Both the position numbers and the translations under genes were made by a program. A model generated the notes under the pieces. It made no database searches. It saw only the letters and a program-made list of their open reading frames with translations, and was not told the DNA's origin. From an uncultured Burkholderiales bacterium (lineage in GTDB: Bacteria > Pseudomonadota > Gammaproteobacteria > Burkholderiales > Burkholderiaceae_C), in NCBI GenBank assembly GCA_945952065.1, contig CAMFGY010000040.1:1-35458 (forward strand): a stretch of DNA of 35,458 bases, in the 5' to 3' direction. Shown piece after piece: positions 1 to 35,458 of the stretch; the stretch's first letter is position 1; each line of letters starts with the position of its first letter.

Positions 1-13
1 CCGATTTCACTTC

Positions 14-30
14 ACACCTTAACAAGGTGT
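14..30. other. Perfect 7-bp hairpin at the left edge
   Basis: ACACCTT (14-20) and AAGGTGT (24-30) form a perfect inverted repeat around the loop AAC. It lies downstream of the first cassette gene, in sequence cut off by the window edge. On the minus strand the stretch starts TGGACACC, which loosely resembles the end of an IS3-type element, but no transposase is in view. It could equally be a cassette-end structure. Function unknown. Confidence 0.35.
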
Positions 31-50
31 CCATGAAACCGGCAGCAGCC

Positions 51-86
51 CAGGTCTTCAGATTTAAGGCCTGCCCCTCCAGCCCC
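51..86. repeat. Short repeat shared with 3341-3375
   Basis: The stretch reads CTTCAG, R, TTTAAGGCCTG, then CCCTC and AGCC. It matches 3341-3375 apart from a few substitutions. Both copies follow the 3' end of a minus-strand cassette gene (stop at 124 here, stop at 3398 there). The GGGTCAGGCCTT style resembles palindromic elements tied to REP-associated tyrosine transposases, but that is from memory and not proven here. It may instead be part of the cassette tails. Confidence 0.5.
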
Positions 87-123
87 GAAAACAGGCGGGG
101 AAAGCATAGCCTTGGATTTGATT

Positions 124-504
124 TCACGAATGGTGGAGAAGCGAGCCGAGCCCGTAGCCTACTGTTGGCGTTGCGTAGATGGCAAACCAAGTAGCTGCAG
201 CCGATGGCTCGAAGTTCTGGCTGCGCAGATGAGCAGCCGCCAGAACAAGCAGGTTGGCTGAAGCGCCGAGAAAAAGACCAACTGTTTCCGGAGAAGCCGC
301 GAACTGGGAAAACTCTACAGCGCCAAGACAGACGAGCCACCAAACTGGGGTGGCGAGAACTGCCAGAAGGACGCGCCTTTGAATTGGCTCCTTTGGGGAG
401 AAGAACAACAGCAAAGGTGAGAAGAAGATGGCGGCGGCCACGTGAGCGAACGGAGCTAGCAAGCCGTAGCCCGCCATGACGCCTGCGATCTCCTTTGCTG
501 ACAT
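124..504 (-). CDS. Small integral membrane protein, cassette-borne
   Basis: This encodes 126 residues with about four hydrophobic segments (roughly residues 8-35, 43-65, 73-93 and 103-122), so it is predicted to be an inner-membrane protein. I do not recognise a family. The ATG at 504 lies only 8 bases after an attC-like core (GTTAGGC on the minus strand, 512-518), as is usual for integron cassettes. No ribosome site precedes that ATG. A second in-frame ATG at 477 has AAGGAG 12 bases upstream and could be the true start, giving 117 residues. The base composition is lower in GC than the chromosomal genes to the right. Existence as a gene is likely; function is unknown. Confidence 0.65.
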   Translation of the reverse strand: MSAKEIAGVMAGYGLLAPFAHVAAAIFFSPLLLFFSPKEPIQRRVLLAVLATPVWWLVCLGAVEFSQFAASPETVGLFLGASANLLVLAAAHLRSQNFEPSAAATWFAIYATPTVGYGLGSLLHHS

Positions 505-511
505 TCAAGAG

Positions 512-815
512 GCCTAACGAAGCTGTCCAATAACCCCAAATCCACAAGCACCCTCACCCCGCGCAGCGCGTGTCCGTTGGTGAACGTGAATGTCTGGGTT
601 CATTGGTGCCTGGGTTTGAATCTGCGCGTCGCGGTTCTCTTTAGCGCTGTCCTGGCGATTGTGCCGCTTATTGGCCGCGTTACTGGCCTCTCATTGGCCC
701 GAGCCCCGCATTCGAGAGCTTCTCGATGTTGTGCACCCTGCAAAACAGGCGCCACTGCGTCCGCACCTTGGCTGGCCCGCGAGAGTTCAGTCGGCTCAGG
801 CGTTTGTTGTGCCGA
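512..815 (-). repeat. Composite repeat copy A: IS tail plus attC-like core
   Basis: This 304-bp segment is strongly similar to 2926-3275 and 3881-4232. Read on the minus strand, each copy runs from the end of an IS1182-like transposase, through about 165 noncoding bases, to the tip GACAGCTTCGTTAGGY. The tip fits the integron core GTTRRRY. The next cassette gene begins 7 to 14 bases later in all three places. Copy A is the shortest: similarity stops near 815. The sequence beyond the core is unrelated between copies, as expected for a cassette boundary. Confidence 0.75.
680..815 (-). pseudogene. IS1182-like transposase C-terminal remnant (copy A)
   Basis: The minus-strand reading contains RHNKRLSRLNSRG and then WRLFCRVHNIEKLSNAG, ending GPMRGQ and a TAA stop. 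The pattern RHNK.L.R...RG..KV..QW.LFC.VHNIEKL is typical of the C-terminus of IS1182-family DDE transposases. The last 45 or so residues are present. The catalytic domain and N-terminus are missing, and the reading upstream of the RHNK motif is unrelated sequence. It cannot be functional. Confidence 0.7.
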
Positions 816-887
816 GCGAATGGAGCCCTGTTCATCGGCTCACCATCCCTCAACACATTCAACTCAGCCTTGTTGCAAAGGCGATTG

Positions 888-950
888 ACTCAACGGGAAG
901 TCCTACTAAAAAGGGGTAAGGCGTCACGGTGCTTGCAGGCGGAGTTGAGC
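888..950 (-). other. Weak attC candidate at the end of a cassette gene
   Basis: On the minus strand GCTCAAC (950-944) fits RYYYAAC and GTTGAGT (894-888) fits GTTRRRY. The two heptamers complement each other at 6 of 7 positions, and the distance (63 bp) suits an attC. The stop codon of the cassette gene (924) falls inside, which is tolerated in known cassettes. Against it, I found no good inner stem. If real, it makes repeat copy A (512-887) a separate cassette made mostly of transposase tail. Confidence 0.3.
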
Positions 951-1319
951 GACGGGCCGCTGATTGGCAAGAAAGCCCTTCATGCTTCGGACGTACTCGT
1001 CTTTTGACTTTGGAAACGCACTGAGTACCACTGGCTTACCATTCGCAAGTCGAAGCCCGTTTGCGGCCACAAAGCCGAAAACGCTAGCGACAACTTCAGG
1101 GTTTGTTGCCGAGTACAGGTTCAATTCAACTGTACGTCCATCTCGTCGGTATATCGGCGCAACCTGATTACAACTCGCAAAATCCTGGCAATGCCCTGCT
1201 TGAATGAGATGCTTGTCTAGTTCGGCTGAGAGTCGATTTCCCTCGTCAGAGAAACCAGACCCAGCATGACCAGTCGCAGCGACTATTAATAGACTAACGA
1301 GTAACAGGACTTTGATCAT
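924..1319 (-). CDS. Exported protein of unknown function, cassette-borne
   Basis: This encodes 131 residues. It starts with a clear signal peptide (hydrophobic residues 3-16 and a likely cut after TGHA or nearby), so the product is predicted to be periplasmic or secreted. The mature part has two cysteines close together (HCQDFASC) that could form a disulfide. I do not recognise a family. The ATG lies 42 bases after the core of the attC at 1361-1417, with no obvious ribosome site. The gene sits in the same orientation as the other five cassettes. Confidence 0.65.
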   Translation of the reverse strand: MIKVLLLVSLLIVAATGHAGSGFSDEGNRLSAELDKHLIQAGHCQDFASCNQVAPIYRRDGRTVELNLYSATNPEVVASVFGFVAANGLRLANGKPVVLSAFPKSKDEYVRSMKGFLANQRPVAQLRLQAP

Positions 1320-1360
1320 TGTCGGAGCGGGCGCCGAGGCACGCTAGTTGATGTTGAAAC

Positions 1361-1417
1361 GCATAACGTGAAAGTGAGCGGACGCCGAAGGCAGTCCGCT
1401 CGAATGACAAGTTAAAC
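1361..1417 (-). other. attC recombination site
   Basis: Read on the minus strand, the site opens with GTTTAAC (1417-1411, fits RYYYAAC) and closes with GTTATGC (1367-1361, one base off GTTRRRY). Between them GAGCGGAC (1376-1383) and GTCCGCTC (1394-1401) pair perfectly, and the stem continues inward with GCC/GGC around a GAA loop with one extra base. Length (57 bp), end boxes and imperfect stem match integron attC sites. It belongs to the LprI-like cassette (1425-1853). Confidence 0.85.
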
Positions 1418-1424
1418 ATCGGTT

Positions 1425-1853
1425 TCATCTTATTGAGGCTGCAATGGCTTGAACCTCAGAAACTCGACGATCGTTAAGCTCGATTCTGCACAAAAGCCTT
1501 CTATCGTTTGCGCCGTTACCTCCGGCGGCAAGCGTCGCCTGGAATTCACACTGCGCTGCCCGCGAACGAAGAAACTCTGCATGCGCCCGCTTTTGCGCGG
1601 CAAGGGCTGCTCGTTTGTAGTCTTCATCCTCGCCCCAGGCGCCGATCACCTGCCGCAGAACGCGCTCGGCCTCTTCGAGCCGCGCATCAGACTGGGTCGC
1701 TCGGGCAATTAGGCAACTGCGCGCGCTGGCGTGGCCAAGCTGACCTAGGCAAATCGCCTCAGCTTGAGCGCTACGTTGAGCTACCGCCAACGTCGGCAAT
1801 AACAAAGCAGATGCGATAAATGCGTTACGCAAGCCGGAGATGATCAAGGTCAA
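1425..1853 (-). CDS. LprI-like exported protein, cassette-borne
   Basis: This encodes up to 142 residues. After a signal peptide (about residues 8-25, ending LAVAQ) the protein has four cysteines spaced as in the LprI N-terminal (DUF1311) family: a first pair in the region CLGQ to SCLI, then AQCEFQATLAAGG and a late C before R. The same family includes proteins reported to inhibit lysozyme; that role is inference here. The start is uncertain. The frame opens with TTG at 1853 directly after the attC core, with another TTG at 1847 and no clear ribosome site. Stop is TGA, 8 bases before the attC. Confidence 0.65.
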   Translation of the reverse strand: MTLIISGLRNAFIASALLLPTLAVAQRSAQAEAICLGQLGHASARSCLIARATQSDARLEEAERVLRQVIGAWGEDEDYKRAALAAQKRAHAEFLRSRAAQCEFQATLAAGGNGANDRRLLCRIELNDRRVSEVQAIAASIR

Positions 1854-1854
1854 T

Positions 1855-1898
1855 GTTCAGCGGGCCGCGAAGCCGGCCACTGCAGCAAAGGGTTGAAT
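1855..1898 (-). other. attC recombination site, short, with altered core
   Basis: On the minus strand the site runs from ATTCAAC (1898-1892, fits RYYYAAC) to GCTGAAC (1861-1855). The second box has C where GTTRRRY demands T. Between them GGCCG and CGGCC pair around a 6-base loop. At 44 bp it is shorter than most attC sites. It follows the stop of the exported-protein gene (1915) and directly precedes the LprI-like gene, which is the expected place. Confidence 0.65.
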
Positions 1899-1914
1899 CG
1901 CAGCGCACTTGACA

Positions 1915-2313
1915 TTAGTCCCCCGAGACAAAGTAGACCAACTTCCATGAGCCGTCGACTTGCTCAAAGCCTGCACGATAAGCCAAGCCGGCAGTGGCTG
2001 GACATTGGAGAACACCCCGTTTGATCCAGCCACATTTGGCTCGGGTCACTTTGGCCAAGGCCGTCAAGTATTTGGGTTCCTTCTTCCATTCGGCAACAGC
2101 TTGCTCTCTGTCTGCATCGCCCCCAAAGCTCCAAGTGAACTTTGTGCTCATGCTCGCACGCAGCGTGGTGTAGTCGCTGTGCGCCGCTGCCGAATGAACC
2201 CTCGAAACGGCGGTAAGCAATTCGACTGGAATCGTGTCACTGGCCGATGCTGAAGAGACAAAGCCTACAAGAGCAGTGAAGGCGAATCGAGTCAACGTCG
2301 GCACGACCGGCAT
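1915..2313 (-). CDS. Exported protein of unknown function, cassette-borne
   Basis: This encodes 132 residues with a signal peptide (hydrophobic residues about 8-22, likely cut near SASA). The mature domain of about 105 residues contains FTWSFGGD and a late RAGF, W and YFVSGD end, plus two cysteines. It may adopt an NTF2-like fold, but I cannot name a family with confidence. GCAGGAG directly touches the ATG at 2313, which is too close. An in-frame GTG at 2304 lies 9 bases after that motif and is the better start by spacing. The gene lies between two attC sites. Confidence 0.65.
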   Translation of the reverse strand: MPVVPTLTRFAFTALVGFVSSASASDTIPVELLTAVSRVHSAAAHSDYTTLRASMSTKFTWSFGGDADREQAVAEWKKEPKYLTALAKVTRAKCGWIKRGVLQCPATAGLAYRAGFEQVDGSWKLVYFVSGD

Positions 2314-2321
2314 CTCCTGCG

Positions 2322-2378
2322 GTTCAGCGATTGCGTTCAGCCGCGCCGTTAGGCGGCGGCTGGACCTGCGGGTTAGGC
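2322..2378 (-). other. attC recombination site with altered core
   Basis: Read on the minus strand, GCCTAAC (2378-2372) fits RYYYAAC exactly and the far box is GCTGAAC (2328-2322), one base off GTTRRRY. Inside, CAGCCGC and GCGGCTG pair around a loop that itself contains a second CCTAAC. Length 57 bp. The site begins 7 bases after the stop of the HEPN-motif gene, the usual position for the attC of that cassette. Confidence 0.8.
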
Positions 2379-2385
2379 CCTCGGA

Positions 2386-2919
2386 TCATACTTCCGCCAA
2401 TACCTCGACCTTCAACTGGTTCAGTTGGTCGATCAATTTCATGAACATCGCTGACGTAACGACAAGCCGCCCAGGTGCAAGCTGCCATGCTAGATGTCGG
2501 ACCTTCGTGTGCTCGTCTGTAATGATGGACTGACCATGAACGACGCAGTTTCTTACGAGACGTAAGTCTCCGAGCAGATCACAACGAACACTATTTTTCT
2601 TCCTACCGAGAGCCTTGGCGAAATTCGGTCGATAGTACTCGTCCCACTCGGAATAGATGACCACAAGGAGAGATTTGGCAAGCGCATCGGTGAAGGCGCC
2701 GTCTTGCCTCAGCGCCCGCAACAGATCGTCACTTTGCAGGGATGCCGTGGCGGGAAAAAGTGTGGGGTCCTTCTCGCTGAAGAACATCCGCGTTCCCGGC
2801 GGAACATTCGCAAACCGCGCATTCGACATAGCCAATCCCTCTGTCGCCAGGGAGAAGCAAACATAGTGCATTTGGCATGCCGCCTGGAACTGCGCGAGGA
2901 TGGGGTGGCCTTGCGACAT
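2386..2919 (-). CDS. HEPN-motif protein, cassette-borne
   Basis: This encodes 177 residues and is predicted to be cytoplasmic, without signal or membrane segments. Near the C-terminus, RNCVVH (R123 to H128) fits the R-x4-6-H signature of HEPN domains, many of which are RNases in toxin-antitoxin or phage-defence systems. It is preceded by helical sequence SLLVVIYSEWDEYYRP, a setting common in HEPN proteins. The nuclease role is inference. The open frame runs 14 codons further upstream through the attC core into the repeat, but the ATG at 2919 is the first start inside the cassette (7 bases after the core) and is chosen. No antitoxin partner lies beside it. Confidence 0.65.
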   Translation of the reverse strand: MSQGHPILAQFQAACQMHYVCFSLATEGLAMSNARFANVPPGTRMFFSEKDPTLFPATASLQSDDLLRALRQDGAFTDALAKSLLVVIYSEWDEYYRPNFAKALGRKKNSVRCDLLGDLRLVRNCVVHGQSIITDEHTKVRHLAWQLAPGRLVVTSAMFMKLIDQLNQLKVEVLAEV

Positions 2920-2925
2920 TTGTTG

Positions 2926-3275
2926 GCCTAACGAAGCTGTCCAATGACCCCAAATCCGCAAGCACCCTCTCCCCGCGCAGCGCGTGTCAGTTGGTGAGCG
3001 TGAATGTATGGACTCATCGGTGCGTGGATTTGAATCTTTGCGTCGCGGTTCTCATTGGCGCCGCCTGAGTGATTGTGCCGCTTATTGGCCGCGTTACTGG
3101 CCCCTCGTTGGCCCGAGCCCCGCATTCGAGAGCTTCTCGATGTTGTGCACCATGCAAAAAAGGCTCCACTGCGTCCTGACGTTCGCTTGCCCGCGATGGT
3201 TCAGGCGGCTCAGGCGTTTGTTGTGCCGCAGGTTTGCAAACACCGGCTCCACGGTGCCGATGCGTTGGCTTTGGA
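2926..3275 (-). repeat. Composite repeat copy B: IS tail plus attC-like core
   Basis: This is the second copy of the repeat described at 512-815, with the same order: transposase tail, about 160 noncoding bases, then GACAGCTTCGTTAGGC. The core is at 2926-2932 and the next gene starts 7 bases later. Similarity to copy C continues to about 3275. I looked for a partner RYYYAAC box inside the repeat that would complete an attC with this core and found none that pairs well. Confidence 0.75.
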
Positions 3276-3306
3276 GCACGGGGCAGGCTTTGAGTTTCAA
3301 GTCCTA
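3094..3306 (-). pseudogene. IS1182-like transposase C-terminal remnant (copy B)
   Basis: This is the best preserved of three remnants, about 70 residues. The minus strand reads SQRIGTVEPVFANLRHNK, then WSLFCMVHNIEKLSNAG and a stop at 3094. The order TVEPVFANLRHNK, RG, QW, VHNIEKL matches the end of IS1182-family transposases. A TAG interrupts the frame just upstream at about 3307, and the catalytic domain is absent. It is a dead fragment, and terminal inverted repeats were not found. Confidence 0.75.
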
Positions 3307-3340
3307 GAGATCTTGGTCAATTGCTTTGTGGCCCATTGAG

Positions 3341-3408
3341 GACTTCAGGTTTAAGGCCTGACCCTCTAGCCGTGACCCTCTAGCCGGGTCTGACCCTCTA
3401 GCCGGGTG
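3341..3408. repeat. Repeat motif followed by three tandem units
   Basis: The first part (3341-3375) matches 51-86. It runs into three head-to-tail units starting TGACCCTCTAGCCG at 3359, 3373 and 3391; the last two are 18 bases long and differ only in the final base. The TAG stop of the DUF3592 cassette gene (3398) lies inside the last unit, so the end of that protein was made by this repeat. Confidence 0.7.
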
Positions 3409-3871
3409 CATTCTTCTCATTCTTTCGTACGGCCCAACCGAACCAACCAAGAGCCACTGGAATTGCAAGTTGTACGACAAGGTCACTCCAACCTGTACGA
3501 CTTGATCGTGATTGCGGCGTTGAAACAATTGCTGATTTTGGGGAGCTTGGCAAGTAGCGCACATCGATTGCACGCCCAACCGGCATTTGATCTTGACTCG
3601 TATCACACACCATTGAAGTCATCTGGTAATTCTGCCCTGCGACCTCGTACGAAACTGTAACCCTAGACGGGCATGTACCTCTTCCGCTACCAGAAGCTCT
3701 CGAGTGCGCGACGACGATTCCAGTTGCGAAGGCGCCGTACTGATCTATGGCACGCTCAACGAGAAGTCGCTCATAGGTTCTTGGAACGCTGTAGACCAAT
3801 GGAATGATCGAGATCGGGATGAAAGCCCAAAACACCCACGGGTTGATCCGCAACTTAGTTTCAATGGCCAC
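3398..3871 (-). CDS. DUF3592 membrane protein, cassette-borne
   Basis: This encodes 157 residues from a GTG at 3871, 9 bases after the core at 3881-3887. It has a membrane segment near the N-terminus (about residues 11-30, WVFWAFIPISIIPLVY) and another near the C-terminus (about 127-146, LVVQLAIPVALGWFGWAV), with a soluble domain between. That domain shows the DUF3592 pattern: ATGIVV, CPSRVTVSYEVAGQ and IDVRYLPSSPKSAIV, with two cysteines. Function of the family is unknown to me. The frame is open upstream through the core, so a start inside the repeat (TTG at 3916) is possible but less likely. The last codons fall in tandem repeat sequence. Confidence 0.65.
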   Translation of the reverse strand: MAIETKLRINPWVFWAFIPISIIPLVYSVPRTYERLLVERAIDQYGAFATGIVVAHSRASGSGRGTCPSRVTVSYEVAGQNYQMTSMVCDTSQDQMPVGRAIDVRYLPSSPKSAIVSTPQSRSSRTGWSDLVVQLAIPVALGWFGWAVRKNEKNAPG

Positions 3872-3880
3872 TTTGCTGCA

Positions 3881-4232
3881 ACCTAACGAAGCTGTCCAAC
3901 AACCCCAAATCCGCAAGCACCCTCACCCCGCGCAGCGAGTGTCAGTTGGTGAGCGTCAATGTCTGGGTTCATCGGTGCGTGGGTTTGAATATTTGCGCCG
4001 CAGCTTTCTTTGCCGGTGCCTGCGCGATTGTGCCGCTGATTGGGCGCGATGCTGGCCCCTCATTGGCCCGAGCCCCGCATTCGAGAGCTTCTCGATGTTG
4101 TGCACCCTGCAAAACAGGCGCCACTGCGTCCGCACCTTCGCTTGCCCGCGATGGCTCAGGCGGTACAGGCGTTTGTTTTTGTGCCGCAGGTTGGCAAGCA
4201 CCGGCTCCTCGGTGCCGATGCCTTGCCTGTAC
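3881..4232 (-). repeat. Composite repeat copy C: IS tail plus attC-like core
   Basis: This is the third copy of the repeat at 512-815 and 2926-3275. Its core is GTTAGGT (3887-3881, minus), differing from the other two only in the last base, which in cassettes is donated by the next cassette. The copy breaks off near 4232, 17 bases from the stop of the lipoprotein gene, so this is the right-hand boundary of the island. Confidence 0.75.
4052..4232 (-). pseudogene. IS1182-like transposase C-terminal remnant (copy C)
   Basis: The minus strand reads GIGTEEPVLANLRHKNKRL, then WRLFCRVHNIEKLSNAG and GPMRGQ. One extra codon splits the RHNK motif (RHKNKR) compared with copy B, and the stop found in copies A and B is replaced by CAT, so the frame runs on into noncoding repeat. 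About 60 residues of the C-terminus remain. Not functional. Confidence 0.7.
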
Positions 4233-4249
4233 AGCTCGCGGCCCCGCGC

Positions 4250-4606
4250 TCAGCTGCAGCTGGGCACCTCGGGTTTGCCGCTGGACTTCATGCACTGCTT
4301 GTAGCCGGACGGCAAGTGGTTGAGCTGTTTGGACTGGCCCACGCTGAGCTTGAATTGCTCGAACACCTGATGCGTGCAGGTGGTGGTGGAGGTGTTGCCT
4401 TCGCCGCCCACCGACTCACAGCGGCTGGTGAAGAGCGCGTAATTGCATTCGCCACTGGGGCTGGCTACGCATTCAAATTGGGTCGAGCCCGGGGTTTTGA
4501 CCGAGGCGCTGTCGCCGTCCTTGCTGCTGGTGATGTGGATGGCGCAGCCACTGAGGGCGGCGGCCAATGCGAACGCGGCCACGGCGCAGAGGCGGGTCTT
4601 GATCAT
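4250..4606 (-). CDS. Small lipoprotein
   Basis: This encodes 118 residues. A signal peptide with lipobox LSGC (lipidated cysteine at residue 21) predicts an anchored lipoprotein. Six further cysteines in the mature part suggest disulfides. The protein is not assigned to a family. The ATG at 4606 is preceded by CAGGAG at 8 bases, which decides the start over the longer open frame. The gene sits between the cassette island and the AraC gene, in the same direction as both. Its base composition fits the chromosome, so it is probably the first host gene beside the island. Confidence 0.75.
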   Translation of the reverse strand: MIKTRLCAVAAFALAAALSGCAIHITSSKDGDSASVKTPGSTQFECVASPSGECNYALFTSRCESVGGEGNTSTTTCTHQVFEQFKLSVGQSKQLNHLPSGYKQCMKSSGKPEVPSCS

Positions 4607-4682
4607 GAAACAAACTCCTGAGGATGAGGAAGGCAGATGCCCGCATCCTAGGCAAGCCCGCAAGACCTGACCCTGCGCTTGC

Positions 4683-4714
4683 GACGGACTGCAGAGTCGC
4701 CGCGACAGTCCGTC
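4683..4714. other. Inverted repeat downstream of the AraC gene
   Basis: GACGGACTG (4683-4691) and CAGTCCGTC (4706-4714) are perfectly complementary around a 14-base loop, 3 bases beyond the AraC stop. No T-run follows on either strand, so it would be a weak or factor-assisted terminator, or an mRNA-stabilising stem. Confidence 0.4.
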
Positions 4715-4717
4715 AAT

Positions 4718-5878
4718 TCAGCCCGCTGCGCGTGCGCGCCAAGCTGCCGGTGTGCAGCCAAACCAGCCTCGAAACGCGTGGTTGAAATTGCTTTGCTCGT
4801 TGTAGCCCAGCAAAAACGCGATCTCGGTGAGCGAGAGCTGCGGGTCGCGCAGCAAGGCCTGCACCTGTTCACGGCGCACCGCTTCCACCAGGGCGGTGAA
4901 GCTGGCCTGGGCCTCGGCCAAGCGGCGCTGCAAGGTGCGCACGCTGAGGCCCAAGGTGCAGGCCACCGCGGGCAGTTGGGCGCGGTCATGCCGCAGCTGG
5001 GTGCGAATGCACGCGCGTACCGCTTGCACAATGGCCGCTTCGGGGGGCGCGCTGCTCTGCGCCTCGGCCAGACCCGCTTCGCGCAGGCGCTGCGCCAGGC
5101 GTTCCTCCGCCGCGCGCAGCAGCGGCGGGAACATGCCCACATCGGCATTGGGCAGCGGCAGGTCCAGCACCTGGGCCGGGAAGCTGGCCTCGGTGACCGC
5201 AGCGCCAAAGCGCACCGGCGCGCCAAACACCCACTGATACTCGGCCAGATCGGCGCCCGCCGGCGCCGCGTGCACAAAGGCCAGGGCATAGGCCGGCACG
5301 CTGGCGCCCCCGGCCAGCCAGCTGACAAAAGTGTGGATGCCGGCCATCACGCTCTCGCTCAGATGACGGGCGCCGGGCTGGTCCAGCCAGGGCGAATGCC
5401 AGCGGTAATGCGCCAGCGGCGGCAAGCCTGCTTCGCGCCCCGACGCGCCCTTCTCCTCCTCCAACACAATTTCAGAACGCCCCAGGTCATGGGCCAGGCC
5501 CTCAAAGCGGCGCGTCTGCTCGGCAGCGGCGCGGAAGTTGGCGCAGGTGCACAGCACCAAGCCATAGCTGGCAAAGGTGGACAAGCCCATGCGCTGGCCC
5601 ACATGCAGGCCAAAGAACACATCGTCCAGCTGCAGCGCGGCGGCGTTCAGCAAAGCGATATAGCGCGGCACCGGTATCACCTCGGGCAAGGCGGCACCGG
5701 CCTGGGCGATCTCCGGCAGGCCGCAGGCCTCGGCCAATCGCACCATATCCGCGCCCAACTCGCGGGCGGTGTCCACCGCCGTTTTCGCATACGCGCCCAC
5801 CACCCGGGCCTGGGCCGGCGGCGGCAGGCTGCTCAAGGGCTCAGGCGAGATCTGCGTATCAGGAGAAGCAAGGGGCAT
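4718..5878 (-). CDS. AraC-family transcriptional regulator
   Basis: This encodes 386 residues. The N-terminal 240 or so match the arabinose-binding-like domain of OruR-type AraC regulators (HVGQRMGLSTFASYGLVL is typical). The C-terminal hundred residues form two helix-turn-helix units: LGLSVRTLQRRLAEAQASF and then LSLTEIAFLLGYNEQSNFNHAF, with the conserved F..AFR.WFG.TP end. The gene follows the FGGY kinase by 53 bases on the same strand, so it is probably the last gene of the operon and its regulator (inference). No strong ribosome site precedes the ATG. Confidence 0.9.
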   Translation of the reverse strand: MPLASPDTQISPEPLSSLPPPAQARVVGAYAKTAVDTARELGADMVRLAEACGLPEIAQAGAALPEVIPVPRYIALLNAAALQLDDVFFGLHVGQRMGLSTFASYGLVLCTCANFRAAAEQTRRFEGLAHDLGRSEIVLEEEKGASGREAGLPPLAHYRWHSPWLDQPGARHLSESVMAGIHTFVSWLAGGASVPAYALAFVHAAPAGADLAEYQWVFGAPVRFGAAVTEASFPAQVLDLPLPNADVGMFPPLLRAAEERLAQRLREAGLAEAQSSAPPEAAIVQAVRACIRTQLRHDRAQLPAVACTLGLSVRTLQRRLAEAQASFTALVEAVRREQVQALLRDPQLSLTEIAFLLGYNEQSNFNHAFRGWFGCTPAAWRARAAG

Positions 5879-5931
5879 GGTCGGCAGTGTGCCGCAGGCC
5901 CTGGGCCCCCACCATCCTTGCTCACCCGGGG

Positions 5932-7524
5932 TCAGCCCTCTTTGGCTTTGCTCAGGATCTCTTGCAAATCGCCATACAAGGGCCCGAGCCGCTCATACAT
6001 GCGCAGATAGACGCGCTGGTAGAGCTCGTCATAGAGCCGCGCATGGGCAGGATTGGGCTCGAAAGTGCGGCCCAGCCGCGTCATCGCCGCCACGGCGCTG
6101 GGGAAGTCGCGGTGCAGGCCCAGGCCCACGGCCCCGGCGATGGCCGCGCCCAGGCCCGAGGTCTCAAAGGTGTGCGGGCGCGAGGTGGGCAGATTGAAGA
6201 TGTCGGCGCTCAGCTGCATGGCCGCATCGGACTGCGAGCCGCCGCCCGAGACCCGCAAAGACGTGAGCCTGATCTTGCTGCGCGCCTCGATTTTTTCTTT
6301 GCCCTCGCGCAGCGCATAGGCCAGGCCCTCAAGAATGGCCCGGTACAAATGGGCCCGGGTGTGCACATCGGAGAAACCGATCACCGCGCCACGCGCATCC
6401 GGGCCGGGGTGGCGGATGCCGGGCGTCCAGTAGGGCTGCAGCATCAGGCCCTGGCTGCCCGGCGGCACGGTGGCCACCATGCGGTCAAACAAGGCCTCGG
6501 GCGAGACGCCTTCCAAGGGCGCGGCCGCCAGCTCGGGGTGGCCGAACTGTTCTTTGAACCAGCTCACCATCCAGTAGCCGCGAAAGATCTGCACCTCGGT
6601 GTTGTACTGGCCCGGCAGCACCGCCGGATAGGGCGGCACAAAGGGCGTGGCCTCCACATAGCGCGGCGTGGTGATGTCGATGGTGGCGGTGGTGCCGTAA
6701 GAGATGGCGCCGATCTCGGGGCTGATGGCGCCCGCGCCAATGATCTCGCAGGCCTTGTCGGCCGCGCCGGCAATCACCGGCAGGCCCTCGGGCAGACCGG
6801 TGGCCTCGGCGGCCTCGCGCGTCAGCCCGCCGAGCTGGCTGCCCACGGGCAGCAGCTCGGGCATTTGCTCGCGCCGCACCTGCAGGGCCTGCCACTTCCA
6901 GTCCCAAGCTGGGGCCCAGTCTTGGCGCTTGAAGTCAAAAGGCAGATAGCCCACTTGCGAGCCTACCGAGTCGGCAAAGCGCCCGGTCAAGCGGTAGTTC
7001 AGCCAGCCCGAGACCAAGAGCACTTTGTGGGTCAGCGCATGGCGCTCGGGCTCATGCTCGGCAATCCAGTTCAGCTCGGCCTCGCGGCCGAAGTAGTCGA
7101 TGGTGGCGCTCACTCCCGCGGCCTTGAAGGCCAGGGCCCACCAGGGGCTCACCTTGGGCGAGCGGCTGGCGCGGCGCTGGTCCAGCCAGATGATGAAGGG
7201 GCGCAGCGCCTTGCCGGCCGCATCCACCGGCACCAGCGTGCCGCGCTGGGTGGTCACCACCACGCCTTTGACGCAGTCACGCAGCTGGGCATGCTGAGCC
7301 CACAGGCCCCGGCACACCGCAGCGGCGGCCTGCCAAAAGGCTTCGGCCTCATGCTCCAGCCAACCGGGCTGCAGCGAGGTGTAGTCGTTCAGCGGCTGCT
7401 GGCACTTGGCGCGGATGTGGCCGTGCAAGTCGATCAACAAGGCGCGCACGCTTTGGGTGCCGCAGTCGATGGCGAGCAGCAGCTCTTCGCGGCCGGCGGG
7501 GGCTTTTTCTGATTCAGCGCTCAT
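5932..7524 (-). CDS. FGGY-family carbohydrate kinase
   Basis: This encodes 530 residues, the usual FGGY length. The N-terminal ATPase fold opens with IDCGTQSVRAL (D20), a phosphate-binding loop. YGTTATIDI near the middle and LRVSGGGSQSDAAMQ in the C-terminal domain are the second phosphate and adenosine motifs. Members phosphorylate glycerol, xylulose, ribulose and similar polyols. Here the ATG overlaps the GlpD stop by 4 bases (7521-7524), so the two are translationally coupled. The glycerol-3-phosphate enzymes next door suggest a glycerol-type or alkylglycerol substrate, but the sequence is not a clear GlpK and the substrate is open. Confidence 0.88.
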   Translation of the reverse strand: MSAESEKAPAGREELLLAIDCGTQSVRALLIDLHGHIRAKCQQPLNDYTSLQPGWLEHEAEAFWQAAAAVCRGLWAQHAQLRDCVKGVVVTTQRGTLVPVDAAGKALRPFIIWLDQRRASRSPKVSPWWALAFKAAGVSATIDYFGREAELNWIAEHEPERHALTHKVLLVSGWLNYRLTGRFADSVGSQVGYLPFDFKRQDWAPAWDWKWQALQVRREQMPELLPVGSQLGGLTREAAEATGLPEGLPVIAGAADKACEIIGAGAISPEIGAISYGTTATIDITTPRYVEATPFVPPYPAVLPGQYNTEVQIFRGYWMVSWFKEQFGHPELAAAPLEGVSPEALFDRMVATVPPGSQGLMLQPYWTPGIRHPGPDARGAVIGFSDVHTRAHLYRAILEGLAYALREGKEKIEARSKIRLTSLRVSGGGSQSDAAMQLSADIFNLPTSRPHTFETSGLGAAIAGAVGLGLHRDFPSAVAAMTRLGRTFEPNPAHARLYDELYQRVYLRMYERLGPLYGDLQEILSKAKEG

Positions 7525-9122
7525 GCTTGCAGCTCCAAAGGCACCGAGTAGCAGCTCGCAACCTGTTCTTGATAACGCGCCACTTCAGCGGCCCATTGTG
7601 CGTCTGACCAAGCCAGCTCCTCGCACACCATCGCTTGCAGCTGCGGCAGCAGCTCCGCGCCGCCTTGCGGCAAGAGCAGGCCCAGGCGGCTGCGGCGCAG
7701 CAGCAAATCATCCAAATGCAACACCGCCTCGGCGCGGCAGGCATGGCGCAGCTCGACCCAAGCCACCGGGCTGCGGCCCACGCAGGTCAGCTCCTCGGGG
7801 TGCGCCTTGGCGCAGGCCAGCAGCGCCAGCGCCTCGGTGCCATACAGGGCGGCCCAGCGCACGCGCAGCGCCGCCGGCCAGCCCGCAGGCCAATGCGCGG
7901 CCAGGTCTGCGGCGGGCGCCAGCACCGGGGCATCGGGCCGCACATGGGCCAGGGCCGGCACGCGGGCGGCGGCCAAACGCAAAGCCTCGACGGCACTGGC
8001 GCGGAAGGTGGTCAGCTTGCCGCCGGTGACGGTGATGAGGCCGTCTTCGTCTTGAATGAAATGCTCGCGGGTGGCTTTGGAGGGGTCGGCGCTTTGCTGC
8101 CCCTGCTCGGCCAACACCGGCCGCACGCCCGACCAGGTGGACAGCACATCGGCCGCGCTCAGCCCCAGGCTGGGGAACTGGTGCTTCAGCGCCTGCATCA
8201 AATAGTCGAACTCGGCGCGGCTGATGCAAGGCTCTTGGTCCAGGTCAGGTGCATGGTCCAAATCGGTGGTGCCCACCAGAGTGGCGCCCTCCCAGGGCAG
8301 GGCAAACACCGGCCGGCGGTCTTGCGGATGAAAAAACGCCAGCGCCTGCGCCACCGGCAAGCGCCAAGCCGGGAACATCAAATGGCTGCCGCGCAGCGGC
8401 CGCAGCGTGGGCGCGCGGCCCAGGCTGGCGCGCAGCCGGTCGGCCCAAACGCCGGTGGCGTTGACGACGCAAGCCGCCTTCAGATCAAAGCACTCGCCGC
8501 TGAGCGCGTCTTGCAGCTGCGCGCCGTCCACCCTGCCGTCGGGGCCTTGGTGCAAGGCGCGCACCGCCAGATGGTTGAGCGTCAAGGCGCTGAAGCTGCG
8601 CGCCTCGGCCAGCACACGCAGCACCAGCCGGGCGTCATCGGTCTGCGCGTCTTGGTACGACCAGCCCCCCAGCAGGCCCTGCAAGCTCAAGATCGGCGCG
8701 CGCTCCAAGAGCGCATGCACGCTGTACCAGCAGCGCGAGCGGGCCCGCGCCAGCGCGTCGTACAAAGCCAGGCCCAGCCCCAAGACACGCCGGCCGGTTT
8801 TGTCACCCAAGCGCACCGGCAAGAGAAAGCGCAGCGGCTTCACCAAGCCCGGAGCATCGCGCAGCAGGGCCTGGCGCTCGCGCACCGATTCGCGGGTCAG
8901 GCCGACGCGGCCCTGGGCCAGATAACGCAGGCCGCCATGCACCAGCTTGGACGAACGCGAAGAGGTGCCGCTGGCAAAGTCACGCGCCTCCACCAGCGCC
9001 ACCGAGGCCCCGGCACGTGCCGCTTCCAGCGCCACGCCCGCGCCAGCAATGCCGCCGCCGATCACCAAGACATCGACCCGGCCGAGCGCGCGCAGCCGCG
9101 CCAAATCCTCGGCCCGCTTCAT
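7521..9122 (-). CDS. glpD: Glycerol-3-phosphate dehydrogenase, FAD-dependent
   Basis: This encodes 533 residues. A dinucleotide-binding loop (GGGIAGAG, residues 22-29) is followed by the GlpD signature TSSRSSKLVHGGLRYL. The middle includes LRGSHLMFP and LVGTTDLDH, and the C-terminal domain covers the last 120 residues. The family oxidises sn-glycerol-3-phosphate to dihydroxyacetone phosphate and passes electrons to quinone at the membrane. It overlaps both neighbours by 4 bases (9119-9122 and 7521-7524), showing a single operon. The pairing with an alkyl-DHAP-synthase-like enzyme means its product could be a substrate or product of the neighbour (inference). Confidence 0.9.
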   Translation of the reverse strand: MKRAEDLARLRALGRVDVLVIGGGIAGAGVALEAARAGASVALVEARDFASGTSSRSSKLVHGGLRYLAQGRVGLTRESVRERQALLRDAPGLVKPLRFLLPVRLGDKTGRRVLGLGLALYDALARARSRCWYSVHALLERAPILSLQGLLGGWSYQDAQTDDARLVLRVLAEARSFSALTLNHLAVRALHQGPDGRVDGAQLQDALSGECFDLKAACVVNATGVWADRLRASLGRAPTLRPLRGSHLMFPAWRLPVAQALAFFHPQDRRPVFALPWEGATLVGTTDLDHAPDLDQEPCISRAEFDYLMQALKHQFPSLGLSAADVLSTWSGVRPVLAEQGQQSADPSKATREHFIQDEDGLITVTGGKLTTFRASAVEALRLAAARVPALAHVRPDAPVLAPAADLAAHWPAGWPAALRVRWAALYGTEALALLACAKAHPEELTCVGRSPVAWVELRHACRAEAVLHLDDLLLRRSRLGLLLPQGGAELLPQLQAMVCEELAWSDAQWAAEVARYQEQVASCYSVPLELQA

Positions 9123-10744
9123 GACTCAGCCGCAGCGCGGGGCGCAGCCGGCAGCAGATTGCCTGAGTCCAAGAGGCGCTGCGGGTCAAAGTGCTGCGTC
9201 AGGGCTTGCAGCGCCGCCATGCCGGCCGCGCCTTTTTCAGCGGCGAGATAAGGCGCATGGTCTTTGCCCACACCGTGCTGGTGGCTGATGGTGCCGCCCT
9301 GTTGCACGATGGCCTCGCAGACCGCCGTCTTCAGCGCCTGACAGCGCGCCATGGCGGTGTCAAAGTCAGGGCCGATGCGGAACACAAAGGTGCTGTAGAC
9401 GCTGCTGCCTTGGGCATAGACATGCGAGAGATGGGTGTAGGCATGGCAGCGCTCGCCTTGGGCGGCCAGGGCCTCGCGGCCGGCGGCCTCCATTGCCGCC
9501 ATCATGGCCGGCACGCGCGGCCAGTCCACCGCGGTCTCCATGGTGTCGACCGCATAACCCTGCGCCCACAGGGCATTGCGCAGATACACACCCTTGAAGC
9601 GATTGGCCTGCCACTTCTTGCCCAAGAGCGTGCCGGTGCCCACCGCGCGGTGGCGGCGCAGAATCGCGCCGGCCAGGCGCTGCATGCCGCGCACCTGCGC
9701 CGCGCCGCCGGTGAAGCCCAGCATCAGCATGACTTTGGCACCCGGCGCGCAGCCGCGCAGCGCCAGATAGCGCTCCAGCCAAGCGATGGTGCTGGCGTGG
9801 CCGGCCAGGGCCAGGGTGGTGAGGGTTTCGGTGGCATTGGCCAGCCGCATCATCGACAAGCCCAGCTTGGCCTGGGCCAGCTCACGCACCGCCGCCTCGC
9901 CCGCCGCCCAGTCGGGCAGGAAGAAGGCCAGAAAGTCCTCCCGCTCGGGCAGGCGGCTGATGCGCACCACCGCCTCGGTCAGCACGCCCAAGCGCCCTTC
10001 CGAGCCCAGCACCTGCTCGCGCAGATCTGGCCCGGCGGCCGAGGCCGGGAAGCTGGGCAGCTCCAGCGTGCCCTGCGGGGTCTCCAGCCGCCCACCGGCA
10101 AACAAGGCCTCGATGCGGCCATAGCGGGCCGACTGCTGGCCCGAGGAGCGCGTCACCACCCAGCCGCCCAGGCTGGCGTATTCAAAACTCTGCGGATAGT
10201 GGCCCAGCATCCAGCCCTGGGCGCGCAGCTGCGCTTCCAGGTCGGGGCCCAGGACGCCGGCCTCGAAGCGGGCCAGCTGCGCCAGCGGGTCCAGGCTGAG
10301 CAGGCTGCGCATGCGGCCCAGCATCAGGCTGAGCACCGGGCGGGCCTCACCGGCCGGCGGCGTCAGGTGGCCGACCACGCTGGTGGCGCCGCCGCAAGGG
10401 ATGACCACGGCGCCGACCTGGGCCGCCCAGTCCAGCCAGGCCCGCACCTGGGCCGAGCTTTCGGGCCAGACCACGCCGTCGCTGACCGGGCCGACGCGGC
10501 CAAAGCGCAGCCGTAGCCAGTCGCCCAGGCTTTGGCCAAAGCTGGCACGCAAGCGGGCCTCGGCGCCGGTTTCCAGGCCAGGGTGCGCGGGCAGCCGCGA
10601 GGGCGGGATCTGCGCCAGCGCCGCCGCCAGGGCTGCGTCCTGCGGCGCCTGGGCCACGCCGACTTGCGCATGCAAAAAGTCCAGCGCGCCCTCGTTCAAG
10701 GCGCTGTTCACGCCTTCGTCACCCCAACCGTTCCAACGCCGCAT
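9119..10744 (-). CDS. Alkyl-DHAP-synthase-like FAD-linked oxidase
   Basis: This encodes 541 residues from the ATG at 10744, preceded by a GGTGGGGG stretch. The N-terminus has RRWNGWG, a hallmark of alkyldihydroxyacetonephosphate synthase relatives. The FAD domain (PCGGATSVVGH, YASLGGWVVTRSSGQQSARYG, GSEGRLGVLTEAVVRI) is followed by the FAD-linked oxidase C-terminus with GGTISHQHGVGKDHAPY and FDPQRLLDSGNLL. Eukaryotic relatives form the ether bond of plasmalogens; bacterial relatives are poorly characterised. It is the first gene of the operon, just beyond a terminator, so the promoter must lie close to that hairpin. Ether-lipid synthesis or breakdown is the obvious hypothesis; a plain 2-hydroxyacid dehydrogenase cannot be excluded. 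Confidence 0.85.
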   Translation of the reverse strand: MRRWNGWGDEGVNSALNEGALDFLHAQVGVAQAPQDAALAAALAQIPPSRLPAHPGLETGAEARLRASFGQSLGDWLRLRFGRVGPVSDGVVWPESSAQVRAWLDWAAQVGAVVIPCGGATSVVGHLTPPAGEARPVLSLMLGRMRSLLSLDPLAQLARFEAGVLGPDLEAQLRAQGWMLGHYPQSFEYASLGGWVVTRSSGQQSARYGRIEALFAGGRLETPQGTLELPSFPASAAGPDLREQVLGSEGRLGVLTEAVVRISRLPEREDFLAFFLPDWAAGEAAVRELAQAKLGLSMMRLANATETLTTLALAGHASTIAWLERYLALRGCAPGAKVMLMLGFTGGAAQVRGMQRLAGAILRRHRAVGTGTLLGKKWQANRFKGVYLRNALWAQGYAVDTMETAVDWPRVPAMMAAMEAAGREALAAQGERCHAYTHLSHVYAQGSSVYSTFVFRIGPDFDTAMARCQALKTAVCEAIVQQGGTISHQHGVGKDHAPYLAAEKGAAGMAALQALTQHFDPQRLLDSGNLLPAAPRAAAES

Positions 10745-10762
10745 CACGCCCCCACCCGACAA

Positions 10763-10802
10763 GAAAAAAGCAAGGCCCGAGCTTATGCAGCTCGGGCCTT
10801 GC
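10763..10802 (-). terminator. Rho-independent terminator
   Basis: A perfect 14-bp stem (GCAAGGCCCGAGCT at 10770-10783 with its complement at 10789-10802) has a 5-base loop. On the minus strand it is followed by TTTTTTCTT. It ends transcription of the PEP-CTERM/phospholipase block and separates it from the FAD-oxidase operon beginning 18 bases later. Confidence 0.92.
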
Positions 10803-10858
10803 CGGCTAGGGATTTTGTGACGCCGGCTTGTGCCGATGCGCCAGCTCAGTGTTTGTCC

Positions 10859-11548
10859 TTAGGCCTTGCGGCGGCGGGCGGCGGCGCCCAACACGCCCAG
10901 ACCCAGGGCCATCAAGGCATAGGTCTGCGGCTCGGGCACGGCGCCCACTTGGCTGAGCGTGAAGGCCAGATTGTCGGCATAGCCGTCGTTGTCGCTGGAG
11001 GCCAGGCGTTCCATGCTCAGGTCAAACTTGATCTGAGCCGTGCCCACCGGCACAAAGCCCTTGACTTGGCGGAACAGCAAGCCGGTTTGGTTGCCACGGT
11101 CGGCCGGGGTGACCGGGCCCAGGGTGACGGTGCTGATGTCGGCATTGGCCGCGTCGATGAAGGTCACCATCAGTTGGGCGTTGTCGCCTTGGGCTTGCCA
11201 GCCGCCCAGATAGCCGTTCAGGTCAAACGCAACTTGGCCGCCGGCGATGCTGCTGCTCAGATCGCTGACGTTGAGCAGCTGGAAGCCTGCCGAGTACGGC
11301 GTGCTTTGGCCGGCGAACATCTTCTTGCCGCGGTTGGCCGGGCCCGGCTGGGTGGGCAGCACCCAGTTGCTGCCGTAGTCGACCGACTGGAACAAATCGG
11401 TGCCGGCATAGGCCGACCAGCCAGCGGCGCCGGCTTCGGCGTCGCCATTGACGATCAAATTGCTGCCCAAGCTGGTGGCGTGGGCGGCCAGGCTGGCGGC
11501 CAAGAGGCTCAGGGCGGCGGTGCCGCGGATCAGGGACGTAGCGGTCAT
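10859..11548 (-). CDS. PEP-CTERM exported protein
   Basis: This encodes 229 residues. It has a signal peptide (about residues 1-25, ending AHA) and a C-terminal sorting tail: VPEPQTYALMALGLG, a hydrophobic run, then RRRK. Such tails are recognised by exosortase (EpsH-type) systems and are common in exopolysaccharide-producing betaproteobacteria. The middle begins NLIVNGDAEAGAAGW, typical of carbohydrate-binding-like or choice-of-anchor domains, and is probably a beta-sandwich. CGGAG sits 9 bases before the ATG. The gene follows the phospholipase by 62 bases and ends before the terminator, so it is the last gene of the unit. Confidence 0.9.
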   Translation of the reverse strand: MTATSLIRGTAALSLLAASLAAHATSLGSNLIVNGDAEAGAAGWSAYAGTDLFQSVDYGSNWVLPTQPGPANRGKKMFAGQSTPYSAGFQLLNVSDLSSSIAGGQVAFDLNGYLGGWQAQGDNAQLMVTFIDAANADISTVTLGPVTPADRGNQTGLLFRQVKGFVPVGTAQIKFDLSMERLASSDNDGYADNLAFTLSQVGAVPEPQTYALMALGLGVLGAAARRRKA

Positions 11549-11610
11549 GATGAAAAACTCCGAGATTCAAACAAGGTGAATGAACAAAAGAAAACGCTTG
11601 GGGGCCGCGC

Positions 11611-13827
11611 TCAGACCGGCAGGCGGTATTGGTCCAACACCGCGGGGCCTTCCATGGCGGGGTCGGTGATGGAGGGCTCGCCGGTTTCCAGGTGGCCGGC
11701 GAAGCGGCGGCTGTAGTCGGCCTGGCCCACCACGCGCACGCTGAAGTCGTACCAGTAGGCGCTGTCTTTCAGCGGCAGACGCACGGTGACGCTGGCGCGG
11801 GCCGGCAGCTTGACGGTTTGCGGCTCCACCGCGTAGTACTTGTTGGCCACCAGGGTCATGCTGCAGGCGAAGCTGCCGCTGTTGCTGAGCTCGATGATGA
11901 GCTCGCCGTTGACCGCATCTGGCGTCACACGCACTTCGGGGTTAGCTTGTGCAGCGGCCGCCACGCGGCGCGCATTGCCGGTGAAGTGGCGGTGGTAGCC
12001 GTTCGGGCCCAAGACCCACAGGTCGTAAGCGCCGGTGGCGCTGGGCTGCCAGCTGCCGCTCAGCTGCTTGCCAGCTTCCACCGTGTAGCGGCGCGGCAAG
12101 GCCGCCAGATTCAGGCGGTCGTACACATGGAAGACAGCGGCCGGGGCTTCGCTGACGCCGGTATGGGCGAATTGAAGCTCAACGCGGGCCGAGCCCACGC
12201 GGCCGGGGTTCGCCTTGACACTGGCCGTGGTGTGCAGCTCATAGGCCAGGGCGCGCGCCGGGCGTGGGCCGCTCAGCTGCACCGGCGCCTGCAGGCTGCT
12301 GGGCGTGGGCGGCGTGGTGGTGCCGGGCAAGGCACGGGCACGCGTGGCCAGCTCCAGGGTCTTGGGCAGCTTGTCGAAGAAGGCCGCGTCATTGGGGTCG
12401 CGGAAGTTGAAGGCCGAGGTCAGGTCACCGGCCACGGCGCGACGCCAGGCGCTGATATTGGGCTCCATCACGCCAAAGCGCTTCTCGATGAACTGGATCA
12501 CCGAGGTGTGGTCCGCCACTTCGGAGTTGACCCAGCCGCCCTTGCTCCAGGGCGAGATCACATACATGGGCACGCGCGGGCCAAAGCCATAGGGCTTGTG
12601 CTGGTGGGTGGCGGGCGTGCCGTTGAGGATGTGGTGGTACTCGCCCGCGGTGTCAGCCGTGGAAGCACCGGCCAGCTCGGCCTTGGCCGGGTCGGCATCC
12701 CAGCTGATGTAGCTGGGGGCGGCCGGGGGCGGCATGTGGTCGAAGAAGCCGTCGTTCTCGTCGAAGTTGATGAACAAAACGGTCTTGCTCCAGACCTCGG
12801 GGTTGGCGGTCAGCGCATCCAGCACCTTGGCGGTGTAGTCCGCGCCCTGGGCGGGGCTGGAAGGGCCGGGGTGCTCGGAGCCTTCGGCGGTGGCCACAAT
12901 CCAGCTCACCTGCGGCAGCTTGTTGGCCAGCACGTCTTCACGCAGCTTGTCCAGATCGCGGGTGTTGATGCCGCGCTCGGCCAACTCGGCCGAGTAGCCG
13001 GGGCGCTTGTAATAAGCGTCGCGGAAGGGGCGGAAGCCGAACAGCGCGTTGTCGGTGAAGTTGTCGTTCAGGTTCTGGTAGACCTGCCAAGTGATGCCGG
13101 CGGCTTGCAGGCGCTCGGGGTAGGTGGTCCAGGTGTAGTCGTCCAGCGGGTTCGGGTTGAACCACTCATGGCTGTTGTCGGTCGAAGGGCCGTTGCCCAG
13201 ACGCAGGCCGTCGTTGGTGCCGGTCCAGATGAACAGGCGGTTGGTGTTGGTGCCGGTCTGGGTGGCGCAGTGGTAGTGGTCACAGATCGTGAAGGCATTG
13301 GCCATCGCGAACTGGAAAGGCAGGTCGCTTTCCTTGAAGTGCCCCATCGAGTGGTTGTTCTTGGCCTTGGGCCAGGCGTTCATGCGGCCCTGGTCCCAGG
13401 CGGCTTGCGCATCGGCCCAAGAGTGCGGCGTGCCCGAGACCCGCATGAAGGCAAAGTTCTGCTGGGTGTTCAGGTGGAATGGCGCAATCGCGGCCGGGCC
13501 CACCGGCGGGCGGCCGGGCGTGGCGGCGGTGGCATTGGGCTGCACCCAGACCGTGCGGCCGGTGATGCCGGTCTTGTCGGCCACCGGCACCGGGAAGGGG
13601 TCGGCGAAGCCGCGCACGCCATTCAAGGTGCCGAAGTAATGGTCAAACGAGCGGTTTTCCTGGGTCAGCACCACGATGTGCTCGACGTCCTGGATGGTGC
13701 CGGTGCGGTTGTTGGCCTGAATGGCCAGGGCGCGTTGGATGGCAGGCGGGAAGCTGGCCAGAGCGGCCGAAGCGCCGGCCGCCGAGGCCACGGTGCGCAG
13801 GAAGCCGCGACGATCTTGTTGAGTCAT
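11611..13827 (-). CDS. Phospholipase C, phosphocholine-specific type
   Basis: This encodes 738 residues, the size of PlcH/PlcN enzymes. The N-terminus carries a Tat signal (DRRGFLR at residues 5-11, then a hydrophobic stretch). The phosphoesterase domain has HIVVLTQENRSFDHYFG at 50-66 and the metal-site segment NFDENDGFFDHMPPP further on. Two C-terminal DUF756 repeats follow, for example ELQFAHTG and the later VRLPLKDSAYWYDFSVRV. The family splits phosphatidylcholine and sphingomyelin into diacylglycerol or ceramide and phosphocholine, outside the inner membrane. It lies 41 bases after a PEP-CTERM gene and 62 before another. I infer cotranscription. Confidence 0.92.
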   Translation of the reverse strand: MTQQDRRGFLRTVASAAGASAALASFPPAIQRALAIQANNRTGTIQDVEHIVVLTQENRSFDHYFGTLNGVRGFADPFPVPVADKTGITGRTVWVQPNATAATPGRPPVGPAAIAPFHLNTQQNFAFMRVSGTPHSWADAQAAWDQGRMNAWPKAKNNHSMGHFKESDLPFQFAMANAFTICDHYHCATQTGTNTNRLFIWTGTNDGLRLGNGPSTDNSHEWFNPNPLDDYTWTTYPERLQAAGITWQVYQNLNDNFTDNALFGFRPFRDAYYKRPGYSAELAERGINTRDLDKLREDVLANKLPQVSWIVATAEGSEHPGPSSPAQGADYTAKVLDALTANPEVWSKTVLFINFDENDGFFDHMPPPAAPSYISWDADPAKAELAGASTADTAGEYHHILNGTPATHQHKPYGFGPRVPMYVISPWSKGGWVNSEVADHTSVIQFIEKRFGVMEPNISAWRRAVAGDLTSAFNFRDPNDAAFFDKLPKTLELATRARALPGTTTPPTPSSLQAPVQLSGPRPARALAYELHTTASVKANPGRVGSARVELQFAHTGVSEAPAAVFHVYDRLNLAALPRRYTVEAGKQLSGSWQPSATGAYDLWVLGPNGYHRHFTGNARRVAAAAQANPEVRVTPDAVNGELIIELSNSGSFACSMTLVANKYYAVEPQTVKLPARASVTVRLPLKDSAYWYDFSVRVVGQADYSRRFAGHLETGEPSITDPAMEGPAVLDQYRLPV

Positions 13828-13867
13828 GGTGCGTACTTTTCGAAAAAGAGAGATTGGGACTTGCGGC

Positions 13868-14449
13868 TCAGGCCGCGTTCTTGCGGCGCGCCACGCGTGC
13901 CACCACCATCAGGCCGGCCAGCAGCAAGGCATAGCTTTGCGGTTCGGGCACGGCTTGGGTGAAGGTGAAGTCGTCCATCACGAACTCGCCGTGGTTCTGG
14001 CTCTTGATGCGCACCGCATCCACCAGGCCGGCATAGCCGCTGGCCAAGAAGGTGGGCGTGGCCGAGGGGTCCAGCGTGGCGCTGGTGGCCACCACTTGGC
14101 CGTTCAGCAAGAGCTCAAAACTCAGCAAGGCGCCGCCTTGGCCGGCAAAGAAAGCACCGTCGAAACGCGCCGTTTGGCCGGCGCTGCCGAAGCGGATCAG
14201 GCTGGCCGCGTCGCTGGCCAGGAAGTCATTGGTGACGCGGCCCTCGCCGGACTTGGCGGTGTAAGGGGCAGCCGGGGTGGAGAAGGCGATCCAGCCGCCT
14301 TGCGACCAGTCGAGCCCGCCGTAATTGGCGCTGACGACGCCATCCGGCAGGTCATCGAAATTCAAGACCGTCGCCATGGCGTTGGGCAGCGATGCCAACA
14401 TGGCGGCGCCGATGGCGACCTTGCCCAAAGAAAACACAAATTTCCTCAT
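13868..14449 (-). CDS. PEP-CTERM exported protein
   Basis: This encodes 193 residues. Signal peptide at about residues 1-27 (ending AMA), a mature domain starting LNFDDLPDG, and the C-terminal sorting tail VPEPQSYALLLAGL followed by ARVARRK. The mature part resembles beta-sandwich PEP-CTERM proteins; no catalytic motif seen. GGAGGA precedes the ATG by 5 bases. It is the first gene of the phospholipase unit, so the promoter should lie in 14450-14560. Its role next to the phospholipase is unknown. Confidence 0.9.
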   Translation of the reverse strand: MRKFVFSLGKVAIGAAMLASLPNAMATVLNFDDLPDGVVSANYGGLDWSQGGWIAFSTPAAPYTAKSGEGRVTNDFLASDAASLIRFGSAGQTARFDGAFFAGQGGALLSFELLLNGQVVATSATLDPSATPTFLASGYAGLVDAVRIKSQNHGEFVMDDFTFTQAVPEPQSYALLLAGLMVVARVARRKNAA

Positions 14450-14731
14450 CAGAATCCTCCGGTTTGTGGATTCCCTTCAATCTATTGAGGAAATAGGTCG
14501 TGGCGATGACGGCGCTGGGGCCAAACGGACTATCTCAGCGGATCCGCCGCACTTCAAACCAGGGAGACGCCGAGCGGCCGCCCGCTCAAAGCCCCTGGGC
14601 GCCGCTGTTCAGAGCCCGTGCCAGGGCTTGTGCGCGCACCGCACGTTCAAACCACCGGTGTGCCGCCGCGCCTCGCTGCGGGCCACATCGCCCGCAAACG
14701 CGAAGTACGGGGGCTTTTGATCGGCCTTGCC
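14450..14731. other. Intergenic region upstream of the phospholipase unit
   Basis: This 282-bp gap must contain the promoter of the PEP-CTERM/phospholipase unit on the minus strand and the end of the porin transcript. I found no convincing sigma-54 (TGGC-N8-TTGC) or sigma-70 pair and no strong terminator hairpin. No credible small gene was seen. Confidence 0.5.
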
Positions 14732-16069
14732 TTAAAACTCCGCATGCGCCCGCAGCGACAGCACCGAGACCGGGCCGCGGTCGAGGTTGTAGGCCGGGTT
14801 GCTGATGTGCTGCAAATCCAGGCTGAGGCTGTAAGCACGGCCGATGGCCAGGCTGTAATAGGCCTCCAAGGTGTTTTCTTCGCCATAGTTGAGGCGACCG
14901 TCACCGATAAAGAAGCCCATGCCGCCCAGGGCCAGATAGCGGCGATGCGAAGGTGACAGGCTGTTGCTCATCCACAGCAGGCCCAGGGTGTCGCGCTCTC
15001 TGCCCCAGGCCGCGCCTTTGAGGCTCAGGCCCAGCTGGCGGCTGCCATCGACCTCTTCAAAAGAATAGTTCTCGGTGCGCCCATCGCCTTGGCTGATGCG
15101 CGCAAACACGCCCAGGGCGGGGCTGAGCGCCTGCTCCACATGCACGCCCCAGCCTGACTTGGTCTGCGTGCGGCGCACCCCTTCTATCGAGGGCGCTTGA
15201 CCGCCGGCCTGGGCAATGGCGTCGTCGAAAGCGCCCATGCGCTCGCGGTTGCGCCACAGCAGCAGGCGGGCCGCGCCCTTCAGGCCGCGCCATTCATGCT
15301 GGTGCTCCACTTCCAACTGGTCGCCATGCCAGTCGCGCAGCGCGGTGCTGAGGTTTTCGCCATTGCTCTCTGCGGGCACCATGAAGCGGCCGATGCGCAG
15401 CGTCCAGTCGCCCCGGGTGTATTCCAACGCCGCGCCCTGGGTATAACCTTTGGCATCAGCGGCAAAGTCATACGACCCATGGGCCAGCGAAGCCCAGCTC
15501 AGAAACTGGGTGCGGGCATCGTGGCTGTAGCTGTTGGCGTCAAACACATCGGTGACGCCGAATTTGCCCAAGGTCAGGCGCAGCCGGTGCGTGGCCTGCG
15601 TGCCGGCCAGCTGATTGGCCCCGGCTTCCAGCGCCTGGGTCTCCTCGCCCAGCGCCCAATCGCGGCGCAGGAACAGGCGCGGCACATAGGCCTTGGGATT
15701 GCTGCCCGCCACTTTTTGCATCTCGCCATTGCTGAAGCTGCCCAGACCCAGCAAGCCGGACAAGGGCCGGCCTTGGATCACCTCGGGGTTGAAATAAAGC
15801 TCGCCCAGCAAGGGTAGGCGCAGGCCCAGATAGGCCGTGGCCGAGAAGGAGTACGAGGTCTCCGCTTCTGCCAAGAGGCTGTTGCGCCCAGCATAGGGTG
15901 CTTTGAAGGCGTCTTTGTGCTGGCCCACATAGGTGCTCTGCCCAAAAACATTCCAGGCCTGCGCCACGGGCGCGGCCTCGGGCTCCGTCACAGGGATTGG
16001 CGTTTGCGCCTTGGCCAGGCCGGCCATCAGGCACAGCCAGGGCCCGCAGAAGAATTGGGGTTTGAACAT
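14732..16069 (-). CDS. OprB-family carbohydrate-type porin
   Basis: This encodes 445 residues. A signal peptide (cut near AKA-QT, about residue 22) precedes a 16-strand-type beta-barrel sequence ending in phenylalanine (LRAHAEF), as outer-membrane proteins do. Motifs of the OprB group include WNVFGQSTYV, GELYFNPEVIQG, LTLGKFGVTDVFDANSY and YYSLAIG near the end. The family allows sugars and other small solutes through the outer membrane. The gene lies 89 bases downstream of the sensor kinase on the same strand, so it could be read with or controlled by the two-component system. Substrate unknown. Confidence 0.85.
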   Translation of the reverse strand: MFKPQFFCGPWLCLMAGLAKAQTPIPVTEPEAAPVAQAWNVFGQSTYVGQHKDAFKAPYAGRNSLLAEAETSYSFSATAYLGLRLPLLGELYFNPEVIQGRPLSGLLGLGSFSNGEMQKVAGSNPKAYVPRLFLRRDWALGEETQALEAGANQLAGTQATHRLRLTLGKFGVTDVFDANSYSHDARTQFLSWASLAHGSYDFAADAKGYTQGAALEYTRGDWTLRIGRFMVPAESNGENLSTALRDWHGDQLEVEHQHEWRGLKGAARLLLWRNRERMGAFDDAIAQAGGQAPSIEGVRRTQTKSGWGVHVEQALSPALGVFARISQGDGRTENYSFEEVDGSRQLGLSLKGAAWGRERDTLGLLWMSNSLSPSHRRYLALGGMGFFIGDGRLNYGEENTLEAYYSLAIGRAYSLSLDLQHISNPAYNLDRGPVSVLSLRAHAEF

Positions 16070-16158
16070 CGAGCCCTCTCAACAACAGAAGTCAGCATCT
16101 TGAGCGCGCCACAAGTCGGGCGCATGAAAGCGAAAAGACGCGAAAGCGGCGCCGGCCA

Positions 16159-17625
16159 TCAGGTGTCTGAGCTGGGGCCGGGTTGTGCCGGGCCGGGCGC
16201 CACAGCGGGCCGTGGAAACACCACCGAGACCAGCAAGCCTTGCCCGCCCGCGCCCGCGCCCAGAATCAAGCGCGCGCCCATCAGCTGCGCATAACGCTTG
16301 ACGATGGACAGGCCCAGCCCGGCGCCCTCGCCCAAGCCCGCGGTCTGGCCCAGGCTCAGCGCCCCCGCGCCCTGCCGCCAACGCTGGGTCAGCGCCTCGC
16401 GCTGCGAGCTGTCAATACCGGGGCCTTGGTCGCTGACCTTGAGCCAGACCTCACCAGCCGCGTCTTCACTCAAATCCACACTGATGCTGCCGCCCTGCGG
16501 GCCGCAGCCGTAGCGCAAGGCGTTGTCCAAGAGATTGCCCAGCAGGCCTTCGATCAGCGCTTGCTGACCGAGCACCCAAACCGCTTCGTCCAAGCCGCTG
16601 GCGCCCAGCTCGACCCCGGCCGCATCGGCCCTTTGCAGCTGTTGCAGCAGCAGCTCGCGCACCAAGACGTCCAAGCGGATCGGCTGCAGTACCAGGCCTG
16701 CCCCGGCTTCATCGGCCAAGGCCAGGGCCAGCAACTGATCGATCAAATGGCTGGCGCGTTGTTGGCTTTGCAGCACCGCTTTGAGCTGCTCACGCCAGCG
16801 CTGCGGATCGCTCTGCGCAAGCCCATATTCCGCCGCGGCCCGCATGCCCGCCAGCGGCGTCTTCAACTCATGGGCGACGGTGCCGGCAAACTCCCGCTGC
16901 GCTGCAATGCCCTGGGCGGTGCGTTCAATAAAACCATCGACGGCCAAAGCCAGCGCCCGCACATCGCGGGTGCCCGCCTGCTGGCTGAGCTCGGGCGGCA
17001 GCTGGCTCAGGTCGGCGGCGTCGCGCTGCATCAGCCCCGACTGCAAACGGCTCAAGGGCCGGATATCCGCCGAAATCACCCGCCGCAGCCAGACCGCCAA
17101 GCCGATCAACAAGACGACCTGCGGGACGGCCGAAAACAGCAACAGCTTGCGCAACAACTCGCTGCGACTGTGGGTGGTCAGCGCCACCACCACGCGCAAG
17201 GGCGCGGGCTGGTCGCGGTTGAGCACCACGGCGCGCAAGACCTGACCCTTGTAGTCCAGGTCGATGAACTCCACATCGGCATCGCTGGCTCGGCCGGGGC
17301 CCAGCCCTTCATGGCCGGCGATCAACTGCCCGTCCCAGCGCTGCACCGAGAAATAGACCTTCTCGCTCTGATCGAAGAGCACGATGTTCAAGTCGGCCGT
17401 GCTGACGTTGAGCAGCAGCTCGCCGTCACGCAGCTCCATGTGCGAGGCCAGCAGCACTGCATCGTCCAGCATGGAGCGATCAAAGGCCCGCTGAGTGAAG
17501 TACGAGGCCACCCCAAAGGCCAAGGCGCTGCCAAGCGCCCAGGTCAGCAGCAAAGGCAGCATCACATGCTGCAGCAAACGGCTGCGCAGAGAAGGCAGCC
17601 GTTGAGCGGCCTCTTCAACGCTCAA
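16159..17625 (-). CDS. Sensor histidine kinase, TctE/QseC type
   Basis: This encodes 488 residues. Two membrane segments (about 22-43 and 156-180) flank a periplasmic domain of the 2CSK_N type seen in TctE and QseC kinases. The dimerisation helix holds the phospho-accepting H252 in VAHELKTPLAG. The ATPase domain shows N (NLLDNALRYG), G1 (DQGPGI) and G2 (GLGLSIV) boxes. The TTG start overlaps the regulator stop (17622-17625), with GGAG 8 bases upstream. It pairs with that regulator. The signal could be a carboxylate, metal or other ligand; the periplasmic domain does not resemble classical CzcS metal sensors. Confidence 0.9.
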   Translation of the reverse strand: MSVEEAAQRLPSLRSRLLQHVMLPLLLTWALGSALAFGVASYFTQRAFDRSMLDDAVLLASHMELRDGELLLNVSTADLNIVLFDQSEKVYFSVQRWDGQLIAGHEGLGPGRASDADVEFIDLDYKGQVLRAVVLNRDQPAPLRVVVALTTHSRSELLRKLLLFSAVPQVVLLIGLAVWLRRVISADIRPLSRLQSGLMQRDAADLSQLPPELSQQAGTRDVRALALAVDGFIERTAQGIAAQREFAGTVAHELKTPLAGMRAAAEYGLAQSDPQRWREQLKAVLQSQQRASHLIDQLLALALADEAGAGLVLQPIRLDVLVRELLLQQLQRADAAGVELGASGLDEAVWVLGQQALIEGLLGNLLDNALRYGCGPQGGSISVDLSEDAAGEVWLKVSDQGPGIDSSQREALTQRWRQGAGALSLGQTAGLGEGAGLGLSIVKRYAQLMGARLILGAGAGGQGLLVSVVFPRPAVAPGPAQPGPSSDT

Positions 17626-18287
17626 TTTTCAGGCTCCAAGAGATAGCCCAGGCCGCGCAGGGTGCGAATGCCTGCGCCGCTGCCGGCCAGTTTTTTGCGC
17701 AGGCGTGACACAAAGGCCTCCAGCGCATTGGCACCCAACACCTCATCAAAACCACAGAGCTTGTCTGAAAGCGCCGCCTTGCTCATGACCCGCCCGGGCG
17801 GCGTCATCAACTCCACCAGCACCGCAAATTCGCGCGCCGGCAGGTCCAGAGCTTGACCGTCCACAAACACGCGGTGGGCGCGCCTATCCAGCATCAGCCG
17901 GCCCACCAACACCTGGTCTTGCAGATCCAGGCGCCGCCGCACCAGGGCCCGCAGACGCGCCTCCACTTCGGCCAAGTCAAACGGCTTGCCCAGATAGTCG
18001 TCGGCGCCGGCGTCCAGGCCGGCAATGCGCTCTTCGGTGCGATTGCGGGCGGTGAGTATCAGCACCGGGGTGCGGTCGCCGCGCGCGCGCGCCTCGCGCA
18101 AGGCCTGCAAGCCGTGGCCATCGGGCAGGCTCAAGTCCAAGAGCACCGCGTCAAAGCTTTGGATGCGCCAAAGATAACGCGCCTGCTCCAGCGTTGCGGC
18201 GGCGTCGATCTGATGCCCCGCCTCGCTGAGGCTGCGTTGCATGATTCGGCTGAGCGTGGGATCGTCTTCGACGACAAGAATGCGCAT
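17622..18287 (-). CDS. OmpR-family response regulator
   Basis: This encodes 221 residues. The receiver domain has acidic residues ED D at 7-9, the phosphorylation site D51 (LLDLSLPDG) and lysine in YLGKPFDL. The winged-helix output domain ends with LEAFVSRLRKKL and IRTLRGLGYLL, which is typical for the QseB/TctD group. It starts 100 bases from the divergent outer-membrane efflux gene and is the first gene of its unit. Likely targets are the efflux operon and/or the porin downstream (inference from position). Confidence 0.92.
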   Translation of the reverse strand: MRILVVEDDPTLSRIMQRSLSEAGHQIDAAATLEQARYLWRIQSFDAVLLDLSLPDGHGLQALREARARGDRTPVLILTARNRTEERIAGLDAGADDYLGKPFDLAEVEARLRALVRRRLDLQDQVLVGRLMLDRRAHRVFVDGQALDLPAREFAVLVELMTPPGRVMSKAALSDKLCGFDEVLGANALEAFVSRLRKKLAGSGAGIRTLRGLGYLLEPEN

Positions 18288-18387
18288 GGCCGAACTGTAC
18301 GCAGTCTGCCCAAGGGCGTGCGCATACCCGGGCGGCGCGCGGTGTTGGTCAGCTTCCGGTCAGGCCTTTGCGGGGATAAACCCGGGC
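18288..18387. promoter_or_regulatory. Divergent promoter region, two-component system versus efflux operon
   Basis: Both transcription units must start in these 100 bases. GGTCAGCTTCCGGTCAGG (18346-18363) contains GGTCAG twice with a 10-11 base period, which suits tandem OmpR-type regulator binding. No clean sigma-70 hexamers could be named. The region also has GC-rich repeats (CCCGGGC at 18339 and 18381). Confidence 0.45.
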
Positions 18388-19737
18388 ATGAAGATGACCC
18401 CCACCCCCATCTGGCTGGCCCTGCTTTTGGCCGCGCAGAGCTGGAGCGCCAGCGCCGCTGCACCGGCCCCTCAGCCAGGCAGCACCACGGCTGCACCCAG
18501 CTCGACGGCCCCAGCCGCCGACGCACCCACTGTCACCCGCATCAGCCTGGACGAAGCGCTGCGTGCGGCCGCGGACAACCGCGACGTCGCCGTCTCCCGT
18601 GCCCAACTGGCAGCCGCCCAGGGCGATGTGCAAAGCGCCGACCATGCGCCGCTGCCGGTGCTGACGCTGAAGTCCAGCCAAATGGACTTGCAGCATGGCA
18701 TCGGCCCCGGCAACTGGTTCAACGACAAGCGCATCGACAAATCGATGGGCGTGGACTGGACCTGGGAGCGCGGCGGCAAACGCCAGCTGCGCACCCAGGC
18801 GGCTCAAGCCTTGGCCGAAGCGGCCGCGGCCGATCTGCGCGAAGCGCGCATCCAGCAGCAGATCCTGGCCTTGAACGCGTTTCACGATCTGCAGGCCGCC
18901 GAGCTGCGCGAGGCCGAGGTGCGCGCCCTGGCCGAGAGCGCGCGGCAAATGGCCGAGGTCTTGCGCAAGCGGCATGCGGCGGGCGATTTGTCACGCCAAG
19001 ACCTGAGCCGGGCCGAGATCGAAGCGGAGCGCGCCCGCCTGGACATCGGTGCCGCCACATTGGACCGTCAACGCGCCGCCCTGGCCTTGGCGAATTTGTT
19101 GGGCCGCAGCGATGCCAAGGCGGCCCAGCAGCTGCGCACCGAACTGCGCTGGCCCGAACTCGATCTGCAGCGTTGGGACAGCGACAACAGCAGCCTGCTG
19201 AGCGAAGCGCTGGCGCAGCGTCCCGATGTGCAGGCCGCCCAGGCCCGGGTGCAAGCCGCGCAAGCCGCCTTGGAAGGCGCCCGAGCGCAACGCAAGGCCG
19301 ACATCACCTGGGGGGCATCGCTCGACCATTACCCCGGCACCTCGACCCGGCAGCTGGAATTGCGCTTGCAAATGCCGCTGCAAGTGAACTACGGCCAGGA
19401 AGGTGAGATCGCCCGGGCCCGCGCCCAGCTGCAGCAAGCCCAGGATCTGCTGGACAAGACCCAACTGCTGGCCCAGGCCGAGTTGCAGCAGCGTTGGCTG
19501 GAGGCGCGCAACGCCGCCCTCAAGGCCGACAGCCAGGAGCGCGAGCTGCTGCCGCGCGCGCGCCAAGTCTTGGCCCAGGCCGAGCTGGCCTATGCCAAGG
19601 GCGCGCTGTCGATGACCGATTTGCTGGAGGCCCGCCGCAGCCTGCGCGCCAGCCTGCTGGACGCCATCAATGCCCGCGCCGAACACGCCAAGGCCTTAGG
19701 CAGCTGGCAGCTGCGCGCCTTCGCCCCTCAATCCTGA
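18388..19737 (+). CDS. czcC: TolC/CzcC-like outer membrane efflux protein
   Basis: This encodes 449 residues from the ATG at 18388 (MKMTP), where a clear signal peptide begins (hydrophobic 6-22). The longer open frame upstream lacks one. Two outer-membrane-efflux repeats follow, rich in long alpha-helical, alanine and glutamine coiled-coil sequence, such as TRISLDEALRAAADNRDVAV and AQAELAYAKGALSMTDLLEARRSL. The protein forms the trimeric channel of an RND efflux pump. The adaptor and pump genes follow in order. The CzcC name rests on that order more than on sequence. Confidence 0.88.
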   Translation: MKMTPTPIWLALLLAAQSWSASAAAPAPQPGSTTAAPSSTAPAADAPTVTRISLDEALRAAADNRDVAVSRAQLAAAQGDVQSADHAPLPVLTLKSSQMDLQHGIGPGNWFNDKRIDKSMGVDWTWERGGKRQLRTQAAQALAEAAAADLREARIQQQILALNAFHDLQAAELREAEVRALAESARQMAEVLRKRHAAGDLSRQDLSRAEIEAERARLDIGAATLDRQRAALALANLLGRSDAKAAQQLRTELRWPELDLQRWDSDNSSLLSEALAQRPDVQAAQARVQAAQAALEGARAQRKADITWGASLDHYPGTSTRQLELRLQMPLQVNYGQEGEIARARAQLQQAQDLLDKTQLLAQAELQQRWLEARNAALKADSQERELLPRARQVLAQAELAYAKGALSMTDLLEARRSLRASLLDAINARAEHAKALGSWQLRAFAPQS

Positions 19738-19801
19738 TGCCCTGATGCGCTCGCCAAAGACCAAATCGCTGCTGCACCCGACCCGACCTGAGGTTCCAAA
19801 C

Positions 19802-21016
19802 GTGAAAAATCGACTGACATCCCTGACCCTGTTGAGCCTGGCCCTGGCGGCCGCGCTGCCCGGCTGCAAAGAAAGCCACTCTGCCGCGCCCGAGCCTGCC
19901 GACCCCGTGATCCAAGGCCAAGAGCTGAGCTACCCGAGCAACCATCCGCAGCTGCGCCTGCTGAAAACCAGCAAGGCCGAGCCGAGCCGCATGGTCGACC
20001 TGGCGATGAGCGCCAAGCTGGTCTGGAACGAAGAACGCACCCAGCGCATCTACCCCGCTTTTGCCGGCCGGGTGGCGCAGATCCACGCCGACTTGGGCCA
20101 GGCGGTGAAGCCCGGCGCCTTGCTGGCGCAGCTGAGCTCGCCCGACTTCGGCCAGGCCCAAGCCGATCTGGCCCGCGCCCAGGCCGACGCGAACCTGAGC
20201 CGCAAGCAATTGCAGCGCCAGCGCGAGCTGCTGGATGCAGGCATCGTGGCGCGTCGCGACGTCGATCAGGCCGAAGCCGATGCCGCCCGCAGCGAAGCCG
20301 AACTGGCGCGCGCCCTGGGCCGAGTGCAGCTCTACGGTGGCAGCGGCCAGGGCGTCAACCACCAACTGGCGCTGCGCGCCAGCATCGGCGGCGTGGTGGT
20401 CGAGCGCAATCTCAACCCCGGGCAAGAACTGCGCCCCGAGCAAAGCGGCCCGGGCGTGCCGCCGCTGTTCGTCATCAGCGACCCCAGCAAGCTGTGGGTG
20501 CAAATCGATGTGCGCGAGGCCGATGCCGGCGCGCTGCGCCCCGGCACGCGCTTCTCGCTGGAAGCACCGGGCCTGCCCGGCCATCGCTTTGAAGGCCGGG
20601 TGGCCGCGCTGGCCGACACCATCGACCCGCTGAGCCGCACGATCAAGGTGCGCGGCGAGATCGACAACACCGAGCGCCTATTGAAGGCCGAGATGCTGGC
20701 CACCGTGCATGTGCAGCGTTCGCAGGCCGGCGAGTCCGGCCAAGGCGTGGTGCTGCCCGCCAGCGCGGTGCTTTTGCGCGGCGACAAGCACTGGGTGTTC
20801 GTGCAAAGCAAGCCGGCGGTGTTCAGCGCCCGCGAGGTCAAGCTGGGCCCGGTCAATGCGCAAGAGGTGGTGGTCCGCCAGGGCCTGCAGGCGGGCGAGG
20901 CGGTGGTCAGCGAAAACGCGCTGCTGCTGGCGCGCCAGTTCCGCATCTCTGAAGAAGAAGCCAAGCCGGGCAGCCCGGCCACAGCGGCATCCGCCAGCGG
21001 AGGCCAGCGTCCATGA
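19802..21016 (+). CDS. czcB: RND efflux periplasmic adaptor, CzcB-like
   Basis: This encodes 404 residues from the GTG at 19802, which is preceded by GAGG at 8 bases and begins a lipoprotein signal with lipobox LPGC. An upstream in-frame ATG at 19745 has no such support. A lipoyl-like half (YPAFAGRVAQIHADLGQAVKPG), a helical hairpin (AQADLARAQADANLSRKQLQ) and a beta-barrel domain (LWVQIDVREADAGALRPG) are in the usual order. It bridges pump and outer channel in the periplasm. No N-terminal histidine-rich metal site was seen. The stop overlaps the pump start by 4 bases. Confidence 0.9.
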   Translation: MKNRLTSLTLLSLALAAALPGCKESHSAAPEPADPVIQGQELSYPSNHPQLRLLKTSKAEPSRMVDLAMSAKLVWNEERTQRIYPAFAGRVAQIHADLGQAVKPGALLAQLSSPDFGQAQADLARAQADANLSRKQLQRQRELLDAGIVARRDVDQAEADAARSEAELARALGRVQLYGGSGQGVNHQLALRASIGGVVVERNLNPGQELRPEQSGPGVPPLFVISDPSKLWVQIDVREADAGALRPGTRFSLEAPGLPGHRFEGRVAALADTIDPLSRTIKVRGEIDNTERLLKAEMLATVHVQRSQAGESGQGVVLPASAVLLRGDKHWVFVQSKPAVFSAREVKLGPVNAQEVVVRQGLQAGEAVVSENALLLARQFRISEEEAKPGSPATAASASGGQRP

Positions 21017-24000
21017 AACGTTTGATCCTGTTCTCGCTGCGCCAACCGGTCTTGCTGATCCTGGCGGTAGCGCTCTTCATCGGCGCGGGTTTGATCGCCT
21101 TCAAAAACCTCTCGGTGGAGGCTTTTCCCGATGTGACCGACACCCAGGTCACGGTGATTGCCCTCTTCCCCGGCCATGCCGCCGAAGAGGTGGAAAAGCA
21201 GGTGACGCTGCCGATCGAGGTGGCGCTGTCCGGCATGCCGGGCTCGATTCGCGTGTTCTCGCACACGCAGTTCGGCCTGTCCTTCACCGTGGTCACCTAT
21301 GACGAAGGCGTGACCGTGCAGCAAGTGCGCCAAGAGGTCAATGAGCGCCTGCGCAGCATCGACCTGCCGCCCGGCGTCAGCGCCAATATCGCGCCCAACG
21401 CCACGCCGGTGGGCGAAATCATGCGCTACCGCGTGCGCGGCGACGGCAAGAGCACCACCGAGCTGCGCAGCATCGAAGACTGGGTGGTGGAGCGCGCCTT
21501 GCGCCAGGTGCCGGGTGTGGCCGATGTGGTCGCCATGGGCGGCTACATCAAGCAGTACGAGGTGCAGCCCGATCTGAACAAGCTGCGGGCCTATGGCCTG
21601 TCGTTCCAGAACCTGCTGGATGCGCTGGGCCGAGGCAATGCCAACGCCGGCGGCAGCTATGTGGCCCAGGGCACGCAGCAATATGCGATTCGCGGCATTG
21701 GCTTGCTGCGCTCGGCCGATGACATCGGCCGCATCGTGGTGGCCTCGCGCAATGGCACGCCGGTGCTGATTCGCGATATTGGCGAGGTGGTGGTCGGCGC
21801 GGTGCCGCGCCTGGGCGTGGTCGGCCAAGACGATGACGACGATGTGGTCACCGGCATTGTGGTCATGCGCAAAGGCGAAAACGCCAGCGTGGTGCTCAAG
21901 GGCGTGAAAGACAAGATCGAAGCGCTGAATGCGCGCGGCCTGCCGCCGGGCGTGAAGATCGAGCCTTTTTACGACCGCACCTGGTTGATGGGCAAAACCC
22001 TGTCCACGGTGTTTCGCAATATGGTGGAGGGTGCGCTGCTGGTGAGCTTGGTGCTCTACCTTTTCCTCTCGAATCTGCGCGCCAGCTTGGCCGTGGTGGT
22101 GATCATTCCGCTGGCCCTGCTGGCCACTTTCTTGGGGCTGAAGATCATGGGGGTACCGGCGAATCTGCTGTCGCTCGGGGCCATGGACTTCGGCATCATC
22201 GTGGACGGCGCCGTCATCGTGGTGGAGAACATCATGCACCGGCTGGCCGAGCGCGGCGAAGGGCTGGACACCAAAAAGCGCCTGCAGCTGATTGCCGACG
22301 CCACCGATGAAGTGGGCCGGCCGACGCTGTTCTCCATGCTCATCATCATTGCCGCGCACATCCCCATCTTCGCCTTGCAACGCCATGAAGGCCGCATCTT
22401 CCAGCCGATGGCTTTGTCGGTCAGCACCGCGCTGGTGGGCTCGCTGATCTTCTCGCTGACGCTGGTGCCGCTGCTGGCTTATTGGATGCTGCGCCGCCGC
22501 CTGCCGCATGGCGACAACCGCGTGGTCAGCAGCGCCAAGCGCCTGTATGCCCCGATGTTGGACTGGGCCTTGCGTCAACGCGGCACCGTGATCATGTTGG
22601 CCATCACCGCCTTCATTGCCGCCATGGGCGTGGCCAGCCGGCTGGGCTCGGAGTTCTTGCCGGAGTTGGACGAGGGCACGATCTGGGTCAATCTGCGCCT
22701 GCCTTCGAGTGTCTCGACCGAGGAGGCAGCCCGCATCCTGCGTGAAGCCCGCAAGGCGCTGCGCAGCGTGCCCGAGGTGCGCACCGTGGTGTCCAAAGCC
22801 GGGCAACCGGAAGACGGCACCGACCCCAAGACCATCAGCATGGCTGAGGTTTTCGTCGATGTGAAACCGGCCGAAGAATGGCGCGCCGGCCTGAGCAAGC
22901 AAGACCTGATCAATGAAATGGACCGCGCGGTCTCGGCCATCCCGGGCATGGAGCCTGCGTTCTCGCAGCCGATTCGTGACAATGTGCTGGAGTCGATTTC
23001 TCAGATCGACGGGCAAATCGTGATCAAGATTGCCGGCGACGATTTGGCCGAGCTGCGCCGCATCACCGAATCCATCGAGCGTGAAATCAAACAAGTGCCC
23101 GGGGTGTACCGCGCCGAAATCGACCGCCTTGGCGAGTTGCCTCAGCTGATCATCGACATCGACCGCGATCACGCCGCCCGACTCGGCTTGAACGTCAGCG
23201 ATGTACAAGACGTGATCGAGGCCGCGCTGGCGGGCAAGGCGGCCACCCAGTTGTGGGAGGGTGAGCGCAGATATGCGGTGGCGGTGCGCTTGGCCGAGGA
23301 CCGGCGCAGCCTGTCGCAGCTGTCCAGCACGCCGATCTCGCTGCCCGGGGGCGGCACGGTACAGCTGGGCGCCATCACCCACATCAGCGAAACCAGTGGC
23401 GCCATGAATATCGCGCGTGAAAGCGGGCGCCGCACCATGGCCATTGGCGTGTTCATCAAAGACCGCGACATGGGTTCGGTGGTGGGTGATATGCAATCGC
23501 GGGTGAGCAGCAAGGTCAAGCTGCCGGACAATTACCAAATCACTTGGTCGGGTGAGTTCGAAAATCAAGAACGCGCCATGAAGCGGCTGAGCATCGTGGT
23601 GCCCATCTCTTTGCTGCTGATTTTTGTGCTGCTCTTCAATGCCTTCAACAGCTTCAAGATGGCGACCTTGATCTTGATGAATGTGCCCCTGGCCCTGATT
23701 GGCGGCTTTGTGGCGCTGTGGGTTTGCGACATCAATTTGTCCGTCTCGGCGGCCATCGGCTTCATCGCGCTGTCGGGCCAGGCGGTGCTCAATGGGGTGG
23801 TGATGCTGTCGGGCTTTCAACAGCTGCGCAACGGCGGCCACACGGTCTTGGAGGCGGTACGCATCGGCTCCATGCAACGCCTGCGCACGGTGTTGATGAC
23901 GGCCATGTTGGCGGCGCTGGGGCTGCTGCCGATGGCACTCTCGCATGACATCGGCGCTGAAACGCAGCGGCCCTTGGCCGTGGTGGTGATCGGCGGCCTG

Positions 24001-24105
24001 TTCACGGCCACCTTGCTGACCTTGATCCTGTTGCCGGCGCTCTATGTGGCCTGGTTCTCGCCCAAGGGCGGCGAGTTGCCCCAGACCGAAGGCGGCGTCG
24101 TTTGA
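21013..24105 (+). CDS. czcA: Heavy-metal RND efflux pump, CzcA family
   Basis: This encodes 1030 residues, full length for HME-RND pumps. The N-terminus has EAFPDVTDTQVTV. The intramembrane proton and metal motif DFGIIVDGAVIVVEN starts at D392 and continues with D398 and E405. That D-x5-D-x6-E pattern is the one associated with divalent cation pumps (Zn, Co, Cd, Ni), unlike the CusA type for Cu(I)/Ag(I). Two large periplasmic loops and twelve membrane segments are evident, with a second-half motif GFIALSGQAVLNGVVM. It uses proton influx to export metal. The exact metal cannot be read from sequence. Confidence 0.95.
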   Translation: MKRLILFSLRQPVLLILAVALFIGAGLIAFKNLSVEAFPDVTDTQVTVIALFPGHAAEEVEKQVTLPIEVALSGMPGSIRVFSHTQFGLSFTVVTYDEGVTVQQVRQEVNERLRSIDLPPGVSANIAPNATPVGEIMRYRVRGDGKSTTELRSIEDWVVERALRQVPGVADVVAMGGYIKQYEVQPDLNKLRAYGLSFQNLLDALGRGNANAGGSYVAQGTQQYAIRGIGLLRSADDIGRIVVASRNGTPVLIRDIGEVVVGAVPRLGVVGQDDDDDVVTGIVVMRKGENASVVLKGVKDKIEALNARGLPPGVKIEPFYDRTWLMGKTLSTVFRNMVEGALLVSLVLYLFLSNLRASLAVVVIIPLALLATFLGLKIMGVPANLLSLGAMDFGIIVDGAVIVVENIMHRLAERGEGLDTKKRLQLIADATDEVGRPTLFSMLIIIAAHIPIFALQRHEGRIFQPMALSVSTALVGSLIFSLTLVPLLAYWMLRRRLPHGDNRVVSSAKRLYAPMLDWALRQRGTVIMLAITAFIAAMGVASRLGSEFLPELDEGTIWVNLRLPSSVSTEEAARILREARKALRSVPEVRTVVSKAGQPEDGTDPKTISMAEVFVDVKPAEEWRAGLSKQDLINEMDRAVSAIPGMEPAFSQPIRDNVLESISQIDGQIVIKIAGDDLAELRRITESIEREIKQVPGVYRAEIDRLGELPQLIIDIDRDHAARLGLNVSDVQDVIEAALAGKAATQLWEGERRYAVAVRLAEDRRSLSQLSSTPISLPGGGTVQLGAITHISETSGAMNIARESGRRTMAIGVFIKDRDMGSVVGDMQSRVSSKVKLPDNYQITWSGEFENQERAMKRLSIVVPISLLLIFVLLFNAFNSFKMATLILMNVPLALIGGFVALWVCDINLSVSAAIGFIALSGQAVLNGVVMLSGFQQLRNGGHTVLEAVRIGSMQRLRTVLMTAMLAALGLLPMALSHDIGAETQRPLAVVVIGGLFTATLLTLILLPALYVAWFSPKGGELPQTEGGVV

Positions 24106-24115
24106 GCTGATCCGG

Positions 24116-24132
24116 CCCGGCGGCAAGCCGGG
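24116..24132 (+). other. Intercistronic hairpin
   Basis: CCCGGC and GCCGGG pair around a 5-base loop between the pump gene and the next gene. No T-run follows, so it is more likely an mRNA-processing or stabilising stem than a terminator. It may lower expression of the last gene. Confidence 0.4.
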
Positions 24133-24156
24133 CACCAACCGGGGGTTCTCTTCTCT

Positions 24157-24867
24157 ATGTTTGCAAGACTCTCCATCCCGCTGATCATGATGGCCTGCCA
24201 GCTGCCGAGCGCCGCGCGGGCCGAGGCGGACAGCGCCTTCAAGCTCACCGCCGGCCGCTACGACTATGGCAACAGCCAGGGCCATGATGTGAATCTGCGC
24301 TGGCGCGGCCATGACAGCAATGTCTGGCTGGGCTACTACCAAGACCCCGACTTCGGCAAGCAATGGCGCACCGGGCTGGACAGCAGCTGGGCTTTGAGCG
24401 ACTGGGCCCAGCTGCAACCCTCTTTGCAGCTGGCCACCCAGGGCTTTGTCGGCGGCAGCCTGAACCTGCAGGTGGGCGGCGAATGGTATGGGCTGCTCGG
24501 CTGGGGGCGCACCAATTTACGGCCCTATTTCAATCTGAATTTCGACCCCAATGATGCCCTCAGCCTGGGCCTGGGCTGGCGCGGCGCCCAGGGCCTAAAC
24601 CTGAGCCTGAGCGTAATTGCCGACGACCGCCTGCACACCGGGCAGCAGCATTGGCATGCCACGCTGCGCTGGCCCCTGCCGGAACAGCAACGCCTGACCC
24701 TGGACATCTTGTACAAAAAAGGCATGGGCGATGAGGGCGAGGTGCGAGCCTATGGCTGGAGCTTCACCTACGATTGGCCGCGCTGGTTCCTCCACCTGGC
24801 GGTCGACCCCAAGCAGAACTTCTCGGCCACCGATGCCAAGCGCCTGTCGGTGGGCTTGCGCTTTTGA
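24157..24867 (+). CDS. Predicted outer-membrane beta-barrel protein
   Basis: This encodes 236 residues. A signal peptide (cut near ARAEA, about residue 23) is followed by alternating hydrophobic and polar strands, many with aromatic ends (NVWLGYYQDPDFGK, GEWYGLLGWGRTNL, LRPYFNLNFDP), and a C-terminal phenylalanine after SVGLRF. That points to a small outer-membrane barrel of 8 to 12 strands. No family name can be given. It starts 51 bases after the efflux pump gene on the same strand and is probably the fourth gene of that operon. Its part in metal resistance is inference. Confidence 0.75.
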   Translation: MFARLSIPLIMMACQLPSAARAEADSAFKLTAGRYDYGNSQGHDVNLRWRGHDSNVWLGYYQDPDFGKQWRTGLDSSWALSDWAQLQPSLQLATQGFVGGSLNLQVGGEWYGLLGWGRTNLRPYFNLNFDPNDALSLGLGWRGAQGLNLSLSVIADDRLHTGQQHWHATLRWPLPEQQRLTLDILYKKGMGDEGEVRAYGWSFTYDWPRWFLHLAVDPKQNFSATDAKRLSVGLRF

Positions 24868-24894
24868 GGCGGGCGCAGCCCCTCACCCGCACTC

Positions 24895-25503
24895 TCAGGG
24901 CTTGCCCAAGCGCGGCGCCGGCTCCTGCCCCAGCAGTTTTTCAAAGTAGACCGTGAAGGGATCAGCGCGCCGTCCCAAGAAAGGCCCGCAGCGCTCAAAG
25001 CCTGCGCGCTCCAGCAAGCGTTGGGCCGCCTGCTGGGCGGCGGCCACTTGCACACGCAGCAGATGCTGGCGCTGCCGCAAAGCCTCGCGCTCCAGGGCCT
25101 GCAACAAGGCCGCGCCCCACCCTTGCCCGCGCTGGCTGGGCGACACCACCCAGCTGAGCAGCTCCGCGCTTTCATCCCAGCACTGCAGGCTCGCCAGCCC
25201 GAGGGCCCGTTGGCGTGCATCGCGCACCACGGCCATGCGCTGCTGGGGCCGATTCAGTGCATGGCGATGGGCTTGCGCCACCGCATGCCCGAGGGGGTAA
25301 TGCCCCAACTCAGCGTCATGCAGCGCGGCCAGCAGGGGCGCCAGCTCATGGGCGCTGCCCGGCCCCCAGGGCTCGAAGCCCAGCTGCGGCGCGGCATCAG
25401 AGCCTGAGGCATCGCTGGCGCGAGCCACCCAGATTTGGCCAGTGCCCTGCGGCGTGGCCAACAGCAGCGGCGACGCGGCGGCAGAGCAGGCGGCGGTACG
25501 CAT
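24895..25503 (-). CDS. GNAT-family N-acetyltransferase
   Basis: This encodes 202 residues from the ATG at 25503, which has GGGAG 8 bases upstream. A GTG at 25596 would add 31 residues that look unlike coding sequence and has no ribosome site. The GNAT core is visible: LLSWVVSPSQRGQGWGAALLQ carries the acetyl-CoA loop (Q-R-G-x-G-x-G/A pattern), and AAQRLLERAGFERCG is the final helix-strand motif. Substrate unknown. It is convergent with the barrel gene and divergent from the WYL regulator. Confidence 0.82.
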   Translation of the reverse strand: MRTAACSAAASPLLLATPQGTGQIWVARASDASGSDAAPQLGFEPWGPGSAHELAPLLAALHDAELGHYPLGHAVAQAHRHALNRPQQRMAVVRDARQRALGLASLQCWDESAELLSWVVSPSQRGQGWGAALLQALEREALRQRQHLLRVQVAAAQQAAQRLLERAGFERCGPFLGRRADPFTVYFEKLLGQEPAPRLGKP

Positions 25504-25681
25504 GGGCAATGCTCCCAGTCCCAAAGCGGGTGTGCGGTGTTGCAGCGCCGGGACAGCGGGCGCAGCAAAGGCATAGGGAATCGCGACAAGGGCCACGGTG
25601 CTGAAACTTTCTAGGACATGTTCTCGAACTCAACACGCAAGGGGCGTGCCAAGTCTGCAAAGCCGGCCGCACAATGGCGAG

Positions 25682-26410
25682 ATGCGCCGCGCTGATCGTT
25701 TGTTTCAATTGGTCCACCTGATCCGGGGACGCCGTCTGTCCACTGCTGAGTTCTTGGCCGAAAGGCTGGAGGTGTCGGCCCGCACCGTCTACCGCGATGT
25801 GGCGGCCTTGCAAGGGCAAGGCGTGCCGATCGAGGGCGAGGCCGGCGTGGGCTACCGCATGCGCGCAGGCTTCGACCTGCCTCCCTTGATGTTCACCAAG
25901 AACGAGGCCCAGGCCCTGGTGGCCGCGGTGCGCTTGGCGCAAGGGCAGCTGGACAGCGGCCTGGCGCGCCAAGCTGAAAACGCAATGCTGAAGATTCTGG
26001 GCGTGCTGCCCAGCGCCGAGCGCGCCGCCGCCGAGAGCTTGGCCCTGTTCGCCCCGCTGACCGGTTTGAGCGAAGAGATGCGCGAACGCCTGGCCTTGCT
26101 GCGCGAAGCCACCGAGAACCGCCGGGTCTTGCATTTGGACTACCTGGACCTCAGCGATGCGCGCAGCCAACGCCGGGTGCGCCCGCTGGCCTGTTTGTTC
26201 TGGGGGCAGGTCTGGACGCTGGCGGTCTGGTGCGAATTGCGGGAAGACTTCCGCAGCTTCCGCGTCGACCGCATCCAAGCCGTGCAGGTGCTGGAAGAGC
26301 GCTTTCGCGATGAACCGGGCAAGACTTTGGCCGATATGAACCGCGCCACCAGTGCAACCCAAGCGGCCGAGGCGGCCCAGGGGACTGGCGAGCAGGCCGC
26401 AGCGCCCTGA
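25682..26410 (+). CDS. WYL-domain transcriptional regulator (YafY type)
   Basis: This encodes 242 residues. The N-terminal winged helix reads RRLSTAEFLAERLEVSARTV then YRDVAALQGQGVPIEGE, which is the DeoR-like HTH_11 type. The WYL domain lies at about residues 140-215, with RVRPLACLFWGQVWTLAVWC and FRSFRVDRIQAVQVL. The domain is thought to sense small ligands or nucleic acids. Start chosen at the ATG 25682, matching the usual MRRADRLFQL beginning. It is divergent from the acetyltransferase, which may be a target. The last 25 residues are a low-complexity tail. Confidence 0.9.
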   Translation: MRRADRLFQLVHLIRGRRLSTAEFLAERLEVSARTVYRDVAALQGQGVPIEGEAGVGYRMRAGFDLPPLMFTKNEAQALVAAVRLAQGQLDSGLARQAENAMLKILGVLPSAERAAAESLALFAPLTGLSEEMRERLALLREATENRRVLHLDYLDLSDARSQRRVRPLACLFWGQVWTLAVWCELREDFRSFRVDRIQAVQVLEERFRDEPGKTLADMNRATSATQAAEAAQGTGEQAAAP

Positions 26411-26452
26411 GCACTTGGCGTGCCCGCACCTTGCGGCCGTTCGCCCTTGGGC

Positions 26453-26474
26453 TTGATCTGGCGCAAGCCAGATC
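26453..26474 (+). promoter_or_regulatory. Possible FNR/CRP-type box inside a hairpin
   Basis: TTGATCTGGCGCAA (26453-26466) fits the FNR-family pattern TTGAT-N4-ATCAA except for two bases in the right half. It overlaps a perfect 8-bp inverted repeat (GATCTGGC at 26455-26462, GCCAGATC at 26467-26474). It lies about 72 bases before the DUF2892 start. A -10 hexamer at the expected distance is poor (AGAATC). It could also be a terminator-like stem for the WYL gene, but no T-run follows. Confidence 0.4.
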
Positions 26475-26538
26475 ACGGACCAAGGCGCAGAATCAGGCAA
26501 GAGTCGACCTTCGGCTCCTCCCGATAGAAAGGCATGCA

Positions 26539-26736
26539 ATGAAGATCAATGTAGGAAGCACCGACCGTGTTTTACGCATCAGTGCCGGTTTGGCCTTGAT
26601 CGCACTGGCCGCCACCGGGATCGTGGGGGCCTGGGGCTATCTCGGACTCGTGCCCCTGCTGACCGGGGTTTTTCGTTTTTGTCCAGCCTATCCTTTGTTG
26701 GGCATGAACACCTGCGGCATCAAGAAAGACCAATAG
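26539..26736 (+). CDS. DUF2892 (YgaP-like) membrane protein
   Basis: This encodes 65 residues. The sequence begins MKINVGSTDRVLRISAGL and continues through two membrane segments (about 14-30 and 34-48) to FCPAYPLLGMNTC, the standard DUF2892 layout with its two cysteines. The same domain forms the membrane part of rhodanese YgaP. On its own it is a small inner-membrane protein of unknown role. AAGG lies 8 bases before the ATG. It is complete at normal family length. Confidence 0.92.
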   Translation: MKINVGSTDRVLRISAGLALIALAATGIVGAWGYLGLVPLLTGVFRFCPAYPLLGMNTCGIKKDQ

Positions 26737-26768
26737 GCCCCAGGCTTTTGTCGGCTCTGCTAGGGTCA

Positions 26769-26796
26769 GGGCTTGCGTTTTCATTCCTGCAAGCCC
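26769..26796. other. Inverted repeat between the DUF2892 and lipocalin genes
   Basis: GGGCTTGC (26769-26776) and GCAAGCCC (26789-26796) form a perfect 8-bp stem with a 12-base loop. There is no following T-run on the plus strand. It may be a weak terminator for the DUF2892 gene or lie in the lipocalin leader, 10 bases before the ATG. Confidence 0.4.
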
Positions 26797-26806
26797 ACAA
26801 GCCAAT

Positions 26807-27352
26807 ATGCCCTTCATGAAGCTGAACCGACACCTGCTGACTCTGCTCTGCCTGAGCGCCTTGTGCAGCGCGCCACAGGCCGCTGAGCCCGCCCCGCTGC
26901 CCACGGTGACCGCCGTCGATTTGCAGCGCTATGCCGGCGCTTGGTATGAGATCGCTTTGCTACCGAACCGCTTCCAAAAGCAATGCGTGGCCGACACCCA
27001 GGCGCGCTACCGGCTTGAGGGATCCCGGGTGGAAGTGATCAACCGCTGCCGCACCGCCAAGGGCGAGGTGGACCGCACGGCGGGCCATGCCAAGGTGGTG
27101 GAAGGCAGCGGCAATGCCAAGCTGCGCGTCACCTTCTTTTGGCCGTTTTACGGCAACTACTGGGTGCTGGATCTGGACGAAGACTACCGCCATGTATTGA
27201 TCGGTGAGCCCAGTCGCCAATACGCTTGGGTGCTGTCACGCACGCCGCAGATGGACGAGGCGCAGTTGCAAAAACTGCTGAGTCGCGCCGCCGAGCTGGG
27301 CTTTGACCGTAACGCCTTTCAACGCACGCCGCAAACCCAGCCCTTGGACTAA
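26807..27352 (+). CDS. blc: Bacterial lipocalin, exported
   Basis: This encodes 181 residues. A signal peptide ends near PQAAE (residue 27); the cysteines in it are not set in a lipobox, so it is more likely periplasmic than a lipoprotein, unlike E. coli Blc. The lipocalin signature YAGAWYEIALLPNRFQ, then CVADTQARY and NRCRTAKGEVD, and YWVLDLDEDYRHVLIGEPS with the closing WVLSRTP are all in order. The barrel binds lipids or lysophospholipids. The ATG at 26807 or the one 3 codons later could be used. Confidence 0.92.
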   Translation: MPFMKLNRHLLTLLCLSALCSAPQAAEPAPLPTVTAVDLQRYAGAWYEIALLPNRFQKQCVADTQARYRLEGSRVEVINRCRTAKGEVDRTAGHAKVVEGSGNAKLRVTFFWPFYGNYWVLDLDEDYRHVLIGEPSRQYAWVLSRTPQMDEAQLQKLLSRAAELGFDRNAFQRTPQTQPLD

Positions 27353-27383
27353 GTGCCGGCGTTAGGCGGTCACTTCAAACCGC

Positions 27384-28511
27384 TCAGGCGCGCAAGGCCT
27401 TGGGCAGCCACCGGGCCAGCCAGGGCAGCAAACGTAAACGGCCCGCCGGCGCCTCGACCCAGCGGTAAAAAGGCAGGGCCGCCATATTGCTCAAGCCCCA
27501 GGCGCACAGCAGCGCCAGCAAGGCTTGCCAGCCATGCTCGGGGTCGCGGTGTTCAAACAAGGCATTGACCAGCAGGCAGATCGGAAAGTGCACCAGGAAC
27601 AGCGCGAAGGAATGCGTGCCCAGATGGGCAATCAAGGGCGCGCTGGGCCGATCCGCCAGCAGGCAACGGCCGCGCTGGAAGCGCTGTTGCAGCCCGGCCA
27701 GCAGCAGCGCGGTGAGCAGGGCCAGCGCCAGCCGCTCGCGGAACTCCATGGCCAAGGCCAGCAGCACCACACCGGTCAACAAGGCCAGGCCCAAGCGGCG
27801 ATGCCGAATCAAGCCCAGCCAATGCACCATGGCCCCCAGACCATAGGCGCCGAAGAAGTACAGGGCCCAGCTGTCCAGGGCCGCGATGCGGTTGAACAGC
27901 CACAGCGAGGCCAGGGTCAGCCCCATCACCAAGACCGGACCAATGACGCGCCGCCAGGCGCGCGGCAAGGCCAGTTGCCGAGCCACCCACAGCAAGGCCA
28001 TCAGCAGGGCAAACAACTGCAGATCGATGGCCACATACCAAGCGCCCACCGTCAGTGATTCATAGCCCAAAACGCCGTGCAAGAGCGTGGCATGGGCCAA
28101 GAGCTGCGGCAAGCTGATGGACGCCGGCACCAGCTCCGGCAGCCAATGCGCCACCAGGGCCGACACCAGCAGCGTGATGGCCACCGCCGCCATAAAGGGC
28201 AAAACCAGGCGCTGGTAACGGCGCCAAAGCAGTTCTGGCAAGCGCCCTTCCAGCAACTGCCCCTGCGCCGACAAAGCGCGGGCACTCAAAAAACCGCCCA
28301 GCACCAAAAAGACCTGCACCGCCATGCGACCGTAGTGATAGAGCGCATCCATCAGCTGCGGCAACACCGCGCGCACGCTTTCAGAGATGGGCCCATAGGC
28401 CGACAAGTGGTGCAAGACGATCACTTGCGCGGCCAAAGCCTTCATGGCATCGACATGCAGCAAGCGTTGGATCTTGGGATGCGGGGTCTTGAAGGTGTCG
28501 GCGGAACTCAT
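27384..28511 (-). CDS. Acyltransferase-3 family membrane protein
   Basis: This encodes 375 residues from the ATG at 28511. About ten hydrophobic segments span the protein. The N-terminus shows IQRLLHVDAMKALAAQVIVL and the histidine pair H34-H35 (LHHLSAYGP), the catalytic region of the OafA/acyltransferase-3 family. Such proteins O-acetylate surface polysaccharides and similar sugars. No polysaccharide genes lie nearby and the SGNH domain of larger OafA proteins is absent. Only 31 bases separate its stop from the convergent lipocalin gene. Confidence 0.88.
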   Translation of the reverse strand: MSSADTFKTPHPKIQRLLHVDAMKALAAQVIVLHHLSAYGPISESVRAVLPQLMDALYHYGRMAVQVFLVLGGFLSARALSAQGQLLEGRLPELLWRRYQRLVLPFMAAVAITLLVSALVAHWLPELVPASISLPQLLAHATLLHGVLGYESLTVGAWYVAIDLQLFALLMALLWVARQLALPRAWRRVIGPVLVMGLTLASLWLFNRIAALDSWALYFFGAYGLGAMVHWLGLIRHRRLGLALLTGVVLLALAMEFRERLALALLTALLLAGLQQRFQRGRCLLADRPSAPLIAHLGTHSFALFLVHFPICLLVNALFEHRDPEHGWQALLALLCAWGLSNMAALPFYRWVEAPAGRLRLLPWLARWLPKALRA

Positions 28512-28579
28512 CGGGCAGGCCCCGAGCACCTGGAACTCAGCGGGGCGACTTTCTTTGATGCTGGGAAAGAGCGGTCCTC

Positions 28580-28623
28580 AGGGCGCGCCAGCGCCCTCAA
28601 AACCTCGGGGCGCACCTGCGCCC
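28580..28623. repeat. Two tandem hairpin units beside a terminator
   Basis: AGGGCGC/GCGCCCT (28580-28586 and 28591-28597) and GGGCGC/GCGCCC (28608-28613 and 28618-28623) are short stems followed by CAAAACC and CAAAAACC. The two units of about 26 bases are imperfect direct repeats. On the minus strand each stem is preceded by GGTTTT or GGTTTTT. They stand directly after the stronger hairpin at 28633-28669. Confidence 0.6.
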
Positions 28624-28625
28624 TC

Positions 28626-28669
28626 AAAAACCAGACAGCCGTACAGCAAGCCTTGCTGTACGGCTGTCT
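28626..28669 (-). terminator. Rho-independent terminator of the protease gene
   Basis: AGACAGCCGTACAGCAAG (28633-28650) pairs perfectly with 28652-28669 around a single central base, an 18-bp stem before loop opening. On the minus strand GG and then TTTTT (28630-28626) follow. The upstream minus-strand gene is the subtilisin-like protease. The stem is unusually long and could also stop plus-strand readthrough less efficiently. Confidence 0.75.
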
Positions 28670-28785
28670 TCGTGAACCCGCGATTATAGAGTTCGCGGTA
28701 ATTTTCCCTAGAGCCCGCCCCCTAGACCGGGGATGAAGCCCGGCATCGGCGCGCCGGCTTCACCCTTGCCGCTTGCGCCGCGCCA

Positions 28786-30651
28786 TCAGAGCTTGATGCC
28801 GGCCAATTCGGCGCTCTTGCGCGGGTTGATCAAATTGACGCGGCCGGGCTTGCCGTCGGCGCCCTGCATACGCTCGGCGCCTTGCAGGATCAAGGTCTTG
28901 ACCTCGCTGGGTTTGAGCTCGGGCTTCAGGGCGATCAGCTTGGCGGCCAAATTGGCCACTTGCGGGCTGGCCATGCTGGTGCCGCTGAGCTTCAGGCGCA
29001 CCCCGCCCGGGACGGGCGCTTCCACCTCAAAGCCATTGGCGTGCACCACCACCGTTTTGCCAAAGGTCGAGAAGCTGGTCTCGCTGCCTGCGCGGTCCAC
29101 GGCACCGGCGGTGATCAAGTTGGGCAGGGACAGGCCGGCGGGGATGTACTCCTCGAAGTCGGCGCTGTTGTCCTCATTGCCGGCCCCGGCCACAAAGAGG
29201 ATCTCCGGCGCGCTGGCAATGGCGGCGTTCAAGGCATCGCGCTCGATCTTGAACAGGCGCAGGGCCTCGGCCTTGCGCTGCTCGGGCGTGCCGCCGAGGT
29301 TGTGGTACGCCATCATCATCTCGTAAGCGCTGGGGCCATAGCGCCAGCTCATATTGACGACCCGCACCCCGGCGTTCTTGAAGCCCTGCACCAGCGTGCC
29401 GTAATTGGCCGCCGTCAGACGCGAGCGCGCCTCGCTGGGCTTGGCCGGCTCGGTTTTATGACTCCAGAGCATGGTGGCGGCATAGACCTGGGCAAAGGGG
29501 TTGCCGTCCACCGCAATGCCGGCCACATGGGTGCCGTGCACATACAGGCCGGCCAGCGCCATGTCTTCACCGAAGCCCTTGGCTTGCTCGGCCTTCAAGC
29601 TGCCCAGGGTGGCGCGGAACTGCCGGGAGTCCGGCGTGTCCAGCGCAGCGCGCTGATCCATGGCGCCCTTGATCATGCTGCGCAACTGGGGCCAGCGCGA
29701 CTCGGCCTCGCCCAAGGGGCGCAGCAGGTCTTTGGAGGGCTGGCCTTCATCGGTGAAAGCCATGCCCTTGGCTGGGCCGGTCTTGAACAGACTCAGATCC
29801 ACGCCCGAATCCCAAACCCCGATCAGCACCGGCTTGGCCTTGGCGTCGGCCGGGATGCTGAAGGTGCGCGGCGTCCAGAGATCGGCCTTGGCGACGGCCT
29901 GGCTGTTGGCGTCCAAGACCTTTTGCAGGCCGGCCACGATGGCCGCTTTGTTGGGGCCCAACAGCTCCATTTGCATGCGGGTGCTGATGATGGCCAGCGC
30001 CAGCTGGGCGGGCACCTTCATCTGACCGTTGGTGGCCATCGCATCGAGCTGGGCCTTGAAGCTGCCAATCATCAGCTCGGGGTTGAAGGTCTCGATGCCA
30101 CCGCGATTGGACTTGACCGTGTCTTGCACCTCGGCCCAGTTCATGGCCCCATAGCGGCGCGCCACCTCGGCGCTGAGCCAAGCGGCATCGCGCTTCTCCA
30201 ACTGCTGCTGCGCCAGCAGCTCGGTCAGCACGCCGCTGGTTTGCTTGCCGGCCGGCTTTTCTTGCAGGGCACGGGCCTTGGCCGTCCAGCCTGGCACCGC
30301 CGCCCAATCGCCACGCAGCTGGGCCAAGCTGGCCAATGCCCCATAGGCATCGCGCAGGGTGGCAGCGTCTTGGATGTCAAAAGCCGCCAAATCGGCCAGG
30401 ATGTCGGCTTCCAGCTGCGCGCCCAAGGGCCTCAGCTCGGCCAAAGGCGTGGTCAGATAGGCACTGGGCAATTGGGCCAGGGTGTAGCTGCGCCGGGGCA
30501 GTTGCTCGGCGCTGCTGATGACTTTGCGCTCGGCCTGAGGCGCGCTGGCCGCAGCGTTTTGTTGCGCCTGCGCCGGCAAGCTGGCCAGGCTCAGCAACAC
30601 GGCCGAGGTCACGGCGGTCAGGGGATTGAAAATCTTCGCGGTGAGGTTCAA
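28786..30651 (-). CDS. Subtilisin-like S8 serine protease, exported
   Basis: This encodes 621 residues from the TTG at 30651, which has AGGGAG 8 bases upstream and opens a signal peptide (about residues 1-29, ending AQAQ). A 250-residue N-terminal region, predicted mostly helical, comes before the catalytic domain. The triad is D281 (GVWDSGVD), H375 (GTHVAGIA) and S559 (GTSMASPQ), with the oxyanion asparagine in AGAGNEDNS. The region between D and H (about 94 residues) is longer than in plain subtilisins. The N-terminal part may be a large propeptide. The last 30 residues have no sorting tail. Confidence 0.9.
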   Translation of the reverse strand: MNLTAKIFNPLTAVTSAVLLSLASLPAQAQQNAAASAPQAERKVISSAEQLPRRSYTLAQLPSAYLTTPLAELRPLGAQLEADILADLAAFDIQDAATLRDAYGALASLAQLRGDWAAVPGWTAKARALQEKPAGKQTSGVLTELLAQQQLEKRDAAWLSAEVARRYGAMNWAEVQDTVKSNRGGIETFNPELMIGSFKAQLDAMATNGQMKVPAQLALAIISTRMQMELLGPNKAAIVAGLQKVLDANSQAVAKADLWTPRTFSIPADAKAKPVLIGVWDSGVDLSLFKTGPAKGMAFTDEGQPSKDLLRPLGEAESRWPQLRSMIKGAMDQRAALDTPDSRQFRATLGSLKAEQAKGFGEDMALAGLYVHGTHVAGIAVDGNPFAQVYAATMLWSHKTEPAKPSEARSRLTAANYGTLVQGFKNAGVRVVNMSWRYGPSAYEMMMAYHNLGGTPEQRKAEALRLFKIERDALNAAIASAPEILFVAGAGNEDNSADFEEYIPAGLSLPNLITAGAVDRAGSETSFSTFGKTVVVHANGFEVEAPVPGGVRLKLSGTSMASPQVANLAAKLIALKPELKPSEVKTLILQGAERMQGADGKPGRVNLINPRKSAELAGIKL

Positions 30652-30783
30652 GGCATGCACTCCCTGTGGGGGTTCAACAGATGGGCGGCAGAATAGCCAA
30701 GCCCGGTACAAGCCGGGCCGCCGACGCGGCGAACTGCAGGATCTTCGTCACCAAAGGTCAAAAACGCAGCTTCAACGTCCTCT

Positions 30784-31755
30784 TCACTCCAGCGACTCCG
30801 ATGGCAGCGGCGCTGGAGCCAAGGCCTCGCGCACAAAGCGCACCAGCGCCCGCGCGGTCTCGGATCCCACTGGCATGGGCAGGGTCAGAGCCTGAATCCA
30901 CTCGCCTTCATTCACCGCCATACGCCAGCCCGGCAGAAGATCGACCAAGCCCGACTGCGGACCCACGCAAAAGTCCGGGCACAGCACCACCCCCTCGCCA
31001 TGCCGGGCCATGGCCATCAAGGTGTCCAGGTCATTGCCCCAGGCGGCGGCGCGCAAGTGCAGCTCCAGCGGCGCCGCCGTGGGGGCGGCGTCCTCGCGCA
31101 CCCAGGCGCTGACCCCGCCCTCTTCATGAGTGCCGATCAACAAACAAGGTTGCTGAACCAAGGCCTCGGGGCCCGCCAGCAAGGCACGGCCCGCCGCCCC
31201 GTAAGCACGCACCGCATAGCGCATGACCGGCTGCGCCACCCAGTCTTCGGGCGGCCGCGCGGTGGCGCGAAAAGCCAGGTCCACGCCCTCGCGCAGCAGG
31301 TCCACGCGCCGGTAGGTCATGAGCAACTCATAGCGCAGCGCCGGGTGCAGGGCTTGAAAACGCGCCAGCAAAGGCGCCAGAACATGGGTGCCAAACACCG
31401 GCGCGGTGCTGATGCGCAAGGTGCCGCTGAGTTGGTCGCGTTCGCTGCGCAGGGCCAGGCGCGCGCCCTCGGCGGCCTCATGCACGGCGCGCGCCTTGGC
31501 CGCCAAGCGCCGGCCCGCTTCGGTCAGGCTCAGGCTGCGGGTGCTGCGGGCGAACAAGGCCAAACCCACCGCCGCCTCAATCGCCGCCACTTTGCGGCTG
31601 ACCGCCGCCCGCGTCAGCCCCAGCTCACGCGCGGCACGCGCAAAGCTGCCCGCCTGCGCAATGCGGGCAAACAACTCCAAGGCATTGGCATCCAGGGCTT
31701 GGTCAGCGGCGGTGCGGCGGCTGCGCGGCAGGCTGCGAGGCGGCTTAATTGTCAA
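30784..31755 (-). CDS. LysR-family transcriptional regulator
   Basis: This encodes 323 residues. The winged helix lies at about 24-83 (LELFARIAQAGSFARAAREL, then LTRAAVSRKVAAIEAAVG). The effector-binding domain continues to the end (LRISTAPVFGTHVLAPLLAR, then REGVDLAFRATARPPED). The frame opens with TTG at 31755; no ATG lies before the helix region and no ribosome site is clear, so the start could be a few codons further in. It is divergent from the alpha/beta hydrolase gene, the usual LysR arrangement. Confidence 0.9.
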   Translation of the reverse strand: MTIKPPRSLPRSRRTAADQALDANALELFARIAQAGSFARAARELGLTRAAVSRKVAAIEAAVGLALFARSTRSLSLTEAGRRLAAKARAVHEAAEGARLALRSERDQLSGTLRISTAPVFGTHVLAPLLARFQALHPALRYELLMTYRRVDLLREGVDLAFRATARPPEDWVAQPVMRYAVRAYGAAGRALLAGPEALVQQPCLLIGTHEEGGVSAWVREDAAPTAAPLELHLRAAAWGNDLDTLMAMARHGEGVVLCPDFCVGPQSGLVDLLPGWRMAVNEGEWIQALTLPMPVGSETARALVRFVREALAPAPLPSESLE

Positions 31756-31776
31756 TGTTTTGCTACCAATGTGTCA

Positions 31777-31820
31777 CTTCTGCGCAGTCTAGTCGCTTCT
31801 GCGTTGCCAATCTAGACTGC
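31777..31820. promoter_or_regulatory. Likely LysR operator in the divergent region
   Basis: GCAGTCTAG (31784-31792) and CTAGACTGC (31812-31820) form a perfect 9-bp inverted repeat with a 19-base spacer. CTTCTGCG is directly repeated at 31777-31784 and 31796-31803. The site lies between two divergent genes, 44 bases before the hydrolase ATG. It does not contain the classic T-N11-A box in tight form. Confidence 0.55.
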
Positions 31821-31863
31821 AGGCCAAGAAATCAACCCATCCCTTCGCCCCCAGGAAGCCGCC

Positions 31864-32826
31864 ATGTCTCAGCCTTCAACAAGCCCTGCTGCCGCCCCTG
31901 CCACCCGAGCCGCCACCCAGCTGCGCTGCGCTGATGGGCGGCTGCTGCAAGCCCATTGGCACGAGCCTTCAGGGCCGGTGCGGGCGGTGGCCGTCATCAG
32001 CCCGGCCATGGCCGTGGCCAGCCCGTTTTACAAGGGCTTTGCCGAGTGGCTGGCTCAGCGCGGCTACGCCGTGCTCTGCTATGACTACCGCGGCATCGGC
32101 CCCAATTTGCAAGGCCATGTGCGCGACGAGAGCGCCGGCTTGCGCGAGTGGGCGCAGCTGGACATGGCCGCCGCCCTGCGCGCCGGCCACAAAAAGCGGC
32201 TGGCTGCCCAAGAAGCCCAGGGGCGAGCCGTCGGCCTTTTGATGATTGGCCATTCTTTTGGTGGCCAGGCCATCGGTTTGGCTGCCGGCTTTGAGCAGGC
32301 CGATGCCTTGCTGGGCGTGGCCGCACAAGCCGCCGATTGGCGTTTTTGGGCCGGGCTGCAGCGGCTCAAGGCTGCGCTGTTCTTCCATGCCTTGTTGCCC
32401 GCGTTTGGCCATGCCTTCGGCCACGCGCCCGGCTGGCTGCTGGGCCCGCGCGCCCAAGGCTTGCCCAAGGCCGCGGCGCTGGACTGGGCCCGCTGGGGCC
32501 GCCGCAAAGGCTATTTGTTCACCGACCCCAGCCTGCAGCACGAACTGGGCTATGAGCGCTTCACCGGCCCGGTGCATTTGTGGAATGTGACAGACGACAC
32601 CTTGTTCGGCCCGGGTCCGGCGGTTGATCACTTGGGCCGCCAGTTCAGCGCGGCCCAGGTGCAGCGCCTGACCCTGGACCCGCAACACCTGGGCCTGCGC
32701 GCCATCGGCCACTTCGGCATGTTCCGCCGCGACTTGGGTGAGCGCATCTGGCCGCTGCTGCTGGGGCCGGTGGAGCAGGCGACACCGGTGTTGCGGCAAA
32801 ACTTGGCCGCCGTTCAGGCCGCCTGA
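31864..32826 (+). CDS. Alpha/beta hydrolase
   Basis: This encodes 320 residues. Nucleophile elbow GHSFGG has S131, with D244 or D245 (NVTDDTLFGP) and H283 (AIGHFGMF) completing a likely triad. VISPAMAVASPFYKGFAEWL and CYDYRGIG are typical of the serine aminopeptidase/lysophospholipase-like hydrolases. No signal peptide, so it is cytoplasmic. AGGAA precedes the ATG. The divergent LysR gene is the probable regulator. Substrate unknown. The 3' end overlaps the convergent DUF1801 gene by 13 bases. Confidence 0.9.
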   Translation: MSQPSTSPAAAPATRAATQLRCADGRLLQAHWHEPSGPVRAVAVISPAMAVASPFYKGFAEWLAQRGYAVLCYDYRGIGPNLQGHVRDESAGLREWAQLDMAAALRAGHKKRLAAQEAQGRAVGLLMIGHSFGGQAIGLAAGFEQADALLGVAAQAADWRFWAGLQRLKAALFFHALLPAFGHAFGHAPGWLLGPRAQGLPKAAALDWARWGRRKGYLFTDPSLQHELGYERFTGPVHLWNVTDDTLFGPGPAVDHLGRQFSAAQVQRLTLDPQHLGLRAIGHFGMFRRDLGERIWPLLLGPVEQATPVLRQNLAAVQAA

Positions 32827-33188
32827 GCTTGCTTTGCGGCGGCCAAGGCCAGGGGCAAGTAGTCAGCCAAGGCCTTGCTTTGAAGATCGTCAAGGCTGCG
32901 CAGCTTGATGTGGCGCCGCCCCTTGCCCTCGCCTTCCAGATGGCCCCAAGGATCTTGGATCAAAGCGCCATGCCCGAACTCCACCGAGACATGGGCCTTG
33001 TAAGCGAACACGCCACAGAACTGCAGCCCGGCGCTGAACAAGATGCCACCGTACTTCAGCTCCTCGCTGAGCGGCTGGCATTGCGCCCGGAGCACGGCCC
33101 GCACGGCTTCGACAATCTGAAAGTTCAGCTCGCTGACCAAGCGAATGTCTTCCAGCAAACTTTGAATGGACTTGGCTGCCACAGGCAT
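32814..33188 (-). CDS. DUF1801 family protein
   Basis: This encodes 124 residues. The sequence shows the DUF1801 core: EELKYGGILFSAG, FAYKAHVSVEFGHGA and GKGRRHIKLRSLDDL. It is predicted cytoplasmic. The family is small and of unknown function. GAAGGAG directly abuts the ATG at 33188; an in-frame GTG at 33182 has better spacing (6 bases) and could be the real start, removing two residues. Confidence 0.87.
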   Translation of the reverse strand: MPVAAKSIQSLLEDIRLVSELNFQIVEAVRAVLRAQCQPLSEELKYGGILFSAGLQFCGVFAYKAHVSVEFGHGALIQDPWGHLEGEGKGRRHIKLRSLDDLQSKALADYLPLALAAAKQAQAA

Positions 33189-33251
33189 CTCCTTCAGTCA
33201 GTTGAGCTTGGATACTAGGGGCGTTTTTCAAGCACTCTTGCCACCGTACTG

Positions 33252-33683
33252 TCAGCAGCGTATGTAAACGTCCGGATCCAGCCGCTCCATGAAGGTCTGT
33301 GGCTTGGCCACAGGCGTGAAGCCATATTGCGCATACAACTGCGGCGCGGTGCTGGTGACCAATACAAAGCGGCGCAGGCCTTGCAGCCGCGGGTGCGCCA
33401 TCACCGCCGCCATCAAACGCTTGCTGACGCCCTGCCCTCGATGCTCGGGCAGCACAAACACATCGCAAAGATAGGCAAAGGTCGCGCCATCGGTAACGAT
33501 TCGCGCAAAACCGATCTGGGCATCGCCCAAATAAGCACCGAAACACAGAGAGCCCTGCACGGCGCGCTGCAGCGTTGCCATGGGCATGCCCAAGGCCCAG
33601 GTCGATTGCTCGCTCAGAAATCGGTGAATCACGGGGAGGTCGAGGCGGGCAGGGTCGGTGCTGATTTCCAAGGGCTTGTTCAT
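33252..33683 (-). CDS. GNAT-family N-acetyltransferase
   Basis: This encodes 143 residues, standard for a compact GNAT protein. YLCDVFVLPEHRGQGVSKRL holds the acetyl-CoA loop (HRGQGVS), and STAPQLYAQYGFTPV is the typical C-terminal helix and strand. TQIGFAR-like IGFARIVTDGATF precedes it. Substrate unknown. It follows an intergenic stretch of over 200 bases and lies 63 bases before the DUF1801 gene, on the same strand, so the two may be cotranscribed. Confidence 0.9.
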   Translation of the reverse strand: MNKPLEISTDPARLDLPVIHRFLSEQSTWALGMPMATLQRAVQGSLCFGAYLGDAQIGFARIVTDGATFAYLCDVFVLPEHRGQGVSKRLMAAVMAHPRLQGLRRFVLVTSTAPQLYAQYGFTPVAKPQTFMERLDPDVYIRC

Positions 33684-33906
33684 GAGGCGGGCGTGCAGCG
33701 CGTAAGGCGGACGAAGCCGCCATGCTAACGAAGCCCTGTGCTGACCAGTCGTCGGGCCAGCTCACCATTCGTCGCAGCGCCTTGGGCGCAAGGGCGGCCG
33801 CTCGCCAAGATGCGCCACAAGCGCTGGGCCTTGTACTGAGCCCCGCGCCGATCTGCAGCATGGGGCCAGCCGCCCCACGCCCCACATGCCATCCAAAGGA
33901 GCTCTC

Positions 33907-35313
33907 ATGACCGCCCTCTTGTCTGCCTTCACGCTGCGCTTCGCAGGACCCGTTTGCGCACTCAGTCTGATGCTGCACCTGCCCAGCCAAGCGCAAAGCA
34001 TACGCGTCTTGCCCAGCGCCGAGGTGCTGGCCGGCACACCGCTGCGCATCAGCGTTGAACAGCTCAAACCCGGCAGTGAATTGCGCTTGCGCGCCAGCCG
34101 CAGCATTTCCAGCTTCATGGGGCCGATGGCTTTTGCGTCCGAAGCACGTTTCAAGGCTGATGCGAACGGCCGGGTTGATTTGACGGCGCAGGCGCCCATC
34201 GCGGGCAGCTACCAGGGGGTGGACGGGCGGGGTCTGTTCTGGTCGATGCAACCCTTGCCCATGCAGCCCGCCTCCACAAGTCCAGTCGCCACCAACAGCG
34301 AACAAGTGCAGCTGCAAGCCTTTGGCCTGGACGAGCAAGGCCAAGAGCGCCTGTTGACCGAGCAGACCCTGACCCTGCGCCGCGTGGCGGCCGATGTGCG
34401 AACCCGCGCGGCCCCTGCCTTCCCCGGCGCCTTGTTTGCAGTGCAGGCCGAAAGGGCCAAGCGGCCCGCCTTGATCGTGCTGGGCGGCTCCGAAGGCGGC
34501 AGCTATGTGGCCAAGACCCTGGCGCCTGAGCTGGCCTCGCAGGGCTATGCGGTGCTGGGCCTGCCCTACTACTCGCCGGCCGGCTGGAGCGCCCAGGGCC
34601 CCACGCCCCCGGAACTGCCAGCCCTGCCCAACTCCTTCAAAAACATCGAGCTGGAATTGCTGGAGAAAGCCCGCGACTGGCTGGCGCAGCAGCCCGAGGT
34701 GGATGACGCGCGCATCGGCGTTTACGGCATCTCCAAGGGTGCCGAATTTGCCCTGAGTGCCGCAGCCCGCATGCCCTGGATCAAAGCGGTGGTGGCGGTG
34801 GTCCCCAGCGATGTGGTTTGGGAGGGCTGGGGCCCGGAGGTGACGCAACTCGACAGCGCGTCCTCGTTCAGCTGGAAGGGTCAGGCCTTGCCCTGGGTGC
34901 CATACAAGGGCTTCGCCGAAGAATTCGCTGGGGCCGCCAAGGGTCAGCCCATCGTGATCCGCCGCCCACAAGACGCCGGCCGCGCCGCCCACCCCGAGCG
35001 CGTGCCCGCTGCACGCATTCCGATCGAGAACTACGCCGGCCCCTTGATGCTGGTGGCCGGCAGCGATGATCAGGTGTGGGATTCCGGCGGCATGGCCCGC
35101 CACATTGAAGCCACCCGCGCCAGGCACGGCCGGCCCACGCTCAGCCTCGTCTACGAAGGCGCCGGCCACGCCATCAGCGGCAATGGCTACGCCCCCACCA
35201 CCCAACACAACCGCGGCCCCATGAAGATGGGCGGCACACCCGCCGCCGACGCCCACGCCCAGGGCGACGCCTACCCCAAGATGCTGGCGTTTTTGCGCGA
35301 GAGCTTGCGTTGA
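33907..35313 (+). CDS. BAAT-type acyl-CoA thioester hydrolase, exported
   Basis: This encodes 468 residues from the ATG at 33907, which has AAGGAG 5 bases upstream. A signal peptide (cut near SQAQS, about residue 31) is followed by a beta-rich domain of the bile-acid-CoA hydrolase/transferase N-terminal type, then a BAAT C-terminal alpha/beta hydrolase fold. Nucleophile S276 (GISKGAE), D387 or D388 (AGSDDQVWD) and H421 (GAGHAIS) form the triad. Mammalian members use cysteine and act on acyl-CoA; an exported bacterial version is unlikely to see CoA, so the true substrate may be another ester or peptide-like compound. Confidence 0.85.
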   Translation: MTALLSAFTLRFAGPVCALSLMLHLPSQAQSIRVLPSAEVLAGTPLRISVEQLKPGSELRLRASRSISSFMGPMAFASEARFKADANGRVDLTAQAPIAGSYQGVDGRGLFWSMQPLPMQPASTSPVATNSEQVQLQAFGLDEQGQERLLTEQTLTLRRVAADVRTRAAPAFPGALFAVQAERAKRPALIVLGGSEGGSYVAKTLAPELASQGYAVLGLPYYSPAGWSAQGPTPPELPALPNSFKNIELELLEKARDWLAQQPEVDDARIGVYGISKGAEFALSAAARMPWIKAVVAVVPSDVVWEGWGPEVTQLDSASSFSWKGQALPWVPYKGFAEEFAGAAKGQPIVIRRPQDAGRAAHPERVPAARIPIENYAGPLMLVAGSDDQVWDSGGMARHIEATRARHGRPTLSLVYEGAGHAISGNGYAPTTQHNRGPMKMGGTPAADAHAQGDAYPKMLAFLRESLR

Positions 35314-35458
35314 ACACACAAGGCTTGTGACACAGCTTAGCGGCCCATGCGATCTACAACTTGAACCGCTGCAAAGTGCCCGGAGCGGACGTTGCTGGGT
35401 AGGTCTTGCGCGCACTTGGGCTCGACCCGCCGCCGGGCTCATGGTGCCCGGGTCCGCT
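35314..35458. other. Right edge, no gene recognised
   Basis: No coding sequence, RNA gene or clear terminator could be supported in these 145 bases. A small inverted repeat (CCGGGC at 35433-35438, GCCCGG at 35446-35451) is the only structure noticed. The stretch is cut off by the window. Confidence 0.4.

What the first reader, a model, noticed from the sequence alone, without database searches (positions are those of the whole stretch)
512..4232. Three copies of an IS1182 tail fused to an attC-like tip
Repeats at 512-815, 2926-3275 and 3881-4232 all end at the same GACAGCTTCGTTAGGY tip, and cassette genes begin 7 to 14 bases later. All three keep only the transposase C-terminus but break off at different upstream points. 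Either an IS tail was captured as part of a large recombination site and spread with the cassettes, or an IS1182-like element targets or carries an attC core. Neither is something I know to be described for this IS family. I could not find a partner box that folds into a full attC.
Basis: partly seen in the sequence, partly recalled or inferred. Interest (0 to 1): 0.8.

Follow-up and report, generated by a model that had tools for sequence, protein, structure and literature searches.

The report
Jumping gene that targets integron sites
The three repeats are broken right-hand ends of a jumping gene (an IS1182-family insertion sequence) that inserts at the exact spot where integrons swap gene cassettes, a habit that I could find described only for other kinds of mobile element.

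Summary
The repeats are 5'-truncated right ends of an 1824-bp IS1182-family element, intact twice elsewhere in the genome (99.0% identical). Its right end GGACAGCTTC abuts the attC R' core GTTRRRY; its left end GAAGCTGT follows an attC complete up to ...CAAACGTT. The 'tip' is IS right end plus attC core; GTT stands on both sides. Of nine related attCs fetched from other genomes, seven run on uninterrupted with no IS. Among 79 loci found by transposase similarity plus the two own copies, all 81 have GTT (48) or AAC (33) at a mapped end; 63 of 66 with both ends mapped have identical 3-bp flanks. An attC model places a hit at the insertion in 34 of 69 testable cases (45 at E<=1; about 0.1 expected by hand); about eight insertions do not look like attC. 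Orientation classes sort into clades. The window tips give no attC hit. attC-targeting by IS1111 elements is known; my searches showed no report for IS1182. Transposition and IntI activity were not tested.

The parts
512..518 (-). attC R' core GTTAGGC next to remnant 1 (downstream half of an IS-split attC)
519..814 (-). IS remnant 1, IS positions 1529-1824 (end of transposase gene, 3' non-coding part, right terminal repeat)
2926..2932 (-). attC R' core GTTAGGC next to remnant 2
2933..3270 (-). IS remnant 2, IS positions 1487-1824
3881..3887 (-). attC R' core GTTAGGT next to remnant 3
3888..4248 (-). IS remnant 3, IS positions 1467-1824; begins one base after the stop codon of the ORF 4250-4663
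124..504 (-). cassette ORF (126 aa, no Pfam match) following remnant 1
924..1319 (-). cassette ORF (131 aa, no Pfam match)
1361..1417 (-). uninterrupted attC (GTTTAAC ... GTTATGC); also one of the 18 training rows of the attC model
   Evidence: E 6.8e-8
1425..1853 (-). cassette ORF (142 aa, LprI family, PF07007)
1915..2313 (-). cassette ORF (132 aa, no Pfam match)
2322..2378 (-). possible weak attC between cassette ORFs
   Evidence: E 0.41, not significant
2386..2919 (-). cassette ORF (177 aa) following remnant 2; Pfam hits below cut-off only
3398..3871 (-). cassette ORF (157 aa, DUF3592) following remnant 3

Best explanation
The three repeats are decayed right ends of a site-specific insertion sequence of the IS1182 family (1824 bp, one 523-aa DDE transposase, imperfect terminal repeats GAAGCTGT..AA.AA.CC). 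It inserts into attC recombination sites of integron gene cassettes at the R' core, the triplet in which IntI cuts (G^TTRRRY; cut position recalled), leaving GTT on both sides and fixing its orientation relative to the cassettes. Shown by sequence: IS ends, GTT on both sides, uninterrupted attC in other genomes, recurrence in 81 elements, orientation clades. Inferred: the transposase recognises attC (as a folded hairpin or as base-of-stem sequence); the GTT repeat is a 3-bp target duplication; the upstream attC, which keeps R'', L'', L' and GTT with GARG in place of RRRY, may still recombine; the tails then lost their 5' parts by ordinary deletion, insertion and homologous recombination.
For: Intact copies C70 and C32, 1824 bp each, 99.0% identical...CAGCTCAAACGTT|GAAGCTGTAAAAAAACC...GGTTATTGGACAGCTTC|GTTAGAC and GTTAGGC. 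Transposase above the NCBIfam IS1182 cut-off (284.7 vs 270) with DDE Pfam domains. IntI over cut-off in the same genome (C5, 485 bits) and a 45-residue IntI-like piece, below cut-off, beside the C32 array. The attC split in C32 has relatives (76-92% identical) in other genomes; 7 of the 9 fetched continue into the R' box without IS. 79 loci chosen by transposase similarity only plus 2 own: 48 GTT class, 33 AAC class; 63 of 66 with both ends mapped have identical 3-bp flanks. attC model R1: 34 of 69 testable insertions have a hit (E<=0.01) ending within 8 nt of the insertion, 45 of 69 at E<=1. Base profile of 68 insertion sites resembles that of 60 untouched attCs. attC-side flank has the lower fold z-score in 51 of 62 loci (mononucleotide shuffles). 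The labels F, R and outgroup need 3 changes on the tree (least possible 2) against 21.5 in shuffles.
Against: 24 of 69 testable insertions have no model hit at the insertion. By eye some of these are attC-like, but about 8 (L030, L033, L040, L050, L053, L088, L092, L093) do not look like attC, so specificity is not absolute. The downstream boxes fit GTTRRRY strictly in only 36 of 76, against 26 of 42 untouched attCs outside the training set. At the 24 sites without a model hit (23 testable), hairpin evidence is weak and mixed: 9 of 23 against 70 of 396 control GTT sites at score 7, 3 of 23 against 23 of 396 at score 8, medians equal, so recognition of structure alone is not shown. A loose motif-plus-arm test passed 41 of 62 insertions but also 108 of 485 chromosomal GTT sites, so it carries little weight. 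The three window copies have lost their left ends, so their own GTT repeat cannot be seen.
Confidence: 0.94

Rival explanations
1. An IS tail became part of an oversized attC, and IntI spread the cassettes with the tail as their recombination site.
For: All nine copies end at the recombination core and are followed by nine different downstream sequences; C32b and C5 share 810 nt ending at the tip but have different downstream cassettes. A motif-and-fold search lists a possible attC-like stretch at window 857-950, 43 nt upstream of remnant 1; the attC model does not report it.
Against: Two copies are intact transposable elements. No attC model hit at any of the three window tips up to E=10; window 512-911 folds with z 0.11. 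Of the 25 differences between C32b and C5 over 810 nt, none lie from -547 to -115 and 15 lie in the last 114 nt before the tip, which fits homologous recombination inside the tail, not exchange at the tip.
Confidence: 0.04
2. The IS landed once beside an attC by chance and copies arose by duplication or homologous recombination of the array.
For: Tails are mosaic, and some share upstream DNA.
Against: Intact C70 and C32 copies sit in different attCs with different neighbours; GTT/AAC-flanked elements 41-90% identical recur in loci of Pseudomonadota, Gemmatimonadota, Verrucomicrobiota and Thermodesulfobacteriota, and model-supported attC insertions are frequent among them.
Confidence: 0.01
3. 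The transposase recognises only a short double-stranded motif around (A)ACGTTA, and attC is hit because it contains it, not because it is attC.
For: GTT/AAC at nearly every mapped flank; insertions outside recognisable attC exist at GTT.
Against: The insertion-site profile resembles attC well beyond the core, including the L' box positions -13 to -8 (the untouched set was required to have GTT in place). Inference: a 5-7 bp motif would be hit mostly outside cassette arrays.
Confidence: 0.25

Closest known systems
IS1111-attC group (IS110/IS1111 family; ISKpn4, ISPst6)
   Different: Those use a DEDD transposase (start of the abstract of PMC11187229) and a seekRNA from a non-coding region (passages). 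The element here has an IS1182-type DDE transposase, terminal repeats at the very ends and a 3-bp flanking repeat.
IS1272 and the IS1182 family
   Same: Same transposase family (NF033551); IS1272 targets inverted repeats, and some IS1182 members are said to target palindromes (passages of PMC5678879).
   Different: IS1272 replaces the stem-loop, without target duplication and without a common target sequence (passages). Here attC is kept, GTT is repeated and the site is fixed. Transposase identity to IS1272 is about 23%.
ISPmo1 (IS1182 family)
   Same: IS1182 family; in one plasmid it lies near an attC.
   Different: About 26% identical. In NZ_CP046903.1 that attC is uninterrupted (L135:1280-1337, E 3e-12), and the stretch shared with other ISPmo1 copies begins some 55 nt further on, not at the core.
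Group IIC-attC introns
   Same: Another mobile element that uses attC as target (recalled, not from a call).
   Different: Retrotransposed intron, not a DNA transposon (recalled).

Membership tests
IS1182 family | Transposase over the curated IS1182 model cut-off | tested here: met
   NF033551 284.7 bits, cut-off 270
IS1182 family | DDE transposase domains | tested here: met
   PF13751, PF01609, PF05598 above gathering scores
IS1182 family | Terminal inverted repeats | tested here: met
   GAAGCTGTAAAAAAACC / GAAGCTGTCCAATAACCCC, imperfect
IS1111-attC group | Inserts at attC | tested here: met
IS1111-attC group | IS110/IS1111 DEDD transposase | tested here: not met
   Transposase is IS1182-type; no IS110 model among its matches; not a member
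IS1111-attC group | RNA-guided target choice (seekRNA) | not tested
   No analysis of a non-coding RNA of this IS was done
attC site (insertion target) | R'' RYYYAAC and R' GTTRRRY boxes | tested here: met
   Both own insertions: R'' GCCTAAC, R' GTTAGAC and GTTAGGC
attC site (insertion target) | Imperfect hairpin of the bottom strand | tested here: met
   C32 target: -31.2 kcal/mol, z -4.12; model hits 4.8e-9 (C70) and 6.7e-9 (C32)
attC site (window tail tips) | Full attC at the tip of the window repeats | tested here: not met
   No R1 hit at 512, 2926 or 3881 up to E=10; copy 1 fold z 0.11
Integron | IntI gene with cassettes in opposite direction | tested here: met
   In the genome, not on the window contig: C5:199718-200662 +, 485 bits, with attC hits on the minus strand of L016

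The most novel reading that the evidence does not exclude
A large clade of IS1182-family elements has evolved to read attC itself, probably its folded form, and to insert at the base IntI cuts in a way that leaves the upstream attC recombinogenic (GTT + GARG instead of GTTRRRY). The IS then becomes the leader of the downstream cassette, and IntI can move it as cargo: a transposon that parasitises a recombination system and hitchhikes on it. The side of attC that the transposase faces flipped at least once in the clade.
Probability: 0.35. Interest if true: 0.78.

Novelty: new variant of a known kind. Interest (0 to 1): 0.62.

Why it matters
attC-specific insertion is known for IS1111 elements and, from recall, group IIC introns. 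A DDE transposase family that reaches the same site, at a fixed base and in a fixed orientation, would be convergent evolution on a folded DNA target. It gives integron biologists a second class of array parasites: it interrupts attC, lengthens cassettes, supplies repeated sequence for homologous recombination between arrays (C32 and C5), and can mislead cassette and attC annotation. The orientation switch between clades makes the question of what the transposase reads directly testable.

Tried and rejected
Rfam gave no match at gathering scores in L014, L016 and the window, so I built an attC model from 18 attCs not touching an insertion. They were picked from the same loci by box motifs and fold, and their strand was judged by eye, partly with the element's class known. 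Of the 68 against 3 orientation count, 15 and 1 are training rows (hand count), leaving 53 against 2. The hit table typed into one search left out four own-genome rows (L013 43-120, L013 3060-3117, L014 5929-5996, L014 4379-4475; all on the predicted strand), the L015, L016 and window rows, and hits with E above 0.75.

End mapping: up to 4 mismatches were accepted at left ends and 5 at right ends; two 5-mismatch left-end calls (L074, L080) were set aside by hand. Class F or R was assigned from the flanks themselves. In the profile, 67 untouched-attC rows were typed; 7 without GTT in the expected place were dropped. Two of these 7 (L073 1802-1869, L077 1415-1487) are in fact insertion sites that I had listed by mistake.

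A loose motif-plus-arm attC test was dropped as evidence (41 of 62 insertions, but 108 of 485 chromosomal GTT sites). An earlier arm-energy test (49 of 67 against 204 of 1549 at -18) has a control that contains real attCs. A hairpin test at insertions without a model hit gave a weak, mixed result.

I considered that IntI made the 5' breakpoints: no attC model hit lies at any of the seven breakpoints, though a motif-and-fold candidate lies at window 857-950, 43 nt from that of remnant 1. I considered that right ends are kept selectively: the own genome has 7 C-terminal and 0 N-terminal pieces, but the relatives have roughly 11 C-terminal (2 at contig ends) and 8 N-terminal pieces by protein match (counted by eye; one of the 8, L107, keeps both DNA ends), so no general bias is claimed. 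The tip pattern GGACAGCYTCGTTRRRY matched 20 places in 10 of 299 family genomes, 7 of them in the own genome, against 6 for the reversed control; outside the own genome the pattern alone is weak. The tree used 56 of 81 elements: 24 loci with stops, frameshifts or short matches were left out, and C32 was represented by C70. In a third plasmid relative (L136) no element end was located.
Full report
1. What is there. The window is a whole contig (C40) of a 5.27-Mb genome in 74 contigs. Its first 4.2 kb, read on the minus strand, is a cassette array: six short ORFs, one clear attC at 1361-1417 (E 6.8e-8, though also a training row of the model), one doubtful attC at 2322-2378 (E 0.41), and the three repeats of the finding. 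Further on lies an AraC-type regulator (4718-5878) and what looks like ordinary chromosome. None of the IntI-model matches in the genome lies on this contig.

2. The repeats are IS right ends. Searching the genome with repeat 2 gave nine strong copies and three weak ones. All nine end at the same base. What follows is GTTAGGC, GTTAGGT, GTTAGAC or GTTGGGC, which fit GTTRRRY, or in one copy GTTCGGC, which does not. Two are intact: 1824 bp each, 99.0% identical, with a 523-aa transposase that passes the IS1182 family cut-off and has DDE transposase domains. The element begins GAAGCTGTAAAAAAACC and ends GGTTATTGGACAGCTTC, an imperfect terminal inverted repeat. The window copies correspond to IS positions 1529-1824, 1487-1824 and 1467-1824.

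3. The insertion site is the attC core. Left of the intact copies is an attC complete up to GTT (R'' GCCTAAC ... CAGCTCAAACGTT), right of them GTTAGAC or GTTAGGC. The attC model scores these split sites at 4.8e-9 and 6.7e-9. The bottom strand of the C32 attC folds at -31.2 kcal/mol, z -4.12, with 0 of 200 shuffles as good. Related attCs occur in other genomes: 39 of 299 family genomes, the own one included, matched some part of the 399-base query. Of the nine loci fetched from other genomes and compared (76-92% identical), seven run on into GTTAGNC (L159, L160, L161, L162, L165, L166) or CTTAGGC (L163) with no IS, and two (L158, L164) have diverged ends. These seven are the empty sites. The same search for the C70 attC did not complete. 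The extra GTT in the occupied site is either a 3-bp target duplication or a triplet carried by the IS; the data do not separate the two.

4. It is a family habit. One scan of 84,980 species genomes with the transposase returned 203 relatives; the best 80 gave 79 loci, 41-90% identical, chosen without regard to integrons. With the two own copies there are 81 elements. Terminal repeats were located by a fuzzy search that did not use the flanks (two poor left-end calls set aside by hand). Each of the 81 has at least one mapped end next to GTT (48, class F, transposase in cassette direction) or AAC (33, class R, opposite direction). Of 66 with both ends mapped, 63 have identical 3-bp flanks; the three exceptions (L064, L070, L090) differ by one base. 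The downstream boxes fit GTTRRRY strictly in 36 of 76, against 26 of 42 untouched, non-training attCs. A 72-position attC model from 18 attCs away from insertions was run over 84 sources, 512,878 bases. Of 69 insertions whose attC side is mapped, 34 have a hit with E<=0.01 on the predicted strand ending within 8 nt of the insertion, and 45 at E<=1. By hand: 105 hits at E<=0.01 counted, 17 positions each, over 1.03 Mb of strands, gives about 0.12 expected of 69. Other attCs in these loci lie on the predicted strand in 68 of 71 cases (53 of 55 without training rows, hand count). The base profile at 68 insertions follows that of 60 untouched attCs, at the core (where GTT was required of the untouched set) and also at the L' box. 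The attC-side flank has a lower fold z-score than the other flank in 51 of 62 loci (medians -1.88 and -0.22, mononucleotide shuffles).

5. What does not fit. 24 of 69 have no model hit at the insertion. Several of these read as attC by eye or by arm energy (for example L044, L049, L051, L057, L083); about eight do not. Hairpin evidence at those sites is weak and mixed: 9 of 23 against 70 of 396 control sites at score 7, 3 of 23 against 23 of 396 at score 8, equal medians. So the preference is strong but not absolute, and what is read, folded hairpin or base-of-stem sequence, remains open.

6. Orientation and history. In a tree of 56 unbroken transposases with four IS1182 outgroup proteins, the GTT/AAC-flanked elements are parted from the outgroup by a branch of 100/100 support, and the labels F, R and outgroup need 3 changes (least possible 2) against 21.5 in shuffles. 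Relatives of about 42-44% identity in Pseudoalteromonas and Catenovulum plasmids show GTT or AAC at the ends located, though the model found no attC there. ISPmo1, a distant IS1182 element, lies some 55 nt past an uninterrupted attC in one plasmid; the other three outgroup loci have no attC hit at E<=1.

7. How the window state arose. Insertion splits attC after GTT and, in class F, puts the IS between attC and the next cassette gene, in cassette direction. The upstream attC keeps all but RRRY, which the IS end replaces by GARG. The model hits end 5 nt past GTT in 32 of 45 cases, one more than in an intact box, which suggests that GTTGARGC is read as an R' box with one extra base; I did not view those alignments. 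Whether such a site still recombines is inference. The tails then lost their 5' parts. Copies C32b and C5 share 810 nt that include an IS110-type remnant (weak NCBIfam hit, 18.2 bits, below cut-off; tblastn to annotated IS110 transposases). They differ at 25 places, of which none lie between -547 and -115 and 15 lie in the last 114 nt before the right end, so they were most likely exchanged by homologous recombination in the tail. The window tips carry no attC model hit, and the tail of copy 1 folds like shuffled sequence.

8. Literature. attC-targeting IS1111 elements (Tetu and Holmes 2008; Post and Hall 2009) are known to me from recall and from passages and reference lists in PMC11187229, PMC11089894 and PMC12444791; the 2008 paper itself is not held. 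PMC11089894 reports transposases in cassette arrays assigned mostly to IS5, IS3 and IS110 (passages). IS1272, an IS1182-family member, replaces stem-loops (passages of PMC5678879). Searches with IS1182 and attC+integron (2 papers), gene cassette (26, 20 listed), integron integrase (8), palindrom (50, 20 listed), IS1182 family+target (66, 20 listed), and for attC with insertion sequences or IS1111 (14; 22 with 20 listed; 7; 3) showed no title or start of abstract that describes attC-targeting by IS1182 elements (listings only, apart from the passages named here and those of PMC8868234 and PMC4438569). Most subscription papers and ISfinder are outside this library. At least 6073 proteins match at E<=1e-60 (8000 candidates scored); among the best 120 the names given are generic (transposase, DDE transposase, IS1182 family transposase).

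9. Verdict. It is a new variant of a known kind: attC-specific insertion, by a different transposase family.

Noticed in passing
window 52-84 and 3339-3405 (minus strand); also upstream of the C32a tail in L014: A short repeated sequence (AGGGTCAGGCCTTAAACCTGAAGTCC) with CTAGAGGGTCAG-like units just upstream of IS remnant 2; a similar stretch precedes the C32a tail. Possibly another small mobile element.
   Followed up: no
L014:7012-7421 and L016:7725-8134: IS110-type transposase remnant on the opposite strand abutting the IS1182 tail in two arrays (C32b, C5); perhaps a former IS1111-attC element in the same array.
   Followed up: partly
L082 (1343 bp), L094 (1169 bp); G023:C2 and G011:C21 by protein match: Elements that seem to keep both ends around a shortened or internally deleted transposase gene, i.e. 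shortened derivatives of this IS.
   Followed up: no
L041 after the transposase; L089 right flank: A second right end of the same IS soon after the first, as if elements inserted repeatedly at one site (L041 contains an N).
   Followed up: no
L037:4800-4858: An attC model hit whose last bases read TTGAGGC, like the left end of this IS after GTT: perhaps a second insertion in the same array.
   Followed up: no
G000:C32:52758-52892: A 45-residue match to the C-terminal end of the IntI model (56.2 bits, below cut-off) next to the C32 array: perhaps a second integron that has lost its integrase, beside the intact one on C5.
   Followed up: partly
Gemmatimonadota loci L070, L075, L081, L087 and L057, and the nearby L049: Class R elements whose targets may be attC of another style; five of the six were testable and none has a model hit at the insertion.
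   Followed up: no
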